DNA of 64,000 bases from Hypericibacter terrae (GTDB taxonomy: Bacteria; Pseudomonadota; Alphaproteobacteria; Dongiales; Dongiaceae): NCBI RefSeq assembly GCF_008728855.1, contig NZ_CP042906.1, positions 1,860,001 through 1,924,000 of the forward strand, read 5' to 3'. A model generated the notes under the pieces. It searched no databases. It was not told where the DNA came from and was given only the letters and a program-made list of their open reading frames with translations. Below are positions 1 through 64,000 of this stretch, piece after piece. The position numbers and the translations under genes were made by a program. How positions within the stretch are numbered: position 1 is the stretch's first letter; each line of letters begins with the position of its first letter.

Positions 1-96
1 CCGGGGAAGGGACATTCGGGCTCATGGTCGACGTCGTGCCTACTGCCGGCGTTGCTCCGTCTCAAATCGCTCGCCACTGAGAGCGGCCCGTCTGCC

Positions 97-2595
97 ATGC
101 CCAATCGCGCCATCCCTGCTGATCGCCTCGGCAACCTGCGGGGATCCGACCAGGGCTTGACCGCGGCCGACATTTCGGCACGCCGCGGCCTGTACGGCTT
201 CAACGACATCGTCGAAACCCCGCCCGCGAGCTGGCGCGATTTGGCCCGCGACACCGCGCGCGATCCGATGATCTGGTTTCTCCTGGGGACCAGCCTGCTG
301 TTCGGCATTCTGGGCGAACTCGTCGAAGCAGCGATCCTGCTCGGCGCTCTGGTGCCGCTCGTCGGGATGGACGCCTATCTCCACCGTCGTACCCAAGCCT
401 CGACCCAAGGGTTGAGCAGCCGCCTTGCCGCCCGCGCCACGGCAATGCGCGACGGCGTCGCCGTGGAGATTCCGGCCCGGGAGCTCGTTCCCGGCGATCT
501 GGCCCTGCTGGGTCCCGGGGAGCTCTTCCCGGCCGACGGTCTCGTCGTCGCGGGTGCGGAGATTCAGGTCGACGAATCCGCTCTCACCGGCGAAGCCTAT
601 CCGGTCCGAAAGCAGCCGATCGACTGGCAAGCGGCAACCGGCGGCAGAGCCGGAGAAGCGCATTGGGCCTTCGCGGGGACAAGGCTGCTCACCGGTCATG
701 CGCAATTGCGCGTGACCCATATCGGCGGCGAAACGCTCTATGGCGAGATCGTGCGTTCGGCGCTATCCGGCGCGCATGCCAAGACCCCCTTGCAGACGGC
801 CGTGGGCGGGCTGGTGGCGATCCTGCTGGTGGCGGCCCTCATCATGTGCGTCGTGCTCGCGGCGATCAGACTCCTTCAGGGTCACGGGCTCGTCGACGCC
901 TTCCTCAGCGCCGTGACTTTGGCCGTCGCGGCATTGCCGGAAGAATTTCCGGTGGTGTTTACATTCTTTCTGGGCGTGGGCGTCTATCGCCTCGCCCGGC
1001 GGCAGGCCCTGGTGCGCCGGGCCGTCGCCGTCGAGAATATCGGCCGCGTCACTTGCATATGTTCGGACAAGACCGGCACCTTGACCGAGGGGCGCCTGGT
1101 CCTGGCGCATCAAGAGGCGGCTCCGGGGTGCGCGGCGGACGGCCTGGTGAAGCTGGCGGCGCTGGCGGCCCGCGCCGACAGCGGAGATCCGCTCGACATC
1201 GCCCTCGTCGAAGCCGCGAGCCCTCCGGAAGCCGAGCGCCTGGCGACATTTCCCTTCACCGAAGACCGGCGCCGGGAAACGGTCATCGTTCGCCTGCCCG
1301 ATGGGCGGTGCCACGCCGTGATGAAGGGCGCTCCCGAAACGGTGCTCGGCATGTGCTCCCTGGCCGGAGCCGAGGGGGAATCGTGGCGCGGGAAGGTCGC
1401 CGGATTCGCTTCGAGCGGCCATAAGGTGATCGCCTGCGCCGATCTGATCCTGGACGAAGGGCGGTGGCAGGGCGGGGAACCCGATCGCGGATACTCGTTC
1501 CAAGGTCTGCTCGCCTTCGAGGACCAGGTGCGCGCAGGCGTGAAGGAGGCGATCCAGGCCTGCCGCGCCGCCGGCATTCGCGTGATCATGGTCACGGGCG
1601 ATCACCCGGCCACGGCCGAGGCGATCGCACGCGAGATCGGCCTGGGCGGCGCTGCGCCCGTCGTCCTGACGGGGCAGGAGATGCAGGACGGCGCCGGCCC
1701 AGCCGAAACCGCCCGGTGGGACCATGCGGACGTGCTCGCGCGCGTCGTTCCCTCGCAGAAGCTCGAGCTCGTGCGGGCCCTGCAGGCCCGTGGCGAGATC
1801 GTCGCGGTCACGGGCGACGGCGTGAACGACGTTCCGGCACTGCAGGCTGCGGATATCGGCATCGCGATGGGCGAACGGGGAACGCGCAGCGCCCGCGAGG
1901 TCGCCGCGATCGTCCTGATGGACGACAATTTTCGCACCATCGTTCGGGCCATCGCCGAGGGCCGCCAGCTCTTCCGGAACCTGCAGTTGAGCTTCGCCTA
2001 CCTGCTGATGGTGCATATTCCGCTCATCCTCAGCGCCGCGATCATCCCGCTCGCCGGCTATCCGCTGCTCTATCTCCCCATCCATATCGTCTGGCTCGAG
2101 CTGATCATTCACCCGACCGCCCTCCTGGTCTTCCAGGAACTGCCGACATCGGCGGAGCTGATGCCGGTGGAGCGGGGCGGGCGGCCCCGGTTCTTCGGCC
2201 GCGGATCCTGGCTCGCGATCGGCACCGTCGGCGCGATGATCACCATCGTCGTTGTCCTGGGATATCATTTCGCGCTGGGGGCGGGTGGCGACGTCGAGCA
2301 TGCCCGCGCGATGGCGCTGGTCGCGCTGGTCGTGGCGGGCGCCATTGTCACGGCAACATTGAGCGCGTTGAGCGGCTGGACCGCCCGCATCGTGGTCCTT
2401 GCCAGTCTCGCCAGCCTTCTTCTCTTCGTGCAGACGCCGGCGCTCGCACCGCTCGTGCATCTGCGACCCCTGCATCTCCTGGATTGGGGCCTTGCCATCG
2501 CGGGCGGCCTCGCCGCCGGGCTCGTCTCGCTCCTGGTCGGCTTTCTGATCCGCCATCCGGGCGGCGGGCTGGCGACGCCGACCCAATTCCGTTGA
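97..2595 (+). CDS. Cation-translocating P-type ATPase
   Basis: An inner-membrane pump that couples ATP hydrolysis to cation transport. The protein of 832 residues has the actuator-domain motif DESALTGEA, the transmembrane motif PEEFPVV, the phosphorylation motif DKTGTLTEG with the aspartate near residue 324, and the hinge motif TGDGVNDVPALQ near residues 570-580, followed by several C-terminal membrane helices. The PEEFPVV context, the single A domain and the lack of CPC or N-terminal CxxC metal-binding motifs fit P2-type (calcium/magnesium-like) pumps rather than copper or zinc P1B pumps; the ion cannot be told from sequence. I chose the ATG at 97, since an in-frame TTG at 52 only adds a non-conserved tail. 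The universal stress gene follows after 36 bases and is probably co-transcribed. Confidence 0.9.
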   Translation: MPNRAIPADRLGNLRGSDQGLTAADISARRGLYGFNDIVETPPASWRDLARDTARDPMIWFLLGTSLLFGILGELVEAAILLGALVPLVGMDAYLHRRTQASTQGLSSRLAARATAMRDGVAVEIPARELVPGDLALLGPGELFPADGLVVAGAEIQVDESALTGEAYPVRKQPIDWQAATGGRAGEAHWAFAGTRLLTGHAQLRVTHIGGETLYGEIVRSALSGAHAKTPLQTAVGGLVAILLVAALIMCVVLAAIRLLQGHGLVDAFLSAVTLAVAALPEEFPVVFTFFLGVGVYRLARRQALVRRAVAVENIGRVTCICSDKTGTLTEGRLVLAHQEAAPGCAADGLVKLAALAARADSGDPLDIALVEAASPPEAERLATFPFTEDRRRETVIVRLPDGRCHAVMKGAPETVLGMCSLAGAEGESWRGKVAGFASSGHKVIACADLILDEGRWQGGEPDRGYSFQGLLAFEDQVRAGVKEAIQACRAAGIRVIMVTGDHPATAEAIAREIGLGGAAPVVLTGQEMQDGAGPAETARWDHADVLARVVPSQKLELVRALQARGEIVAVTGDGVNDVPALQAADIGIAMGERGTRSAREVAAIVLMDDNFRTIVRAIAEGRQLFRNLQLSFAYLLMVHIPLILSAAIIPLAGYPLLYLPIHIVWLELIIHPTALLVFQELPTSAELMPVERGGRPRFFGRGSWLAIGTVGAMITIVVVLGYHFALGAGGDVEHARAMALVALVVAGAIVTATLSALSGWTARIVVLASLASLLLFVQTPALAPLVHLRPLHLLDWGLAIAGGLAAGLVSLLVGFLIRHPGGGLATPTQFR

Positions 2596-2631
2596 GAGCC
2601 GATCTGTCCTTCGAATCCAACGAGGCTTGTC

Positions 2632-3075
2632 ATGTTCAAATCGATTCTCGTGCCTATCGACATCGCCCATCGCAGCAGCTGGCAGTTCGCCCTGCCTCAG
2701 GCGATCGAGCTTGCCAGAGCGGGCGGGGGGGCGCTGACGGTCATGACCGTGGTGCGCGACGTGAAGGCCATGCTCGAGGGGGTGCATCTGGGCTATCAGC
2801 TCGAGATGATGGTGACCGACGCCAAGGGCAGGCTGGCGGAGATTGTGGCCTCCCACCGCGCCGAGGGCCAGGCCATGGAAGAAGTCGTTCGACTGGGCAG
2901 CATCGGGCACGAGATTCTCGATGCCGCGCGCGAATGCGGCGCCGATTTGATCGTGATGGCATCGCACCGGCCCGAGATGCGCGACTACCTGATCGGCCCG
3001 AATGCCGCTCACGTCGCCCAGCATGCGAGCTGCTCGGTGCTGGTTCTCCGGCGCTTCGAGCCTTCGCCGGCCTAG
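2632..3075 (+). CDS. Universal stress protein, UspA family
   Basis: A small cytoplasmic nucleotide-binding-fold protein of 147 residues. It begins with the family pattern FKSILVPID and ends with a strand LVIMASHRPEMRDYLIGPNA then SVLVLRR, the layout of UspA proteins. The usual ATP-binding signature G-x2-G-x9-G-S/T is only partly kept (SHRP...LIGPNA), which is common in single-domain proteobacterial members. It lies directly downstream of the P-type ATPase in the same orientation. Its role beyond stress adaptation cannot be read from the sequence. Confidence 0.9.
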   Translation: MFKSILVPIDIAHRSSWQFALPQAIELARAGGGALTVMTVVRDVKAMLEGVHLGYQLEMMVTDAKGRLAEIVASHRAEGQAMEEVVRLGSIGHEILDAARECGADLIVMASHRPEMRDYLIGPNAAHVAQHASCSVLVLRRFEPSPA

Positions 3076-3091
3076 CGCGGGCCCGGCGTCG

Positions 3092-3173
3092 CTAGGCCAG
3101 CCCGAAGGTCTGCAGCAGCAGCCAGAGATTGGCCGCCGTGATGCCGGCGAACAGGAGCCAGGCGGTTGCGGCC
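3092..3173 (-). pseudogene. 3' remnant of a second NRAMP (mntH-like) gene
   Basis: Read on the minus strand, this stretch encodes about 26 residues and a stop codon that match the last residues of the NRAMP transporter at 11915-13237 (shared end ANLWLLLQTFGLA). Differences between the two are scattered and several are synonymous, so the fragment looks like the tail of a diverged paralogue or orthologue, not a fresh duplication. Homology stops at about 3173. The 120 bases to the next remnant hold nothing I recognise. It forms the left limit of the rhs/gspD mosaic. Confidence 0.75.
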
Positions 3174-3293
3174 ATCGGGCGCTGCGCTTGTTGAGGGCTC
3201 CGCACCCATGGCCGTTGCCCCAACCGCCCAGATGGGCTCAACTCACAGCGAGACTCTACCAATCGCTGGATGAGAAACGGGGCTCACGTTACA

Positions 3294-3722
3294 GCCTACG
3301 TCGCAGTTTTTCTGTGATCTCTCGAGAATCCTCCGGATTGCGCACGACGCGCGGCGTCAACAGGATCAGAAGCTCGGTGCAATCTGACGTTTTAGACGTC
3401 GTATTGAACAGATTGCCGCGATAAGGAATGTTGGACAGAAGCGGAATTCCGGTCTCTCCGTCGGTCCTGCTGTCGCGGTTGAGCTCTCCAAGGCGATAGT
3501 CTGGCCGCCTTGGGCCGCGACCGTGCTTCCGATCCGCCGCTGACGTATCCTGGGCGACTTCAGGGTCGATGAGGTCGTTTCGACCGCATCGCTCACCTCC
3601 TGCGCGATATCAAGGACGACGAGCCCGCCAGCATTAACGCGCGGGATCACATCGAGGACGACACCGGTGTCCCGGAACTCGATCGAGTTCACGATCGGCG
3701 CGTCGGGATCGATGGTCGAGAC
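3294..3722 (-). pseudogene. gspD-like secretin fragment, C-terminal part, frameshifted
   Basis: The minus strand encodes an internal segment of the secretin domain (IEFRDTGVVLDVIPRVNAGG, then EVSDAVETTSS) that is closely similar to the gspD-like copy at 10783-11880. The frame is lost around 3480-3500, after QGGQTIALE; downstream homology to the other copy persists in a different frame at nucleotide level down to about 3294. The upstream side is cut in the middle of the gene at about 3722, where an rhs core begins without any spacer. It cannot make a functional secretin. Confidence 0.85.
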
Positions 3723-3730
3723 GGCCGACA

Positions 3731-5818
3731 GTGTCGACCGACGCCAAGGGCCAGGTCACCAAATTCACCTACGACGCGCTGGGGCGGGTGCTGACCAAGA
3801 CCTCGCTCTTTGGCACGCCCCAGGCGGCGACCACCACCAACACTTACGACGAGGCGCGCGCCACCTTCTTCAATGTGGGCTACATCACCACCGCCGCCAA
3901 TGCGGCGGCGACCCTCCGCTACAACTACGACCAGGCCGGCCATCTGAAGAGCCAGGATTACGTGATTGCCAGCACGACCTACACGATCACCAACGGCTTC
4001 GACGCCGGGGACCGGCTGCTCTGGCGGCAATATCCGGACGGCGACAGCGTCGGCTCGGCGGGCAGCCCCTTCCTCTACGATTCCGCCGGGCGCCTCAAAT
4101 CCATCCCCGGCGTCATCACCGACACGGCCTATAACGCGCTGGGCCAGGTTACGACCCTGACCCGCGCCAACGGGGTGACGACGACCTATGGCTACCAGGC
4201 CTCCCGCCGATGGCTCACCGACATCGATACGCTTGCCGGCGCCACCGTGTTGCAGGACATCAACTACGGCCATGACGCGGCCGGCCGCATCACCGGCACC
4301 ACCTCGAGCATCACGGGCGAGAGCTGGACCTACGGCTATGACGACATGGACCGGCTGCTGAGCGCCGACAATGTCAACAACAACGCGCTCGACCAGAGCT
4401 TCACCTACGACACCGTCGGCAATCTCTCCACGAACTCCTTGATCGGGACCTATACTTACCCGGCGACAGGATCGCCGAGACCCCATGCCGTGACGGCGAC
4501 GCCGCTGGGCTCCTATGGCTACGACGCCAATGGCAGCATGACCACGGCCGCGGGCGACACGCTCGCCTACGACGGCGAGAACCGTCTGGTCTCGGTCAAC
4601 GGCGTTCAGTTCGTCTATGGCCCCGACGGGGCGCGGCTGAAGAAGATCGCCGGCGCCACCACCACGATCTGTCTGGGCGCCGACATCGAGATCGTCGGCA
4701 CGACCGAGACCAAGTATCTGCCGGGCGGCGCGAGACGCGTCGGCCTCAGCACCACCACCTGGGTCCATCGTGACAACCTGACTTCGTTCCGTGTCGAGAG
4801 TGACGGCACCGGCGCCGTCGCCTGGCGTGCCAATTATCGGCCCTATGGCGAGCGGCTTGTCACTGTCGCCGGTGTCACCGAGAGCAAGGGCTTCATCGGC
4901 GAACGCCATGACGACGAGACGGGGCTGCTCTATCTCAATGCCCGCTACTACGACCCCGTGCTGGCCCGCTTCATCCAGGCCGACCCATCGGACCCCAGCC
5001 AGCCTGGTGTCGGGCCCAATCGCTATACCTATGCCGGTGGCAATCCGATCGGTGCGCTGGATCCTTCGGGGCTCGTCGGCGTGCCATTGCCTTCTCAGAA
5101 CTTCGTCTACCCGGCCGGCGGGCCGCGTGTGCAGATCGAGGTTAATATCCCTGCTCTCAGTATTGGACCTTACATTCCTTACAATAGTGGATGGGGCTAT
5201 CTCGAGCCGGCGCTGAATGTGGCTCAGTTCGCGCTGCAGCCCTATATCGATGTCTACGAGAATTTTTTCGTAGGTCCTTTCCAAACCGCCCTGACCACGT
5301 TTCTAGAATCGCCACTGGGTGATTTGGGTCTCTATGCTTCGCTTCAGGGTATGGGCCCTCCTGGCACGATCATCGGGGGACTCGGTGAGGTTGGAGTGAG
5401 CGGGCTGCGCACACTCGCTGGGATCGGCAAGACCGGCACCGCTCTTCCCGCAGAGAGCACAGCGGTTCGCGGACTTACCGGCGAGTTCTACAGCGTGGCA
5501 TTTGAGACGAAGCTCAGCCCGACGTCATATCCGGGCGTTTCGCGGGGTGCGCATTTCCAAGAAGCAAACGAATCTCTTTTGAAGGCGATGGAATGGGACC
5601 CGGATTTTACTCTGGACATGCAAAGTTTGGGGGTTAACCTTGAAAGGACGCCGATGGGACTCGCTCCACGAACCTCGCCCGCTGGCTTTACATGGCACCA
5701 CGCACCAGAGCCCGGCGTGATGCAACTCGTGCCAAGATCACAACACGCGCCAGGGTCCATCTTCCAGGATGCCCTGCACCCGGATGGCAGAGGGGGTTAT
5801 TCTATATGGGGCGAGTAG
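3731..5818 (+). CDS. RHS/YD-repeat protein with C-terminal WHH-type nuclease toxin, 5'-truncated
   Basis: The reading frame encodes YD repeats (YDALGRV, YDSAGRL, YGYDDMDRL), an RHS core end (NARYYDPVLARFIQADPSDP, YTYAGGNP, DPSGL), and then a variable tail of about 250 residues. The tail ends in TWHHAPEPGVMQLVPRSQH, the pattern of WHH nucleases of the HNH/endonuclease VII superfamily found in polymorphic toxins. The core is nearly identical to that at 7859-9190, but the tails are unrelated. The gene has no N-terminal part: it starts inside the repeats at a junction with a gspD fragment, and the GTG at 3731 lacks a good ribosome site. Expression and export are therefore doubtful. Base composition falls in the tail, as expected for a transferred module. 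Confidence 0.85.
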   Translation: MSTDAKGQVTKFTYDALGRVLTKTSLFGTPQAATTTNTYDEARATFFNVGYITTAANAAATLRYNYDQAGHLKSQDYVIASTTYTITNGFDAGDRLLWRQYPDGDSVGSAGSPFLYDSAGRLKSIPGVITDTAYNALGQVTTLTRANGVTTTYGYQASRRWLTDIDTLAGATVLQDINYGHDAAGRITGTTSSITGESWTYGYDDMDRLLSADNVNNNALDQSFTYDTVGNLSTNSLIGTYTYPATGSPRPHAVTATPLGSYGYDANGSMTTAAGDTLAYDGENRLVSVNGVQFVYGPDGARLKKIAGATTTICLGADIEIVGTTETKYLPGGARRVGLSTTTWVHRDNLTSFRVESDGTGAVAWRANYRPYGERLVTVAGVTESKGFIGERHDDETGLLYLNARYYDPVLARFIQADPSDPSQPGVGPNRYTYAGGNPIGALDPSGLVGVPLPSQNFVYPAGGPRVQIEVNIPALSIGPYIPYNSGWGYLEPALNVAQFALQPYIDVYENFFVGPFQTALTTFLESPLGDLGLYASLQGMGPPGTIIGGLGEVGVSGLRTLAGIGKTGTALPAESTAVRGLTGEFYSVAFETKLSPTSYPGVSRGAHFQEANESLLKAMEWDPDFTLDMQSLGVNLERTPMGLAPRTSPAGFTWHHAPEPGVMQLVPRSQHAPGSIFQDALHPDGRGGYSIWGE

Positions 5819-6096
5819 TTAGGCTGGCCGAAATAGTCGAGCGGCTGTCTGAATTTGACGGCAATGATACCATCTATGCTTTAGAGCCTTGGACGGAAGA
5901 TTCAGATGCGATTGTTGCGCCTGAACCGAAGTCGGGTGGGTTGCCACCAGAGGCAGCCGAAGCTGGCATGAAATACTTTCTTGAGATAAGCATTGCGAGC
6001 GATTTTGTGGAGGACTGGATTACCTCCCTGAAAGAGAAGCCTAGCTCATCGGCAGTCTGCCAAAGGCTTATCCAGTATGCCATCAATGATGCCTAG
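5806..6096 (+). CDS. Candidate immunity protein for the WHH toxin
   Basis: A protein of 96 residues whose ATG lies inside the last codons of the toxin gene, preceded by the purine-rich stretch AGAGGGGG; the two genes overlap by 13 bases. It is acidic, cytoplasmic and without a signal peptide (opening MGRVVRLAEIVERLSEFDGN). Tight overlap with the toxin, small size and AT-richer composition are the usual marks of an immunity gene. I cannot assign it to a named immunity family; the function is inferred from position. Confidence 0.65.
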   Translation: MGRVVRLAEIVERLSEFDGNDTIYALEPWTEDSDAIVAPEPKSGGLPPEAAEAGMKYFLEISIASDFVEDWITSLKEKPSSSAVCQRLIQYAINDA

Positions 6097-6104
6097 GAAG
6101 CGAG

Positions 6105-6419
6105 ATGGCCACAAATCCTCGCTATGATGGAAAGCCATTGCTCAGGTTACTTGAACTCTATGTGCTTTGGGTGATCGGAGAGCTTTCTCAAGATGACCAG
6201 GTTAAATTGAACGCAATAGCTCCCAAGCTGCAAACCATTTACGGTGGTGCGGGTCAATGGCACGAAGCAATCGCTGCCGCTGCCCGGATGCCCTCGGAAA
6301 TGCCGGACGTCATCCGGGATATGTGGGCGAGAAACCTTGAAATCGCTCGCGCTAATGGAGTGACGCTCCTTCCCCAGAAATTTGCTGAGATGTTTGTGGA
6401 CGAAAATCTCGCAGCGTGA
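6105..6419 (+). CDS. Small helical protein of unknown function, possible second immunity gene
   Basis: A protein of 104 residues, 8 bases after the previous gene, with a predicted mainly helical sequence (LLRLLELYVLWVIGELS) and no membrane or signal segment. It shares orientation and low GC with the toxin-associated gene before it, so it may be a second immunity or accessory gene of the same cassette. I do not recognise the family. Its last codons run into a short remnant of rhs core, suggesting the cassette was inserted into, or displaced from, an rhs gene. Confidence 0.55.
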   Translation: MATNPRYDGKPLLRLLELYVLWVIGELSQDDQVKLNAIAPKLQTIYGGAGQWHEAIAAAARMPSEMPDVIRDMWARNLEIARANGVTLLPQKFAEMFVDENLAA

Positions 6420-6460
6420 CCCGTGCCAATGGGATGACGACAATCCACGACTACCAAGCC
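6417..6460 (+). pseudogene. Rhs core remnant, 44 bases
   Basis: This short stretch matches the segment of the intact rhs cores that encodes TRANGVTTTYGYQAS (same region at about 8280-8325), with scattered substitutions. It is a displaced scrap of an rhs core left directly behind the cassette genes. From 6460 to the IS element no gene is seen. Confidence 0.6.
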
Positions 6461-6534
6461 TATTGCCGAGGACTCATCTCTGTCCAGTCAGGGATCGGTA
6501 GGGGGCGTTTTTTCGAATTATTTCGGCCCCAACC

Positions 6535-7435
6535 CTCAGAGTCTGACTCATAAAGCGGTGGGCTCTTCAAGGTCTCGCCAAACGTCGTGTGAGACGGCGG
6601 ATATGGGAGACGAGGATCCAGGCGACGGCGCTGTCGATCGTGGCTTCGAAGTCCTTGGCGAGGCGCCGACATCGGCCGAGCCAGGCGAAGGTGCGTTCGA
6701 CCACCCATCGGCGAGGCAGCAACTCGAAGCCCTTGGCGGCGTCGGAGCGCTTGATGATTTCGAAGGTCCATTGACCAAGCGCGACCATGGCGTCGCGCAG
6801 CTTGTCGCCACCATAGGCGCCATCGGCGAACACATGGCGCAGCCACGGGTAGAGAGAGCGGATCGACGCCAGCAGGTCGGGCGCGCCATCGCGATCCTGG
6901 ATATCGGCGGCGTGAACCTGCACCCCAACCAGGCAGCCCTCGGTATCGGTGACGATATGGCGCTTGCGGCCTTTGATCTTCTTAGCGGCATCGAAGCCTC
7001 GCGGCCCGCCACACTCGGTGGTCTTCACAGACTGGCTGTCGATCACCCCCGCCGTGGGGCTGGCCTCGCGCCCGACCCTCTCGCGCAGGGCCATGACCAG
7101 CAGGTGGTTGATCTGCGCCAGCAAGCCCCTGTGCGACCAGGCGTAGAAGTAGCCCTGCACCGTCGAGTAGGGCGGAAACTCCTTGGGGATCGCGCGCCAT
7201 TGGCAGCCGGTCGAAGCCATGTACAGGATCGCCTCCACCACCGAGCGCAGATCCGTCGTTCTTGGCCGCCCCCGTTTGGAAGCCATCGGCATCAAGGGCG
7301 CGATCAACGCCCATTCCGCATCCGTCAGGTCGCTTGCGTATCGCAAGGCCTCGCGCCGATAGTGGGGTCGGGTGGTTTCAGTCCAGGCCATCGTGATCTC
7401 CTTGGAGCTTCGCAACCCCAACGGAACCACAACCA
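6535..7435. mobile_element. IS5-family insertion sequence interrupting rhs (ends approximate)
   Basis: The block contains one transposase gene and separates an rhs remnant on the left from a 5'-truncated rhs reading frame on the right. I could not find a convincing pair of terminal inverted repeats or a target duplication: GAGTCTGACTC at about 6538 has no clear partner on the right, so the right end may be lost. The limits given are those where recognisable rhs sequence stops and resumes. Confidence 0.6.
6567..7391 (-). CDS. IS5-family transposase (DDE type)
   Basis: The protein of 274 residues starts MAWTETTRPHYRR and carries the family blocks SDLTDAEWALI (DUF4096-type N-terminal domain), GVIDSQSVKTT with the first catalytic aspartate, KGRKRHIVTDT, the second aspartate in VFADGAYGG, and WVVERTFAWLGRCRRL with the catalytic glutamate. 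The frame is intact, so the element may still be active. The ATG at 7391 has the ribosome site AAGGAGAT just upstream; the frame stays open to 7445 but that extension is not conserved. Confidence 0.92.
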   Translation of the reverse strand: MAWTETTRPHYRREALRYASDLTDAEWALIAPLMPMASKRGRPRTTDLRSVVEAILYMASTGCQWRAIPKEFPPYSTVQGYFYAWSHRGLLAQINHLLVMALRERVGREASPTAGVIDSQSVKTTECGGPRGFDAAKKIKGRKRHIVTDTEGCLVGVQVHAADIQDRDGAPDLLASIRSLYPWLRHVFADGAYGGDKLRDAMVALGQWTFEIIKRSDAAKGFELLPRRWVVERTFAWLGRCRRLAKDFEATIDSAVAWILVSHIRRLTRRLARP

Positions 7436-7440
7436 TTAGC

Positions 7441-9930
7441 AGCACGGATCCGTTCTATGTCGGTGGGGCCACTCAGACCACGGCCTGGTGCTATGACGCG
7501 CTGAATCGAAAGATCGAGCGCGATCACCCGGACGGCAACGACCTCACGGAAACCTACCGGATCTCGAACCTGACGGGCGCCTTCGAGAAATGGATCGTCA
7601 CCGACGAGCTGGGGCGCCTCATCTCCACCCATCTCGACGCCTATGGCCGCGTCGTGCGCGAGAGCCGCACGCTGGGCGCCGCCACCATCTCGACCTCCTA
7701 CCAGTACGACCTGCTGGGCCGCATGACCGGCGTTACCGACAATGCGGGCAATCACTGGACCTACAGCTACGATTCCCTGGGCCGCAAGACGGCGACCTCT
7801 GACCCCGATCTCGGCAGTTGGGCCTATCAGTACGACAATGCCGGCCGGCTGACACAGTCGACCGATGCCAAGGGCCAGGTCACCAAGTTCACCTATGACG
7901 CGCTGGGGCGGGTGTTGACCAAGACCTCGCTCTTCGGCACGCCCCAGGCGGCGACCACCACCAACACCTATGACGAGGCCCGCGCCACCTTCTTCAACGT
8001 GGGCCAGATCACCACGGCCGCCAACGCGGCGGCGACCCTCCGCTACAATTACGACCAGGCCGGCCATCTGAAGAGCCAAGACTATGTCATCGCCAGCTCG
8101 ACCTACACGATCGCCAACGGCTTCGACGCCGGCGACCGGCTGCTCTGGCGGCAATATCCGGACGGCGACAGCGTCGGTTCGGCGGTCAATCCCTTCGTCT
8201 ATGATTCCGCCGGCCGCCTCAAATCCATCCCCGGGGTCGTCACCGACACGGCCTACAACGCGCTGGGCCAGGTCACGACGCTGACCCGTGCCAACGGGGT
8301 GACGACGACCTACGGCTACCAGGCCTCCCGCAAATGGCTCACCGATATCGACACGCTTTCCGGCGCCACCGTGCTGCAGGACCTCAATTACGGCCATGAC
8401 GCGGCCGGCCGCATCACCGGCACCACCTCGAGTATCACGGGCGAGAGCTGGACCTACGGCTATGACGACATGGACCGGCTGCTGAGCGCCGACAATGTCG
8501 ACAACAACGCCCTCGATCAGACCTTTACCTACGATACCGTCGGCAATCTCTCCACGAATTCCCTGATCGGGACTTATACCTATCCGGCAACTGGGTCTCC
8601 CCGGCCGCATGCCGTGACCGCGACGCCGCTGGGCTCCTACGGCTACGACGCCAATGGCAGCATGACCACGGCCCCGGGCGACACGCTCGCCTATGACGGC
8701 GAGAACCGCCTCGTCTCGGTCAACAGCGTCCAGTTCGTCTATGGCCCCGACGGGGCGCGGCTGAAGAAGATCGTCGGCGCCACCACGACGATCTATCTAG
8801 GCGCCGATATCGAGATCGTCGGTGCAACCATGACGAAGTATCTGCCCGGCGACGCGAGGCGCGTCGGCCTCGGCACCACCACCTGGGTCAGCCGCGACAA
8901 TCTGAGCTCGTTCCGGGTCGAGAGCGACAATACGGGCACCGTCGCCTGGCGTGCCAACTACCGGCCCTATGGCGAGCGGCTGATCACCGTCGCCGGCGTC
9001 ACCGAGAGCAAGGGCTTCATCGGCGAGCGCCACGACGACGAGACGGGCCTCCTCTATCTCAACGCCCGCTATTACGACCCGGTCCTGGCTCGCTTCATTC
9101 AGGCTGACCCGTCCGATCCCAATCAGCCCGGCGTCGGACCCAATCGATACTCTTATGCCGATGGCAATCCAGTTGGCGCAATCGACCCGTCGGGATTAAT
9201 CGCCGTGCCGATGCAGGCTTCTAACGTAGTCAACTTCCCCGGCGGGATATGGACAACCGTCGGAACAAACATCATTACGCCTAGCTTCGACGAGTTCATG
9301 AGCTGGACTACCCCTTCTGAGCCCTTGGGCTGGCAGATTCTCAGTTCCATGCCGACGCCTATGGAAGCCCTGTTTGGCTTAACGGGTAGAGAAGTAGGGT
9401 TTCAAGGGTTCCGTACGTCGCTGCACTATGACGTTCTACCGCTCGTCGCAGTCAGCATGGAACTCTCATCATTTTTCCTTGGTGGCCCAGAAGGAGAAGT
9501 TGGCAACTTCGCGGGCGGAGCTCTCTTTGCCGCAGAGAGAGCAACAGGAGCATTTCGTCCCGGCATTCTGCTCGATGGAGGCTTGGGAATTTTTGCCGAG
9601 CGCCAGCTAAGCGTAACACAAAAGGGTCTTGATCTGGTTCGCAACCACCTCGCACAATTTGGAGATGTTCCGGCAAATTCGGCGATGCTACAGCGATTAG
9701 AAAGTGCTATGGCAGCAGGGCAACAGATTTCTGGTGCCGACGCAATTTTTTACACCCACGAAGCTGCCGAGGCCACCAAAATGGCGCAAGGCCTATCTTA
9801 TGGTGCAGCTCATGCTGCGTCATTGGAGAAATACGGTGTCTCCCCTTACAGTGTTTATCACCCGGATGTCATCAGCTCTATGCCGGAGTACTTCAACTCT
9901 AACTGGTGCAGATTTTGGGGAATTGAATAA
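7441..9930 (+). CDS. RHS/YD-repeat protein with unidentified C-terminal toxin, 5'-truncated
   Basis: From about 7441 the frame encodes many YD repeats (YDLLGRM, YDSLGRK, YDNAGRL), the conserved RHS core end (YYDPVLARFIQADPSDP, YSYADGNP, DPSGL), and an unrelated tail of about 250 residues. The last 110 residues (VTQKGLDLVRNHL to the end NSNWCRFWGIE) form a compact domain typical of polymorphic toxin tails, with the polar cluster YTHEAAEATK; I cannot name the activity. No N-terminal export region exists because the IS5 element lies where the gene should continue. The stop codon overlaps the next start (TAATG). Confidence 0.82.
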   Translation, partial: STDPFYVGGATQTTAWCYDALNRKIERDHPDGNDLTETYRISNLTGAFEKWIVTDELGRLISTHLDAYGRVVRESRTLGAATISTSYQYDLLGRMTGVTDNAGNHWTYSYDSLGRKTATSDPDLGSWAYQYDNAGRLTQSTDAKGQVTKFTYDALGRVLTKTSLFGTPQAATTTNTYDEARATFFNVGQITTAANAAATLRYNYDQAGHLKSQDYVIASSTYTIANGFDAGDRLLWRQYPDGDSVGSAVNPFVYDSAGRLKSIPGVVTDTAYNALGQVTTLTRANGVTTTYGYQASRKWLTDIDTLSGATVLQDLNYGHDAAGRITGTTSSITGESWTYGYDDMDRLLSADNVDNNALDQTFTYDTVGNLSTNSLIGTYTYPATGSPRPHAVTATPLGSYGYDANGSMTTAPGDTLAYDGENRLVSVNSVQFVYGPDGARLKKIVGATTTIYLGADIEIVGATMTKYLPGDARRVGLGTTTWVSRDNLSSFRVESDNTGTVAWRANYRPYGERLITVAGVTESKGFIGERHDDETGLLYLNARYYDPVLARFIQADPSDPNQPGVGPNRYSYADGNPVGAIDPSGLIAVPMQASNVVNFPGGIWTTVGTNIITPSFDEFMSWTTPSEPLGWQILSSMPTPMEALFGLTGREVGFQGFRTSLHYDVLPLVAVSMELSSFFLGGPEGEVGNFAGGALFAAERATGAFRPGILLDGGLGIFAERQLSVTQKGLDLVRNHLAQFGDVPANSAMLQRLESAMAAGQQISGADAIFYTHEAAEATKMAQGLSYGAAHAASLEKYGVSPYSVYHPDVISSMPEYFNSNWCRFWGIE

Positions 9931-10478
9931 TGGCTCTTCTGGAATTTGACAACAGGCGCGGGTGGAGGGCCAGGGTGTGGCTTGATGAGCTACCGACTAC
10001 TGCGCTTTTGTCTAACGATACAGTTCGTGAAATACACGTTTTCGAGTGTGGATCGGCAGTCGCATCAAGAAAATCGGTAGCGGTCGAAGTATTTCAACCA
10101 TTTGGCGCCTCGTTCCACTACGGTTTGCTTGGAGGAGAGTACCGACCTATTCAAAGAAGGGCGCTAGAAGTCATTATCCCGACTGATACGCCGTCCACTG
10201 CTCGCCTGTACGCGGACTCGCTCGCAGGATCACTGGATACCGTAACGATCGGAGGCCTACCTGAATATGCGACGGGCATATGCACCGGCCTACAGCGACT
10301 GAGCCTCATTGCTAAGCCTTGTGGCGCTCTGAGTCTCACATGCATGGCGTACGGCGAGGTTGGATCAGCACCAATCATATTCGGTTCTCTCGCTCGTGCT
10401 CTGATCCTTGTGTTGTGTAGCCCTGGCCATCCGAGTTCGCTAGATGAGGCAATGGCGCTTTTAGCCGCTCAAAACTAA
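9930..10478 (+). CDS. Candidate immunity protein for the second RHS toxin
   Basis: A protein of 182 residues whose ATG shares its A with the toxin gene stop codon, indicating translational coupling. It has no signal peptide; a moderately hydrophobic stretch lies near the C-terminus (IIFGSLARALILVLC). The family is not recognised. Position and coupling make immunity the simplest reading. The following stretch 10479-10672 is AT-richer, holds no gene, and contains only inverted CCCC/GGGG scraps that I cannot assign. Confidence 0.65.
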   Translation: MALLEFDNRRGWRARVWLDELPTTALLSNDTVREIHVFECGSAVASRKSVAVEVFQPFGASFHYGLLGGEYRPIQRRALEVIIPTDTPSTARLYADSLAGSLDTVTIGGLPEYATGICTGLQRLSLIAKPCGALSLTCMAYGEVGSAPIIFGSLARALILVLCSPGHPSSLDEAMALLAAQN

Positions 10479-10672
10479 GCGCGATTAAAGAAAAGTATTT
10501 GAGAAGATCAGGGGACCGAAACATACTTAGTAACCGCCTACTTCATGCAGCCAGCTGCTTTCCAGCGCCGGAAAACATGGTTCCTATGGCTAGTGTTAAG
10601 TTCCCCATGGGGGATCATTTTAGGGGTTCCAGATTGAGCCGATGTCGTTGAGGCATTCAAAATACTTAGCCG

Positions 10673-10782
10673 CTACGGCCATGACGTCGCAGGCCGCATC
10701 GCCGGTACCACTCGAGCGTGACCAGCGAGAGCTGGACCTACGGCTATGATGACATGGACCGGCTGCTGAGCGCCGACAATAC
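10673..10782 (+). pseudogene. Rhs core remnant abutting gspD
   Basis: These 110 bases match the rhs core segment that encodes GHDAAGRITGTTSSITGESW and then YGYDDMDRLLSADN (intact copies at about 4268-4378 and 8391-8501), with a small deletion that breaks the frame near 10720. The match ends exactly at GCCGACAAT, after which two bases lead into the stop codon of the minus-strand gspD-like copy. Confidence 0.85.
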
Positions 10783-11880
10783 CTATTCAATCTTCTCATC
10801 CAACGGCTGCAAGGCATGCAGCCTGCGTCGCAGTTCTTCGGTGATCTCTCTCGAATCCTCCGAATTGCGCACGACGCGCGGGGTCAGCAGGATCAGGAGC
10901 TCGGTGCGATCTGACGTTTGGGACGTCGTTTTGAAGAGATTGCCGAGATAGGGAATGTCGGAGAGAAGCGGGATTCCGGTTTCGCTGTCGGTTCGGCTGT
11001 CCCGGATGAGGCCACCCAAGGCGATAGTCTGGCCGCTTTGGACCGCGACCGTGCTCGCGATCCGTCGCTGACGGATCGTCGGCGAGTTGAGGGTCGAGGA
11101 GGTGGTCTCAACCACGTCGCTCACTTCCTGCGCAATGTCGAGAACGACGAGCCCGCCAGCATTGACGCGCGGGACCACGTCGAGGATCACACCGGTGTCC
11201 CGGAACTCGATCGAGTTCACGATCGGCGCGTTGGGATCGATGGTCGAGACGGCCGACTGGACGGCGATCGGTACCTGGTCGCCGACCTGGAGGCGTGCCG
11301 ATTGGTTGTTCAGGACCATCAGCTGGGGCGAGGAGATGACCTTGACGTTGGTGATGTCGGAGAGGGCATTCAGGATCACCCGGTTGTCGCCGCCCGTGAA
11401 GACATAGGAGAAGCCGGGAAACATCGCTGATACCGCCCCCGTCGCCAGCGAGCTGAAGGTGAAGCTGCTGCTGCCGCTGTCGAAGAACCATTGCAGCCCG
11501 TATTTCAGCTTGTCGTTGAGCGTGACCTCGGCGATCGTCGCCTCGATCAACACCTGAAGCGGCACCACGTCGAGCTGCTTGATGGCGGAGAGGATTTTCC
11601 GATAGTCGCTGGGCGTGGCGGAGATCAGCAGGGCATTGTTGGTCGGATCGGCCGTGATTCGAATGCCGTTACCTTCCGCGATAGCTCCCGTGGCCGGGGA
11701 GTTGCTTGTTCCGCCCTCGGTCGGCGTAGCGGCCGTTGGGCTGGCGCCGTCGGTCCCCGGAGCGCCGGCTCCGGTGGTGATGACGGGCATTGATGTCATG
11801 CTGGAGCCGGGTTCGATCAGAGTGGGCCGGCGGATCTCGGGGGGTTGGAGACCCGGCGCCAGGGGCGGTCGCCTCCGCCA
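10783..11880 (-). pseudogene. gspD-like secretin, N-terminally truncated
   Basis: The minus strand encodes about 360 residues of a type II secretion/type IV pilus type secretin: a last N-domain (ITADPTNNALLISATPSDYR, KQLDVVPLQVLIEATIAEVT) and the whole secretin domain (VPRVNAGGLVVLDIAQEVSD, IPLLSDIPYLGNLFKT). Full GspD proteins have roughly 600-750 residues with a signal peptide and N0-N2 domains, all missing here. The frame stays open upstream of the ATG at 11799 through PPEIRRPTLIEPGSS before homology fades near 11880, so the gene was cut rather than restarted. No other gsp gene lies in the window. Confidence 0.85.
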
Positions 11881-11914
11881 TGAAGTGGGGTTGCGAGCGC
11901 TGGAACCGGGGGCG

Positions 11915-13237
11915 TCACGCGAGCCCGAAGGTCTGCAGCAGCAGCCACAGATTGGCAGCGGTGATGGCGGCGAACAAAACCCAGGCGACCGCGGCCAGGG
12001 GCTTCGAGCTGGCGAAGTCGCCCATCAGCTTGCGGTCGCTGGTGAGGCGGATCAGCGGATAGATCGCGAAGGGCAGCTGCGCGCTCAACACCACCTGGCT
12101 CAGCACCAGCAGGCGCCCGACCGAATGCTCGCCCATGATCAGCACGCCGGCGAGCGCCGGAACCAGGGCGAGCCCGCGCGTGATCAGGCGGCGCTGATAG
12201 CAGGGGATCTTGAGATCGAGGAACCCCTCCATGATCACCTGGCCGGCGACGGTGCCGGTGAAGGTCGAGCTCTGGCCGGAGGCGAGGAGGGCGATGCCGA
12301 ACAGCAGGCTCGCCATGGCCGTGCCGGCGATCGGCTCGAGCAGCCGATAGGCATCCTCGATGTCTGAGACGGTCGTGGCGCCGGTCTCGTGGAAGGCCGC
12401 GGCCGCCAGGATCAGGATCGCGGCATTGACCAGGAGGGCCAGCAGCAGCGAGCCGGTCACGTCACAGGTCGCGAGCCGGATCGCGTCACGCTTGGCGGCG
12501 ACGCTCTCGCCGGTGAGCCGGGTCTGGACGATCGAGGAATGGAGATAGAGATTGTGCGGCATCACCGTGGCGCCGAGCACGCCGATGGCGATATAGAGCG
12601 CGTCGCTATGCTCCAGGGCCGAAACCGAAGGCACCAGGCCCGCGAGGATCAGCCCGAAATCGGGCCCGACCAGGATCAGCTCGACCAGGAAGCAGATGGC
12701 GATGGTGGCGATCAGCCCGAAGACGATGGCTTCGAGCCGCCGGAAGCCGCGCCCCTGCAAACCCAGCACGATCAGCGTGTCCAGCCCCGTCAGCACCACG
12801 CCCCAGGCGAGGGGGACGCCCAGCAGGAGCTTCAAGGCGAGCGCACAGCCGAGCACCTCGGCGACATCGCAGGCGACGATCGCGATCTCGGCCAGCACCC
12901 ACATGCCGTGGGAGACCGCGGGGCGATAGCGCTCGCGCGAGGCCCGCGCCAGGTCCTTGCCGGACGCGACGCCGAGGCGCACGCACAAGGTCTGCAGCAG
13001 GATCGCGGCGAGGCTCGACAGCACCACCACGAACAGCAGGCTGTAGCCGAACTGGAAACCGGCGGCGATATCGGTCGCCCAGTTGCCGGGATCCATATAG
13101 CCGACCGAGATGAGCAGACCCGGCCCGGCGAAGCGCAACATGCGGCGCCACAGCGCGAGGCTCGGATCGACGAAGATCGAGCCGCGGACTTCGGAGGGGC
13201 AGAAGGGGGCCGTGGCGGTGGTGGGAAGGCGGACCAT
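11915..13237 (-). CDS. mntH: NRAMP-family divalent metal transporter (MntH-like)
   Basis: A polytopic inner-membrane protein of 440 residues that imports Mn2+ or Fe2+ with protons. It has the diagnostic metal-site motifs DPGNWATD at residues 49-56 in the first helix and MPHNLYLHSS at 226-235 in the sixth, and about eleven hydrophobic helices. The gene is intact. No MntR- or Fur-like palindrome is evident in the bases upstream of its start. Its 3' end has a diverged partial copy at 3092-3173 on the other side of the rhs mosaic. Confidence 0.93.
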   Translation of the reverse strand: MVRLPTTATAPFCPSEVRGSIFVDPSLALWRRMLRFAGPGLLISVGYMDPGNWATDIAAGFQFGYSLLFVVVLSSLAAILLQTLCVRLGVASGKDLARASRERYRPAVSHGMWVLAEIAIVACDVAEVLGCALALKLLLGVPLAWGVVLTGLDTLIVLGLQGRGFRRLEAIVFGLIATIAICFLVELILVGPDFGLILAGLVPSVSALEHSDALYIAIGVLGATVMPHNLYLHSSIVQTRLTGESVAAKRDAIRLATCDVTGSLLLALLVNAAILILAAAAFHETGATTVSDIEDAYRLLEPIAGTAMASLLFGIALLASGQSSTFTGTVAGQVIMEGFLDLKIPCYQRRLITRGLALVPALAGVLIMGEHSVGRLLVLSQVVLSAQLPFAIYPLIRLTSDRKLMGDFASSKPLAAVAWVLFAAITAANLWLLLQTFGLA

Positions 13238-13316
13238 GAAGGCTGAAACTGACCCAGCGGCCGTGGCAGATCAAGCGGCGGCAGGGCTTCCTCCTCTTGT
13301 CATTGCCGGGCTCGAC

Positions 13317-13406
13317 CCACGGCTGTCCGGTTGGCGCCATTGAAGGAGAATCTCGTTGCTCTGCTTTCTTCCCCTCCCCCCTTTGAGGGGGAGGCTGGGG
13401 TGGGGG
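13317..13406. repeat. Dispersed palindromic repeats upstream of mntH
   Basis: Two repeat types lie in this gene-free stretch (13238-13498). CCACGGCTGTCCGGTT at 13317-13332 is the same 16 bases found at the ends of the IS4-family element and in the composite repeat at 14890-15004. A GC-rich hairpin at about 13369-13406, with the core CCCCCTTTGAGGGGGAGG, recurs inverted at 14727-14763 and again at about 21745. They resemble intergenic REP-like elements of alphaproteobacteria. Confidence 0.7.
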
Positions 13407-13498
13407 GTGGCCACAAACTCGATGTTCGCCAAGCTCGTGTGGCTCAAGGCTCCGTCATCATCGCGTTCTTCGATCACCCCCACTGAGCAACCGGGAAG

Positions 13499-14710
13499 AT
13501 GGGTAACAGTTCTGACCGAGGACATGGGTAACACATTTCTCGTTTTGTTCAGCTCTTCTGCGGCTGTTGGGCCTGTGGACCCTGTGGGCAACGCGCAGCG
13601 GTGTCCACAAGCCCACAGGCCTTGCGTTTGGGTTTGCGCAGACGGTCGCCGTCATGAGCGATGAACCCGAGTGCGATCGGTCCGTAGAAGACACTCCAGT
13701 TGCCGTCCTCGTCCTCGATGAGACCGATCGGCGCACCGACCAGCGCCTCGCTGCGTATCGTTGCCAAGCGCCTGGTGCGGACGCTCTTCGTTGTAAAGGC
13801 GCTGGAAGTCCTTGAAGCGCTTCAGCTGCTGGCGCAACGAGGACGCCGGCGGATCGGCCGTATCCTGCAGCAGCGTCAGATGCAGCCGCTCCAGCCGGCC
13901 GTTCTGCTGCGGCTTGCCCGGCAGGATGCGTTCGGGCACCACGCCTGCCTTGATCACCATGACCGACAGCCGAGACAGGCCCCCGGCCCCGCGCGAAGCA
14001 AACGGCGGCCCGTTGTCGGAGCGCAGCCAGTGCGGCAGACCAAATTCCCGGAACGCCGCATCAAGCACCGGCCAGGCATGCTCGGTGTCGTTCCGCGCCA
14101 GCGCCTGGCAGCGCAAAAGATAGCGGCTGTGCGCATCGCTCAGGGTCAGCGGCTCGCAACGGCTCCCATCGCCAGTGCGAAACCAGCCCTTGAAATCCAC
14201 GCACCAGACATCGTTGGCAGCACCGCAATGGGCCAGCGGCGCACTCGACGGCGGGCCGCGCCGCCGCACCCGGCGCTTCACCGTCAGACCCGCGCGGTCG
14301 AACAACTCTCCGATCGTGCTGGCGGCCGGCCAAGCTATCTCCGCGTCCTGCCGCTCAAGCCAGGCTCGCACCTTCACCGGTCCCCAAGTGGGATGCGCAC
14401 GCCGAACCGCCAAGCACCGCTCGGCAATGGCCGCCGGCACAGCTTCCGGATGGCTGAGCGGCGCCCGCGAGCGGTCGATGAGCCCCAACACGCCCTCGGC
14501 CTGATAACGCTCCAGCCATTTGTAACCAGTCTTCCGGCTCACACCAAAACGCCGGCACACCGCCGCAAACGCCTCGTCCCCTTGCTCAACCGCCGTCATA
14601 AACCGCATCCGCTCCGTCATGGCACAGGTCTCCGTCCATCCCATCGGCAAGGTCCTCCTCGCCGACCAGTTGACCTGTTACCCATGTCGTCGGTCTATTC
14701 TGTTACCCAT
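13499..14710. mobile_element. IS481-family insertion sequence, about 1.2 kb
   Basis: Both ends carry an imperfect inverted repeat of 35 bases (13499-13533 and 14676-14710), each containing two copies of TGTTACCCAT spaced 25 bases apart, the classical IS481-type end. The only gene is a frameshifted transposase. The element sits between two oppositely oriented copies of a GC-rich palindromic repeat (13369-13406 and 14727-14763). Confidence 0.88.
13549..14650 (-). pseudogene. IS481-family transposase, frameshifted near its end
   Basis: The first frame (start ATG 14650) encodes an N-terminal helix-turn-helix (AVCRRFGVSRKTGYKW), then an rve-type DDE core: WCVDFKGWF, LPHWLRSDNGPPF and GKPQQNGRLERLH, and the late motif YNEERPHQALG. 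After this the family C-terminal block appears in another frame (ALVGAPIGLIEDEDGNWSVF, then YGPIALGFI), so an indel near 13767 splits the gene. The catalytic residues precede the shift, so residual activity or programmed frameshifting cannot be excluded. Confidence 0.82.
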
Positions 14711-14726
14711 GTAGCCGGTTTGGACC

Positions 14727-14763
14727 CCCACCCTAACCTCCCCCTCAAGGGGGGAGGGGACAA
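14727..14763. repeat. GC-rich palindromic repeat right of IS481
   Basis: An inverted copy of the hairpin at 13369-13406, with the core CCTCCCCCTCAAGGGGGGAGG. The rest of 14711-14889 shows no gene I can support. Confidence 0.65.
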
Positions 14764-14889
14764 GATGACGTGGTGAAAGGCAGAGACGTTGAAGGGGTGG
14801 ACTCAGTTTCGGAGTCTCGTGTCCCGAACGAGGCCAGATGCGCATTCTGCGTTCCAAGTCCGCGCTCTAAACAATCTCGGAGAAACCTC

Positions 14890-15004
14890 AACCGGACAGC
14901 CGTGGGCTTGACCCGGCAATCCAGTCCTTGCCCCAGACGAGGCGTGGGCCGTCAGCGCGTCTCGTTTCCCTGGATCGCCGGATCAAGTCCACGGCTGTCC
15001 GGTT
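14890..15004. repeat. Composite inverted repeat (BIME/MITE-like)
   Basis: Two arms of about 35 bases in inverted orientation enclose about 45 bases. The outer part of each arm is the 16-base AACCGGACAGCCGTGG (14890-14905) or its complement (14989-15004), continued inward by GCTTGACCCGGCAATCCAG against CTGGATCGCCGGATCAAGT. The right arm coincides with the left terminal repeat of the IS4-family element that follows, so the two are related or one has inserted into the other. Confidence 0.75.
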
Positions 15005-16264
15005 GAGTTTTTGTGGACGCGGTGCATGGCGTTGATTCTACTCGGTCCTGAACGTCGGCAAACGTTTCGGGACACGGGCAGAGGGTCAGCGCCATGCGGC
15101 ACCAGAATAGCGTATTTCATTCGGTTCTTAAGCAGGTTGCGTGGCTCGACTTCGATCGGCTGGTCGAGGCCCACAATAGCGATGCTCGGGTGCGGCGGTT
15201 GACGACCAAGGGCCAGTTCGTGGCGCTGCTCTACGGCCAGCTTTCGGGCGCGACGAGCCTGCGGGAGATCGTGAGCGGGCTGACGAGCCACGCGGCGCGG
15301 CTCTATCACCTGGGAACGGGCGAGGTTCGCCGTTCGACGCTGGCCGATGCCAATGCCATAAGGCCGAGCGGGCTGTTCGCCGAGTTGCTCGCCGTGATGA
15401 TCAAGCAGGCCCATCGCGGGCTGCGCCGCAAGATCGCCGAAACCACCTATCTGATCGATTCCACTGGCTTGCGATTGAGCGGTCTGAGCGCCGATTGGGC
15501 CCGTTTCAGCGCCGGCGTCTGCGGCGCCAAGCTGCATGTGATCTACGATCCCGACGCCGACCGCCCCATCTATGCCGCTGTCAGTGCGGCGAATGTCAAC
15601 GACATTACCCCCGCCCACGACATGCCGGTCGAGCCCGGCGCCACCTATGTCTTCGACCTCGGCTATTACGACTATGCCTGGTGGGCCAAGCTGGACGCTG
15701 CCGGATGCCGCATCGTCACTCGCTTCAAATCCAACACACCCCTGACCCTCGTCGCCGAGAACGCCCTGCCCCGGGGCAGCGCCATTCTCTCCGACCGGAT
15801 CGGATATCTCCCGGCCCGCCAAGCCGCCAGCCGCAAAAACCCCTTCCAAGACCCGGTCCGCGAGATCCGCGTGAAGACCGAAACCGGCAAGATCCTGCGC
15901 ATCTTGTGCAACGATCTCGACGCCAGCGCCCAGGAGATCGCAGACCTCTACAAGCGCCGCTGGGCGATCGAGCTGTTCTTCCGGTGGGTCAAGCAGACCC
16001 TGAAAATCACCCGCTTTCTCGGCACTTCCGAGAACGCCGTTCGCATCCAGATCGCCGTCGCCCTGATCGCTTTCCTGTTGTTGCGATTGGCACAGAAAGC
16101 CATCAAGGACGGTCACAGCCCGTTGGCCTTCGCCCGCCTCGTGCGCGCCAACCTCATGCATCGCAGGCGCATCGACCGCCTGCTCGAACCCGAAACCGCC
16201 CCAATTCCGAACCCACATCAAATGGCGCTACAATGGAGCTGAAACCGGAACCGGACAGCCGTGG
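14989..16264. mobile_element. IS4-family insertion sequence, about 1.28 kb
   Basis: An intact transposase gene is bracketed by inverted 16-base repeats CCACGGCTGTCCGGTT at 14989-15004 and its complement at 16249-16264. The same 16 bases also occur alone at 13317 and 14890, so they may be either the true terminal repeats or a pre-existing chromosomal palindrome used as target. No target-site duplication is evident. Confidence 0.72.
15094..16242 (+). CDS. IS4-family transposase
   Basis: A protein of 382 residues with the N-terminal DUF4372-type block (LKQVAWLDFDRLVEAHNSD, then TTKGQFVALLYGQLSG) and an IS4 DDE core: TYLIDSTGLRL (first aspartate), YVFDLGYYDYAWW (second aspartate) and the YREK-like region LYKRRWAIELFFRWVKQTL (glutamate). 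The frame is complete. It lies alone between repeats. Confidence 0.92.
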   Translation: MRHQNSVFHSVLKQVAWLDFDRLVEAHNSDARVRRLTTKGQFVALLYGQLSGATSLREIVSGLTSHAARLYHLGTGEVRRSTLADANAIRPSGLFAELLAVMIKQAHRGLRRKIAETTYLIDSTGLRLSGLSADWARFSAGVCGAKLHVIYDPDADRPIYAAVSAANVNDITPAHDMPVEPGATYVFDLGYYDYAWWAKLDAAGCRIVTRFKSNTPLTLVAENALPRGSAILSDRIGYLPARQAASRKNPFQDPVREIRVKTETGKILRILCNDLDASAQEIADLYKRRWAIELFFRWVKQTLKITRFLGTSENAVRIQIAVALIAFLLLRLAQKAIKDGHSPLAFARLVRANLMHRRRIDRLLEPETAPIPNPHQMALQWS

Positions 16265-16416
16265 ATCAAGTCCGGCAATGACAGAATGGGCGATGGCAAG
16301 GAGTGGGACCCGGCTCTTGCCATGTCCACCGTCGGTGTTGTCTCTTGCGTGGGCCGATGGCGTGGCGAGGCTCCGTTGCGTCCGTCTTCATTCATTCAGG
16401 GGAGTATTCCGAAGTC

Positions 16417-17190
16417 ATGGGTTCCAAGCGTTTCGAGGGTCGCCATGTGCTGGTTTCGGGCGGGGCCGCCGGCGTGGGCGGCGAGGCTTCGCGGTTGTTC
16501 GCGGCCGAGGGCGCCAAGGTCACGATCGTCGATATCCTGGGCCAGGTCGGGCGCGACCTGGCGGCCGAGCTCACCAAGTCCGGCGCGCAGGCGCTGATGA
16601 TCGAGGCCGACGTTTCGAACGAGGACGCCGTCACCGGCGCGGTCCGTCAGGCGGCCGAGCGCTTCGGTCCGGTCGATGTGCTGCACAACCATGCCGGCAC
16701 CACCATCGTGAAACCGTTCCACGAGACCACCACCGCGGAATGGAAGCGGCTCTTCGACATCAACGTCCACTCCATGTTCTTCATGACCCGCGCGGTCATT
16801 CCGGGAATGCTGAAGAAGGGCAAGGGCGTGGTGGTCAACACCTCGTCGGTGTCGGCGATCCTGGCGACGCCGATGGAGGTCGCCTATTGCTCGACCAAGG
16901 GCGCTTGCCACGTCTTCACCAAGGCGATCGCGACCGAATATCGCGACCAGAACATCCGCTGCAACGCCGTCTGCCCGGGCTTCATCCGCACCGGCCATGG
17001 CTTGCGCGAGATCGACGCGCTCCGCGGTTACGGCGTCAATGTCAGCGAGACCGACATCACCGACATGCAGGGCCGCATCTGCGAGCCGGTCGAGATCGCG
17101 CGCGCGGTGCTGTTCCTGGCGAGCGAGGATGCCAGCTTCATCAATGGCGAGACGCTGTTCGTCGATAACGGCCTGTCGGTCCGGACCTGA
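16417..17190 (+). CDS. SDR-family oxidoreductase
   Basis: A classical short-chain dehydrogenase/reductase of 257 residues using NAD(P)H. It has the cofactor-binding SGGAAGVGGEA (a variant of TGxxxGxG), an acidic residue after strand two (VDILG), NHAG in place of NNAG, the catalytic serine in NTSSVSA and the active-site YCSTK. The ATG at 16417 gives the normal family start KRFEGRHVLVSGG; the frame is open further upstream but that part is not conserved. It stands alone between an IS element and the iron operon, so the substrate cannot be inferred. Confidence 0.88.
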   Translation: MGSKRFEGRHVLVSGGAAGVGGEASRLFAAEGAKVTIVDILGQVGRDLAAELTKSGAQALMIEADVSNEDAVTGAVRQAAERFGPVDVLHNHAGTTIVKPFHETTTAEWKRLFDINVHSMFFMTRAVIPGMLKKGKGVVVNTSSVSAILATPMEVAYCSTKGACHVFTKAIATEYRDQNIRCNAVCPGFIRTGHGLREIDALRGYGVNVSETDITDMQGRICEPVEIARAVLFLASEDASFINGETLFVDNGLSVRT

Positions 17191-17360
17191 GGGCGCAGGC
17201 AGGGGCCCTTCCGGCCGGAATGCCACAGCCGGAAGGAGGGATTCCTATGGGCGTCCCGTGTCCGGGGGTCGGGTCGACCCTCCCCATGCGTCAAAATCGC
17301 CCATTAACTTGCTGATATAAAAACAGAAATTATCCCGGCTTCCCATTGTCGGCTGCCTGT

Positions 17361-17381
17361 GCAAATGATAATCGTTCTTAA
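17361..17381 (+). promoter_or_regulatory. Fur-box-like operator upstream of efeU
   Basis: The sequence GCAAATGATAATCGTTCTTA, 65-85 bases upstream of the efeU start, contains the AATGATAATC block of the Fur consensus with an imperfect inverted half AACGATT. It lies in the only sizeable gap before the iron operon (17191-17445), which otherwise shows nothing recognisable. Iron repression through Fur is inferred. Confidence 0.6.
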
Positions 17382-17445
17382 AATACGAGCCAGGCGCTGA
17401 TCATATCGAGGGGGCGCTCTGCGGCAGCGTTGCGAGTGCGTCTCA

Positions 17446-18288
17446 ATGTTAATTCCCTTTTTGATCATGCTGCGCGAAGGCATCGAGGCCGCGCTCATCG
17501 TCGGCCTGATCGCGAGCTATCTGAAACAGACCGGCCGCGGCGCCTGGATGCCGGTGGTCTGGGTCGGGATTCTCCTCGCCGTCGCCATGTCGCTCTTCGT
17601 CGGCGCCGGGCTGCAATTCGCCAGCGCCGAGTTCCCGCAGAAGATCCAGGAGCTGTTCGAGGCGATCATCGGCTTCGTCGCGGTGGCCGTGCTGACCTCG
17701 ATGGTGTTCTGGATGCGCAAGGTCTCGCGCTCGATCAAGGCCTCGCTCCATGCCTCGGTCGATGCCGCGCTGGCGCATTCGAGCGGGCAGGGCTGGGCCC
17801 TCATCGCCATGATATTCTTCGCGGTCGCGCGCGAAGGCGTGGAATCGGTCTTCTTCCTGCTCGCGATCTTCCAACAGAGCGCCGGCGGCGGCGCGCCGGT
17901 GGGCGCGCTCCTCGGCGTCGTTGTCGCGGCCTTGCTCGGCTATGGCATCTATGTCGGCGGCGTGAAGCTCGATCTGCGCCGCTTCTTCCGCTGGACCGGC
18001 GTCTTCGTCCTCGTCGTCGCGGCGGGGATTCTCGCGGGCGCGCTGCGCTCGCTGCATGAGGCGGGCATCTGGAACCATCTCCAGTCCGTCGTCTTCGATC
18101 TGAGCGGCACGCTGCCGATGGACAGCCCGGTGGGCACGATCTTCGCCGGCTTCTTCGGCTATCAGGACGCCCCGACCCTGGGCGCCGTCATCGCCTATGT
18201 GGTCTTCCTGGCGGTCACGCTGTTCCTCTTCCTGTCGCCGCCGATGGTCCGTCCGGCCGTCGTTCCCACCAACCAGCCGAACCGTTGA
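17446..18288 (+). CDS. efeU: Ferrous/ferric iron permease EfeU (FTR1 family)
   Basis: A membrane protein of 280 residues with about seven helices. It carries the two REGxE iron-binding motifs of the Ftr1/EfeU family, REGIE at residues 10-14 and REGVE at 129-133. It is the first gene of a four-gene operon with efeO, efeB and efeM, and probably forms the inner-membrane channel of that system. The ATG at 17446 places the first motif immediately after the start, as in other family members. Confidence 0.93.
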   Translation: MLIPFLIMLREGIEAALIVGLIASYLKQTGRGAWMPVVWVGILLAVAMSLFVGAGLQFASAEFPQKIQELFEAIIGFVAVAVLTSMVFWMRKVSRSIKASLHASVDAALAHSSGQGWALIAMIFFAVAREGVESVFFLLAIFQQSAGGGAPVGALLGVVVAALLGYGIYVGGVKLDLRRFFRWTGVFVLVVAAGILAGALRSLHEAGIWNHLQSVVFDLSGTLPMDSPVGTIFAGFFGYQDAPTLGAVIAYVVFLAVTLFLFLSPPMVRPAVVPTNQPNR

Positions 18289-18310
18289 CGGAAAGACCGC
18301 ACCCCTCGCC

Positions 18311-19504
18311 ATGGCGACCAGATCTTCTGCCCCGACTTCCGGCCCCTCCCATCAGACGCTGATGAAGCTCGCCATTCTCGGTGCGCTCGCCCTGGTGATC
18401 GTCGCCGGCGTGGTTTTCTATCTCGCCTCGCAGGCGGCGAAGCATTCGGCAACACCCGGCGGTGCATTGACGGTGACCATCGGCGATGCGACCTGCGATC
18501 CCAACGAGATCACGGTGCCCGCGGGCCCGACCCGCTTCGAGATCGTCAACAAATCGAGCCGCACGGTCGAATGGGAGATCCTCGACGGCGTCTATGTCGT
18601 CGAGGAGCGCGAGAACATCACGCCGGGCCTGAGCCGGACGATGACGGTCAAGCTCCTGCCCGGCGACTATGAGATCACCTGCGGCCTGCTCAGCAATCCG
18701 CGCGGCAAGCTCCATGTGACGCCCTCGGCCGCATCCGACGCCGAGGCGGCCAAGCCCTCGATGGTCGCCTTCATCGGGCCGCTCGCCGAATACAAGGTGT
18801 TCCTGGTGCTGGAGACGAACGCGCTGGTCGCGGCGACGCAGTCCTTCACCGATGCCGTCAAGGCCGGCGATGTCGAGCTCGCCAAGACGCTCTATGAGCC
18901 GGCGCGCGTTTCCTACAAGCATATCGAACCGGTGGCCGACCGCTTCGCCGATCTCGACACGGCGATCAATGCGCGCGCGGTCTATTTCGAGAAGCAGGAG
19001 GAGGATCCCGCTTTCGGCGGCTTCCATCGCCTCGAATACGGGCTCTTCGCCAAGCACAGCACCGAGGGCTTGGCGCCATTCGCCGACAAGCTCCTGGCCG
19101 ACGTGACGGCGCTGCAGCAGCGAGTTCGCGAGCTGCAGGTGCCGCCGGAGACGCTCGCGGCCAGCGCCGCGCGGCTGTTGAACAAGGTTGCCGACAGCGC
19201 TGCGGCCGGCGACGAGGACCGCTACAGCCATACCGATCTGGCGGACTTCCAGGCCAATGTCGAAGGCAGCCGCAAGATCGTCACGCTGCTGCGGCCTTTG
19301 ACCGAGAAGGCCAATCCGGATCTGGCGAAGAGCCTCGACGCGCAGATCGAGGCGACCCTGGCCAAGCTCGCCAGCTTCAAGCAACAGGACCAGTACCCCG
19401 CTTACGACCGGCTGAGCGAGGCGGACCGGACGGCGATCGCCGGCCAATTGCGCGCGCTCGCCGCGGAGATCGCGAAGCTCAATGCCGCTCTTGGATTGGA
19501 ATGA
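18311..19504 (+). CDS. efeO: Periplasmic iron-binding protein EfeO (cupredoxin plus imelysin/M75)
   Basis: A protein of 397 residues with an N-terminal membrane anchor or uncleaved signal (LAILGALALVIVAGVVFYLA), a cupredoxin domain (TVTIGDATCDPNEITVPAG to about residue 135, with DYEITCGLL) and a C-terminal M75/imelysin domain with the HxxE motif at residues 239-242 (FHRLEYGLF). It delivers iron to EfeU. I chose the ATG at 18311, 22 bases after efeU; the longer frame reads into efeU. The stop codon overlaps the ATG at 19501, but efeB more likely starts at 19522. Confidence 0.92.
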   Translation: MATRSSAPTSGPSHQTLMKLAILGALALVIVAGVVFYLASQAAKHSATPGGALTVTIGDATCDPNEITVPAGPTRFEIVNKSSRTVEWEILDGVYVVEERENITPGLSRTMTVKLLPGDYEITCGLLSNPRGKLHVTPSAASDAEAAKPSMVAFIGPLAEYKVFLVLETNALVAATQSFTDAVKAGDVELAKTLYEPARVSYKHIEPVADRFADLDTAINARAVYFEKQEEDPAFGGFHRLEYGLFAKHSTEGLAPFADKLLADVTALQQRVRELQVPPETLAASAARLLNKVADSAAAGDEDRYSHTDLADFQANVEGSRKIVTLLRPLTEKANPDLAKSLDAQIEATLAKLASFKQQDQYPAYDRLSEADRTAIAGQLRALAAEIAKLNAALGLE

Positions 19505-19521
19505 ACCGCGGAGGCGGTGAG

Positions 19522-20844
19522 ATGAAAGATCGCAAACCCGACGAACCGATTTCGACCGGTCCCACCTCGACCAGCCGGCGCCGTGTTCTGATCGGGTTGG
19601 GTGCCGCCGGCGGCGCTTTGACCGGAAGCCTGATGACGGGAACTCCGGCCTCGGCCCAAACGGAGAATGTCACCAACGCGCCGATCAGCGACAAGACGCA
19701 GGAGCGCCAGCCTTTCTACGGGCTGCGCCAGTCCGGCATCGTTACATCGCGTCCGGCGAACGGCATGGTCGCCAGCTTCGACGTCCTGGCGAAGACGCCG
19801 GCCGATCTGGTGCGGATGTTCCAGACACTGACCGAGCGCATCGCCTTCCTGACCCAGGGCGGCGAGCCGCCGGCGCTCGATCCGAAACTGCCGCCGGCGG
19901 ACAACGGCATCCTGGGCCCGGTGGTGATTCCGGACAATCTGACGATCACCGTTTCGGTCGGTGCGTCGCTGTTCGACGATCGGTTCGGGTTGAAGCGCCT
20001 CAAGCCGGCGCGCCTCGTCCGGATGACGAGTTTCCCCAACGACGCGCTCGACGCCTCGCTTTGCCATGGCGACCTGTCGCTGCAGATCTCGTCGAACACG
20101 GCCGATACCAACATCCATGCGCTGCGCGACATCGTGAAGAAGCTGCCGGATCTGCTCCTGCTGCGCTGGAAGCAGGAAGGCTCGGTCCCGGCCTTGCCGG
20201 TGAAGGCGGGTGTGCCGCCGGAGAGCGCGCGCAACTTCCTGGGTTTCCGCGACGGCTCGGCCAATCCCAGCCCGCAGGATTCCGGTCTGATGGAGCGCAT
20301 CGTCTGGGTGCAGAAGGACAGCGACGAGCCGGGCTGGGCCACGAACGGCAGCTATCAGGCGGTCCGCATCATCCGCAATTTCGTGGAGCGCTGGGACCGC
20401 ACGCCGCTGCAGGAGCAGCAGAATATCATCGGGCGCCACAAGGCGACCGGCGCGCCGATGCAGGGCGGGACCGAGCATGACGTTCCCGATTACGCGGGCG
20501 ATCCGGAAGGCAAGGTCACGCCGCTGGATGCGCATATCCGCATGGCCAACCCGCGCACCCATGGATCGGAGGCCAATCTGATCCTGCGCCGCCCCTTCAA
20601 TTACTCGAACGGCGTCACGAAGTCGGGCCAGCTCGATCAGGGGCTGCTGTTCATTGCCTATCAGTCGGACCTGGAGAAGGGGTTCATCACGGTCCAGAAG
20701 CGGCTCGCCGGCGAGCCGCTCGAGGAATACATCAAGCCAATCGGCGGCGGATTCTTCTTCACCCTGCCCGGCGTCGCCAATGAGAGGGATTTTTTGGGCC
20801 GGACTTTGCTCGAAGCTGCCGGTAGCGCTCAGCCCGGCAACTGA
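19522..20844 (+). CDS. efeB: Dye-decolourising peroxidase EfeB, Tat-exported
   Basis: A haem peroxidase/deferrochelatase of 440 residues in the periplasm. The N-terminus has a Tat signal (STSRRRVLIGLGAAGG, arginines at 19-21) ending at TPASAQ, and the DyP signature GFRDGSANP holds the distal aspartate. Two ATGs are possible: 19501 overlaps the efeO stop, but 19522 has GGAGGCG at good spacing and is preferred. In the Efe system EfeB oxidises ferrous iron or processes haem before uptake. Confidence 0.93.
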   Translation: MKDRKPDEPISTGPTSTSRRRVLIGLGAAGGALTGSLMTGTPASAQTENVTNAPISDKTQERQPFYGLRQSGIVTSRPANGMVASFDVLAKTPADLVRMFQTLTERIAFLTQGGEPPALDPKLPPADNGILGPVVIPDNLTITVSVGASLFDDRFGLKRLKPARLVRMTSFPNDALDASLCHGDLSLQISSNTADTNIHALRDIVKKLPDLLLLRWKQEGSVPALPVKAGVPPESARNFLGFRDGSANPSPQDSGLMERIVWVQKDSDEPGWATNGSYQAVRIIRNFVERWDRTPLQEQQNIIGRHKATGAPMQGGTEHDVPDYAGDPEGKVTPLDAHIRMANPRTHGSEANLILRRPFNYSNGVTKSGQLDQGLLFIAYQSDLEKGFITVQKRLAGEPLEEYIKPIGGGFFFTLPGVANERDFLGRTLLEAAGSAQPGN

Positions 20845-20875
20845 CAACACTCATCAGAAGACAGGAGCTTTCGAC

Positions 20876-21703
20876 ATGACGTTACGCCGTCCTCTCATGG
20901 CCGCTGCACTGGCCTTGGCGCTGGGCAGCATGGCAGGGTCCGCCCGTGCCGCCGTGGCGCCGATGGATCTCGTCGGCCCGGTGTCCGAATACAAGATCTA
21001 TGTGTCCGAGAAGCTGCAGAAGCTGGTGGCCGACACCAAGGCCTTCACCGACGCCGTCAAGGCCGGCGACATCGAGAAGGCCAAGGCGCTGTTCGGCCCG
21101 ACCCGCATGAGCTACGAGGCGATCGAGCCGGTCGCCGAGCTGTTCAGCGATCTCGATGTGGCGATCGATTCGCGCGCCGACGATTACGAGCATGCCGAAG
21201 CGGATCCGGGCTTTCCGGGCTTCCATCGCATCGAATACGGCCTCTGGGCGCAGAACAGCACCAAGGATCTCGGCCCCATCGCCGGCAAGCTGATGGCCGA
21301 CGTCAATGAGCTCAGCAAGCGCATCGCCGAGCTCACCTTCCCGCCGGAGAAGGTCGTGGGCGGCGCTGCCGCGCTGATGGAGGAAGTCGCCGCCACGAAG
21401 ATCTCCGGCGAAGAGGATCGCTACAGCCATACCGATCTCTACGACTTCCAGGGCAATTTCGACGGCTCGCGCAAGATCTTCGAGCTGTTCCGCCCCCTGG
21501 TCGAGAAGGACGATCCGGCCTTCGTGAAGAAGGTCGCCGACAACTTCCAGACGCTTGAGACGACGCTGGCCAAGTACAAGAAGGGCGACGGCTTCGAGCT
21601 CTATGACAAGCTGACCGACGAGGACCGCAAGGTTCTCGCCGGCGCCGTCAACACGCTGGCCGAGGATCTGTCGCAGCTGCGCGGCAAGCTCGGATTGAAT
21701 TGA
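20876..21703 (+). CDS. efeM: EfeM: stand-alone M75/imelysin iron-uptake protein
   Basis: A periplasmic protein of 275 residues with a cleavable signal peptide (MAAALALALGSMAGSARA) and only the M75 domain, with HxxE at residues 117-120 (FHRIEYGLW). It is clearly paralogous to the C-terminal half of EfeO (shared AFTDAVKAGD, EEDRYSHTDL) but lacks the cupredoxin domain. The ATG at 20876 has AGGAGCT upstream; the longer frame overlaps efeB and is not coding. It closes the operon and is followed by a repeat and a terminator. Confidence 0.92.
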   Translation: MTLRRPLMAAALALALGSMAGSARAAVAPMDLVGPVSEYKIYVSEKLQKLVADTKAFTDAVKAGDIEKAKALFGPTRMSYEAIEPVAELFSDLDVAIDSRADDYEHAEADPGFPGFHRIEYGLWAQNSTKDLGPIAGKLMADVNELSKRIAELTFPPEKVVGGAAALMEEVAATKISGEEDRYSHTDLYDFQGNFDGSRKIFELFRPLVEKDDPAFVKKVADNFQTLETTLAKYKKGDGFELYDKLTDEDRKVLAGAVNTLAEDLSQLRGKLGLN

Positions 21704-21718
21704 GGTTGTTGACGTAGT

Positions 21719-21770
21719 CCCCCGTCACCCCCGAACCCTGATCTCCTCCCCCTCAAAGGGGGAAGGTGAA
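21719..21770. repeat. GC-rich palindromic repeat downstream of efeM
   Basis: A further copy of the dispersed hairpin family seen at 13369 and 14727, with the core CCTCCCCCTCAAAGGGGGAAGG, placed in the 3' untranslated region of the iron operon. Confidence 0.6.
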
Positions 21771-21816
21771 TAAGAACAGGAAGGGGTAGGGCTTGACAGC
21801 TGAAGATCGAGAAGAG

Positions 21817-21851
21817 CCGCGATGGCCCTCGGGCCATCGCGGTTTTCTTTT
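21817..21851 (+). terminator. Rho-independent terminator of the efe operon
   Basis: A perfect 12-bp stem (CCGCGATGGCCC / GGGCCATCGCGG) with a two-base loop is followed by TTTTCTTTT. It terminates the plus-strand iron operon just before the convergent P450 gene ends; on the minus strand the U-tract is poor. Confidence 0.9.
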
Positions 21852-21856
21852 GCGCC

Positions 21857-23044
21857 TCAGTTCGGCGTGAAGGTCACATGGAGCGAGGTCGGTGCCCGGA
21901 ACTCCCAGCCGCGGAATTGCGGCGGCCGGTCGGGCACCAGGGCCAGATCGGGGAGCCGCTGCAGGAGAAAACGCAGCAGCGAGATCACGAGACGCTGGGC
22001 GAACCAGCGTCCGGCGCAGAAATGCGATCCGAAGCCATAGGCCGCATGCCCGGTCTCGGTCCGGTGGATATCGAACCGATCCGGGTCGCGATAGCGGGCC
22101 TCGTCGCGGCAGGCCGAGGAAATGACCGAGGCGACCGGCGCGTCTGCCGGAATGGCGACCCCGCCCAGCTCCATGTCCCGGGTGGCGCGGCGCATCTGGG
22201 TGCCGATGGGCGCCACCCAGCGCAAGCCTTCGTCGGCCGCTTTGGGCAGCAGCGCGTCGAAGTCCTTCATCAGCGCCGCATATTGGGCAGGGTCGGACAG
22301 CAGCGCCACCAGCGTCGAGGCGGCGCCATGGCCGGGTTCCTGCATGCCGCCCAGGAGCGCGATCTTGATGGAGGGAAGCAGGAAGGCGCGCGGGCGGGTC
22401 TGGCCCGGCGGCATGCCGTCATGGAGCATATGCGAGATGGCCGAGCCGTCGGGCTCGCGCTCGAGCCGCTCGAAGATCGGAACGATGGCGGCGTCGACCT
22501 CCTTGTTGATCGGATCGGAAATCGCGAGCTTCGCCGGATCGTTCTCGTAATTGGCGGCACCGATGGCGAGGCCATGGAACCAGCGCAGCAGCGTCTCGGC
22601 ATCGACATGGCCGAAGCCCAGCGAGCGGGCGAGGCAGAGGCTCGAGACCGGCTCGAAATAATCGGCGATGAGATTGGCGTGACCGCGCGGGGCGAGGCGG
22701 TCGAGATAGTCCTCGATGATCGGATTGGCCAGCCCATCGATATAGTCGGCGACGGTGCGCGGCTTGTATTTCGTGTCGAAGCCCCGGCGCAGCTCGCCAT
22801 GGACCGGGCCGTCGCTGGTCAGGATGGTCGGCTTGCCCATGGAGCGCTCGACCGGCGAGCTCGGTACCTCGGCCCCGAACAGGCCGGTATTCTTGCTGAC
22901 GAACTCCACATCCTGCCAACGGGTCACGAACCAGACATTGGCGGCCGGGACCCAGGCGACCGGCGCCTCGCGCCGCAGCCGGGCGAAGATCGGGTAGGGG
23001 TCCTCGTCGAGCGCCTCGACGGTGATCTGATCGGCGAAGGCCAT
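21857..23044 (-). CDS. Cytochrome P450
   Basis: A soluble bacterial P450 of 395 residues. The haem-binding loop is YGFGSHFCAGRWFA with the axial cysteine at 343; the ExxR helix is seen as EGLRW, followed by the R-containing MRRATRD meander. The usual I-helix (A/G)Gx(D/E)T motif is degenerate (LLGGMQEPGHGAAS), lacking the acid-threonine pair, which may alter proton delivery. It needs a ferredoxin and reductase, which are encoded at 32492-34062. It is separated from the upstream APC permease by a strong terminator, so it probably has its own promoter or relies on readthrough. Substrate unknown. Confidence 0.9.
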   Translation of the reverse strand: MAFADQITVEALDEDPYPIFARLRREAPVAWVPAANVWFVTRWQDVEFVSKNTGLFGAEVPSSPVERSMGKPTILTSDGPVHGELRRGFDTKYKPRTVADYIDGLANPIIEDYLDRLAPRGHANLIADYFEPVSSLCLARSLGFGHVDAETLLRWFHGLAIGAANYENDPAKLAISDPINKEVDAAIVPIFERLEREPDGSAISHMLHDGMPPGQTRPRAFLLPSIKIALLGGMQEPGHGAASTLVALLSDPAQYAALMKDFDALLPKAADEGLRWVAPIGTQMRRATRDMELGGVAIPADAPVASVISSACRDEARYRDPDRFDIHRTETGHAAYGFGSHFCAGRWFAQRLVISLLRFLLQRLPDLALVPDRPPQFRGWEFRAPTSLHVTFTPN

Positions 23045-23081
23045 TGGCGCTGCTCCCGCTTCGGGGACCTGCCCCGGGACG

Positions 23082-23110
23082 AAAAAGGCCAGGGGCGGGG
23101 CCCCTGGCCT
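23082..23110 (-). terminator. Rho-independent terminator of the APC permease gene
   Basis: On the minus strand a 9-bp stem (GGCCAGGGG / CCCCTGGCC) with a five-base loop is followed directly by TTTTT. It lies 27 bases after the permease stop and upstream of the P450 gene. Confidence 0.9.
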
Positions 23111-23136
23111 GATCTCGTCAGGTTGTTGCTGCCCGT

Positions 23137-24600
23137 CTATTCACCCGATTGATTGGCGCCGAGCCGGGCAAAGCGCGCCGCCGAGCTCTGCTTGAGCCTG
23201 GCGGCCGCGATGATGCCGAGCACGGCCGCGACCGGCACGAGGATCGGCAGGCCGATGGCCAGGGCCGGCTGGGCGCCGGTGAGCGCGTCGAAATGAATCA
23301 CCACCAGCACCGCGATGATCGCCAGGAGCGCGCCGGCGGCCAACGGCGCCAGCATCGTCCTGAAGGTCGAGGACTCCAGTCCCCGCGAGCGCCCGAAGAA
23401 GGCGATGACGGAGAAGGACGCCAACGCCATCAGCACGATGACGCTCAAGGTCGCGACGTTGGTCAGCCAGGTGAAGAGCGCCAGGACCGGATCCTGGCCG
23501 GTGACGACGAAGATGGCCAGCACGATCACGGCCAGGATCGTCTGCAGGACAGACCCCAGATGCGGGCTCTGATGGGTGGCATGGGTCTTGCTGAGCCCCA
23601 CCGGCAGCAGGCCCTCGCGGCCGAGCACATAGAAGTAGCGGGCAGCCGCATTGTGGAAGGCGAGGAGTGCGGCAAAGACGCTCGAGATCATGAGCAGGCT
23701 CATGATGGTGGTCAGCGCCGAGTTGGCATACTGGTCCGAAAGGCCGAACACGAAGCTGGTCGGGTCCTGCAGGCCCTGCAATGTCGGCAGCAGCTTGTCC
23801 GGGCCGGTGGCGAGGACCATGCACCAGGTCGAGAGGGTGTAGAAGACGCCGATCAGCAGCACCGAGAGATAGGTCGCGCGCGGGACGGTCCGCTCGGGAT
23901 CGCGCGCCTCCTCGCTGTAGATCGTCGTCGCCTCGAAGCCCATGAAGGCCGCGAAGCAGAGCAGCATGCCGATGGTGGTCGAGCCGCTGAAGAAGGCATC
24001 GGGCGTGAAGCTGGTGAAGCCGATGCCCTCGGCGCCGCCCGCGCCCAGGATGGTGGCGTCGAGGATCAGGACCGCGATGTACTCGGCGATGACCAGCACT
24101 GCGAGCACCTTGGCCGAGAGGTCGATCTGCCGATAGCCGAGCACGGCGATGACCGCCATGGCGATGAGCGACCAGACCCACCAGGGCAGGTCGATACCGA
24201 CGATGCTCGACAAGGTTCCCGCCGTGACCGCGCCGAACAGGCCGAGGAGGCCGATTTGCATGGTGTTGTAGGCGAGGACGGCGATATAGGCGGCAGCGCC
24301 GCCGGCTATGCCGCCGAGGCCGCGCGAGGTGAAGGCGAAGAAGGAGCCGGCATTGGCGATATGCCGGGCCATCGTCGTATAGCCGACCGAGAACAGCAGC
24401 AGGATCAAGGTCACGACCAGCACGGCGGCCGGAACGCCCGGGCCGTTGCCGAACAGCATCGCGATCGGATAGCCGCCGGCGACTGCCGTCAGCGGTGCCG
24501 CGGCCGAAACCACGAAAAAGGTCACGGCGGCAACGCCGAGCACGTTGCGCCGGAGCCGGTCAGGTGACGTCCCGACCGAGGTTGTCGTCGATTGAGCCAT
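23137..24600 (-). CDS. APC-superfamily amino acid/amine permease
   Basis: An inner-membrane transporter of 487 residues with about twelve hydrophobic helices. The N-terminal block (NVLGVAAVTFFVVSAAAPLT) and the segment GFEATTIYSEEARDPERTVP are typical of APC-family permeases. The ATG at 24600 has AGGGGAGGA upstream; the frame stays open for another 850 bases but that part is the antisense of marR. It is transcribed divergently from marR, and a palindrome that matches the one before the catabolic operon lies between them, so it likely imports the substrate of that operon. Confidence 0.88.
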   Translation of the reverse strand: MAQSTTTSVGTSPDRLRRNVLGVAAVTFFVVSAAAPLTAVAGGYPIAMLFGNGPGVPAAVLVVTLILLLFSVGYTTMARHIANAGSFFAFTSRGLGGIAGGAAAYIAVLAYNTMQIGLLGLFGAVTAGTLSSIVGIDLPWWVWSLIAMAVIAVLGYRQIDLSAKVLAVLVIAEYIAVLILDATILGAGGAEGIGFTSFTPDAFFSGSTTIGMLLCFAAFMGFEATTIYSEEARDPERTVPRATYLSVLLIGVFYTLSTWCMVLATGPDKLLPTLQGLQDPTSFVFGLSDQYANSALTTIMSLLMISSVFAALLAFHNAAARYFYVLGREGLLPVGLSKTHATHQSPHLGSVLQTILAVIVLAIFVVTGQDPVLALFTWLTNVATLSVIVLMALASFSVIAFFGRSRGLESSTFRTMLAPLAAGALLAIIAVLVVIHFDALTGAQPALAIGLPILVPVAAVLGIIAAARLKQSSAARFARLGANQSGE

Positions 24601-24745
24601 GCTGTCCTCCCCTGACACGCACGAGGGGCCGAACGATCTCGGGTCCCCCGCCATCCTGTTGCGGCTCGGAAGAGGCCATCCGCCCCTCGGCCGGACTACA
24701 CGCTCCGGCATGGCCTCGCGGTCATGCACGGCGTGCTTTTCGTTC

Positions 24746-24762
24746 ATTCGATGTCGAACGAT
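24746..24762. promoter_or_regulatory. Putative MarR operator in the permease-marR gap
   Basis: ATTCGATGTCGAACGAT is an imperfect palindrome that differs at one base from the site at 25754-25770. It lies in the 298-base gap between the divergent permease and marR genes, which otherwise holds nothing recognisable, fitting joint control and autoregulation. Confidence 0.65.
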
Positions 24763-24898
24763 AATACAGAGGCTGAACCGGAGCAAGAGAGCCGTCGGGG
24801 CGGGCGGACCGCAAAAGACCGGGAATGTTTCGGCGCCGCTGTTTCGGTTTCGCCCGGCGGTGCTATAACCGGCGCCGACGCTCGATCGGGAGTTCGCC

Positions 24899-25507
24899 TT
24901 GACCAAGACACGCCGCATTGCAGCAAAGCCTGGCACTTCCTCGGGAGGCCGCGATGGGACAGCCGCGGCCAAGGATAAGAAGCCGCGGGGCCGGCGTTCG
25001 CAGAAGCCGCTGGCCGAGCTCCTGGGCGAGCGGCGGGTCGCCGGCCTCGGCATCAATCTCGACTCCATGGCGCTCGTCTCGAACATCCATCGCGCCTCGG
25101 GCTTCATCCGGCAGCATTTCGAGCGCAGCGTCCTGAAGGAGCCCGATCTCCACTGGTCGGCCTTCGTGGTGCTCTGGTGCCTCTGGATCTTCGGCGAGCT
25201 CGAGACGCGACGCCTGGCGATCGAAGCCGGCGTGGCGAAGAGCACGCTTTCCAGCATTCTCAACATGCTCGAGGGACGCAAGCTGCTGCGCCGGCGCACC
25301 AACGAGCTGGAGCGCCGCCTCGTCATCGTCAATCTGACGGCCGCCGGGACGGAGCTGATCAGCAAGCTGTTTCCGAAGTTCAACGCCGAGGAAACCCGGA
25401 TCGTCGCCAAGCTGACGGCGCGGCAGATGGAATCCGCGACCGATGCCATCCGCATGATTCTGGCGACGATCGGCGAGATGGACGGACCGGTCGGCGAGGA
25501 CGGCTAG
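24899..25507 (+). CDS. MarR-family transcriptional regulator
   Basis: A DNA-binding protein of 202 residues, with a basic N-terminal tail and a winged helix: LHWSAFVVLWCLWIFGELET, then the recognition part ETRRLAIEAGVAKSTLSSIL and the wing RRRTNELERRLVIVNLT. The frame begins with TTG at 24899; there is no earlier ATG, and the next ATG (25068) would still keep the DNA-binding domain. It stands between the permease and a catabolic operon with hpaE and hpaD homologues, the position of HpaR-type MarR repressors of homoprotocatechuate degradation. The ligand is unknown. Confidence 0.85.
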   Translation: MTKTRRIAAKPGTSSGGRDGTAAAKDKKPRGRRSQKPLAELLGERRVAGLGINLDSMALVSNIHRASGFIRQHFERSVLKEPDLHWSAFVVLWCLWIFGELETRRLAIEAGVAKSTLSSILNMLEGRKLLRRRTNELERRLVIVNLTAAGTELISKLFPKFNAEETRIVAKLTARQMESATDAIRMILATIGEMDGPVGEDG

Positions 25508-25540
25508 ACGGAGGAGGGCTAGCGACTGGAAAGAACTCAC

Positions 25541-25669
25541 CCCCTTCCCTTGCGGGAGGGGGTAGGGGGAGGGGTGTCGGGGGATCGCGGGCATTGAGAA
25601 TCACACCGCCTCCTCCCCGCGTCGCCTCGCTGGTGCTCGGCGACGCTGCCCCTCCCGCAAGGGAAGGGG
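25541..25669. repeat. Small inverted-repeat element between marR and hpaE
   Basis: Perfect inverted repeats of 21 bases at 25541-25561 and 25649-25669, each itself a near-palindrome around CTTGCGGGAGG, enclose about 87 GC-rich bases without a gene. The layout is that of a MITE or paired REP element. It separates marR from the operon promoter and could fold into a large hairpin in a readthrough transcript. Confidence 0.8.
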
Positions 25670-25753
25670 CTGTAGTTTTGTGTATTTACTCTCAGACATA
25701 GAAGTCTGAAGAGACGGCGCCCCAGCTTGACTCAAGGGTGCCTTTACCGGATT

Positions 25754-25770
25754 ATTCGATATCGAACGAT
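25754..25770. promoter_or_regulatory. Putative MarR operator in front of the catabolic operon
   Basis: ATTCGATATCGAACGAT contains the perfect palindrome TTCGATATCGAA and lies 15 bases upstream of the hpaE start. Its near-identical partner at 24746-24762 supports a shared regulator, most simply the MarR protein encoded between the two sites. Confidence 0.68.
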
Positions 25771-25784
25771 TTTTGGAGCCGGAC

Positions 25785-27248
25785 ATGTCTGCGCGGGTCG
25801 AGGGCGTGGAGGTCGATACCCGACATTGGATCGGCGGGAGGCGCGTCGACAGCGCCGATCGGTTCGAGAGCATCTCGCCGATCGACGAGACGCCGATCGC
25901 GGCGCTGGCGCGCGCCGGTGCTGCCGAGGTCGATCAAGCCGTGACGGCGGCGGGCCAGGCCTTCAAGACCTGGTCGCGCACCAGCCGCGAGGAGCGGGCG
26001 CGGCTTCTCCATCGCATCGCCGATATCGTCGAAGCCAAGGTCGAATCCCTGGCGGTGGTCGAGACGCGCGACAACGGCTCGCTGCTGCGTTCGCACCGCC
26101 GCGGGGTGATGCCGCGCGTCGCGATGAATTTCCGCTTCTTCGCCGATTGGCTGCTGCAGCTCGATCACGCCGATTTCGAGGTCCGCCATCACCGCAACCA
26201 TGTGAGCTGGGATCCGAGCGGCGTCGCGGCCATCATCACGCCCTGGAACGCGCCCCTCATGCTCGGCACCTGGCGCATCGCGCCGGCGCTCGCGGCCGGC
26301 TGCACCGTCGTCTACAAGCCGCCGGAATGGGCGCCGCTGACGGCCTCGCTCCTGGCCGACATCACGGCCGAGGCGGGGCTGCCGGAGGGCGTCTTCAATG
26401 TGGTGCAGGGGATCGGGCGCGAGGCGGGCGCCGCCCTGGCGCGCCATCCGAAAATCCGGCGCCTCAGCTTCACCGGTTCGGTCGCGACCGCGAAGCAGAT
26501 CGCGACCTCGGCGGCCGAGAACCTGGTGCCGCTCTCCTTCGAGCTCGGCGGCAAGTCGCCTTACCTGGTGTTCGCCGACGCCGACCTCGATCTCGCCGTG
26601 AATACGGCCGTCGGCCAATATGACAATGCCGGCCAGGTCTGTCTGGCGGGCACCCGCATCCTGGTCGAGGAGAGCATCCGCGCGCGCTTCCTCGAGGCCT
26701 TCATGGCCAAGGCCAGGGCGATCCGCCAGGGCGATCCGCGCGACGAGACCACCGATATCGGCCCGCAGATCAGCCGCCCGCATTTCGAGCGGGTCGACGG
26801 CTATGTGCGGCGGGCCATCGCGTCGGGACTGAAACCCGCGCTCGGCGGCGGCCCGAACAAGGATCTCGGTGGCCTCTATTACCGGCCGACCTTGTTCGTC
26901 GATCCGCCGGCCGGTTCGGAAATCCTGCGCGAAGAGGTCTTCGGGCCGGTTCTCTGTCTGCAATCCTTCCGCGACGAGCCGGAAGGCATCGCCATGGCCA
27001 ACGACACCGAATATGGTCTGGCGGCGATCGTGATGACCGGTGACGAGAAGCGCGCCGAGCGGGTCACGTCGCAGGTCTCGGCCGGCCTGGTCTGGAACAA
27101 TTGCTTCTTTGTGCGCGATCTGCGCCAGGCCTTCGGCGGCAACGGTAAATCCGGCATCGGCCGCGAGGGCGGAACCTGGTCGTTCGACTTCTATTGCGAC
27201 GTCAAGAACAGCGTCTATGCGCCGAATGGCTGGGGGAAGAATGGGTGA
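25785..27248 (+). CDS. hpaE: Aldehyde dehydrogenase, HpaE-like
   Basis: An NAD(P)-dependent aldehyde dehydrogenase of 487 residues with the general base in FELGGKSPY (Glu253) and the catalytic cysteine in GQVCLAGTR (Cys286). The C-terminal block VRDLRQAFGGNGKSGIGREG is close to that of 5-carboxymethyl-2-hydroxymuconate semialdehyde dehydrogenase. In the homoprotocatechuate pathway this enzyme oxidises the ring-cleavage product. The ATG at 25785 follows GGAG; an in-frame TTG at 25773 is less likely. It is the first gene of a nine-gene operon and overlaps the next by 8 bases. Other semialdehydes are possible substrates. Confidence 0.82.
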   Translation: MSARVEGVEVDTRHWIGGRRVDSADRFESISPIDETPIAALARAGAAEVDQAVTAAGQAFKTWSRTSREERARLLHRIADIVEAKVESLAVVETRDNGSLLRSHRRGVMPRVAMNFRFFADWLLQLDHADFEVRHHRNHVSWDPSGVAAIITPWNAPLMLGTWRIAPALAAGCTVVYKPPEWAPLTASLLADITAEAGLPEGVFNVVQGIGREAGAALARHPKIRRLSFTGSVATAKQIATSAAENLVPLSFELGGKSPYLVFADADLDLAVNTAVGQYDNAGQVCLAGTRILVEESIRARFLEAFMAKARAIRQGDPRDETTDIGPQISRPHFERVDGYVRRAIASGLKPALGGGPNKDLGGLYYRPTLFVDPPAGSEILREEVFGPVLCLQSFRDEPEGIAMANDTEYGLAAIVMTGDEKRAERVTSQVSAGLVWNNCFFVRDLRQAFGGNGKSGIGREGGTWSFDFYCDVKNSVYAPNGWGKNG

Positions 27249-28137
27249 GGTTGTCGCCTGTGGGCTGATCGCCCATGTTCCTACGGTCATGCTGCCGCTG
27301 GAGATTCGCCACGAGCTCAATAACGGCCAGGATTTCAGCGTGGTCGACGGGTTCAACCGGCTGCGCAGCGAGGTGCTGTCGAACCTCGGCCACGATCTCG
27401 TGATCGTGTTCGACTCCCACTGGTTCACGACCGTCGAGTTCGTGATCAGCGGCCATGCCCATCGCAGCGGCAAATTCACCTCGGACGAGCTGCCGCGCGG
27501 CATGTCGCAGGTGCCCTATGATTTTCCGGGCGACCCGGCGTTCGCGAAGGCCGCCGCCGCGAACGGGCGCAAGCATGGCACCTGGCTCACCGCGATCGAC
27601 GACCCCTGTCTGCCGATCCATTATGCGACCGTCAACCCGCTGAAATATCTCCAGCGCGGCAAGGAAGCCTGGGTGTCCGTAAGCTGCTGCCAGACGGCGG
27701 AGAGCGAGGACTTCCTGCGCGTCGGCCGGGCGCTGCGCGAGACCATCGCGGGCCTCGATCGCCGCGTGGTGCTGCTGGCGTCGGGCGCCATGAGCCACAA
27801 ATTCTGGCCGCTGCAGAAGCTGCGGGAGCATGAGGCGGCGGGGATCGAGCATATCTTCAGCCCGGCCCATTCGGCGGCCGACCTGGAGCGCATCGAGTGG
27901 ATGAAGCAGGGCGACCATGCCCGCATCCTGCGGACCATGCCGGAGTTTCTTCGCTTCAAGCCCGAGGCGAATTTCGGCCATTATCTGATGATGGCGGCGG
28001 CCCTGGGCGAGGAGGATTTCACCGCGCCGGGCCGGCTCTTCAGCGCCTATGAGAATGCGATCGGCACCGGCCAGGTCCATGTCTGGTTCGATCGGCCGAA
28101 AGAAGGCTGGAACGCCCGGCGCCACGCGGCGGAATGA
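27241..28137 (+). CDS. hpaD: Class III extradiol ring-cleavage dioxygenase, HpaD/HpcB-like
   Basis: A LigB-superfamily dioxygenase of 298 residues. The expected metal ligands are seen as His12 (IAHVP), His60 (FDSHW) and Glu235 (MPEF), and the motif LASGAMSHKFWP carries the conserved catalytic histidine. The sequence follows 3,4-dihydroxyphenylacetate 2,3-dioxygenase of the HpcB type (TSDELP, YDFPGDP). It would open a catechol ring in the meta position with Fe2+ and O2. It overlaps the dehydrogenase gene upstream, indicating translational coupling. The true catechol may differ from homoprotocatechuate. Confidence 0.82.
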   Translation: MGEVVACGLIAHVPTVMLPLEIRHELNNGQDFSVVDGFNRLRSEVLSNLGHDLVIVFDSHWFTTVEFVISGHAHRSGKFTSDELPRGMSQVPYDFPGDPAFAKAAAANGRKHGTWLTAIDDPCLPIHYATVNPLKYLQRGKEAWVSVSCCQTAESEDFLRVGRALRETIAGLDRRVVLLASGAMSHKFWPLQKLREHEAAGIEHIFSPAHSAADLERIEWMKQGDHARILRTMPEFLRFKPEANFGHYLMMAAALGEEDFTAPGRLFSAYENAIGTGQVHVWFDRPKEGWNARRHAAE

Positions 28138-28159
28138 GGCGGATCGAGGGGAGGGGGAC

Positions 28160-29017
28160 GTGACTCGGGAATTTCGTCGGATTCTGCTGGGGGGCGCCGT
28201 GGTTGAGACCGAACGCCAGGGCGAGGAGCTCGTGGCGCGCGACGGCCGGCGCATCGCGGTCGCCGATGCGATCCATCTGCCGCCGGTGGTGCCGACCAAG
28301 GTGATCGCGGTCCATCTCAACCATGTCAGCCGGGTCAAGGAATTCCAGATCAAGCTGTCCGCGACCCCGACCTATTTCCAGAAGCCGACCTCGGCGCTCA
28401 ATTCCCATCGCGGCGACGTGGTGCGGCCCCGGAACTGCAAATGGCTGAATTACGAGGGCGAGGTCGGCATCGTCATCGGCCGGCGCTGCCGCAATGTCAG
28501 CCAGGCGGAAGCGGGCGACTACATCGCGGGCTACACGGTCGCCAACGATTTCGGCCTGCATGATTTCCGCGATACCGACGCGGGCTCGATGCTGCGCGTC
28601 AAGGGCAGCGACACGCTCTGTCCGCTGGGGCCCGGCCTCGTCACGGGCTGGGACTTCCGCAACAAATATCTGCGCACCTATGTCAACGGCCAGATCAAGC
28701 AGGACGGCAACACGGCCGAGATGACCTGGGACATGCATTATCTGGTGGCCGACATCGCCCGCAATATCACGCTGGAGCCGGGCGATGTGCTGCTCTCAGG
28801 CACCCCCGCCAATTCGCGGCCCGTCAAACCGGGCGATCTGGTCGAGGTCGAAGTGGAGGGGCTCGGGCGGCTGTCGAACCGGATCGTCGAAGGGCCGCTG
28901 CCGATCCGTACCGAACTCGGCGCCCAGCCGTCGGAATCCGAGGAAGTGCTTTCGACCGCGCTCGGCGGCGAATGGGAGTTCCGCGGCATCCGCCCGCCCA
29001 AGAAGCCGGGCGCCTGA
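28160..29017 (+). CDS. Fumarylacetoacetate hydrolase-family protein (HpaG-like)
   Basis: A single FAH domain protein of 285 residues. The fold motifs are present: HVSRVKEFQ, the metal-ligand region NYEGEVGIVIGRRC with its acidic residues, YTVANDFGLHDFR, and LLSGTPANSRPVKPGD. In the homoprotocatechuate pathway HpaG decarboxylates and isomerises the ring-fission product; other members hydrolyse acylpyruvates. The start is GTG at 28160 with GAGGGGAGGGGG before it. HpaG proteins are often two-domain; this is a one-domain form, so the exact reaction is open. Confidence 0.75.
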   Translation: MTREFRRILLGGAVVETERQGEELVARDGRRIAVADAIHLPPVVPTKVIAVHLNHVSRVKEFQIKLSATPTYFQKPTSALNSHRGDVVRPRNCKWLNYEGEVGIVIGRRCRNVSQAEAGDYIAGYTVANDFGLHDFRDTDAGSMLRVKGSDTLCPLGPGLVTGWDFRNKYLRTYVNGQIKQDGNTAEMTWDMHYLVADIARNITLEPGDVLLSGTPANSRPVKPGDLVEVEVEGLGRLSNRIVEGPLPIRTELGAQPSESEEVLSTALGGEWEFRGIRPPKKPGA

Positions 29018-29028
29018 GGTCATCCCCC

Positions 29029-29829
29029 ATGCCGAAGCAGCAAGGCTTCTTCTACCCCCGCAGCGCCACCGGCCAGGCCTCGCTCTTGCCGCCGCCGCCC
29101 TGGTTCTATGCCGGCGACCTCCTGACCATCGAATACCGGACCGATCCGGCGCGGGTGGCCGAGCTCCTGCCGGCCCCCTTGACCCTGGCGCCCGAGGACC
29201 CCGGCGCCGTGGCGCTGATCTGGGCCGACTGGCAGTCCTGCGGCGGGACCAAGGCCGAGCTGCTCGATCCCGTCCGCGCGCAATATAAGGAGTGCTTCGC
29301 GGTCGTGCGCTGCGCCTTCGAGGGCCGGGTCTATTCGCGCTGCCTCTATATCTGGGTCGACAAGGATTTCGCCCTGCTGCGCGGCATCCATCAGGGCTAT
29401 CCGAAGAAGTTCGGCTCGATCCATATGACGCGTCCGCATCCCTTCGCGCCGGCGCCGCAGGTGGCGGCGGGCGGCACCTTCGGGGCCACGCTGGCCGCCA
29501 ACGATCGCCGGCTGGCGGAGACGGTCATCACGCTCAGCGAGCCCACCGAGCGCAACGGCTTCGTCAACGGCCATCCGATGGCCCATCACCGCTGGCTGCC
29601 GGCGATCGACGGCAAGGGCGATGTCCATGCCGAGCTGATCGAATCCGGTGGCGCCAAGTTCGAGGGGGCCAAGCCCTGGCGCGCCAGGGTCGATCATTTC
29701 GAGATGTTCGATTCGCCGACCGAGGAGCTGAGCCGTCTCGAGGTGAAAGAGATGATCGGCGCCTATTACCGCCAGATCGGCGTGGTCTGGAATGGCGGCA
29801 AGTCGCTGGTGCCGTCGATCGGCCGTTAA
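29029..29829 (+). CDS. Acetoacetate decarboxylase-family protein
   Basis: A protein of 266 residues of the ADC fold. The motif GYPKKFGSI contains the lysine pair in which the first lysine forms a Schiff base and the second lowers its pKa in true decarboxylases. The family also includes aldolase-dehydratases, so the reaction could be decarboxylation of a beta-keto acid or a related Schiff-base step on a pathway intermediate. It lies 11 bases after the FAH-family gene and is part of the same operon. Such a gene is not a standard member of hpa clusters. Confidence 0.78.
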   Translation: MPKQQGFFYPRSATGQASLLPPPPWFYAGDLLTIEYRTDPARVAELLPAPLTLAPEDPGAVALIWADWQSCGGTKAELLDPVRAQYKECFAVVRCAFEGRVYSRCLYIWVDKDFALLRGIHQGYPKKFGSIHMTRPHPFAPAPQVAAGGTFGATLAANDRRLAETVITLSEPTERNGFVNGHPMAHHRWLPAIDGKGDVHAELIESGGAKFEGAKPWRARVDHFEMFDSPTEELSRLEVKEMIGAYYRQIGVVWNGGKSLVPSIGR

Positions 29830-29858
29830 GCCGGAACAAGTTTCATGAGGATCGCGGG

Positions 29859-31121
29859 ATGACCAGTTTCAAGCCCACCGATGACGGCCATGCCGATCTC
29901 TCGGACCATGACGCGTTCCTGGAAGGCGCGCCACACAACACCTTTGCCCGGATGCGCCGCGAGGATCCGCTGGCCTGGAGCGAGATGAAGGGGGCCAAGG
30001 GCTTCTGGTCGATCACGCGTCACCAGGATGTGCTCGACCTCAACCGGAGTTTCGAGCTGCTGAGCTCGGCCCGCGGCATCCGGATGGAGGACCAGACCTA
30101 TGAGGAATATCTGGCGCGCCGCACCTTCCAGGAGACCGACCCGCCCGAGCATTCCCGGACGCGGGTCCTCGTCAGCAAGGCTTTCTCCAAGCCGGTAGTG
30201 GCGCTGTTCGAGGAGCAGATCCGCCTGATCTGCGATTCCATCCTCGACGACGTGATGGAGCGGCGCAGCTTCGAAGCCGTCAAGGATGTGGCGCGGCAAT
30301 TGCCGATGCGCATGCTGGGCCAGATCCTGGGCACGCCCGAGGCCGATCTCGACTGGCTGGTGGAGAAGGGCGACCAGCTCATCGCCAATACCGATCCGGA
30401 ATTCACCGAGCATGTGCTCGACAAGGCCGATACCGACGCCTATCGCTTCATGCCGTTCCGCTCGCCGGCGGGCGCCGATCTCTACGACTACGCCAAGAAG
30501 CTGATGGAGGACAAGCAGCGCCGCGGCGACACCTCCGGCGTGCTGCATCTGATCCTGCAGCCGGACGCCCATGGCAATGTCATTTCGGAGCTGGAGTTTC
30601 GGAACTTCTTCTGCCTGCTGGTCGCGGCCGGCAACGACACCACACGCTATTCGATCGCGGCCTCGCTTTATGCGCTCGCCAACCGGCCCGAGTTGATGAA
30701 GCAGCTGCAGGCGGGCGAGGGCAATATCTGGGAGACGGCGCCCGACGAATTCATCCGCTGGGCCTCGCCGACCATGCATTTCCGCCGCACCGCGACCCGC
30801 GATTTCGAGATGCATGGCAAGACGGTCAAGGCGGGCGACAAGGTCATCCTCTGGTTCGTCTCCGCCAATCGCGACGAGCAGACTTTCGAGAACCCCTTCG
30901 AGCTCAATCTGCTCCGCACCCCCAACCGCCATGTCGCCTTCGGTCAGGGGGGCCCGCATGTCTGCCTCGGCATGTGGCTGGCGCGGCTCGAGGTCCGGAT
31001 CCTGCTGCAGGAGATGGTGAAGCGGATGACGCGCATCGAGCAGACCGGTCCGCATGAATATCTGCGCTCCAATTTCATCGGCGGCATCAAGCGGCTGCCG
31101 GTGCGGATCGCTTTGCACTAA
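29859..31121 (+). CDS. Cytochrome P450 of the catabolic operon
   Basis: A soluble P450 of 420 residues. It has an I-helix AAGNDTTRYS, the ExxR-type segment DEFIRWASP, and the haem loop FGQGGPHVCLGMWLA with the axial Cys369; the loop has one extra residue compared with FGxGxHxCxG. It lies directly upstream of a glutamine-synthetase-like gene, its ferredoxin and its reductase, forming a complete three-component monooxygenase. The ATG at 29859 follows GCGGG; no stronger ribosome site is seen. It is probably a hydroxylase for the pathway substrate. Confidence 0.9.
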   Translation: MTSFKPTDDGHADLSDHDAFLEGAPHNTFARMRREDPLAWSEMKGAKGFWSITRHQDVLDLNRSFELLSSARGIRMEDQTYEEYLARRTFQETDPPEHSRTRVLVSKAFSKPVVALFEEQIRLICDSILDDVMERRSFEAVKDVARQLPMRMLGQILGTPEADLDWLVEKGDQLIANTDPEFTEHVLDKADTDAYRFMPFRSPAGADLYDYAKKLMEDKQRRGDTSGVLHLILQPDAHGNVISELEFRNFFCLLVAAGNDTTRYSIAASLYALANRPELMKQLQAGEGNIWETAPDEFIRWASPTMHFRRTATRDFEMHGKTVKAGDKVILWFVSANRDEQTFENPFELNLLRTPNRHVAFGQGGPHVCLGMWLARLEVRILLQEMVKRMTRIEQTGPHEYLRSNFIGGIKRLPVRIALH

Positions 31122-31147
31122 CGAAAAAAGACGTCAGGGAGAGAGAC

Positions 31148-32437
31148 ATGCCTTCGGGCGAACGGCTTCGTCTTCTGTTTTGCGACCATCTGAGCCTGGC
31201 ACGCGGGAAGTATCTCCCCGCCAGCAAGATCGGCAGTGGCTCCTCGCGCTTCTGCCAGGGCACCTTCGCGGTCACCTATGACAAGGAGATGCAGCCGGCA
31301 CCCGGCGGCAAGATGCTCGAAGGCCTGCCCGACATGGACGCGGTCTATAGGGGCGACGATATCCGCCAGGGCTGGGAGCCGCACACCAAGGTGGTGATGG
31401 CCGACCTCTACGAGACCAGCGGCAATCCGCTTGGGCTCTGCGGCCGCAGCCTGCTGAAGCGCACGGTCAGGGAATGGCAGGCGCTGGGCTTGACGCCCAA
31501 GGTCGGGCTCGAGCTCGAGGCCTTCGCCTTCCAGCGCGATGAGAACGGCAAGCTGGTGCCCTACCACACGCCGGGCGCCTATGTGTACAGCACGGGACGC
31601 CTCGCCGACCCTTTGCGCTTCACCGACGCCATCTGGAACAAGGCGCATGAGGTGGGGTTCCCGATCGACGGTTTCACCACGGAATATGACGCGCCGCAGT
31701 TCGAGTTCACCCTGACCTATGACGATGCGGTCAAGGCGGTGGACGACATCTTCCTGTTCCGCCTGATGGCGCGCGAGATCGCGCTCGACCACGGCATTAT
31801 CCTGACCTTCATGCCGAAGCCGATCCCGACGCTGGGCGGCAGCGGGCTCCATGTCAATTTCAGCTTCAACGACAAGCAGGGCAAGAACGTCATCGGCGAG
31901 ACCGCCCATGTCGAGACGCTGAGCGACCTGACGAAGGGCTGCATCGCCGGATTGATGCATCACCATCGCGGCATGGCGGGGCTGGTGGCGCCGACGGTCA
32001 ATTCCTACGAGCGGCTGAAGCCGGCGAGCCTCTCCGGATATTGGTGCAACTGGGGCATCGACCATCGCGGCGTCACCACCCGGCTCTCGACCGAGGGCGG
32101 CAAGAAGGCCCGCATCGAGCATCGCATGGGCGATGCCGCCGCCAATCCCTACACCCTGGTCGCGACCGTGCTGCAGGCGGCCAAGCTGGGCTTCACCGGC
32201 AAATACAATCTGCCGGCGGCCGAGACGGCGGATTGCATCGAACGGCATGACGCCACGATCGGCGTGCCCGACAATCTGGCCGAGGCGCTCAAGGCCCTGG
32301 CCGAGGACAAGAAGCTGGGCGCCGCCGTGGGCGAGCTGCTGGTCGGTAACCATATCGGCATCAAGGAAGGCGAAATCCGGAGGGTCGCGGCGCTCGAAGG
32401 CGATGCGGTCCGCGATTATTACATCTATTATGTCTGA
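31148..32437 (+). CDS. Glutamine-synthetase-family ligase (gamma-glutamyl-amide synthetase type)
   Basis: A protein of 429 residues with the GS catalytic core: GLELEAFAF (metal site glutamates), the histidine loop GGSGLHVNFSF, and the C-terminal arginine region RIEHRMGDAAANPYTLVA, which differs from housekeeping GlnA. The length is shorter than GlnA and fits the GlnA-like group that includes PuuA and IpuC, which join glutamate to amines. Its place between a P450 and its ferredoxin is unusual for proteobacteria and recalls mycobacterial morpholine/piperidine clusters. The amine substrate is unknown. It probably activates or protects an amine before oxidation. Confidence 0.85.
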   Translation: MPSGERLRLLFCDHLSLARGKYLPASKIGSGSSRFCQGTFAVTYDKEMQPAPGGKMLEGLPDMDAVYRGDDIRQGWEPHTKVVMADLYETSGNPLGLCGRSLLKRTVREWQALGLTPKVGLELEAFAFQRDENGKLVPYHTPGAYVYSTGRLADPLRFTDAIWNKAHEVGFPIDGFTTEYDAPQFEFTLTYDDAVKAVDDIFLFRLMAREIALDHGIILTFMPKPIPTLGGSGLHVNFSFNDKQGKNVIGETAHVETLSDLTKGCIAGLMHHHRGMAGLVAPTVNSYERLKPASLSGYWCNWGIDHRGVTTRLSTEGGKKARIEHRMGDAAANPYTLVATVLQAAKLGFTGKYNLPAAETADCIERHDATIGVPDNLAEALKALAEDKKLGAAVGELLVGNHIGIKEGEIRRVAALEGDAVRDYYIYYV

Positions 32438-32491
32438 AGCGATGACCGAGGCCGGGAGCCGCCCGCGGCGGACCGGAAATAGGAGTGGGAC

Positions 32492-32809
32492 TTGCCGAAA
32501 GTAACCTGGATCCTGAAGGACGGCCGGAAGATCACGGCCGACGTGAAGACCGGCCATAACCTGATGGAAGCGGCCGTCGCCAACAATGTTCCCAACGTGA
32601 TCGGCGAATGCGGCGGCTGCCTCTCCTGCGCCACCTGCCATGTCTATGTCGACGAGGCCTGGTACGACAAGGCCGGCAAGCCCGACGACATGGAGCGCGA
32701 CATGCTGGAGATCACTGCGGCCGAGCGGCTTCCCTTGAGCCGGCTCAGCTGCCAGATCCAGGCGACCGACGCGCTGGACGGCATCATCCTCCATGTGCCT
32801 GAGATCTGA
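32492..32809 (+). CDS. [2Fe-2S] ferredoxin, adrenodoxin type
   Basis: An electron carrier of 105 residues with the cluster ligands Cys40, Cys46, Cys49 (motif ECGGCLSCATCHVYV) and Cys87 (LSCQI). An additional cysteine at 43 is not a ligand in the family and is unusual. The start is TTG at 32492 preceded by AGGAGTGG. It passes electrons from the adjacent reductase to the P450, and perhaps also to the second P450 at 21857. Confidence 0.93.
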   Translation: MPKVTWILKDGRKITADVKTGHNLMEAAVANNVPNVIGECGGCLSCATCHVYVDEAWYDKAGKPDDMERDMLEITAAERLPLSRLSCQIQATDALDGIILHVPEI

Positions 32810-32838
32810 CCGCCGGCCGGGGCGCTGAAGGAGCCCCC

Positions 32839-34062
32839 ATGGCGGATCCGATCATCGTCATCGGCGCCGGACAGGCCGGCGCCTCGCTGGTCGCGAAGCT
32901 CCGGGCGCTCGGCTATGGCGGATCCCTGCTGCTGCTGGGCGACGAGCCCGTGCTTCCCTATCAGCGTCCGCCGCTGTCCAAGAAATACATGTCGGGCGAG
33001 TTCACCGTCGACCGCCTGCTGATCCGCGCGCCCAGCTGGTATGAGGAGCAGAAGGTCGAGACGCGGCTGTCCGCGCCGGTCTCGGCAATCCTTCCGCGCG
33101 ACCGGCTCGTGGCGCTGTCCGACGGTTCGATGCTCCGTTACAGCAAGCTCGCGCTGACCACCGGCTCACGACCGCGAACCTTGCCGGACGCCGTCGGCGG
33201 CAATCTCGCCGGCGTCTTCACGGTGCGGGGCCTGGCCGATGCCGATAGCATCATGCCGATATTCCTGCCGGGCAGGAAATTGCTGGTGATCGGCGGCGGC
33301 TATATCGGGCTCGAAGCGGCCGCCGTCGCCTCGACGAAGGGCCTCGACGTCACGCTCATCGAGATGGCCGACCGCATCCTGCAGCGAGTGGCGGCGCCGA
33401 TGACCTCCGATTATTTCCGGGCGCTCCATACGCGCCATGGCGTCACGATCCGCGAAGCGACCGGCCTCGACGCGCTGGTCGGCAAGGAAGGGCGGCTCGT
33501 CGGCGCCAGGCTCAAGGACGGCACTCGGCTTGACGCCGATCTCGCCATCGTCGGCATCGGCATTCACCCCAATGACGGTCTGGCGGCTGATGCAGGTCTC
33601 ATTGTCGAGAACGGAATCCATGTCGACGGCCAATGCCGGACCTCGGATCCCGACATCTTCGCCGCCGGGGATTGTGCGAGTTTCTCCTGGCGCGGGGTCC
33701 GGACAAGGCTCGAATCCGTGCAGAACGCGGTCGAGCAGGCCGAGCATGCCGCGGCGGCCATGCTCGGCGCCGCGGGCGACTACGACCCGGTACCCTGGTT
33801 CTGGTCCGACCAGTATGACGTGAAGCTGCAGATCGCCGGCCTCAATCGCGGCTATACCGACACGGTCTTGCGGCCCGGCAAGCGCGAGCTCAGCCAGTCG
33901 GTCTGGTATTATCGGGGGGAGGAACTGATCGCGGTCGATGCGATGAACGACGCGCTGGCCTATGGCATCGGCAAGAAGGTGCTGGAGGCGCGGCGCTCGA
34001 TCCCGAAGGCCGCGGTCGGCGATCCCTCGGTCGAGTTGAAAACCTGGCTCACGGCCTCGTAA
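32839..34062 (+). CDS. NAD(P)H-ferredoxin reductase (putidaredoxin reductase type)
   Basis: A flavoprotein of 407 residues. It has the FAD-binding GAGQAGASLVAKLRALGY near the N-terminus, the NAD-binding VIGGGYIGLEAAAVA near residue 155, and the second FAD motif DIFAAGDCASF. The C-terminal domain (PWFWSDQYDVKLQIAG) is typical of putidaredoxin/rhodocoxin reductases. It completes the P450 electron chain with the ferredoxin 29 bases upstream. Confidence 0.93.
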   Translation: MADPIIVIGAGQAGASLVAKLRALGYGGSLLLLGDEPVLPYQRPPLSKKYMSGEFTVDRLLIRAPSWYEEQKVETRLSAPVSAILPRDRLVALSDGSMLRYSKLALTTGSRPRTLPDAVGGNLAGVFTVRGLADADSIMPIFLPGRKLLVIGGGYIGLEAAAVASTKGLDVTLIEMADRILQRVAAPMTSDYFRALHTRHGVTIREATGLDALVGKEGRLVGARLKDGTRLDADLAIVGIGIHPNDGLAADAGLIVENGIHVDGQCRTSDPDIFAAGDCASFSWRGVRTRLESVQNAVEQAEHAAAAMLGAAGDYDPVPWFWSDQYDVKLQIAGLNRGYTDTVLRPGKRELSQSVWYYRGEELIAVDAMNDALAYGIGKKVLEARRSIPKAAVGDPSVELKTWLTAS

Positions 34063-34105
34063 GCTTCGCCGGCCGTTTTCGTCTCTGCCGTTCGCGAGGG
34101 CTGCC

Positions 34106-34996
34106 ATGAAGAAGGCTCCGGTCGTCACCCAGCTTGCCTCCGGCCTCGGCTGGCCCGAAGGCCCCGCGCCGCTGCCCGACGGCCGCATCCTGTTCGTCGA
34201 AAGCTATCGCAGCCAGATCTCGGTCTGGACGCCGGGCGCCGGGGTCGGACGGTTCGCCGATGTCGGCGGCGGGCCCAATGCGGTTCTCGCCGCACCGGAC
34301 GGCTATCTCTATGTGACGCAGAATGGCGGCAAGATCGGACCCTGGCGCGCGGCCCAGCAGCGCCCGCCCTCGATCCAGCGCATCACGCCCCAGGGCAAAG
34401 TGGAGATTCTCGCCACGCAGGTGGAGGGGCATAAACTGCTGGCGCCCAACGACCTCGCCTTCGGCCCCGATGGCTGGCTCTATTTCACCGATCCGGGCGG
34501 GGCCTATGATCCCGTCGGCAAGTCGAATGTCGGCTTCATCTGCGCATTGAAACCGGACGGCACCGGTGTCCTGCTCGAGGAATTGCCGCCGGTCTTCCCC
34601 AACGGCATCTGCGTCGACCGCGATGGCAGCCTGGTCTGGGTCGAATCCTACAGCCGCGCCGTGAAGCGCCGCAGCCCCGCCGGCAAGGTGACCGAGCTTT
34701 GTATCCTGCCGCCGCCGGCCGTGCCCGACGGGTTCAAGATCGCGGCCAATGGCGATCTCTATGTCACGGGCGTCGATTGCGGCGGCATCGACATCGCGCG
34801 CAAGGACGGCAGCTATGTCGAGCGCATGATGATCGGCCTGATTCCGACCAACTGCGCCTTCGTCGGCAGCACGCTCTATGTCACCGATGGCGGCAAGCCC
34901 GGATTGACCACGGCGCCCTCGATGGGCGGCGCGCTCTGGCGTGTCGAGCTCGACGGTGTCGAAGGATTGCCGCTATTCCCGGGTCATATCGGTTGA
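34106..34996 (+). CDS. SMP-30/gluconolactonase-family hydrolase
   Basis: A six-bladed beta-propeller protein of 296 residues. Metal-binding residues of the family are visible in WPEGPAPLPDG (glutamate near the start), APNDLAFGPDGWLYFTD and NGICVDRDGSLVWV. It likely opens a lactone formed in the pathway with help of a divalent metal. It is the last plus-strand gene of the operon, 43 bases after the reductase gene, and faces the convergent kinase gene. The specific lactone is unknown. Confidence 0.82.
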   Translation: MKKAPVVTQLASGLGWPEGPAPLPDGRILFVESYRSQISVWTPGAGVGRFADVGGGPNAVLAAPDGYLYVTQNGGKIGPWRAAQQRPPSIQRITPQGKVEILATQVEGHKLLAPNDLAFGPDGWLYFTDPGGAYDPVGKSNVGFICALKPDGTGVLLEELPPVFPNGICVDRDGSLVWVESYSRAVKRRSPAGKVTELCILPPPAVPDGFKIAANGDLYVTGVDCGGIDIARKDGSYVERMMIGLIPTNCAFVGSTLYVTDGGKPGLTTAPSMGGALWRVELDGVEGLPLFPGHIG

Positions 34997-35012
34997 GGCG
35001 AGGCCGGGCGGG

Positions 35013-36044
35013 CTACCGGAAGCGCTGAAGCCAGCGGTTCCGGACCTCGAGGAGCGTCGCAACCGGTTCGGCGATCAAAGGCCGCGCCACCGACCGCACG
35101 AACTCGCGGTCCTTGTCCTGGGTGATGTATTCCGCGGGCGACTTGCCGTCGACGCGCGCCAGCAGCAGCCCCGGCAGCAGCGCCGCGCAGCGTCGTTCGA
35201 AGCCGGGCGGATCCTCCCAGACGATCCGTCCGCGATAGGCCATGACCATGCGTTCGAAGGACTGGGCCAGGCGGTCGACGCCGCCCGGCACCGGAATGCA
35301 TTTCAGCAGCAGGTGGTTGAGGCAGAAGGCGAGGTCGAAGGCCGGGTCGCCATACCAGGCGCATTCCGCGTCGAGGAAGATCGGACCCTTCGGGCCGATC
35401 AGGATGTTCTTCGGGCTGATATCGCCATGGGCTAGGGCGAGCCTGGTCGCGGCCGTGGTGGCGACCAGCTTCTCGATCTGCGGCATCAGGTCGGCATGGA
35501 CCCGCCCCGTCGCCTCGAGATAGGGCTCGAGCCGGATGGCATGGAAGCTGGCATCGGTGGCGAAATCGGCGGCGGTTTTGGGATCGCCCGCGGTGGCGGC
35601 GTGGATCGCGGCCAGCTTCTCGCCCACCAGGCCGGCGAAGGCGGGATCGACCTTGCCGTCCAGCAGATTTCGCTTCCAGAGCGGGTTCGCTTCGGGCTCG
35701 AGAAAGGCCATCGCGAACATCTGCGCGGCCTCGTCATGCCCCACCAGCGGCGGTACCGCGTCGGGCAGGATCTTCGCCACCCGCTGGAACCAGGCATATT
35801 CGAAATGATTGCGCTCGACGGGCGCTCGCCAGTCGGCGGCGACGCGCAAGGCGGGCAGGGCCCGCTTGATGCACAGCCGGCGGCCCTTGGCCTCGACGAA
35901 CCAGATATCGGAGGAGACGCCGCCGGTGAGCGGAAAGGCCCGGTCGGGCTTCGCGCCGAATCCGAGCCGCTCCATGAAGCGACGCATGGTCTCCGGAAAT
36001 TCCGGGTTTGCCCCGCTGGTCTCGACAGGAGCCTGGGAGGTCAT
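35013..36044 (-). CDS. APH-family phosphotransferase (kinase), substrate unknown
   Basis: A cytoplasmic kinase-fold protein of 343 residues. It carries the catalytic loop HGDISPKNILIG (Brenner-type HxDxxxxN) and the metal-binding FLDAECAWYGDPAFDLA, as in choline, methylthioribose and aminoglycoside kinases. The ATG at 36044 lies 22 bases after the enolase-like gene, in the same operon as a D-2-hydroxyacid dehydrogenase. This context suggests phosphorylation of a small hydroxy acid such as glycerate; that is inference only. It is not a recognised glycerate kinase family. Confidence 0.8.
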   Translation of the reverse strand: MTSQAPVETSGANPEFPETMRRFMERLGFGAKPDRAFPLTGGVSSDIWFVEAKGRRLCIKRALPALRVAADWRAPVERNHFEYAWFQRVAKILPDAVPPLVGHDEAAQMFAMAFLEPEANPLWKRNLLDGKVDPAFAGLVGEKLAAIHAATAGDPKTAADFATDASFHAIRLEPYLEATGRVHADLMPQIEKLVATTAATRLALAHGDISPKNILIGPKGPIFLDAECAWYGDPAFDLAFCLNHLLLKCIPVPGGVDRLAQSFERMVMAYRGRIVWEDPPGFERRCAALLPGLLLARVDGKSPAEYITQDKDREFVRSVARPLIAEPVATLLEVRNRWLQRFR

Positions 36045-36066
36045 CGAACTCTCGACATGCGCAAGG

Positions 36067-37389
36067 TCAGGCGATCGCGGCCCGGGCCGCGGGCCTCCGG
36101 GCCTCGCCGGCGAGGAACCGCGTGCCGGCATAGCCGACTTCGGAATCCTCGGCGATGCGCAGGAGCTGATTGTATTTCTCCAGCCGCTCCATGTTCCGGA
36201 CCGAGCCGATCTTGATCTGGCCGCCGAGCGCGCCCACGGCCAGATCGGCGATGAAGCTGTCGGCGGTCTCGCCCGAGCGGGCGGAGATCACCGTGGCGTA
36301 GCCGGCGCGATGCGAGGTCACGATCGCCTCCAGGGTGCCGCTCAGCGTGCCGTTCTGGTTGACCTTGATCAGGCTGCTGTTGGCGGCGCCGATCTCGATG
36401 CCGCGGCGGATGCGCGCCGGATTGGTGCTGAAGAGATCGTCGCCCACGACCTGGATATGGCGCAGCCTCTTGGTCAACTCGGGCCAATGACCCCAGTCCT
36501 CGTCATGCAGCCCATCCTCGACCGAGACGATCGGGAACTGCCGCACCCAGCGCTCGACGGTCTCGATCATCTGGGCGCTCGAATAGTCGCGCTCCTCGCG
36601 GGCGAGATGATAGCGCCCGTCGGCGCCCACCAGCGCGGTGGCGGCGACGTCGATGGCGATGCCGATATCCTGGCCTGGCTTGAAGCCGGCCCGCTCGATC
36701 GCCTCGACCATCAGCGCGAGCGCGATCTCGGCGGAGCGGCAGCCGGGGCTGAGGCCACCCTCGTCGGCCAGCAGGACGGGCGCGCCATGGCGCTGCACCA
36801 CGCCTTCGGCGGCGTCGCGCACCTTGACGATCGCATGCAGCGCCGAGGCGTAATCCGTCGCCGAGAGCGGGATCGCGAGGAAATCCTGGAGATCCATGCC
36901 GCGTCCGGCATGGAGGCCGCCGCTGAAGATATTGACCATCGGCAGCGGCAGCATCGGCGTCTTGGTGCCGGTCAGATCGGCGATCCGGCGATAGAGCGGC
37001 TGTCTCCTGGCATTGGCCACGGCGCGGCAGGCGGCGAGCGAGACCGCCAGGATCGCGTTGGCGCCCAGCCGCTCGAGCTGTGCCGTCCCGTCGAGCTCTC
37101 GCATGCGGCGATCGAGCCCGGCCTGATCCTCGGCATCCAGGCCCGTGACGGCAGTTGCGATCTCACCCTTCAGATTGCCGACGGCGCGATTCACGCCCCG
37201 GCCGAAATAATAATTCGCGTCGGCGTCCCGCAATTCATGGGCCTCGGCCTGGCTGGTGGAGGCGCCGGACGGCACGGAAGCGCGCCCGATGGCACCGCCG
37301 CGAAGCTCGACATCGGCCTCGACCGTGGGGCGGCCGCGCGAATCGAGGATCTGGCGCCCCTTGATTGCGACGATGGTCGTCTCTGCCAT
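36067..37389 (-). CDS. Enolase paralogue (phosphopyruvate hydratase family)
   Basis: A protein of 440 residues aligned over its whole length with enolase: ILDSRGRPTVEADV, DEGGLSPG, SVEDGLHDEDW, VGDDLFSTN, LIKVNQNGTLSGTLEA, and GQIKIGSVRNMERLEKYNQL. Several otherwise invariant spots are changed: PSGASTGxxEA reads PSGASTSQAEA, NGGxHADN reads SGGLHAGRG, and the catalytic-site glutamate of DIQEF is an aspartate in DLQDF. The key lysines and metal acids remain. It is probably a specialised paralogue of the glycolytic enzyme working in a small catabolic operon. The ATG at 37389 is preceded by AGAGGA. Confidence 0.88.
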   Translation of the reverse strand: MAETTIVAIKGRQILDSRGRPTVEADVELRGGAIGRASVPSGASTSQAEAHELRDADANYYFGRGVNRAVGNLKGEIATAVTGLDAEDQAGLDRRMRELDGTAQLERLGANAILAVSLAACRAVANARRQPLYRRIADLTGTKTPMLPLPMVNIFSGGLHAGRGMDLQDFLAIPLSATDYASALHAIVKVRDAAEGVVQRHGAPVLLADEGGLSPGCRSAEIALALMVEAIERAGFKPGQDIGIAIDVAATALVGADGRYHLAREERDYSSAQMIETVERWVRQFPIVSVEDGLHDEDWGHWPELTKRLRHIQVVGDDLFSTNPARIRRGIEIGAANSSLIKVNQNGTLSGTLEAIVTSHRAGYATVISARSGETADSFIADLAVGALGGQIKIGSVRNMERLEKYNQLLRIAEDSEVGYAGTRFLAGEARRPAARAAIA

Positions 37390-37447
37390 CACGTCCTCTT
37401 GCTGCGAGTCATCTTCGTCGTCGTTACGCCCTGCGGATTCCGTATCC

Positions 37448-38407
37448 TCAAGGGGGCGGGCAGGGATGGTGCGGCTTCTGGCCGGTCAGGACGCGCACGA
37501 CCTCTTCCGCTGACCGCCGCCGCAGCTCCAGCACCGAGGCGGTCGAGGCGAAGGCGATATGGGGCGTGGCGATGACCTTGGGATTGCCGATCAAGGCGCG
37601 GGGCGGGTTGGGCTCGCCTTCGACCACGTCGAGGGCGGCGGCGCCCAACGGTCCTTTCTCCAGCGCTTGCAGCAGCGCGTCATTGTCGACGAGGCCGCCG
37701 CGGCTGACATTGATGAGCAGACTGCCGGGCTTCATGCGCTGCAGCGACCGGGCATCGATGAAGTTGCGGGTCTCCGGCGTGAGCGGGAGATGCAGGACGA
37801 CCACGTCGCTCTCGGAGAGCAGCCTTTTGGCGTCGACGCCGGTCATGCCCTCCGGGAATCCGCCGCTCGGCGGATATTTGTCATAGACCAGGAGGCGCGA
37901 GCCGAAGGGCTGCATCTTGGCGGCCGTGCGCCGGCCGATGCGCCCGAAACCGGCGATTCCGACCGTCAGGTCGCGCACGCGCCGCAGTCTGGCGCCGGCG
38001 GCATCCCATTGACCGCCCTTGACCTCGCGATCGAAGGAAACGATGCCGCGCGCCCAGGCGAGCAGCATGCCGACCGCATGGTCCGATACTTCCTCGACGC
38101 AGTAGTCGGGGACATTGGTCACGACGGCGCCGCGCGCCGCCGCCGCCGCCCTGTCGATATTGTCGAGGCCGACGCCGATGCGCTGGACGATCTTGAGATC
38201 GGGGCAGGCTTCGATGGCGGGTGCTGTGACCTCGGCCCAGCAGGTCATGATCGCGAGGGGGCGGTTCTGCCGGGCGAGCTCGACGATGGCCGCCTGGGGC
38301 GAGGCCTTCGCCGGCCCGATCGCCAGGGAGAAGCCCGCGCCCTCGATCACGCTGCGCTCGACCTCGGGATCCGGCCAGGCATAGTCGGTGAGAAGAACCT
38401 GCTTCAT
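37448..38407 (-). CDS. D-2-hydroxyacid dehydrogenase (CtBP/GyaR-like)
   Basis: An NAD(P)H-dependent dehydrogenase of 319 residues. It shows the Rossmann motif GIAGFGRIGRRTAAKMQPFG, the catalytic arginine in NVSRGGLVD, the glutamate in DVVEGEPNPP and the histidine in ATPHIAFAS. Likely reactions are reduction of hydroxypyruvate or glyoxylate, or oxidation of a D-hydroxy acid. Its ATG overlaps the lacI stop codon (ATGA), so it is translated with the regulator. Next in the operon is the enolase paralogue. Confidence 0.9.
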   Translation of the reverse strand: MKQVLLTDYAWPDPEVERSVIEGAGFSLAIGPAKASPQAAIVELARQNRPLAIMTCWAEVTAPAIEACPDLKIVQRIGVGLDNIDRAAAAARGAVVTNVPDYCVEEVSDHAVGMLLAWARGIVSFDREVKGGQWDAAGARLRRVRDLTVGIAGFGRIGRRTAAKMQPFGSRLLVYDKYPPSGGFPEGMTGVDAKRLLSESDVVVLHLPLTPETRNFIDARSLQRMKPGSLLINVSRGGLVDNDALLQALEKGPLGAAALDVVEGEPNPPRALIGNPKVIATPHIAFASTASVLELRRRSAEEVVRVLTGQKPHHPCPPP

Positions 38408-39465
38408 CGCCGGGCGCTCTTCACCGGCTTGAGCGCGACGCGCAAGGGCGCGCTGCTGCCGCGGATGTTGAGCACCGGCTCGAAGGGCGTGCTCGATCCC
38501 GCGCTCTCGGGCCCGCGCTGCTGGATCTGCCGGAACAGCAGCAGGGCCGCCGTGGCCGCCATGTCGGCAACCGGCAGCGCCACCGCGGTGATGGGAGGCT
38601 GCCAGACCCGGAACCAGTCGAGATCGCTATAGGCCACGAGCGACAGATCCTCGGGGACCGAGAGCCGCAGCGCATTGACCCCTTCGAGCACGCCCAGCAT
38701 CAGACGCGGGCTCGCCACCACGATGGCGGTCGGCGGCGTCGGCAAGCCGCACAGCTCGACCAGGGCCTCATGCCCGAACTCGGGCCGCGGCGCGCCCAGC
38801 CGCATCAGCCCGGCATTGACCTTGAGCCGCGCATCGCCATAGGCGTGGCGATAACCGTCGGCGCGCGCGCGGCCGGTGCTGAGCTGCTCGGTCACGCCGA
38901 CATAGCCGATCCGCCGATGGCCCAGCCCCAGCAGATGCTCGGTCGCCTTGTAGATGCCGAGCACGTCGTCCGCGCGCACCGTGTGGCCGGCGATGCCGGG
39001 GTGGCGGCGCAGGAACTGCACGGTCGGGAGCTGCTTGAGCATCTGCACGGTGTCGCGCCGCGGGCTCGCGGTCGCGGCCACCAGCACGCCGGCGACGCGC
39101 GCCTCGCGCAGGGCCTGGACCTGTTGCAGCTCCTTCTCGGGATCGTCTTCCGACACGGCAAGGACGAGCTGGTAGCCCTCGCGCGCGCAGGAGTCGGCCA
39201 TGATCTTGGCGGCCGCGTTGTAGAATTCATTCTGCACATCGGGGACGATGAGGCCGACCAGCCGGCTGGCGCCCGAGCGCATCATGCGGGCGCCGGAATT
39301 GGCGGCATAGCCCAGCTCCTGCGCGGCGCGGCGCACCTTCGCCTTGGTCTCGGGATTGATATGCGGATGGTCGTTGAGCGCGCGCGAGACGGTGGAGTGG
39401 GCAATGCCGAGCGCCGCGGCAATGTCCTTGATCGTCACCTCTCCGGATTTGCGCAAACCAGCCAT
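38404..39465 (-). CDS. LacI-family transcriptional regulator
   Basis: A repressor of 353 residues with an N-terminal helix-turn-helix and hinge (VTIKDIAAALGIAHSTVSRA, then GARMMRSGASRLVGLIVPD) and a periplasmic-binding-protein-like sensor domain. The ATG at 39465 is chosen because it places the helix-turn-helix at residues 10-30; the open frame upstream is not conserved. It is the first gene of the operon with the dehydrogenase, enolase paralogue and kinase, and two matching palindromes lie upstream, so it likely controls itself and these enzymes. The effector is probably a sugar acid or related metabolite. Confidence 0.9.
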   Translation of the reverse strand: MAGLRKSGEVTIKDIAAALGIAHSTVSRALNDHPHINPETKAKVRRAAQELGYAANSGARMMRSGASRLVGLIVPDVQNEFYNAAAKIMADSCAREGYQLVLAVSEDDPEKELQQVQALREARVAGVLVAATASPRRDTVQMLKQLPTVQFLRRHPGIAGHTVRADDVLGIYKATEHLLGLGHRRIGYVGVTEQLSTGRARADGYRHAYGDARLKVNAGLMRLGAPRPEFGHEALVELCGLPTPPTAIVVASPRLMLGVLEGVNALRLSVPEDLSLVAYSDLDWFRVWQPPITAVALPVADMAATAALLLFRQIQQRGPESAGSSTPFEPVLNIRGSSAPLRVALKPVKSARR

Positions 39466-39494
39466 GCGGCCTTTCCCCAATCGCGGCGCATGGT

Positions 39495-39508
39495 TGCACA
39501 CGTGTGCA
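39495..39508. promoter_or_regulatory. Palindromic LacI-type operator, proximal
   Basis: TGCACACGTGTGCA is a perfect 14-base palindrome 30 bases upstream of the lacI start, with the central CG step usual for LacI-family sites. A near copy lies 157 bases away at 39652-39665. Confidence 0.72.
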
Positions 39509-39651
39509 GCAATCACAAGGATTACCGCAGCCGTTCCGCGACCGGAGGCGGTTCGGAACTGCGGAATTGTGCTGTTATTTAGTGATATTCCATATCGAAA
39601 ATTGCTGCGCTGCGAGATTCGTCGTCGAAGGCCGCTGCCGTGACTTTGCGC

Positions 39652-39665
39652 TGGACACGTGTGCA
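39652..39665. promoter_or_regulatory. Palindromic LacI-type operator, distal
   Basis: TGGACACGTGTGCA differs from the proximal palindrome at one position and is nearer to the divergent gene at 39760. The pair could support DNA looping and control in both directions. The remaining bases of the gap 39466-39759 show no gene. Confidence 0.65.
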
Positions 39666-39759
39666 TGACCGGTGCAATAAACCATCGGACTGACGGGCAA
39701 GACGGCGTCAAGCCGCGGCTCCGCCTGGATCGGGGCGCCCGAGGGAGGATCCTGAACGG

Positions 39760-40194
39760 ATGCACACGCTATCGGTTTGTCGGACCTGTCCGCGCGGAGG
39801 CGCTCCCGAAATGGAGCTGCGCCGGAATTTGCGCGAACGGCTCGCCGACGCGGACACGACACAGGAATGGCAGCTGCTGCTGGTCGAATGTGTCGGCGGC
39901 TGCCCGAAGCCCTGTGCGGTCGCGTTCGATGCACCTGGAAAATGGCGGATTCGTTTCAGCACCCTGACGGCGGACCATGCCGAGGACGTCGTCGCGGCAT
40001 TGCAGCTTTATGAAGGTTCCGCCGACGGCTATCTCGCGGAGGAGGCGCTGCCGCCCGGTTTGCGGGGCCGTATCTCCGCGCGCTCGCCGACGTTTGCCAA
40101 TCCCAAGACCTTGCCGTCAACCGGGCTGCCTTCACCATTTGCCGGCGGTGTCGCGCCGTCGCTGCATCCCGTTCCATGCAAGTCTGTCGCTTAA
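39760..40194 (+). CDS. DUF1636-type small cysteine-rich protein
   Basis: A protein of 144 residues with CRTC near the N-terminus and ECVGGCPKPCAVAF in the middle, the cysteine pattern of DUF1636 proteins, which look like a thioredoxin-fold metal- or [2Fe-2S]-binding protein. The C-terminal 50 residues are low in conservation and proline-rich. GGAGGAT lies 10 bases upstream of the ATG. It is divergent from lacI and leads the amidohydrolase genes. The function is not established; binding of iron or another metal is inferred from the cysteines. Confidence 0.72.
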   Translation: MHTLSVCRTCPRGGAPEMELRRNLRERLADADTTQEWQLLLVECVGGCPKPCAVAFDAPGKWRIRFSTLTADHAEDVVAALQLYEGSADGYLAEEALPPGLRGRISARSPTFANPKTLPSTGLPSPFAGGVAPSLHPVPCKSVA

Positions 40195-40212
40195 GGGGAG
40201 GAAACAAGAACC

Positions 40213-41502
40213 ATGAAACCGCAGCTTTTCACGAACGTCCGCATCTTCGACGGTGAGGGAACCCAACCTTTCCCGGGCGAGGTCCTGCTCGAAGGCAACC
40301 GCATCAAGACCGTCGCCAAAGGCGGCGGAATCGCGCGCGACGGCGTCGAGGTCATCGATGGCGGCGGCAACACGCTGATGCCGGGCCTGACCGAGGCCCA
40401 TTCGCACATCACCTTCACCAATATCGGGAAGCTGAAGGAGCTGGGCGACATCCCGCAGGAAGAGCATCTGCTTCTCGGGCTCGAGTTCGCCAAGCTGCTG
40501 CTCGATTCCGGCTTCACCAGCCTCTATTCGGCGGCGTCGGCCAAGCTGCGCACCGAGGTCGTGATCCGCAACGCCATCAATGCCGGCCGCTATCCGGGAC
40601 CCCGCCTCCGTGCGGCCTCTCCCGAGATCACCGCGACCGGCGGCCTCGGCGACGAGCGCCAGGACCATATGTATCACACCGGCATCGAGCTCATTGCCGA
40701 TGGGGCCGACGCCGTGCGCACGACGGTGCGCCGTTGCATCCGCGAGGGTGTCGATACGATCAAGATCAATATCTCGGGCGATAATTTCGTGCGCCGCAAG
40801 TTCGGCCGCGAATGCTCCTACACCGACGCCGAGGTGCAGGCGGCGGCCGAGGAAGCGCATGCGCGCGGGGTCTTCCTGGCCTGCCATGCGCGTGCCAACG
40901 GCGCCGTGAAACTGGCGCTGAAGTATAATTTTCGCGTCATCTATCATTGCGACTTCATTGAAGGCGAGACTTACGATCTGCTGGAGGCGGCGAAGGACGA
41001 CGTCTTCCTCGCGCCTGCGATCGGCATCATCTACACCACCGCCTACGAGGCGGAGCCCTGGGGCATCAACAAGGCCGTCGCCGACCACATGGAGATGTAC
41101 ACCATGCTGGAGAACTGCTCGAAGACCTATGGCGAGCTGCGCAAGCGCGGCATGCGCATCCTGCCGGGCGGCGACTATGGCTTCGCCTGGAACCCGCTCG
41201 GCACCAATGCCCGCGACCTCGAGCATTTTGTCAACATCATCGGCTACACCCCGGCCGAGGCGCTGAGCGCCGCCACCAAGCTCGGCGGCCAGATCATGGA
41301 TATGCCGGATCTGGGGCTGGTCAAGGAAGGCTATCTCGCCGACCTGCTGCTGGTGCGCGGCAATCCGGCCGAGAACGTCAAGATCCTGCAGGATCGCGAC
41401 AATCTGATCATGATCATGAAGGACGGCGCCTATCACAAGCGGCCGGGGGCGGCCGCGGAGACAGTCCAGCGGGCCAAGCAGGTTGTCTCGGTCTGGGAAT
41501 AG
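40213..41502 (+). CDS. Amidohydrolase-superfamily hydrolase (imidazolonepropionase-like)
   Basis: A metal-dependent hydrolase of 429 residues. The metal site is visible as TEAHSHITF (HxH), the probable carbamylated lysine in IKINISG, histidines in FLACHARANG and VIYHCDF, and the aspartate in LPGGDYGF. The C-terminal end (ADLLLVRGNP) is typical of the family. It likely hydrolyses an amide or cyclic amide in the cytoplasm; no signal peptide is seen. GGGGAGGAA lies before the ATG at 40213. Confidence 0.87.
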   Translation: MKPQLFTNVRIFDGEGTQPFPGEVLLEGNRIKTVAKGGGIARDGVEVIDGGGNTLMPGLTEAHSHITFTNIGKLKELGDIPQEEHLLLGLEFAKLLLDSGFTSLYSAASAKLRTEVVIRNAINAGRYPGPRLRAASPEITATGGLGDERQDHMYHTGIELIADGADAVRTTVRRCIREGVDTIKINISGDNFVRRKFGRECSYTDAEVQAAAEEAHARGVFLACHARANGAVKLALKYNFRVIYHCDFIEGETYDLLEAAKDDVFLAPAIGIIYTTAYEAEPWGINKAVADHMEMYTMLENCSKTYGELRKRGMRILPGGDYGFAWNPLGTNARDLEHFVNIIGYTPAEALSAATKLGGQIMDMPDLGLVKEGYLADLLLVRGNPAENVKILQDRDNLIMIMKDGAYHKRPGAAAETVQRAKQVVSVWE

Positions 41503-41517
41503 GTAACGACGAATCCA

Positions 41518-41549
41518 CAGCGGGCCTCGGGATCACCCGGGGCCCGCTG
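41518..41549 (+). terminator. Strong hairpin after the amidohydrolase gene
   Basis: A 14-bp stem with one G-U pair (CAGCGGGCCTCGGG / CCCGGGGCCCGCTG) and a four-base loop is followed by ACTCATTTCTG. The U-tract is weak, so it may be a partial terminator or an mRNA-stabilising hairpin between the amidohydrolase and the hydrolase genes. Confidence 0.55.
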
Positions 41550-41581
41550 ACTCATTTCTGAATCAAGGAAGGGCATTGAAT

Positions 41582-42349
41582 ATGGCGATCGGCAGCACGG
41601 TTGAAGTTGCAGGCACGGGCGATCCCGTCATCCTGGTCCATGGTCTGGGCGGCACCGGTAATGTCTGGGCGCCGCAGGTCGGGATCCTGACCCGGTTCTT
41701 CACCACGGTGCGCCAGGACCTGGCGGGCTCGGGCCGCGCCAAGCCCCATGGACCGGTCACGACGCAGAGCCTGGTCGACGACATCTTCGCGACCATGGCC
41801 GAGCTCAAGATCGAATCCGCGCATTTCGTCGGCCATTCCTACGGCACCGTGCTGTGCCAGCATCTGGCGGCAAAGAATCCGGGCAAGGTCCGCAGCCTGG
41901 CGCTGTTCGGTCCGATCCGGGCGCCGGCCGATCCGATGCGCCAGGCCCTGAAGGATCGCGCCGCCAAGGCGCGCGCCGAGGGCATGACGGCGATCGCCGA
42001 CATCACGGTGCAGATGGGAACCTCGGCCTCGACCAAGGCGCATCGGCCCGAGGTGGCCGGCTTCATCCGCGAGCTGGTGATGCGCCAGGATCCGGAAGGC
42101 TATGCCCAGACCTGCGAGGCCGTCGCCGGCACGCAGGCCGCCGATCTCTCGGGCCTGCGCTGCCCGTCGGTGATCGTGACGGGCGACGAGGACGCGACCT
42201 CGCCGCCGGCGGCGGCCAAGACCGTGGCCGACGCGCTCGCGGGCTCGAAATTCCATGTGCTCGGCCGTTGCGGCCACTGGACTCCGCTGGAGCGTGCCGA
42301 GGCCGTGAGCGAAGCCATCTTCAACCTGCTCTACTCCCGAGCCAGCTGA
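41582..42349 (+). CDS. Alpha/beta hydrolase (enol-lactonase-like)
   Basis: A cytoplasmic hydrolase of 255 residues with the oxyanion motif LVHGLGGT, the nucleophile elbow GHSYG, the acid in GDEDATSPP and the histidine in GRCGHWTPLE. The overall sequence resembles 3-oxoadipate enol-lactonase and meta-cleavage hydrolases. The ATG at 41582 is preceded by AAGGAAGGG; a TTG six bases earlier is also in frame. It is followed after 13 bases by a second hydrolase gene and probably shares its transcript. Confidence 0.85.
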   Translation: MAIGSTVEVAGTGDPVILVHGLGGTGNVWAPQVGILTRFFTTVRQDLAGSGRAKPHGPVTTQSLVDDIFATMAELKIESAHFVGHSYGTVLCQHLAAKNPGKVRSLALFGPIRAPADPMRQALKDRAAKARAEGMTAIADITVQMGTSASTKAHRPEVAGFIRELVMRQDPEGYAQTCEAVAGTQAADLSGLRCPSVIVTGDEDATSPPAAAKTVADALAGSKFHVLGRCGHWTPLERAEAVSEAIFNLLYSRAS

Positions 42350-42362
42350 GGAGCGACCGTCC

Positions 42363-43250
42363 GTGCCGGAGGTGACCGAGGCCATCTATCTTGACTATGA
42401 CCAGGCCGCTCTCGACGCGCAGTACAACAACCGCGCGCGCTTCCCGAACTATCGCGAGCATTTCCAGTCCTGGCAGCATTGGAGCGAGGTGACGCGGGCC
42501 GGGACGCGCGCCATCATCGACGTGCCCTTCGGGCCGACGCCCGAGGAGAAGATGGACATCTTCCCGGCCGACCAGAAGGGTGCGCCGATCTATGTCTTCA
42601 TCCATGGCGGCTATTGGTATTCGCTCGACAAGTCCGACTACAGCTATATCGCCGACGGGATGAAGCCGCATGGCTTCACCACCGTGGTGAACAATTTCAT
42701 CCTGGCGCCGCATGGCAATATGGACGAGATCATGCGCCAGAACCGGGCGGCGCTCGCCTGGCTCTGGCAGCATGCGGCGGAGTTTGGCGGCGATCGCGAC
42801 CGCATCTATGTCGCGGGGCACTCGGCGGGCGGTCATCTGGCGGCGATGCTGCTCGCCACCGACTGGCCGTTCTTCGCGCCCGGGCTGCCGGCCAAGGTCG
42901 TGGCCGGGGCCTGCGCCATCGGCGGGATCTTCGATCTCGAGCCGATCCGCCTGTCCTTCCTCGACAAGACGCTTCACTTGACGTCGAGCCAGGTCCAGGC
43001 CCACAGCCCGCTGCGCCAGCGCTATCCGGTCAAGGCGCCCTTGCTGCTGGTCGTGGCCAAGGACGAGTCCGACGAGTTCCACCGGCAGTCGGCCGACATG
43101 AAGGCGCTCTATCAGCGGCTGGGCCAGTCGGTCGATCTCGTGGTCCCGGACAAGCTCGACCATTTCGACGTGGTCAATCAGCTCCGCGATCCGAAATGCG
43201 GATTGATCGACCTGCAGCTCAGGCATATCCGCCGCAGCTTCGGCGGGTGA
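42363..43250 (+). CDS. Alpha/beta hydrolase, arylformamidase/esterase-like
   Basis: A hydrolase of 295 residues of the HSL/kynurenine formamidase type: oxyanion motif FIHGGYWYS, nucleophile elbow GHSAGGH, acid near KDESDE and histidine in KLDHFDV. Members of this group cleave N-formyl arylamines or small esters. Start GTG at 42363. It is the last gene of the catabolic stretch; the rhs mosaic begins 20 bases after it, so any 3' untranslated region was lost or replaced. Confidence 0.83.
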   Translation: MPEVTEAIYLDYDQAALDAQYNNRARFPNYREHFQSWQHWSEVTRAGTRAIIDVPFGPTPEEKMDIFPADQKGAPIYVFIHGGYWYSLDKSDYSYIADGMKPHGFTTVVNNFILAPHGNMDEIMRQNRAALAWLWQHAAEFGGDRDRIYVAGHSAGGHLAAMLLATDWPFFAPGLPAKVVAGACAIGGIFDLEPIRLSFLDKTLHLTSSQVQAHSPLRQRYPVKAPLLLVVAKDESDEFHRQSADMKALYQRLGQSVDLVVPDKLDHFDVVNQLRDPKCGLIDLQLRHIRRSFGG

Positions 43251-43270
43251 GGGCTTCACAACGAGTCGTG

Positions 43271-43603
43271 CTACCTCGATATATCGAAGTTCTCTGGCGT
43301 GGGCAGACCTAGGTCCTTGTTGCCCATTTCGAGCCAGTAGAGTTTTCCGGTCTTGTACTCTCCGCAACTGTATAGCTCCGCACCCATCTTCCTAAGTGCA
43401 AGCAGCAGGGCTTGCATTTGATCAACGCCCGAAGCAGATCGAACACGATCATTGCCAAGTCCAAGCACTCGATATGCACAGTAGTAGTCATGCCCATTGG
43501 GACGCTTCTCTGGGCAACCGACTTGGATAACAACAGGCGCTCTGGATTCGGACAGCCGCGGCTGCCGAACAAGCATTACCTTGTTTATGTGATCGACCTT
43601 CAT
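43271..43603 (-). CDS. Candidate orphan immunity protein
   Basis: A protein of 110 residues without signal or membrane segments (core CAYRVLGLGNDRVRSASGVD, then LLALRKMGAELYSCGEY). It is AT-rich compared with the catabolic genes to the left and lies on the minus strand directly behind a broken rhs gene, the usual place of an immunity gene. It resembles DUF6968-type proteins in general pattern; this is a weak recall. Its cognate toxin tail is missing. Confidence 0.6.
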   Translation of the reverse strand: MKVDHINKVMLVRQPRLSESRAPVVIQVGCPEKRPNGHDYYCAYRVLGLGNDRVRSASGVDQMQALLLALRKMGAELYSCGEYKTGKLYWLEMGNKDLGLPTPENFDISR

Positions 43604-43612
43604 GGGAGAACC

Positions 43613-44316
43613 CTACCGGATTATGAGAGGGGGTAATGGCTTTCCGCTAACACAAGCGCCGTATCGATTGTTCGCACTTTCATAGCATCTCGAGCGTGCA
43701 TCAGGATCTGCCTGGATGTAACGCCCGAGCGTCGGGTCGTAATCCCGAAAATAATTATATGCGAACCCCGTATCGGGGTCGGCCTGCTGGCCCGGGAAGC
43801 AGAGGGTCGTGTCGATACCACCGCTGTGGGTCAGCGAGACCTGCCGGCCGAACGGATCCTGCACCCGATCCCACATGACAGTTTGCGTCGAGTCCGTGAT
43901 CTTCTGCGGCAGCCCGATCTGGTCGGTGTGGAGATAGACGAGATCAGCCGGTGCAGGCCCCGTTCCGACCAGCCGGATCGCGTCGGCAATCACCGTATCG
44001 TCGGCCGAGGCCGTCAGCGTGACCTGATGGCCCGATGAAGGTGCGAAGCTGTAGGTTCCGAGCAGATTCCGCTGCCCGCCATTCTGCTTTTGGTTGGCCG
44101 TGACCAAGCTGGTACCGCCGGCATGTACTACCGTGTACTGCGCCGCACTCGAATTCCCTGAGGAGGCGGTCCAACGGGCATAGAGCTGGTAGTCCCCTGG
44201 TGTGACAATGTCCGGGGTCCAGGTGAAGCTGTCGACCGGTGCGCTGTCGCGGACATAGTAGATCGCGTCTGCGACGACCTTGCCGCTTGCCGAAGCATCG
44301 GGCAGATCGACTCTCT
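43613..44316 (-). pseudogene. Partial rhs gene with golvesin-like repeat, toxin tail lost
   Basis: The minus strand encodes one and a part golvesin-like units (TWTPDIVTPGDYQLYARWTA, NQKQNGGQRNLLGTYSFAP) and the RHS core end to YDPTLGRYIQADP, nearly identical to the gene at 44782-46812. At about 43713 homology stops and the remaining frame is not recognisable; another frame nearby ends in KVRTIDTALVLAESHYPLS. The 5' side is cut abruptly at 44316, in the middle of a repeat. It is a decayed tandem duplicate. Confidence 0.82.
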
Positions 44317-44338
44317 AACCAACCTCCAATTCCGTCAA

Positions 44339-44794
44339 TCAATCTAGAACCGAAAACATCTCAACTTTGGAAACGCGCAGTTTGTCAGGTTGCATGTGGT
44401 GGAGTTCGAAGTAACGCTTTGGGCGCTTAGGAAACTCAATCGAAAAGAAATACCCTTCATGGATAAACATCTTTACTCGAATTGATTCTCCTTTGTTCGG
44501 AATTGTTGATGCTAGCAATACATCCGCTACATGAACTGCAGGAGCAGCATTTCCAAAGAGAGGGATGTTCTTTCGCGAGTCATAGAAGAAGCATACTTTC
44601 GCGTCACCGGCCTGTCGTTGCATAGAGTCAAAAGCACCCAGCTGTTCGTCCAGCGTATGCTGATGCTTTTGGGATAGAGTATCGCGCCATCCGGACAGCG
44701 CTAATTGCTCGTAGGGCCTTAAACTCCTACTCCCGAAGAAGCGGCCACATAGTCGTGAGACACCGTTGAAGAGAGTCTCAATTACTGTTGACAT
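44339..44794 (-). CDS. Candidate immunity protein for the golvesin-RHS toxin
   Basis: A protein of 151 residues, low in GC, starting inside the 3' end of the rhs gene upstream (overlap of about 13 bases). The ATG at 44794 has the purine-rich GAGGG at good spacing; an ATG at 44800 is also possible. It has no signal peptide and a mixed beta-rich C-terminal half (RVKMFIHEGYFFSIEFPKRP). The family is not recognised; function is inferred from overlap with the toxin gene. Confidence 0.62.
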   Translation of the reverse strand: MSTVIETLFNGVSRLCGRFFGSRSLRPYEQLALSGWRDTLSQKHQHTLDEQLGAFDSMQRQAGDAKVCFFYDSRKNIPLFGNAAPAVHVADVLLASTIPNKGESIRVKMFIHEGYFFSIEFPKRPKRYFELHHMQPDKLRVSKVEMFSVLD

Positions 44795-46812
44795 TCGCAT
44801 CCCTCGTTTGCTTGCGTCCCAGCGATCCCTAACCCCAGGCCTATGGCCGCACCTCTATAAACATAAGGAATTCGATCAAGCTGTTGTAATGCGCTAGGCC
44901 ACTTCCGACCAAAGCTTTGCCAACCACGAGGGTAACGGAAAGGATCGTGATAGTAATGCCGAATGCTCGTAACATAGTTACCGTTCCAGATTGATCTGGG
45001 CCCACCCATTCTATTAGGAATCCAATGTGAAAATTCTTTGCCTGCTCCCTTAATTCCTGCTCGCTCAAGGCCAGTGATGCCACCGAAAACTACCGAGGTC
45101 CCGATTCCAAGCCACTCCCCTACTTCATAAGTGGTCGAGCAACTGTTCACTCCTTCGTTGAGACCCGCCAGCTCTCGAGCCTCGTTCGCCAATCCAAAAG
45201 TCAATGCATCTTGCCAGCCGGCAACAGCATTGAGAGCTCCTACGCGGTAGGAATCATCCAACCCTGTCAGATACTCAAAAATCGTCTCCAGGCCCCACTC
45301 ATCAACCCATAACACTGGGTTCCCGCCCGCATAGGCGTAGATATTAATCCCGCCTACGAATCCGATGGGGTCAGCTTGGATGTACCGGCCAAGCGTCGGG
45401 TCGTAGTCTCGGAAATAATTATACGCGAAGCCCGTATCGGGATCGGCCTGCTGGCCGGGGAAGCGGAGGGTCGTATCGATGCCGCCGCTGTTGGTCAGCG
45501 AGACCTGCCGGCCGAACGGATCCTGCACCCGATCCCAGACCACCGTTTTCGTCGCGTGCGTGATCTTCTGCGGCAACCCGATCTGATCGGTATGGAGATA
45601 GACGAGGTCGGCCGGAGCAGGCCCCGTGCCCACCAGTCGGATCGCGTCGGCGACCACGGTGCCGTCGCCCGAGGCCGTCAGCGTAACCTGATGACCCGAC
45701 GACGGTGCGAAACTGTAGGTCCCGAGGAGGTTCCACTGCCCGCCATTCTGCTTCTGGTTGAGCGTGATCAGGCTCGTCCCGCCGCCATGCACCACCGTGT
45801 ACTGCGCTGCCCCCGAATTCCCCGATGACGCGGTCCAGCGGACGTAGAGCTGGTAGTCGCCTGGCGTGACGATGTCCGGGGTCCAGGTGAAGCTGTCGAC
45901 CGGCGCGCTGTCGCGGACATAGTAGATGGCGTCCGCAACGACCTTGCCGCTCGCCGAGGTATCGGGCAGATCGACCTTGTAACCCGCGCCGGAAGCATTG
46001 AAGGGGAAGGTCCCCAGCAGGTTCCACTGTCCGCCATTAACCCGCTGGTTTGCGGTGACCGTCGTGCTTCCGCCCTCATAGGTCACCGTGTATTTCGCGT
46101 CTGTGGCGTTGGCGGCGGACGCTGGCCACTTGGCATAGACGCGGTAGCTCGCCGTCAGGGTCGGCGTGAGCGTCCAGGTCGCGGACTTCGTGCCAGACAC
46201 AGGCACGAACCTCACGGCGTCGGCGATCACATGGCCGTCTGCGATATCCGTCAGATCGACGCGATGGTTCTGCCCCGGAGCCATCAGAAACGAGCCCAAT
46301 GGCTTCCAGCCGGCGTACCCCGAATGCTGATTTATCGGTACTGTGGTCGAGCCCCCTTCATAGAAGATCGTGTAGGGAGCGTTCGACGCGTGGTCGGCAA
46401 AGCCCGTGAAGTTTACATAGAGCTGGTAGGTGTCACATCGAGGCAGCGTAGGCGCCCAGGTTGCCGTAGGTGGGGGAGCACCGACTCGCGTGATCTGCAC
46501 GGCATCGGCTATGACGTTGGTCCCGCCCGTAGCCTGATCGGTGAGGTCGACCCTGTGATTCTGGCCCGGCGTCAATGCGTAGGTACCGAGCAAGTTCCAC
46601 TTTCCCCCGTTGGCTGTTTGGTTGACACGAACAGTGGAACTGCCGCCATCGTAATAGACTGTGTAGGGCACACCCGTTCCGCGATCGCTGGAGGCCTTCC
46701 ACCATGCAAACACGTTGTAATTGGCAGCCAGCGACAGCGTGGGCGTCCATGTCGCGCGATTCATTCCGCTCGCCGGCGTGAACATAACCGCGTCGGCGTT
46801 CTCGGCCTCAAT
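44782..46812 (-). CDS. RHS protein with golvesin-like repeats and C-terminal toxin tail, 5'-truncated
   Basis: The frame of about 680 residues begins with four golvesin/xanthan-lyase-like repeats of roughly 90 residues each (TWTPTLSLAANYNVFAWW, YTVYYDGGSSTVRVNQ, VIADAV), then a short RHS core (HTDQIGLPQKITHA, WDRVQDPFGRQ, YDPTLGRYIQADPIGF, YAYAGGNP). The tail of about 150 residues contains EFSHWIPNRMGGPRS, YYHDPFRYPRGW and a hydrophobic glycine-rich end, a recurrent RHS tail type of unknown activity. The upstream end is lost at a head-to-head junction with gspD at about 46806-46812, so there is no signal peptide or start. Confidence 0.8.
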   Translation of the reverse strand: MEAENADAVMFTPASGMNRATWTPTLSLAANYNVFAWWKASSDRGTGVPYTVYYDGGSSTVRVNQTANGGKWNLLGTYALTPGQNHRVDLTDQATGGTNVIADAVQITRVGAPPPTATWAPTLPRCDTYQLYVNFTGFADHASNAPYTIFYEGGSTTVPINQHSGYAGWKPLGSFLMAPGQNHRVDLTDIADGHVIADAVRFVPVSGTKSATWTLTPTLTASYRVYAKWPASAANATDAKYTVTYEGGSTTVTANQRVNGGQWNLLGTFPFNASGAGYKVDLPDTSASGKVVADAIYYVRDSAPVDSFTWTPDIVTPGDYQLYVRWTASSGNSGAAQYTVVHGGGTSLITLNQKQNGGQWNLLGTYSFAPSSGHQVTLTASGDGTVVADAIRLVGTGPAPADLVYLHTDQIGLPQKITHATKTVVWDRVQDPFGRQVSLTNSGGIDTTLRFPGQQADPDTGFAYNYFRDYDPTLGRYIQADPIGFVGGINIYAYAGGNPVLWVDEWGLETIFEYLTGLDDSYRVGALNAVAGWQDALTFGLANEARELAGLNEGVNSCSTTYEVGEWLGIGTSVVFGGITGLERAGIKGAGKEFSHWIPNRMGGPRSIWNGNYVTSIRHYYHDPFRYPRGWQSFGRKWPSALQQLDRIPYVYRGAAIGLGLGIAGTQANEGCECQQ

Positions 46813-48669
46813 TACACACTCGCTAGCGACCTGCACGGATCAGTCACATTGCAAACTAGCGGTCCTATTCCTCGATCCCAGGTTCTGCCGATTCTTGCGG
46901 AAGTCCTACGCTTGAACGGCGTCACTATCATTCAATCGGGACAGGTCTATGAGGTCCTGCCCGTCGCGGAAGCAGGTGGACGGGGATTGTCTCCCTCCAA
47001 CGGCTATGAATCGCTCGCCATTGGCGCCAGCGTTCGAATTATTCCACTTCGCTACGTATCGGCCCAACAGATTGCAGGAACGCTCGACTCGTTGAAGCCC
47101 GTGGGAGGGGGAATTCGAGTGGACGCCACTCGCAACGTGCTTATCGCTTGGGGCTCCCAGGTCGATCTGGCAAGCATTGCCGATTTTGTCTCGGTCCTCG
47201 ACGTCGACTGGCTGTCCGGCATGTCGTTTGGCTTACTTCCCTTACATGTTGCTGATGCCAATCAGGTGTCTTTGGAGTTGAGCCAGATCTTTCTGGACGG
47301 CGGGGGTCAGCCAGGTGCTGTCCGCCTTGTCCCCATCGATCGTCTGAATGCGATCCTTGTCATCGCTAAGCAACCGACGTACCTCGAAGCCGCGAGACAA
47401 TGGGCCGTGCGGCTGGACCAGGTGAGCGACTCCGGCAATACGGTACGAGTCTATTCGGTGCAGAACCGACGAGCCGCCGACGTGGCGAAGATTCTTGGCC
47501 AATTGTTCTCGGACGGCACGTCGAGACCCGAAGCTGTCGACGCATCCGTTGTTGCACCTGGCTTGACACCAACGCGGACAGACACTGCTTTAGATTCCAG
47601 CTCCGGTGGCGATCAGGGCTTTGAAATGGGGCAGCAACAGCCCAGTGGCTTCAATAGCAGTATTTCTAATTCGGAACCAAACTCCGCAGCCACAGACTCG
47701 ATTATGGACTCCCCCCTACCACGGCCTGTCAATGCCTCCAATGCCACGACTATTCAGGATTTGACGATTGGCGCCGGACTCCGCGCACGGATCATCGCGG
47801 ACGATGCCAACAATGCTCTCGTCGTTCTCGGCAGCGCACAGGCGCATAAGACCATCGAATCCGCCCTGAAGCAGCTCGACGTGCTACCGCTACAAGTGCT
47901 GATAGAAGCCACGATCGCCGAAGTGACCCTCAATGACGAACTGCGCTATGGGTTGCGCTGGTTCTTCCAAAGCGGCGATAGCACTGCGATCTTAACAGCG
48001 GGGGCATCGAGCGCGATCTCGGGGCTCTTCCCCGGCTTCTCTTATCTCTTCAGCTCCGACAACGTGATTGTCGCGTTCAACGCCCTAAAAAAGATCACGG
48101 ACGTTCAGGTGATTTTGGCACCCTCGTTGCTAGTTCTGGATAATCAGACCGCGCGCTTGCAGGTGGGTGACGAAGTACCCATTGCCACGCAGTCCGCGGT
48201 CAGCGTCACCGATCCAGCGTCTCCGATCGTGAACCAGATCGAGTTCCGCGATACGGGCGTCATTCTGAAGATAACGCCGCGCGTGAACGCGGGTGGATTG
48301 GTGCTGCTCGATATTTCTCAGGAGGTCAGCGATGTCGTCAAGACAACGACATCAGATCTCGATTCGCCGACCATCCAACAGCGGAAGATCGAGAGCACGG
48401 TATCAATTCAGAGCGGCCAAACAATTGCGCTTGGAGGCTTGATCCGGGATCGGCGTGAGAATGGAAAGACCGGTGTGCCAATTCTTGGTGACATCCCGCT
48501 GCTGGGGAATCTGTTCTCTGAGACCGATAAAACCGGCGCTCGGACCGAGTTGCTCGTGCTCTTAAAGTCCACTGTGATTCGTGGCCCTGACCAGGCACGG
48601 GCAATGACTGAGGAACTGCGGCGGAAGCTGAGCGAGGTAAGGCCAGAAAATCAGGAAAATGGAAACTAG
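46806..48669 (+). pseudogene. gspD-like secretin lacking its signal peptide and start
   Basis: The frame encodes about 620 residues of GspD: a partial N0 domain (YTLASDLHGSVTLQTS), ring domains (IIPLRYVSAQQIAGTLDSLK, VRVYSVQNRRAADVAKILGQ), a polar linker, and the secretin domain (LPLQVLIEATIAEVTLND, TPRVNAGGLVLLDISQEVSD, VPILGDIPLLGNLFSE). The first 50-100 residues, including the signal peptide, are absent; upstream the frame runs antisense into an rhs gene. No plausible start codon with a ribosome site is seen. This is the most complete of three gspD-like copies, each adjoining rhs sequence. The gap 48670-48839 holds no gene. Confidence 0.83.
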
Positions 48670-48839
48670 CTTCCACCGGATGTCGCCGCAGACGATTGCT
48701 GTTGATCCATAGCCCCTATCTGTGACTGAAGAGATTGTTCCCTCACCTTCATTCCAATCTCCATATGTGATCTCAGCACCAGTGCAAAGGGAACAACCTG
48801 TTGAGGCTCCACACCTAGCCCTCACACCGCGTCCGTCGG

Positions 48840-50183
48840 TCAGGCGGCCTTCGGCGCCGCCAGATCGCGCGCGCGGGCGCGCCAGTCGCGATTGAGGGGG
48901 CTGTCCGGCTTGAGCGCCAGCCGTTCGGCCGCCAGCGTCTCGGCGAGCGCGCGGTCGCCGGCGCGGATGGCCGCCTCGGTCAGCGTCCAGGAGAACACGT
49001 CGCGCTGCGCATGGCTGCCGCCGAAACGGCTGGCCTTGCCGCGGACCGGCAGCATCAGATCGAGCGCCGCCCGGTAATCGCCGCGGCCGAAAGCATCGAT
49101 GCCCTTGACCGCGGGCAGGCCGACCTCCCGCGTCATCATGACGTTGGTGCCATGATTGCCGGCGGCGACCCGCTCCACGCTGGCGATCAAGGCGGCCCGC
49201 GCCTCGCGCCGGTCGGCGCCGACGAAGGCCATCATGGCGTGCATGTCGTTGAAGGCGTAGATGCCGTCCTCGATCCGGGTCTCCCATTTGTCGGCCTGGT
49301 CCTTCCAGCGGTAGCCGACATCCTGCCCGAGGACGGAAAGCCGCCAGAGCAGCGCGGAGCCGTCCACCAGCTCGAGCGCCTGGCCGAAATTGCCGGCCGA
49401 GATCCGCTCGTCGAACAGGCGCAACGCCGACTTGAAATCGTTCTGGTCCATGTGGAAGAGCGCCTGATGCCAGAAATTATGGAAGGAGAACAGGCAGCCG
49501 GGGGCCCAGACCTCGGCGCTGTCTTGAAGGAACGCCGCACCCTCGCGCGCCCGGCCCTGCATCTCCATCACATGGGCGACGGCATGAACGCCCCAGCCGT
49601 CCTTGCCGTTGAGCGCGATGGCCGTCCGGGCGGTCTCCTCGGCCTGCGCATAATCGCCGGACTCCTCGAGACCGAAGGCATGCATGCTCAGCACATAGCC
49701 GCGGCCCGGCACGGAGGCATCCCAATGCGGCAGCACGCGCGCGATCCGGTCGCGCAGCATCGAGGAATAGCCCAGGAAGAAATCGCCCAGATGCGCGAAC
49801 TGGATCGCCGGGAGATCGCGCGGATTGGCGATCGCGACACGGCCCCACTGCTCGAGCGCCTGCTCATAGTCGCCCTGATGCCAGGCCCGAAGCGCCGCGA
49901 TATGGCCCAGCTCGCGGTCATTCGCATGGCGCGCCAGCGATTCGGCCGCCAGCAGGCTCTTGGCGGCTTCGCCCTCGAAGGCCTTGTCGGTGGTGGTCGC
50001 CATGATCGCGCCGCGCATGGCGTGGCCCAGGACCAGGTCCGGATGCTCCGCCAGGGCGGCATCCAGCTCGGCGACGGGATCGGTCTGGTAGCAGGCGAGC
50101 AGCTCGGTCGCGCGCTCGAGGCGCGCCACGGCGTCGGCCGAACCATGCGAAACCGGGTTGCCCCATTTGTCCTTGCGCGTCAT
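48840..50183 (-). CDS. Tetratricopeptide-repeat protein, TTC38-like
   Basis: A cytoplasmic protein of 447 residues rich in helical hairpins (GHIAALRAWHQGDYEQALEQ, YAQAEETARTAIALNGKD, VHAVAHVMEMQGRAREGAAF, FSFHNFWHQALFH). The sequence follows the bacterial TTC38 family, whose biochemical role is unknown. It stands alone, transcribed away from a divergent TetR-family gene 222 bases upstream, with a purine-rich stretch before the ATG. Confidence 0.85.
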   Translation of the reverse strand: MTRKDKWGNPVSHGSADAVARLERATELLACYQTDPVAELDAALAEHPDLVLGHAMRGAIMATTTDKAFEGEAAKSLLAAESLARHANDRELGHIAALRAWHQGDYEQALEQWGRVAIANPRDLPAIQFAHLGDFFLGYSSMLRDRIARVLPHWDASVPGRGYVLSMHAFGLEESGDYAQAEETARTAIALNGKDGWGVHAVAHVMEMQGRAREGAAFLQDSAEVWAPGCLFSFHNFWHQALFHMDQNDFKSALRLFDERISAGNFGQALELVDGSALLWRLSVLGQDVGYRWKDQADKWETRIEDGIYAFNDMHAMMAFVGADRREARAALIASVERVAAGNHGTNVMMTREVGLPAVKGIDAFGRGDYRAALDLMLPVRGKASRFGGSHAQRDVFSWTLTEAAIRAGDRALAETLAAERLALKPDSPLNRDWRARARDLAAPKAA

Positions 50184-50405
50184 CGAAAATCTCCTGTCTT
50201 CTGCACCCGCCGATCATGCGCCGGCGCGTCGTTTGTGGGGAGCCGGAAGATACGGTTTGCCGCCCTTCGATCCAGCCGACTTGCGGTATAGCCGCCGCCC
50301 GCCGAGCAGGGCCTAAATCCGACAAGGAGTTAGCCCCCTGATTTCACGCAGCGATAGGACAGAATGCCGATCCGACTGTACCTATGGTAAAGTCCGTTTA
50401 TGACA

Positions 50406-51047
50406 ATGAGCGAGACCCAGGACCCGAATCCGAAGGCCAAGGCCTCGGCGCGCGACCGGATCATGGACCTGGCCGAAGCGGCGGTGCTGCAAAAAGGGTT
50501 CGGCGCCACCTCGATCGACGAGCTGGTGGCCGGCGCCGGCATCACCAAGAGCGGTTTCTTCTACCACTTCAAGGACAAAGGCGACCTGGCCAAGGCCCTG
50601 CTGGAGCGCTATCTCGAACGCGACCGGACCATTCTCGGCGACATCTTCGGCCGGGCGCGCGAGCTCCATGACGATCCGCTGCACCGCTTCCTGATCGCGT
50701 TGAAGCTGTTTGCCGAGATGCTGAGCAACATGCCGGAGGTGCATCCCGGCTGCATGGCCGCCTCGATCTGCTATCAAGACCAGCTCTTCAATCGCGAGAT
50801 CCGGGAGCTCAATGCGGAAGGGCTGCTGGCCTGGCGTCGCCGGTTCCGCGGCTATCTCGACGAGATCGTGGCGCAGTACCCGCCGCGCTTCGAGATGGAT
50901 CTCGATGCCGCGGCCGACATGCTCACCACCCTGGTCGAGGGCGCCATCATCCTGTCGCGCTCGCTGAAGGATGCCCGCATCCTGCCGCAGCAGGTGCTGC
51001 TCTATCGCAGCTTCATCCAGTCGGCATTCCTACCGGGCCCGGCCTGA
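50406..51047 (+). CDS. TetR/AcrR-family transcriptional regulator
   Basis: A repressor of about 213 residues. The N-terminal helix-turn-helix reads LAEAAVLQKGFGATSIDELV followed by GITKSGFFYHFKDKGDLAKA; the rest is a helical ligand-binding domain. ATGs at 50400 and 50406 are both possible. It is divergent from the TTC38-like gene and convergent with the copper genes (16 bases between stops), so its target is most likely itself or the divergent gene. No clear operator palindrome was found. Confidence 0.88.
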   Translation: MSETQDPNPKAKASARDRIMDLAEAAVLQKGFGATSIDELVAGAGITKSGFFYHFKDKGDLAKALLERYLERDRTILGDIFGRARELHDDPLHRFLIALKLFAEMLSNMPEVHPGCMAASICYQDQLFNREIRELNAEGLLAWRRRFRGYLDEIVAQYPPRFEMDLDAAADMLTTLVEGAIILSRSLKDARILPQQVLLYRSFIQSAFLPGPA

Positions 51048-51063
51048 CCGCCGGTGCCGGGCA

Positions 51064-52635
51064 CTATCGCGACAATGTCAGTTCGGTGTCGCGCGTGACC
51101 ATTGTGAAGTCGTCGATCATCAGATTGATCCGGAGCTTCCAGTCTCCGGGAGCCCAGAGCGGGAGCGCGGGGACCCGATAGAGACCGGGCGCGATCTGCG
51201 AGGCCTGATGGGTCGAGGCCTCGATGCCGGCGGCCGGCGATTCCACGCGGACTTCGACGGCCTTGGGATCGATCGTCATGCCGTCGGGCATGGCGATGCG
51301 GATATCGGCGGCATTGTCGCCGGCATGTCCGGGGCTGAGGGTCACCGTGACCACATATTGGGCGTCGGCGAACTCGATGACGCGGGATGACGTGGGCGGC
51401 GGGCCCAGCGACAGGCCGACCGCCAGCAGCATGGCGAGCATGGCCACCAGCAGATCGAGTCGCAGCACCAGGAGCAGCCGCGGCTTCATGCCGGCAACAC
51501 CGGCGAGCGCGCGCGGTGTCAGCCAGAAACGGTTGAGAGCGGCGATGGCCAGCATGGCCAGCACCGCCAGCAGCTTCGCCGAGAGCGTCAGTCCGTAGCT
51601 GCTGTCCCAGAGGTTCGACCAGCGGGGGAGCAGGAGCCAGGCCATCGTGCCCCCGCTGGCGACGACCGCGGCGACGGCGACAAATCCAAGCCGCTGGAAG
51701 CGATCGAACAGCGCCGCCGTCACGGGGCCGGGATCGAGGGCGAAAGCACGCCGCAAGGGATCGAGCGCGCCGATCCAGAGCGCTGCGGCCAGCCCATGCA
51801 GCAGCATCAGGACGCGGCCCTGCATCGGCGGCAGCACGGCCAGCGCGTGGCCGCTGTCGGCGAAACTGGCCAGCGCGAGCAGCGCGCCAAGACCCTGCAG
51901 CAGCGACCCTCGGGCTCCTTCGTGGCGGACGAAGACCATCATCAGAAAACCGGCCAGGGCCGCGGCGTCGTACCCCGCATTGGGCGCGGCCCATGCCGCC
52001 TGCCATGCGGCGGGCGCGAGCAATCCGCTCAATGGCAATCCGGCGCGCATCGCGCCATGGGCGCCGATCAGGAGAATCTGCGCGAGGAGGCCCGCCGCGG
52101 CGAGGCGCCGTTCCTGCGATCGCAGGGCGGGGATGAGCGGCGGGTCCGGCCTCAGGAGCAGGCGAAACAGCGCGCCGCCCGCGGCCAGCAGCGCCAGAAT
52201 CCGGGCGACCGCGTGAAGGGCGTAGCCCGGCCAGTGCCAGTCGTCGTCGGCCATCCCGGGAACCGGCCCGGAGGGAGGGGCAGCTTCCCCGATGGCGAAA
52301 CGGAAGCTGCCGGAAACGACATGACCGTCGAGCGAGCCGACCCGCCAGCTCACCAGATAACGTCCCGGCGCCAGCGCCGCCGGCAGGGCCCAGCTCACCT
52401 GGCCTTCCGTGACGGCCGGCGGCGTCGCCGGCGTCACGTCGCTGCCGGTTGAGTCCATCAGCCTCAGGGCCAGGAGCTGGATCGGCTCGTTGAAGGTGAT
52501 GTCGATCGCGGCCGGCGATTGCGGCAGGGCGCTGTCGGCGGCCGGCGAGCTCGCCAGCAGCACGGCATGAGCCCAGGCCGCGCCGTTCGGCAGCAGCAGG
52601 GCCAGGAGCAACAGAACCGGAAGAAGGCGCCGCAT
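51064..52635 (-). CDS. Copper-resistance protein, CopC-CopD fusion
   Basis: A membrane protein of 523 residues. A signal peptide ends at AAWA, so mature His23 is N-terminal (HAVLLASSPAADSAL); the CopC-like domain continues to the second copper-site segment LDGHVVSGSFRF. After about residue 140 come eight or so helices of a CopD domain (residues about 150-410), then a soluble C-terminal domain related to YtkA-like proteins. It binds copper in the periplasm and probably moves it inward. It is the last gene of a minus-strand set with YcnI-like and DUF2946-like genes. Confidence 0.88.
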   Translation of the reverse strand: MRRLLPVLLLLALLLPNGAAWAHAVLLASSPAADSALPQSPAAIDITFNEPIQLLALRLMDSTGSDVTPATPPAVTEGQVSWALPAALAPGRYLVSWRVGSLDGHVVSGSFRFAIGEAAPPSGPVPGMADDDWHWPGYALHAVARILALLAAGGALFRLLLRPDPPLIPALRSQERRLAAAGLLAQILLIGAHGAMRAGLPLSGLLAPAAWQAAWAAPNAGYDAAALAGFLMMVFVRHEGARGSLLQGLGALLALASFADSGHALAVLPPMQGRVLMLLHGLAAALWIGALDPLRRAFALDPGPVTAALFDRFQRLGFVAVAAVVASGGTMAWLLLPRWSNLWDSSYGLTLSAKLLAVLAMLAIAALNRFWLTPRALAGVAGMKPRLLLVLRLDLLVAMLAMLLAVGLSLGPPPTSSRVIEFADAQYVVTVTLSPGHAGDNAADIRIAMPDGMTIDPKAVEVRVESPAAGIEASTHQASQIAPGLYRVPALPLWAPGDWKLRINLMIDDFTMVTRDTELTLSR

Positions 52636-52691
52636 GACCGGATCGGGGGACGAGGGCAGGGTGCCCTCGTCCGCCTCCGTTTCGCGTTCGA

Positions 52692-53231
52692 TCAGTCGTC
52701 GCCGCCGGGCGCGCCGATGGTCAGGCCGGGCGCCGGGTACTCATAGTCGTCGTCCGTTTTTCCTTCGGCCGGAATCTCGATCCAATGCTCGGTCTTGGAT
52801 CCGCATTCCTGCACCACCGGGAAATAGACCTTGGTGCCGGGCGCGATGTCGGTGACGCGGACGCGGAACACGAATTCGTCATAGAAGCTGTCCGGCAGGT
52901 TGCCGTTGCTCCAGGCGATTTCCTTCACGCCCTTGCTGATGGTCGAGCCTTCATAGTCGTAGCTCTTGCCATAGTCGCCTTCGGTCACGGTCACCTGCCA
53001 GCCGGGCTTGGGCATGGGCTTGGCGACGATGAAGCCTTCGGGGATCTGGATCCGCACGGCCGTCGTGGCGGTGCCATCGCAGCCATGTGGCACGCGCAGC
53101 ACGGCCTTGTAGAAGCCGTTGGACGGCGCTTCCGCCGTTTCGAAGGTGATATGGGCGAGGGCCGGCGCCGCCATGGCAAAGACGGCGCCGGCAGCCATGC
53201 ACGCGGCGGCAAGGAGTCGAGAGGCACGCAT
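52692..53231 (-). CDS. YcnI-like DUF1775 periplasmic copper protein
   Basis: An exported protein of 179 residues with a signal peptide ending in PALA, leaving His27 as the first mature residue (HITFETAEAP). The DUF1775 pattern is seen in FYKAVLRVPHGCDGTATTAV and YDEFVFRVRVTDIAPGTKVYF. Proteins of this family bind Cu(II) through the N-terminal histidine. It is 56 bases upstream of the CopC-CopD gene and co-oriented. The ATG at 53231 places the signal peptide correctly. Confidence 0.88.
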   Translation of the reverse strand: MRASRLLAAACMAAGAVFAMAAPALAHITFETAEAPSNGFYKAVLRVPHGCDGTATTAVRIQIPEGFIVAKPMPKPGWQVTVTEGDYGKSYDYEGSTISKGVKEIAWSNGNLPDSFYDEFVFRVRVTDIAPGTKVYFPVVQECGSKTEHWIEIPAEGKTDDDYEYPAPGLTIGAPGGDD

Positions 53232-53290
53232 CGGGATTCTCCTCGGGCTACGGTCGGTCGAGTGGCGTCGGATGAAACCTGTTTGACGGC

Positions 53291-53689
53291 TCAGACGACC
53301 GCGGGAGGACCCCGGGAAAATTGCGTGCGGGCCGACCGTTCGTCCGGAAGCGTCCGGTCGGCGAAATCGAAGAAGAAGATGTCGAAGTCTGTCGGCGAGA
53401 CCTCGGGCGTGGGCTCGACACTGGCGCCGGCGAGGCTCGGACCGCCGAGCGCCGCGCAGAACAGGCAGAGGCCCGAATGATCGCCGGGCGCGCCATGATC
53501 GCCGCCGGCGGATCCGGGCTCGGGGCAATCCCGATCGTGCGCCCCGGCTATGGCAGCGGCCATCGCAGGCCCCGCCATGGTGTCGGGCATTGCCAGATTG
53601 AGAGGCGCGCCCAGCAGGAGCAGGAAGATCAGCCCGATTTGAAGGCCCCGAAGGCCTCCAAGCGGTCCCGATCGGCGAATGGCTTTCAT
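53291..53689 (-). CDS. DUF2946-like small protein of the copper operon
   Basis: A protein of 132 residues with an N-terminal hydrophobic segment (LQIGLIFLLLLGAPLNLAMP), a histidine- and acid-containing middle (AHDRDCPEPGSAGGDHGAPG) and the cysteine pair CLFCAA. This pattern fits DUF2946-type proteins often found beside copper and cobalt uptake genes. It is likely secreted or membrane-anchored and may handle copper. First gene of the minus-strand copper set. Confidence 0.7.
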   Translation of the reverse strand: MKAIRRSGPLGGLRGLQIGLIFLLLLGAPLNLAMPDTMAGPAMAAAIAGAHDRDCPEPGSAGGDHGAPGDHSGLCLFCAALGGPSLAGASVEPTPEVSPTDFDIFFFDFADRTLPDERSARTQFSRGPPAVV

Positions 53690-53787
53690 GGCCTCAGATT
53701 ACCGGGAAACCCGCCCACTGTCGCCGGCCTCCCGGGGGCTTCAGAAGGCCGGCAACATGGTTAATCGCCAGCCATTTTCGGGCCGCA

Positions 53788-54177
53788 TCACGCTGCGGCG
53801 TTGGACAGCCGTTCGTCGATGTCGCCCTCGAGATAATGGATCCAATTGTTATAGCGCCGGCTGATCCAGCCATTCCGGTCGGAGAAGCCCGTGGTCGATT
53901 TCTTGGTGATCCGATAGCTGTTCTGGTCGAAATAGATGTCGACCACCGCCGTGTATTTCGGGTTGGTCTGGGTGGCGACGAGATGCCCGGTTCCGGCCTG
54001 CTCGAAGGTCCAGTTCCGTTTCTGACCGGCTTCGATGATGAGCGCCCCGATGCGGTCGACCGGCAGGTCGCGCGCCGCCGCCGGGATCGGATGATTGTCG
54101 ACATTGTAGAGCGGCTGGTTGGGCATGCAGCCCGCCAGGATCAGGGCGGCGACCAGCAAGGCGAAGATCCGGTTCAT
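53788..54177 (-). CDS. Small lipoprotein of unknown function
   Basis: A protein of 129 residues with a lipoprotein signal (FALLVAALILAGC, lipobox LAGC), so it is anchored to the membrane after cleavage before the cysteine. The mature part (YTAVVDIYFDQNSYRITKKS, SRRYNNWIHYLEGDI) resembles small alphaproteobacterial and gammaproteobacterial outer-membrane-associated lipoproteins without known role. It lies next to the phosphopantetheinyl transferase but the 57-base gap gives no proof of co-transcription. Confidence 0.75.
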   Translation of the reverse strand: MNRIFALLVAALILAGCMPNQPLYNVDNHPIPAAARDLPVDRIGALIIEAGQKRNWTFEQAGTGHLVATQTNPKYTAVVDIYFDQNSYRITKKSTTGFSDRNGWISRRYNNWIHYLEGDIDERLSNAAA

Positions 54178-54234
54178 CGAAGGCTCCTTCTACTTAAGCG
54201 CTGCGACTTCCATTAGCCCTTCGACCGCGGCTTT

Positions 54235-54954
54235 TCAACCGCCCGTAGAAGATCTGCTCGCGGGAGTGTCGGTTGCGGTGGACAGATCGACCCGGATGAT
54301 CGCATCCGGCCGCCAATCCGTCGCTTGGCCGGGAAGTGCCAGGGCGAGGCTATAGCCCGGTTCGAGAAACTCATGGGCCAGCCGCCAGGCGGGTCCCTGC
54401 GCCGGTTGCGACGTCCAGCAGCCTTCCTCCGGCGACGGGTCGATGCGGTCGACACCGTCAGCCACCAGCGCAAGGCCCTCGCCCGTCGCCTTGGCCATGG
54501 CCTCCCGCAGCGTCCAGATGCGGTAGAAGGCCCGCGCGCCGAGGCGGGCCACCTGGCCCTGTTCGCCCGCGCCGAAACCGTAGCGGGCGATGGCGTCATA
54601 GGCCCGGAAGCGATGCGCTTCGATATCCACCCCGATCGGGCCGGCATGGCTGACGGCGCAGGCGATCCGGCCCCGGCTGTGGGAAATCGAGCCTTCGACG
54701 CTCCCCAGATCAGGGCAGGTCATCCGCAATTTACCTGTGGAATCATGGGTAAAGACCCAGCTTTTCTGCCGGGTTTGGTGCGCCAGCAGGGCTCTCAGCG
54801 CGGCACGCGCCAGCAGGGAGGCGGATCGGGCGTCCGGACGTCGATATTTCGCGAACTCCGCACGGTCCTCTTGCGTTATCCACCGGGCCATCAGCTCGTC
54901 GGCATAGACCGACCCCAGGTTTATGACGGTCAACGCGACGGAAGTTCCCGCCAT
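54235..54954 (-). CDS. 4'-phosphopantetheinyl transferase (Sfp type)
   Basis: An enzyme of 239 residues that moves phosphopantetheine from coenzyme A to acyl carrier proteins. The two signature blocks are GVDIEAHRFRAYD and FYRIWTLREAMAKATGEG. The usual lysine in (W)xxKEA is an arginine here (WTLREA), a tolerated variant. It is divergent from the aryl-polyene-type cluster, whose two carrier proteins (56709-57235) it very likely activates. The ATG at 54954 was chosen because the open frame upstream is not conserved. The gap 54955-55230 holds the divergent promoters but no recognisable site. Confidence 0.87.
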   Translation of the reverse strand: MAGTSVALTVINLGSVYADELMARWITQEDRAEFAKYRRPDARSASLLARAALRALLAHQTRQKSWVFTHDSTGKLRMTCPDLGSVEGSISHSRGRIACAVSHAGPIGVDIEAHRFRAYDAIARYGFGAGEQGQVARLGARAFYRIWTLREAMAKATGEGLALVADGVDRIDPSPEEGCWTSQPAQGPAWRLAHEFLEPGYSLALALPGQATDWRPDAIIRVDLSTATDTPASRSSTGG

Positions 54955-55230
54955 CTTTTTTCCTGACCTGTCTCGGGCGTGACCTATAATCGTAGCGGTT
55001 GAGACCGAACCGATATAGTGAGATGAGGGCAGAGGAACGAGGGGGGCCCTGCCAGGCCTAATTGACGTGGGAGAGATCATGCCGAAGCCTGTCGCAGGGC
55101 CGCGGCGCCGAGGGTTTGGGCTGGCGGGTCCCATTGATTCGGGTGGGAAACACAACGAGCCGATCCGAAAAGCCGAAACACATCAGACTCTGGCCGTAGA
55201 AATGTCCGTAACAACCATGGCGTGCAGGCT

Positions 55231-55968
55231 GTGAGCGCGCTCTCTTTTCATGTCCGCGGCTGGAATGCCTGGGCGCCGGGCCTGGAGAGCGAGTCGGCGT
55301 GGCGCCATTGGGCGACGGGGCGTGCTGAGACGCCTGAAGCCTCGGCGCCGCCTCCCGCGCCGATGCCGATGAGCCTGCGCCGGCGGATTAGCGCGTTGGG
55401 GCAGGCGGCGCTGCGCTGCGCCTGGGGACTCCCGGATGCGGGCCGATCGCGCATCGTATCGGCGTCCCGCCATGGCGAGTTCGGACGGACCCTGTCAATC
55501 CTCGATGCCTTGGCCGCGGATGACACCGTATCGCCGGCGGATTTCACGCTTTCCGTCCATCATGCGCTGGTCGGCCTCCTATCGATCGCCCTGGGCAATC
55601 GTAAGGGTCATGTTGCCGTGGCGGCCGGCCCCGACAGTTTCGGCTTCGGATTGCTCGAGGCCGTCGCCTGCCTGAAGGAGCGCCCCTCCGAGCCGGTCGT
55701 CTTCCTCTACTACGATGAGCCACTGCCGCGGCCTTACGATCGGTTCGATCGCGGCGCAGAGCCACCCCTGGCGATGGCGCTCTCGCTGTCCTCATCAGGT
55801 GCGGGGAAGGGGCTCCTGCTCGAAACCGCAGCGCCGCGCGGCGCAGGCGACGCGGAGGGCTCGCCGGGGCTGGCTTTCCTGCGCTTCCTCCTCACGGATG
55901 CACCCGAAGCGTCGTGGCAGGGCGAACGCCAGCAATGGCAGTGGAGGCGTCTTGCTGAGGCTGCTTGA
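55231..55968 (+). CDS. apeC: Beta-ketoacyl synthase-like chain length factor (ApeC type)
   Basis: A protein of 245 residues matching the short ketosynthase-like proteins of aryl polyene clusters: LSFHVRGWNAWAPGLESESA at the N-terminus, SRHGEFGRTLSILDALA and FTLSVHHALVGLLSIALGNR in the core. A catalytic cysteine is absent, so it serves as chain length factor to a ketosynthase expected beyond the right edge. The start is the GTG at 55231 by alignment with the family opening; a GTG at 55222 is possible. Its end overlaps the next gene. Confidence 0.8.
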   Translation: MSALSFHVRGWNAWAPGLESESAWRHWATGRAETPEASAPPPAPMPMSLRRRISALGQAALRCAWGLPDAGRSRIVSASRHGEFGRTLSILDALAADDTVSPADFTLSVHHALVGLLSIALGNRKGHVAVAAGPDSFGFGLLEAVACLKERPSEPVVFLYYDEPLPRPYDRFDRGAEPPLAMALSLSSSGAGKGLLLETAAPRGAGDAEGSPGLAFLRFLLTDAPEASWQGERQQWQWRRLAEAA

Positions 55969-56716
55969 GCATCTCTATCGCCAGGCCGCGACCGGCTTCG
56001 CGTTCGCCTGCTTCTTTTTGGGCGGCAGCGTCCTGGCGGCCGTGGTCCTCCCGGTGCTGTGCTGGTCCCCGGATCATCGGCGCCAGCGGGTCCAGCAACT
56101 TCTCCGTTCGATCTTCCGGCTTTATCTCGCGATGCTGCGGGGGCTGGGCCTGATCCGGCTGGACATCGAGGGTGGAGAAACGCTCCAGCATTGCCGTCGG
56201 CGCCTGATCATCGCGAACCATCCCTCGCTGCTCGACGTGGTTATCTTGATGGCGTTGACGCCGAATGCGCAATGCATCATCAAGCACGAACTCTGGAACA
56301 GCCGGTTCCTCGGCGGCGTGATGCGCCGAGCGGAATACATCCGGAACGATCTCGAGGGCGGTGCCTTGATTCAGGCCTGCCGCCGGGCGCTTGACGACGG
56401 TGGCAATATCATCGTCTTTCCCGAGGGAACGCGGAGCCGCCCGGGCGTGATGCCGCGCTTCCACCGGGGATTTGCTAATATCGCCACCTTGACCCAGGTG
56501 GAGATCCTGCCGGTGGTGATCACCTGCGACCCGCCGACCCTGACGAAGGGAGAGCGATGGTGGGTGGTTCCGGCGACGCGCCCGACCTTTCGGGTGGTAG
56601 TCGGCGAGTGCCTGGAAGCGGGCGGCTACATGACCGACCGCTATCGAAGCGTGGATTCGAGACGGCTTGTGGCGCGTATGGAAGCTTATTATGCAGAACG
56701 GCTCGCGAATGTCTGA
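55952..56716 (+). CDS. apeD: Lysophospholipid-type acyltransferase (ApeD type)
   Basis: A membrane-associated acyltransferase of 254 residues with an N-terminal membrane segment (FAFACFFLGGSVLAAVVLPV) and the PlsC motifs NHPSLLDVVI (HxxxxD) and IIVFPEGTRSRPG. Start TTG at 55952, preceded by GTGGAGGCG and overlapping the previous gene by 17 bases. In aryl polyene clusters it is thought to acylate the lipid anchor of the product. Confidence 0.82.
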   Translation: MLRLLEHLYRQAATGFAFACFFLGGSVLAAVVLPVLCWSPDHRRQRVQQLLRSIFRLYLAMLRGLGLIRLDIEGGETLQHCRRRLIIANHPSLLDVVILMALTPNAQCIIKHELWNSRFLGGVMRRAEYIRNDLEGGALIQACRRALDDGGNIIVFPEGTRSRPGVMPRFHRGFANIATLTQVEILPVVITCDPPTLTKGERWWVVPATRPTFRVVVGECLEAGGYMTDRYRSVDSRRLVARMEAYYAERLANV

Positions 56717-56972
56717 GACGGAACTGGCAGTCAAGAAACTGATCATCGAGGCACTCAAGCTCGAGGACATCGCGGCGGAGGAAATCGCGAGCGACGAGCC
56801 GTTGTTCGGATCGGGTCTGGGGCTCGATTCGATCGACGCATTGGAGTTGGGCGTCGCCATCCGCCGGCAATATGGCATCAAGTTCGAAACGGTGAATGAC
56901 GAGGTCAAGGCGCATTTCGCCAATGTCCGAAGCCTGGCGCGTTTCATCGATAGTCAAAGGGGTGGGGGATGA
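56709..56972 (+). CDS. apeE: Acyl carrier protein (ApeE type)
   Basis: A carrier protein of 87 residues with the phosphopantetheine site GLGLDSIDALEL (Ser41). The ATG overlaps the acyltransferase stop by 8 bases. It holds growing chains of the polyene; it needs modification by the transferase at 54235. Confidence 0.9.
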   Translation: MSETELAVKKLIIEALKLEDIAAEEIASDEPLFGSGLGLDSIDALELGVAIRRQYGIKFETVNDEVKAHFANVRSLARFIDSQRGGG

Positions 56973-57235
56973 CGTCGCGCGAATCCATTTTGAATCAGCT
57001 GCGCGAGTTTCTGGGGGAGATGTTCGAAATTCCGCCCGAGCGGGTGACGGCGGAGGCGAGGCTCTATCAGGATCTCGATCTCGACAGCATCGACGCGGTC
57101 GATCTGGTCGTGAGGCTTCAGGAAGTGACGGGCCAGCGCATCCGGCCGGAAGCCTTCAAGGCCGTGCGGACGGTGGGCGACGTGGTCGATTGCGTCGAAG
57201 AGCTGCTGTCAGTGAATGCGGCGGCCCGACAATAG
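56969..57235 (+). CDS. apeF: Acyl carrier protein (ApeF type)
   Basis: A second carrier protein of 88 residues, with the site DLDLDSIDAVDL (Ser40), overlapping the first by four bases. Two tandem carrier proteins at this place are characteristic of aryl polyene and related lipid clusters. Confidence 0.9.
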   Translation: MTSRESILNQLREFLGEMFEIPPERVTAEARLYQDLDLDSIDAVDLVVRLQEVTGQRIRPEAFKAVRTVGDVVDCVEELLSVNAAARQ

Positions 57236-57794
57236 GCTGTGGCTGCTGGCCGCGGCCGCGGGAGGGGTGGCTTATCCCTTCCTGGTTTACTTCGGCCGGA
57301 CCTATTCCGGAACGTCGTTCCTGCAGCCGCCGCTCCTCATCGTGATTGCGCTGGTCCTGATCGGTCTGCGCCTGCTGGCTATGCGGGGGCCGGACGGGCG
57401 GCCCTGGCTCATCGGTCTGGCCGTCGCCGCAATGGTCCTGGTCATGCTGCTCGCATGGAACGTCGGCCTCGCGGTCCTGGCCTATCCGGTCGTCATCAGC
57501 CTCACCGTCGCGGCGATCTTCGGCGCGTCGCTCCTTTGGCCGCCGACGATAGTCGAACGGTTCGCGCGGATGCGGGAGCCCGAGCTGACGCCTGCGGCCA
57601 TCGCCTATCTGCGCGGCGTGACTCAAGTCTGGCTCCTGTTCCTCCTGGCCAATGCCGCGGTCGCCGCGGCGCTGGGTCTATGGGGCTCCTTGCATCTCTG
57701 GACGCTGTGGACCGGGCTCGTCTCCTATTTGCTGATGGGGGCCCTGTTCCTGGGCGAGCTGGCCTGGCGGCATCTCGTCAGGGCGCGCGCGTGA
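57216..57794 (+). CDS. apeG: COG4648-type membrane protein (ApeG type)
   Basis: A membrane protein of 192 residues with about five helices (LWLLAAAAGGVAYPFLVYFG, LLIVIALVLIGLRLLAM, VWLLFLLANAAVAAALG). It overlaps the carrier protein by 20 bases and the ligase by four. The family is found in aryl polyene clusters; the function is not known. Confidence 0.82.
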   Translation: MRRPDNRLWLLAAAAGGVAYPFLVYFGRTYSGTSFLQPPLLIVIALVLIGLRLLAMRGPDGRPWLIGLAVAAMVLVMLLAWNVGLAVLAYPVVISLTVAAIFGASLLWPPTIVERFARMREPELTPAAIAYLRGVTQVWLLFLLANAAVAAALGLWGSLHLWTLWTGLVSYLLMGALFLGELAWRHLVRARA

Positions 57795-59113
57795 AAACGC
57801 TTCTGCTGTCGCAGCTCCTTTCCGAACGCCGGCAGGATCGGGATCCCGTCGCGCGCCGGGGCGGCGAAGCCATCAGCTATGCGCGCTTCGCCGCCGAGGC
57901 GGCCGGGCTCGCCGCCGAGGCGCAGGCGTCGGGCTGGCGTCGCGCGGCGCTCCTCGCCCAGGACAGCTATCGCTTCGCGCTCGGTCTCTTCGGCCTGATG
58001 CATGGCGGCTGCGAGGTGGTGCTGCCGCCCAACCATCAGCCCGGCACGATCGAGGCGATGCGCGGCGGTTTCGACCTGGTGGTCGACGATGCGCGATTGT
58101 CCGAGGTGAGGCCCCGCGAGGATCGTCTCGATCCGCTCGACGCGGAGAATTGCGCCTTGGCTTTCTTCACCTCGGGCTCGACCGGCATGCCCAAGCGCAT
58201 CCTCAAGTCGCTGGCCATGTTCGAACGCGAGGCGCAGACGCTCAATGCGCTGTGGGGTGGCGAGGACGGGGGCGAGGTCTTTGCCACGGTTCCCCATCAG
58301 CATGTCTATGGGCTGAGCTTCAAGATCATGGCACCCCTGGCGGCCGGACGGCCCTTCCACGCCGAGACGCCGGAGGTCTGGGAAACTCTGCTGGCGGGTC
58401 TGACCTCGAACGCCGTGATCGTCAGCAGCCCCGCGCATCTGGGGCGGATGGCGGGATTGTCGGCCTTGCCGGCCGACCGGCGGCCCTCGCGCGTCTTCTC
58501 CGCGGGAGCGCCCTTGAGCACCGAAGCGGCCCATGAGGCGCGCCGCGTTCTGGGCGTTCTGCCGACCGAGATCTTCGGGAGCACCGAAACCGGTGCCATC
58601 GCCACGCGACAGCAGGAAAGCGGCGAGGCGCCCTGGCGCCTGCTGCCGGGGTTGGGCATGCGGACCGACAGGAACGGTCGCTTGAGCCTGCTCACGCCGT
58701 TCGTCGGCGATGAATGGATCGAGACGGCCGACCTGGTGGCCCCGGTGGGCGACGGGTTTCGGTTGCTGGGCCGTGCAGATCGGGTGGTGAAAATCGAGGG
58801 CAGGCGGGTCGATCTGAACGCCATGGAGGAGGCGCTGGTGAAGCTGCCCGAAGTCGCCGCCGCTGTCGTCATATGGCTGCCGGGAGAGGATGGCCGCCTG
58901 GGCGCTGCGATCGTGCCCAGCGCCGAAGGGCGCGCGCAGATGGCGCGGCTCGGTAAATTCCGCTTCGGGCGGTTGCTGCGCGCCGGGCTTGCCGACAAGC
59001 TCGAGCCGGCCAGCGCGCCCCGCCTGTGGCGTTTCGTCGAGGCACTGCCTTCGGCCGAGCTCGGGAAGCGGCGCGACCGCGACATCCTCGAACTGTTCAC
59101 GGACGCCCAATGA
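57791..59113 (+). CDS. apeH: AMP-dependent acyl-ACP synthetase (ApeH type)
   Basis: An adenylate-forming ligase of 440 residues. It shows the P-loop-like FFTSGSTGMPKRILKS, the core motif EIFGSTETGAIATR, and the C-terminal hinge LLGRADRVVKIEGRRVD. It likely activates an aromatic starter acid (4-hydroxybenzoate type) and loads it on a carrier protein. Start GTG at 57791 inside the stop codon of the previous gene. Confidence 0.87.
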   Translation: MKTLLLSQLLSERRQDRDPVARRGGEAISYARFAAEAAGLAAEAQASGWRRAALLAQDSYRFALGLFGLMHGGCEVVLPPNHQPGTIEAMRGGFDLVVDDARLSEVRPREDRLDPLDAENCALAFFTSGSTGMPKRILKSLAMFEREAQTLNALWGGEDGGEVFATVPHQHVYGLSFKIMAPLAAGRPFHAETPEVWETLLAGLTSNAVIVSSPAHLGRMAGLSALPADRRPSRVFSAGAPLSTEAAHEARRVLGVLPTEIFGSTETGAIATRQQESGEAPWRLLPGLGMRTDRNGRLSLLTPFVGDEWIETADLVAPVGDGFRLLGRADRVVKIEGRRVDLNAMEEALVKLPEVAAAVVIWLPGEDGRLGAAIVPSAEGRAQMARLGKFRFGRLLRAGLADKLEPASAPRLWRFVEALPSAELGKRRDRDILELFTDAQ

Positions 59114-59463
59114 ATTTGCCACCGATCCTGGCCGAGCGGATATCCGCCGACGGGGTGGCGCTCGACCTCGCCGTGACCGAGGATCTCGACGTGTTCGAGG
59201 GGCATTTTCCGGCGCTGCCGGTGCTGCCGGGAGTGGTCCAGGTCGATTGGGCCCTGCGGCTGGCGAAATCGCAGCAGCTGGTCGAGGGCGGGGCCGAGCT
59301 GCGCGATTTCCAGGTCAAGTTTCGCAATGTGATCCGCCCGCCGCTCACCCTGACTCTGACCTTGCGCTGGGACGCCGCCAGACGGCGAATCCAGTTCGAC
59401 TATCGCAGCGGCACCGTCGCGATGTCGTCAGGCCGCCTGATCCTCCAGGCGGCATCGTCTTGA
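59110..59463 (+). CDS. apeI: 3-hydroxyacyl-ACP dehydratase (ApeI type)
   Basis: A hotdog-fold protein of 117 residues with the active-site loop FEGHFPALPVLPGVVQ (His32), as in FabZ/ApeI dehydratases. It removes water in each elongation cycle. It overlaps both neighbours by four bases. Confidence 0.87.
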   Translation: MNLPPILAERISADGVALDLAVTEDLDVFEGHFPALPVLPGVVQVDWALRLAKSQQLVEGGAELRDFQVKFRNVIRPPLTLTLTLRWDAARRRIQFDYRSGTVAMSSGRLILQAASS

Positions 59464-61106
59464 GATATTGCGCCATCGTGCCCAGCCACGATCATCACGC
59501 CGCCATCGGCCGCGTCGTCGCCCGGCTTCGCGAGGAGGGCCTTCCGGTCTTCATCATCGACGATGGCAGCGGCGAACCGGCGCGTTCCGTGATCGCAGCC
59601 CTTCACAACGAGAAGAACGCGATCCTCGTCACGCGGCTCGAACCCAACCGCGGCAAGGGGGCGGCGGTGATTCGCGGCTTCGAGCTGGCGCTGCAGGCCG
59701 GCTTCACCCATGCCGTCCAGGTCGATGCGGATGGGCAACACGATCTCGATGCCCTGCCCCGGCTGCTGGCGGCGTCGCGGCACCATCCCGAAGCCGTGAT
59801 CTGCGGGCGGCCTGTCTATGACCGGTCGATTCCGATGGGACGGCGCATCGGTCACTGGATCACCGATTTCTGGGTCTGGATCGAGACGCTCTCGTTCCGG
59901 ATCGTCGCCAGCATGTGCGGTTTCCGCGTCTATCCGCTGGCGGCGGTGAAGCCCGTGATCGAGCGCGAGCCGATCGGCCAGCGGATGGATTTCGACACGG
60001 GGCTTCTGGTGCGACTGTTCTGGCGCGGCACGCCGCCCTTGCTGGTGCCGGTGAAGGTGATCTATCCGCCAGGCAACAGCTCCAACTTCAAGATGCTTGC
60101 CGACAATTGGCGCATCACCAGGATGCACACCCGCCTGGTCGTCACGATGCTGTTGCGCCTGCCCTCGATCCTCGCCCATCGGCCGCCGCGGTTGGCGGCG
60201 GAGGCCAGCCATTGGTCGGGTTTGCGCGAACGCGGCACCCTCTGGGGCCTGCGCTTCGTCGCGGCCGTCTATCGCCTGCTGGGGCGCCGGGCCTGCGAGG
60301 TGCTGCTGGTTCCGGTCGTCGCCTATTTCTATGGTTTCGTAGCGGGGCGGGAGCAGCGCGAGGGGTCGCGCCTCTTCCTGACGCGGGCGCTCGGCCGGCG
60401 GCCCGGCTTCCGCGACGGCTATCGCCATTTCTTCAGTTTCGCCACCGGCATGCTGGATACCTTCGCCGCCTGGACCGGCGGGCTGCCGGCCGGCACGGTC
60501 GAGCCCGACAACGCGGCGCTATTGAAGACAGCGGCGGACGACCCGCGCGGCGCCCTGATCGTCATCTCGCATCTCGGCAATATCGATCTGGCCCGGGCCC
60601 GATTGGACCCGGCGACGCGCAACCGGCTGACGCTCCTGGTCCATAACCGGCATGCCGCCAATTACAACCACCTCCTGCGGGAGTTTCGCGCCGAAGCCGG
60701 GCTCAATATGATCCAGGTCACCGAGGTCGGGCCCGATACCGCGATCGATCTCCAGGAACGGGTCGAGCGCGGCGAATGGATCGTGATCGCGGGCGATCGC
60801 ACCCCGGTGACGGGCCAGGTGCGCACCTCGCCGGCTCTCTTCATGGGGGCCGAGGCGAATTTTTCCGACGGGCCCTGGATTCTGGCCAGCTTGCTGGATT
60901 GTCCGGTCTATCTCATGTTCTGCTTGCGCGAGGGACGGCGCTACCGATTGATCATGGAACCCTTTGCGGAGCGAATCATTTTGCCGAGAGCGGAGCGGAA
61001 ACTAGCCTTGCAGGGTTACGTGAAGAGATATGCGGCAAGGCTGGAGCATTACGCGCGTGCCATGCCCTATCAGTGGTTCAACTTCTTCGATTTCTGGGCG
61101 CACTGA
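59460..61106 (+). CDS. apeJ: Fused glycosyltransferase family 2 and LPLAT acyltransferase (ApeJ type)
   Basis: A two-domain protein of 548 residues. Residues 1-240 are a GT-A glycosyltransferase (CAIVPSHDHHAAIGRVVARL, VFIIDDGSGEP, VDADGQHDLDALP). Residues 300-548 are an HtrB-like acyltransferase (LIVISHLGNIDLARARL, VIAGDRTPVTGQVRTSPALF, YQWFNFFDFW). The start is TTG at 59460, overlapping the dehydratase stop. In aryl polyene clusters this fusion probably builds the membrane anchor of the polyene. Confidence 0.85.
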   Translation: MRYCAIVPSHDHHAAIGRVVARLREEGLPVFIIDDGSGEPARSVIAALHNEKNAILVTRLEPNRGKGAAVIRGFELALQAGFTHAVQVDADGQHDLDALPRLLAASRHHPEAVICGRPVYDRSIPMGRRIGHWITDFWVWIETLSFRIVASMCGFRVYPLAAVKPVIEREPIGQRMDFDTGLLVRLFWRGTPPLLVPVKVIYPPGNSSNFKMLADNWRITRMHTRLVVTMLLRLPSILAHRPPRLAAEASHWSGLRERGTLWGLRFVAAVYRLLGRRACEVLLVPVVAYFYGFVAGREQREGSRLFLTRALGRRPGFRDGYRHFFSFATGMLDTFAAWTGGLPAGTVEPDNAALLKTAADDPRGALIVISHLGNIDLARARLDPATRNRLTLLVHNRHAANYNHLLREFRAEAGLNMIQVTEVGPDTAIDLQERVERGEWIVIAGDRTPVTGQVRTSPALFMGAEANFSDGPWILASLLDCPVYLMFCLREGRRYRLIMEPFAERIILPRAERKLALQGYVKRYAARLEHYARAMPYQWFNFFDFWAH

Positions 61107-61107
61107 C

Positions 61108-61515
61108 ATGCATTCGGTCGAAATTCCGATCAAGGTCCAGTTTTACGACCTCGATCCCATGCAGGTGGTCTGGCATGGCAATTACCCGCGCTATTTCGAG
61201 CAGGTCCGCTGCGAGCTGATGGGCAGCATCGGCTATAATTTCCATGAGATGGACGAGTCCGGCTATATCTGGCCGATCGTCGACATGCGGATCAAATATG
61301 TCCGCCCCTTGCGCTTCGGGCAGAAGATCGCGCTGACCGCGACGATCGTCGAGTTCGAGAACCGGCTGAAGATCGACTATCGTATCCGCGATGAGGAGAC
61401 CGGCGAGGTGCTCACCAAGGCGATGACAATCCAGGTTGCGGTGGTGGCCGCGACCGGTGAGCTCTGCCTCGAATGTCCGCCGGCGCTGACCGAGCGGCTG
61501 AGATCCCGGCCATGA
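61108..61515 (+). CDS. apeK: Acyl-CoA/ACP thioesterase, 4HBT type (ApeK type)
   Basis: A hotdog thioesterase of 135 residues with the motif YDLDPMQVVWHGNYPRYFEQ, including the active-site aspartate of 4-hydroxybenzoyl-CoA-type enzymes. It is one base downstream of the fusion gene and overlaps the next by four bases. Confidence 0.88.
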   Translation: MHSVEIPIKVQFYDLDPMQVVWHGNYPRYFEQVRCELMGSIGYNFHEMDESGYIWPIVDMRIKYVRPLRFGQKIALTATIVEFENRLKIDYRIRDEETGEVLTKAMTIQVAVVAATGELCLECPPALTERLRSRP

Positions 61516-62126
61516 AGCGTCTCGGGCTGCTGCTTCTCGTCCTGTTCTGCGGGTTCTCGTCGGCCCTCGCCGAGGGGCCGACGGACAACCGGCTGACCGA
61601 GGGCCAGGTGCTGCGCGGGCAGTTCGTGCAGGAGCGTCATTTGCAGGGTTTCGACAATCCTCTGCGCAGCGAAGGCCGGTTCGTGCTGGCGCCGGGCCAT
61701 GGGCTCATCTGGCAGACGGAGAAGCCCTTCGCCATCACCACCGTCATCACCGCGGCGGGGCTGGCCCAGGAGGTGAACGGCAATCAGACCTTGAAGCTCG
61801 AGGCGGCGAAGCTGCCTTTTCTCAATCAGCTTTACGACATGCTGAGCGGGGCGCTCACCGGCGAGTGGGCCAAGCTCGAAGCCGGGTTTGTCGTGACCCG
61901 CAAGGGCGACGATCGGCATTGGCAGGTCTCTCTCAAGCCGCGCAACGTCGACGATCCCGGCATGCCCTTCACCGCGATCGACGTGACCGGCAGCCAGTTC
62001 ATCGACGACATGACGCTGACCAAGCCGGACGGGGATTTCGACAAGCTCAGCTATCACGACCAGGCCGTTTCCGATCAGCCCCTGACCGCCGCGGAATCCG
62101 CTGCCTTCGCCACGACGGCACCGTGA
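61512..62126 (+). CDS. apeL: LolA-like outer-membrane lipid carrier protein (ApeL type)
   Basis: A periplasmic protein of 204 residues with a signal peptide (MKRLGLLLLVLFCGFSSALA) and a LolA-like fold (LRGQFVQERHLQGFDNPLRS, GRFVLAPGHGLIWQTEKPF). It probably carries the lipid product between membranes, working with the MMPL exporter whose ATG overlaps its stop codon (ATGA-like junction at 62126). Confidence 0.85.
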   Translation: MKRLGLLLLVLFCGFSSALAEGPTDNRLTEGQVLRGQFVQERHLQGFDNPLRSEGRFVLAPGHGLIWQTEKPFAITTVITAAGLAQEVNGNQTLKLEAAKLPFLNQLYDMLSGALTGEWAKLEAGFVVTRKGDDRHWQVSLKPRNVDDPGMPFTAIDVTGSQFIDDMTLTKPDGDFDKLSYHDQAVSDQPLTAAESAAFATTAP

Positions 62127-64000
62127 TGCGCGTCGCGGCGGGGCTGTGGCTGGTCATCGTCATGGCGGCCGCGCTCTATCTGGGTTTGCGCCTGCATGAC
62201 GGACTGGTGTTCCGGACCGATCTCCTGGCGCTCCTGCCGCGCGAGGCGCAGGACCCGGCCGCCCAGCATGCCAACGATGTCGTGACCGCTGCGTTGTCGC
62301 GGCAGGTCATGGTCATGGTCGGGCATCATGATCGCGACCAGGCGCGGGCCGCCGCGACCGCCATTGCCGGCGCTCTGACGCAGTCCAAGCTTGTCGCGCT
62401 GACGACCAATGCCTTCGGCAAGGACCGGCTGCGCCAGATCGGCCAGCTCTATTTTCCCTACCGCCGCGGTTTGCTGTCGGCCTCGGACCGCCAGTTCCTG
62501 CTCGACGGCAAGCCCGAGGCCGTCTCGACCGGCGCCCTGTCGCAGGTCTATGGGCTTGTCGGCATGGCCGATGCGAAACTGCTGCAGCGCGATCCCTATC
62601 TGCTGCTGACGGGGTTCCTCACCCATCTGCCGATCCCGCTGTCGCGCCTGTCGCTCGACGACGGTTTGCTGGCCGTCCAGGACGGCGACACCTACTGGGT
62701 CTTGCTGGCCGGGCAGATCGCCGGCGATCCCTATGCGCTGGCGTTCCAGAAGGAACTGGCCGCCACGCTCGACGGCGCTCTGACGGACCAGCTGCAGGTC
62801 CATCCCGGGCTGCAATCCCTGCGGCTGGGCGCGGTGTTCTTCGCCAAGGCCGGGGCCGAGCAGGCCATGAGCGAGACCTCCAGGATCGGCGTTGCCTCGA
62901 TCCTCGGGACCGTGCTGCTGGTGCTGTTCGTCTTTCGCGGCGTGAGGCCGCTGTTGTTGACCCTTGTGGCGATCGGGGTCGGGGTGATGACCTCGCTCGC
63001 CGCCTGCCTCTGGCTGTTCGGCGAGCTTCATGTCATGGCGCTGCTGTTCGGCGTCAGCCTGATCGGCGTGGCGGTCGACTACAGCCTGCAATATCTGAGC
63101 GAGATCTTCGCCGCCGAGGGAGGAACGCCGCGCGAGCGATTGAAGCGTGTGCGGCTCGGCATCACGCTCGCGACCGCGACGGTCGCCATCGGCTATGTGA
63201 CGCTGTTCCTGGCGCCCTTTCCCGGCCTGCATCAGATCGCGGCGCTGGCGGCCATCGGGCTGGTGGCATCCTGGGCCACGGTGCTGCTCTGGCTGCCCGC
63301 CCTGGATCACAGCCGCCGGCCGCGCCATGGCGATCGTCTTCTGGCCGCGGCTGGATCCCTGCTCGCGCCATGGCAGAAGCCGCGGCCGGCCTGGGCGAAG
63401 GGCGGAGCCTCGATTCTGCTGCTGGCGATCGCGATCGGTGGCCTGCTGCAGATCAGGCCTGACGATGACGTGCGGCGGATGCAGAATTTGTCGGGCCCGC
63501 TCCTGGCCGATCAGGACCAGATCCAGCGGCTGGCGGGTGCGGCGGGCAGCGCGCAGTTCTTCCTGATCGAAGCGAAGGATGACGAGACGGCGTTGCAGAC
63601 CGAGGAAACCCTGATCGATCGGCTGCAGCCTTTGCTGGCGCAGGGCGTGCTCGCCGGATTTCAGGCGCCGGCGCAATATGTGCCCTCCGTGGCCCGTCAG
63701 CGCGAAAATCGCGATCTGGTCCACCGCGAGCTGGACGGGCCGCTCCTGACGGAGCATTTGCGCCAGCTCGGACTGTCGCAGGTCGAGCCGCCGCCACCCG
63801 ACGATGCGCCGTTCCTGACATTGACCGAGGCGGCCGCGAAGCAGGGGCCCCTGGGCTTCCTCGCCAACTTGATCCTCGACAGCGGGCAGGGCGCGCTTCA
63901 CGCCGTGAAGCTCGACGGGGTCACGAAGCCCGAGGCGCTCGCCGCCGCTGCCGAAGGGCTGCCCGGCGTGCGGCTGATCGATCCGACCGGCGATTTCAGC
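62126..64000 (+). CDS. apeM: MMPL/RND-type exporter (ApeM type), cut by window end
   Basis: At least 625 residues are encoded before the window ends. The protein opens with a signal-anchor helix (AGLWLVIVMAAALYLGL), then FRTDLLALLPR, a periplasmic loop, and a bundle of helices (ILGTVLLVLFVFRGVRPLLL, LFGVSLIGVAVDYSLQYLSE) typical of MMPL transporters, and begins a second repeat (LLLAIAIGGLLQIRPDDDVR). It is expected to end about 150 residues past the edge. Likely exports the aryl polyene lipid across the inner membrane. The ATG at 62126 overlaps the apeL stop. Confidence 0.88.
   Translation, partial: MRVAAGLWLVIVMAAALYLGLRLHDGLVFRTDLLALLPREAQDPAAQHANDVVTAALSRQVMVMVGHHDRDQARAAATAIAGALTQSKLVALTTNAFGKDRLRQIGQLYFPYRRGLLSASDRQFLLDGKPEAVSTGALSQVYGLVGMADAKLLQRDPYLLLTGFLTHLPIPLSRLSLDDGLLAVQDGDTYWVLLAGQIAGDPYALAFQKELAATLDGALTDQLQVHPGLQSLRLGAVFFAKAGAEQAMSETSRIGVASILGTVLLVLFVFRGVRPLLLTLVAIGVGVMTSLAACLWLFGELHVMALLFGVSLIGVAVDYSLQYLSEIFAAEGGTPRERLKRVRLGITLATATVAIGYVTLFLAPFPGLHQIAALAAIGLVASWATVLLWLPALDHSRRPRHGDRLLAAAGSLLAPWQKPRPAWAKGGASILLLAIAIGGLLQIRPDDDVRRMQNLSGPLLADQDQIQRLAGAAGSAQFFLIEAKDDETALQTEETLIDRLQPLLAQGVLAGFQAPAQYVPSVARQRENRDLVHRELDGPLLTEHLRQLGLSQVEPPPPDDAPFLTLTEAAAKQGPLGFLANLILDSGQGALHAVKLDGVTKPEALAAAAEGLPGVRLIDPTGDFS

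Follow-up and report, generated by a model that had tools for sequence, protein, structure and literature searches.

Two 20-bp dyads in the DNA of Hypericibacter terrae analysed here (a stretch of 64,000 nt, hereafter the window) are very probably the operators of the MarR-family regulator encoded between them, which, as judged from their sequence and placement, would use them to repress a permease operon and an hpaE-led catabolic operon by promoter occlusion until a pathway compound releases it. In the proposed mechanism, one MarR dimer would occupy each dyad when inducer is absent, with operator 2 covering the -10 element and probable start point of the hpaE-ligB-faah-adc-P450-GS-fdx-fdR promoter and operator 1 covering the -10 element of the leftward permease-P450 promoter, and RNA polymerase would thus be kept off both. 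Import and catabolism would then be switched on together when a compound of the pathway, probably an aromatic amine, an amino acid or an aryl acid, releases the repressor. We infer the repressive sign of this control, the inducer, the permease promoter and the presence of the P450 gene on the permease transcript. The features of the locus, in window coordinates, are:

21857..23044, minus strand: cytochrome P450 downstream of the permease (PF00067; same place in 10 of 11 related loci)
23137..24600, minus strand: amino-acid permease of the APC superfamily (PF00324, PF13520)
24743..24762, plus strand: candidate operator 1, TTCATTCGATGTCGAACGAT, 20-bp imperfect dyad (from sequence; same site in 12 of 12 loci)
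24758..24786, minus strand: proposed permease promoter TTGCTC-17 bp-TATCGT (by inspection; -10 overlaps operator 1)
24864..24869, plus strand: proposed marR -10 element TATAAC, preceded by TGC (by inspection; about 100 bp downstream of operator 1)
24899..25507, plus strand: marR, HpaR-like MarR-family regulator of 202 aa with a TTG start (PF01047; TIGR02337; 7el2)
25727..25755, plus strand: predicted hpaE-operon promoter TTGACT-17 bp-GATTAT (sigma-70-like promoter scan; -10 overlaps operator 2)
25751..25770, plus strand: candidate operator 2, ATTATTCGATATCGAACGAT, 20-bp imperfect dyad with a perfect 12-bp core (from sequence; same site in 12 of 12 loci)
25785..27248, plus strand: HpaE-like aldehyde dehydrogenase, first gene of the catabolic operon (TIGR02299)
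27244..28137, plus strand: HpaD-like extradiol ring-cleavage dioxygenase, LigB (PF02900; TIGR02298)
28136..29017, plus strand: HpaG-like protein of the fumarylacetoacetate-hydrolase family, start approximate (PF01557; solved homologue 1gtt)
29026..29829, plus strand: acetoacetate-decarboxylase-like protein (PF06314)
29871..31121, plus strand: cytochrome P450, CYP125/124-like (PF00067; solved homologues)
31148..32437, plus strand: glutamine-synthetase-like ligase (PF00120)
32492..32809, plus strand: 2Fe-2S ferredoxin (PF00111)
32839..34062, plus strand: ferredoxin reductase (PF07992, PF14759)
34106..34996, plus strand: SMP-30/gluconolactonase-like protein (PF08450; operon membership uncertain)

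The original prediction held that two 17-mers one base apart flank marR, one in front of the divergent permease/marR pair and one just before hpaE, and both lie where it placed them: ATTCGATGTCGAACGAT at 24746-24762 on the plus strand, in the gap that separates the diverging starts of permease and marR, and ATTCGATATCGAACGAT at 25754-25770 on the plus strand, ending 14 nt upstream of the hpaE start codon (ATG, 25785), the two being identical except for the 8th base. Its further claim of a symmetric operator stands as regards a dyad shared by the permease and hpaE promoters and needs correction as regards length, since the conserved unit exceeds 17 bp and spans 20 bp (24743-24762 and 25751-25770). 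The 24 sites of 12 loci give the consensus ATCRTTCGAYRTCGAAYGAT, an imperfect dyad in which, single variants aside, only the central YR and the outer bases vary, and whose core here reads TTCGA-YR-TCGAA.

Eleven further genomes of the family encode a MarR orthologue (69-86% identity), and all 11, which also contain the cluster, keep both sites at the same positions. The layout common to these loci is P450-permease, divergent marR and hpaE-ligB-faah-adc-P450-GS-fdx-fdR, with the exceptions of L049, which is without the upstream P450, and L041, whose contig stops inside the second P450. When the 12 loci were aligned, the best window of the permease-marR region had 16 of 20 columns invariant vs at best 5 elsewhere, and that of the marR-hpaE region 15 of 20 vs at best 4. 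Among the matches listed, the degenerate 17-mer has two exact copies in each of the 12 genomes with this MarR, all at the locus, and none in the five family genomes without it, where for G003 and G005 the absence is judged from the best match shown for each (L067 and L066). One-mismatch matches in G013 and G014 overlap ORFs and were rejected as extra sites. In L044 (G009) we observed an additional operator-like site, GTTCGACGTCGAACGAT at 5374-5390, which lies 49 bp from operator 1 and could form a tandem operator.

The regulator itself contains the MarR winged-helix domain (PF01047, 32.7 bits vs a cut-off of 24.6) and matches MarR-family chains in the PDB, the nearest solved structure being HpaR (7el2); at 45.2 bits vs the 121.2 of the HpaR equivalog model TIGR02337, it is HpaR-like and outside HpaR by the curated cut-off. 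Like the invariant sites, the AKSTLS residues of the recognition helix do not vary, and we infer that the protein would bind the dyads on both sides of its gene as a dimer.

Similar dyads also accompany more distant regulators. A 57%-identical MarR is encoded in L090 and L091, contigs of MAGs labelled Candidatus Symbiobacter and Paceibacterota, and both have a 3-mismatch site a short distance before hpaE (equalled by 4 of 40,000 random sequences for L090 and 3 of 40,000 for L091). Between its permease and marR genes L091 additionally has a site with 4 mismatches (37 of 40,000), and its gene order is rearranged, with hpaE located on the far side of the permease instead of downstream of marR. 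A different MarR-family gene in G003, which is without the orthologous MarR, has the dyad ATCATTCGATGTCAAATGAT directly upstream (L067:1501-1520). The HpaR-like clusters of L106 and L109 have ATGATTTGATATCAAACTAG just before hpaB, and in these HpaB-first clusters, which also encode an HpaR-like MarR, the TTTGATATCAAA-cored dyads (L106:3603-3622, L109:3453-3472) might belong to a related operator code. Taken together, the sites of L090/L091, G003 and L106/L109 point to a MarR-type reader of such dyads. Separately, another MarR gene in G129 lies between two dyads of similar sequence, ATAGTTCCATATCGTACTAT and a copy with 3 mismatches (L025:1402-1421 and 1990-2009), giving the same two-site layout; the 54%-identical MarR paralogue of G006 (L050) has no operator-like site nearby.

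Since the sites, marR and the operon always occur together, co-occurrence alone would leave another DNA-binding protein possible, such as an IclR-type regulator encoded elsewhere that binds the sites while the neighbouring MarR has different DNA targets. The motif does resemble IclR-type operators of aromatic catabolism, as PcaR and PobR sites also contain a TTCGAT-like half-site. Nevertheless, we consider such a regulator improbable, because across the 12 loci no regulator gene other than marR was seen within the conserved cluster, because the second MarR gene of G003 has a near-identical dyad upstream and the site is kept beside the 57%-identical MarR of L090 and L091, and because no exact sites occur at other places in the genome.

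The positions of the dyads relative to the promoters are consistent with control by the adjacent MarR through occlusion. The hpaE promoter was the sole sigma-70-like match in a scan of 24500-25900, its TTGACT -35 element is kept in all aligned loci with slightly differing spacing, and it overlaps operator 2 (25727-25755 vs 25751-25770), an overlap that is kept in relatives and would place the operator across the -10 and probable start point. On the leftward side, the proposed permease -35 element (GCAAG on the plus strand), spaced 17 bp from the -10, is a block conserved in the 12 loci, and its core is among the few other conserved blocks of the permease-marR region. In related loci a TGCTATAA-type element is found just upstream of the marR start. 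These overlaps therefore make both operators well placed to control the permease and hpaE operons, and autoregulation of marR is uncertain, since a conserved TGCTATAA element of its own lies about 100 bp beyond operator 1.

Alternatively, MarR could bind both of these similar operators at once, looping the 1 kb of DNA between them, as has been proposed for the two HpaR sites in E. coli (cited in PMC6888825). We rank this arrangement low, as very improbable, because the spacing of the sites is not phased: relatives have 785 to 1,021 bp between them, without a constant helical phase, and in the rearranged L091 the sites are about 2.1 kb apart. Each operator, moreover, already overlaps its own predicted or proposed promoter.

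Rather than the many unrelated copies that would speak against the regulon originally predicted, a genome-wide scan (5,894,118 bases, one contig, with the window at 1860001-1924000) returned two exact copies, both at the locus. No one-mismatch match to the 17-mer motif occurs in the whole genome, the next-best match has 2 mismatches and lies in coding DNA, inside an ORF of 183 aa, and a backward control pattern gave 0 matches genome-wide. Within the window, a search allowing up to 3 mismatches returned the two sites plus site 2 on the opposite strand and nothing else, compared with 0.31 matches on average in shuffles of the window, and 0 of 40,000 trials with dinucleotide-matched random sequences equalled the observed match for each of the two intergenic regions. 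That two intergenic sequences merely resemble each other by chance or neutrally thus has a negligible probability, given these shuffle and random-sequence tests, the uniqueness of the sites in the genome and how strongly they are conserved in 12 species whose intergenic background has diverged.

Among the looser matches inspected in this genome, those at 477306, 1731895, 230384, 1997510, 2129425, 4107157 and 4789094 lie inside ORFs of 180-880 aa and were rejected as regulon sites, as was one at 2079197, which is outside ORFs yet has 5 mismatches to the 20-mer. A match at 4495651 has 3 mismatches, with only small ORFs nearby and no catabolic gene seen there. A mismatch-tolerant pattern search found no strong additional site elsewhere in this genome, and a text search of the literature for the motif returned unrelated matches only, mostly influenza primers.

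The circuit can be compared with three known MarR-type systems. As in the hpa-meta operon of E. coli W and Yersinia pseudotuberculosis, a MarR-family regulator lies beside hpaE/hpaD/hpaG-type genes, and HpaR represses via more than one operator, where here we have two candidate operators and would deduce repression from their placement. In Y. pseudotuberculosis these operators, one of them centred at -8, read TTAA-N4-TTAA (PMC7180172), unlike the TTCGA-YR-TCGAA found here, which is therefore not of the HpaR operator type. The regulator also differs from HpaR in its score (45 bits vs a cut-off of 121), and the operon differs from the HpaR-controlled one in having a P450, a ferredoxin, a reductase and a GS-like ligase. 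DesR of Sphingobium sp. SYK-6, a MarR-type repressor of vanillate/syringate catabolism that is released by pathway substrates (PMC6888825), is likewise from an alphaproteobacterium and has near-identical inverted repeats at several catabolic promoters, but its operators read GTTTGTGT[C/A]ACATAC, and its genes and effectors differ too. CouR of Rhodococcus jostii RHA1 is, according to PMC4737184, a MarR-type repressor of aromatic catabolism that a pathway intermediate frees from its operator; it differs in host, in pathway (p-hydroxycinnamate) and in ligand (p-coumaroyl-CoA).

The extent of the regulon was originally given as importer, regulator and nine enzymes. The importer and the hpaE operon hold up, control of marR is uncertain as noted, and the P450 at 21857-23044, which had been missed, likely belongs in the regulon through a permease operon that it appears to share. 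The SMP-30 gene, which had been counted in, had no match in the related loci L039-L049, L113 and L114, the last two of which include DNA beyond fdR.

The enzymes resemble the homoprotocatechuate meta-cleavage set, yet all fall below curated cut-offs (HpaE, 525 of 638 bits; HpaD_Fe, 142 of 316 bits), and a scan of the operon proteins found no HpaH hydratase or HpaI aldolase. In four relatives an additional gene, or the apparent place of one, lies between adc and P450. A full frame for a PLP decarboxylase was seen there in three (L043:6651-8099, L045:6499-7911, L048:9992-11422); a six-frame list of L044 holds no single full frame at this place, where a whole-genome search gave a full-length match at 66%. 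The closest solved homologue of the relatives' decarboxylase is DOPA decarboxylase (7xin, 3.3e-223), and in the genome studied here the only relative is 44% identical and lies outside the locus. The gene's presence in four clusters suggests aromatic amines as substrates. Because relatives' operons carry this decarboxylase, import and breakdown of an aromatic amino acid or amine is our guess for the inducer class, and we regard aromatic amino acids or amines as a fair guess. A broader reading, which we find possible and somewhat doubtful, is that the circuit may be the dedicated switch of an undescribed catecholamine-type pathway for aromatic amines, in which the importer, DOPA decarboxylase (in some species), the glutamine-synthetase-like ligase and two P450s would feed ring cleavage, controlled by a separate clade of HpaR-like MarR proteins that has an operator code of its own.

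As the site pair is kept in all 12 species with the genes, we regard the circuit as real and as ordinary local gene control; it appears to be a genuine MarR-type regulon with two operators, of a kind already known. For a MarR clade that is so far uncharacterised, it yields a defined operator of 20 bp and a compact regulon open to testing, and it links an importer and two P450s with an unusual operon for aromatic ring cleavage. The regulatory logic being standard, the interest lies more in the unusual pathway than in the switch, and the identity of the inducer would tell what these bacteria eat via the operon. Finally, between marR and hpaE the window contains a GC-rich inverted repeat (25538-25672) with 24-nt arms that are 96% complementary and 87 nt apart, and the marR-to-hpaE spacing, here and in G001, is about 150-200 bp longer than in other relatives.
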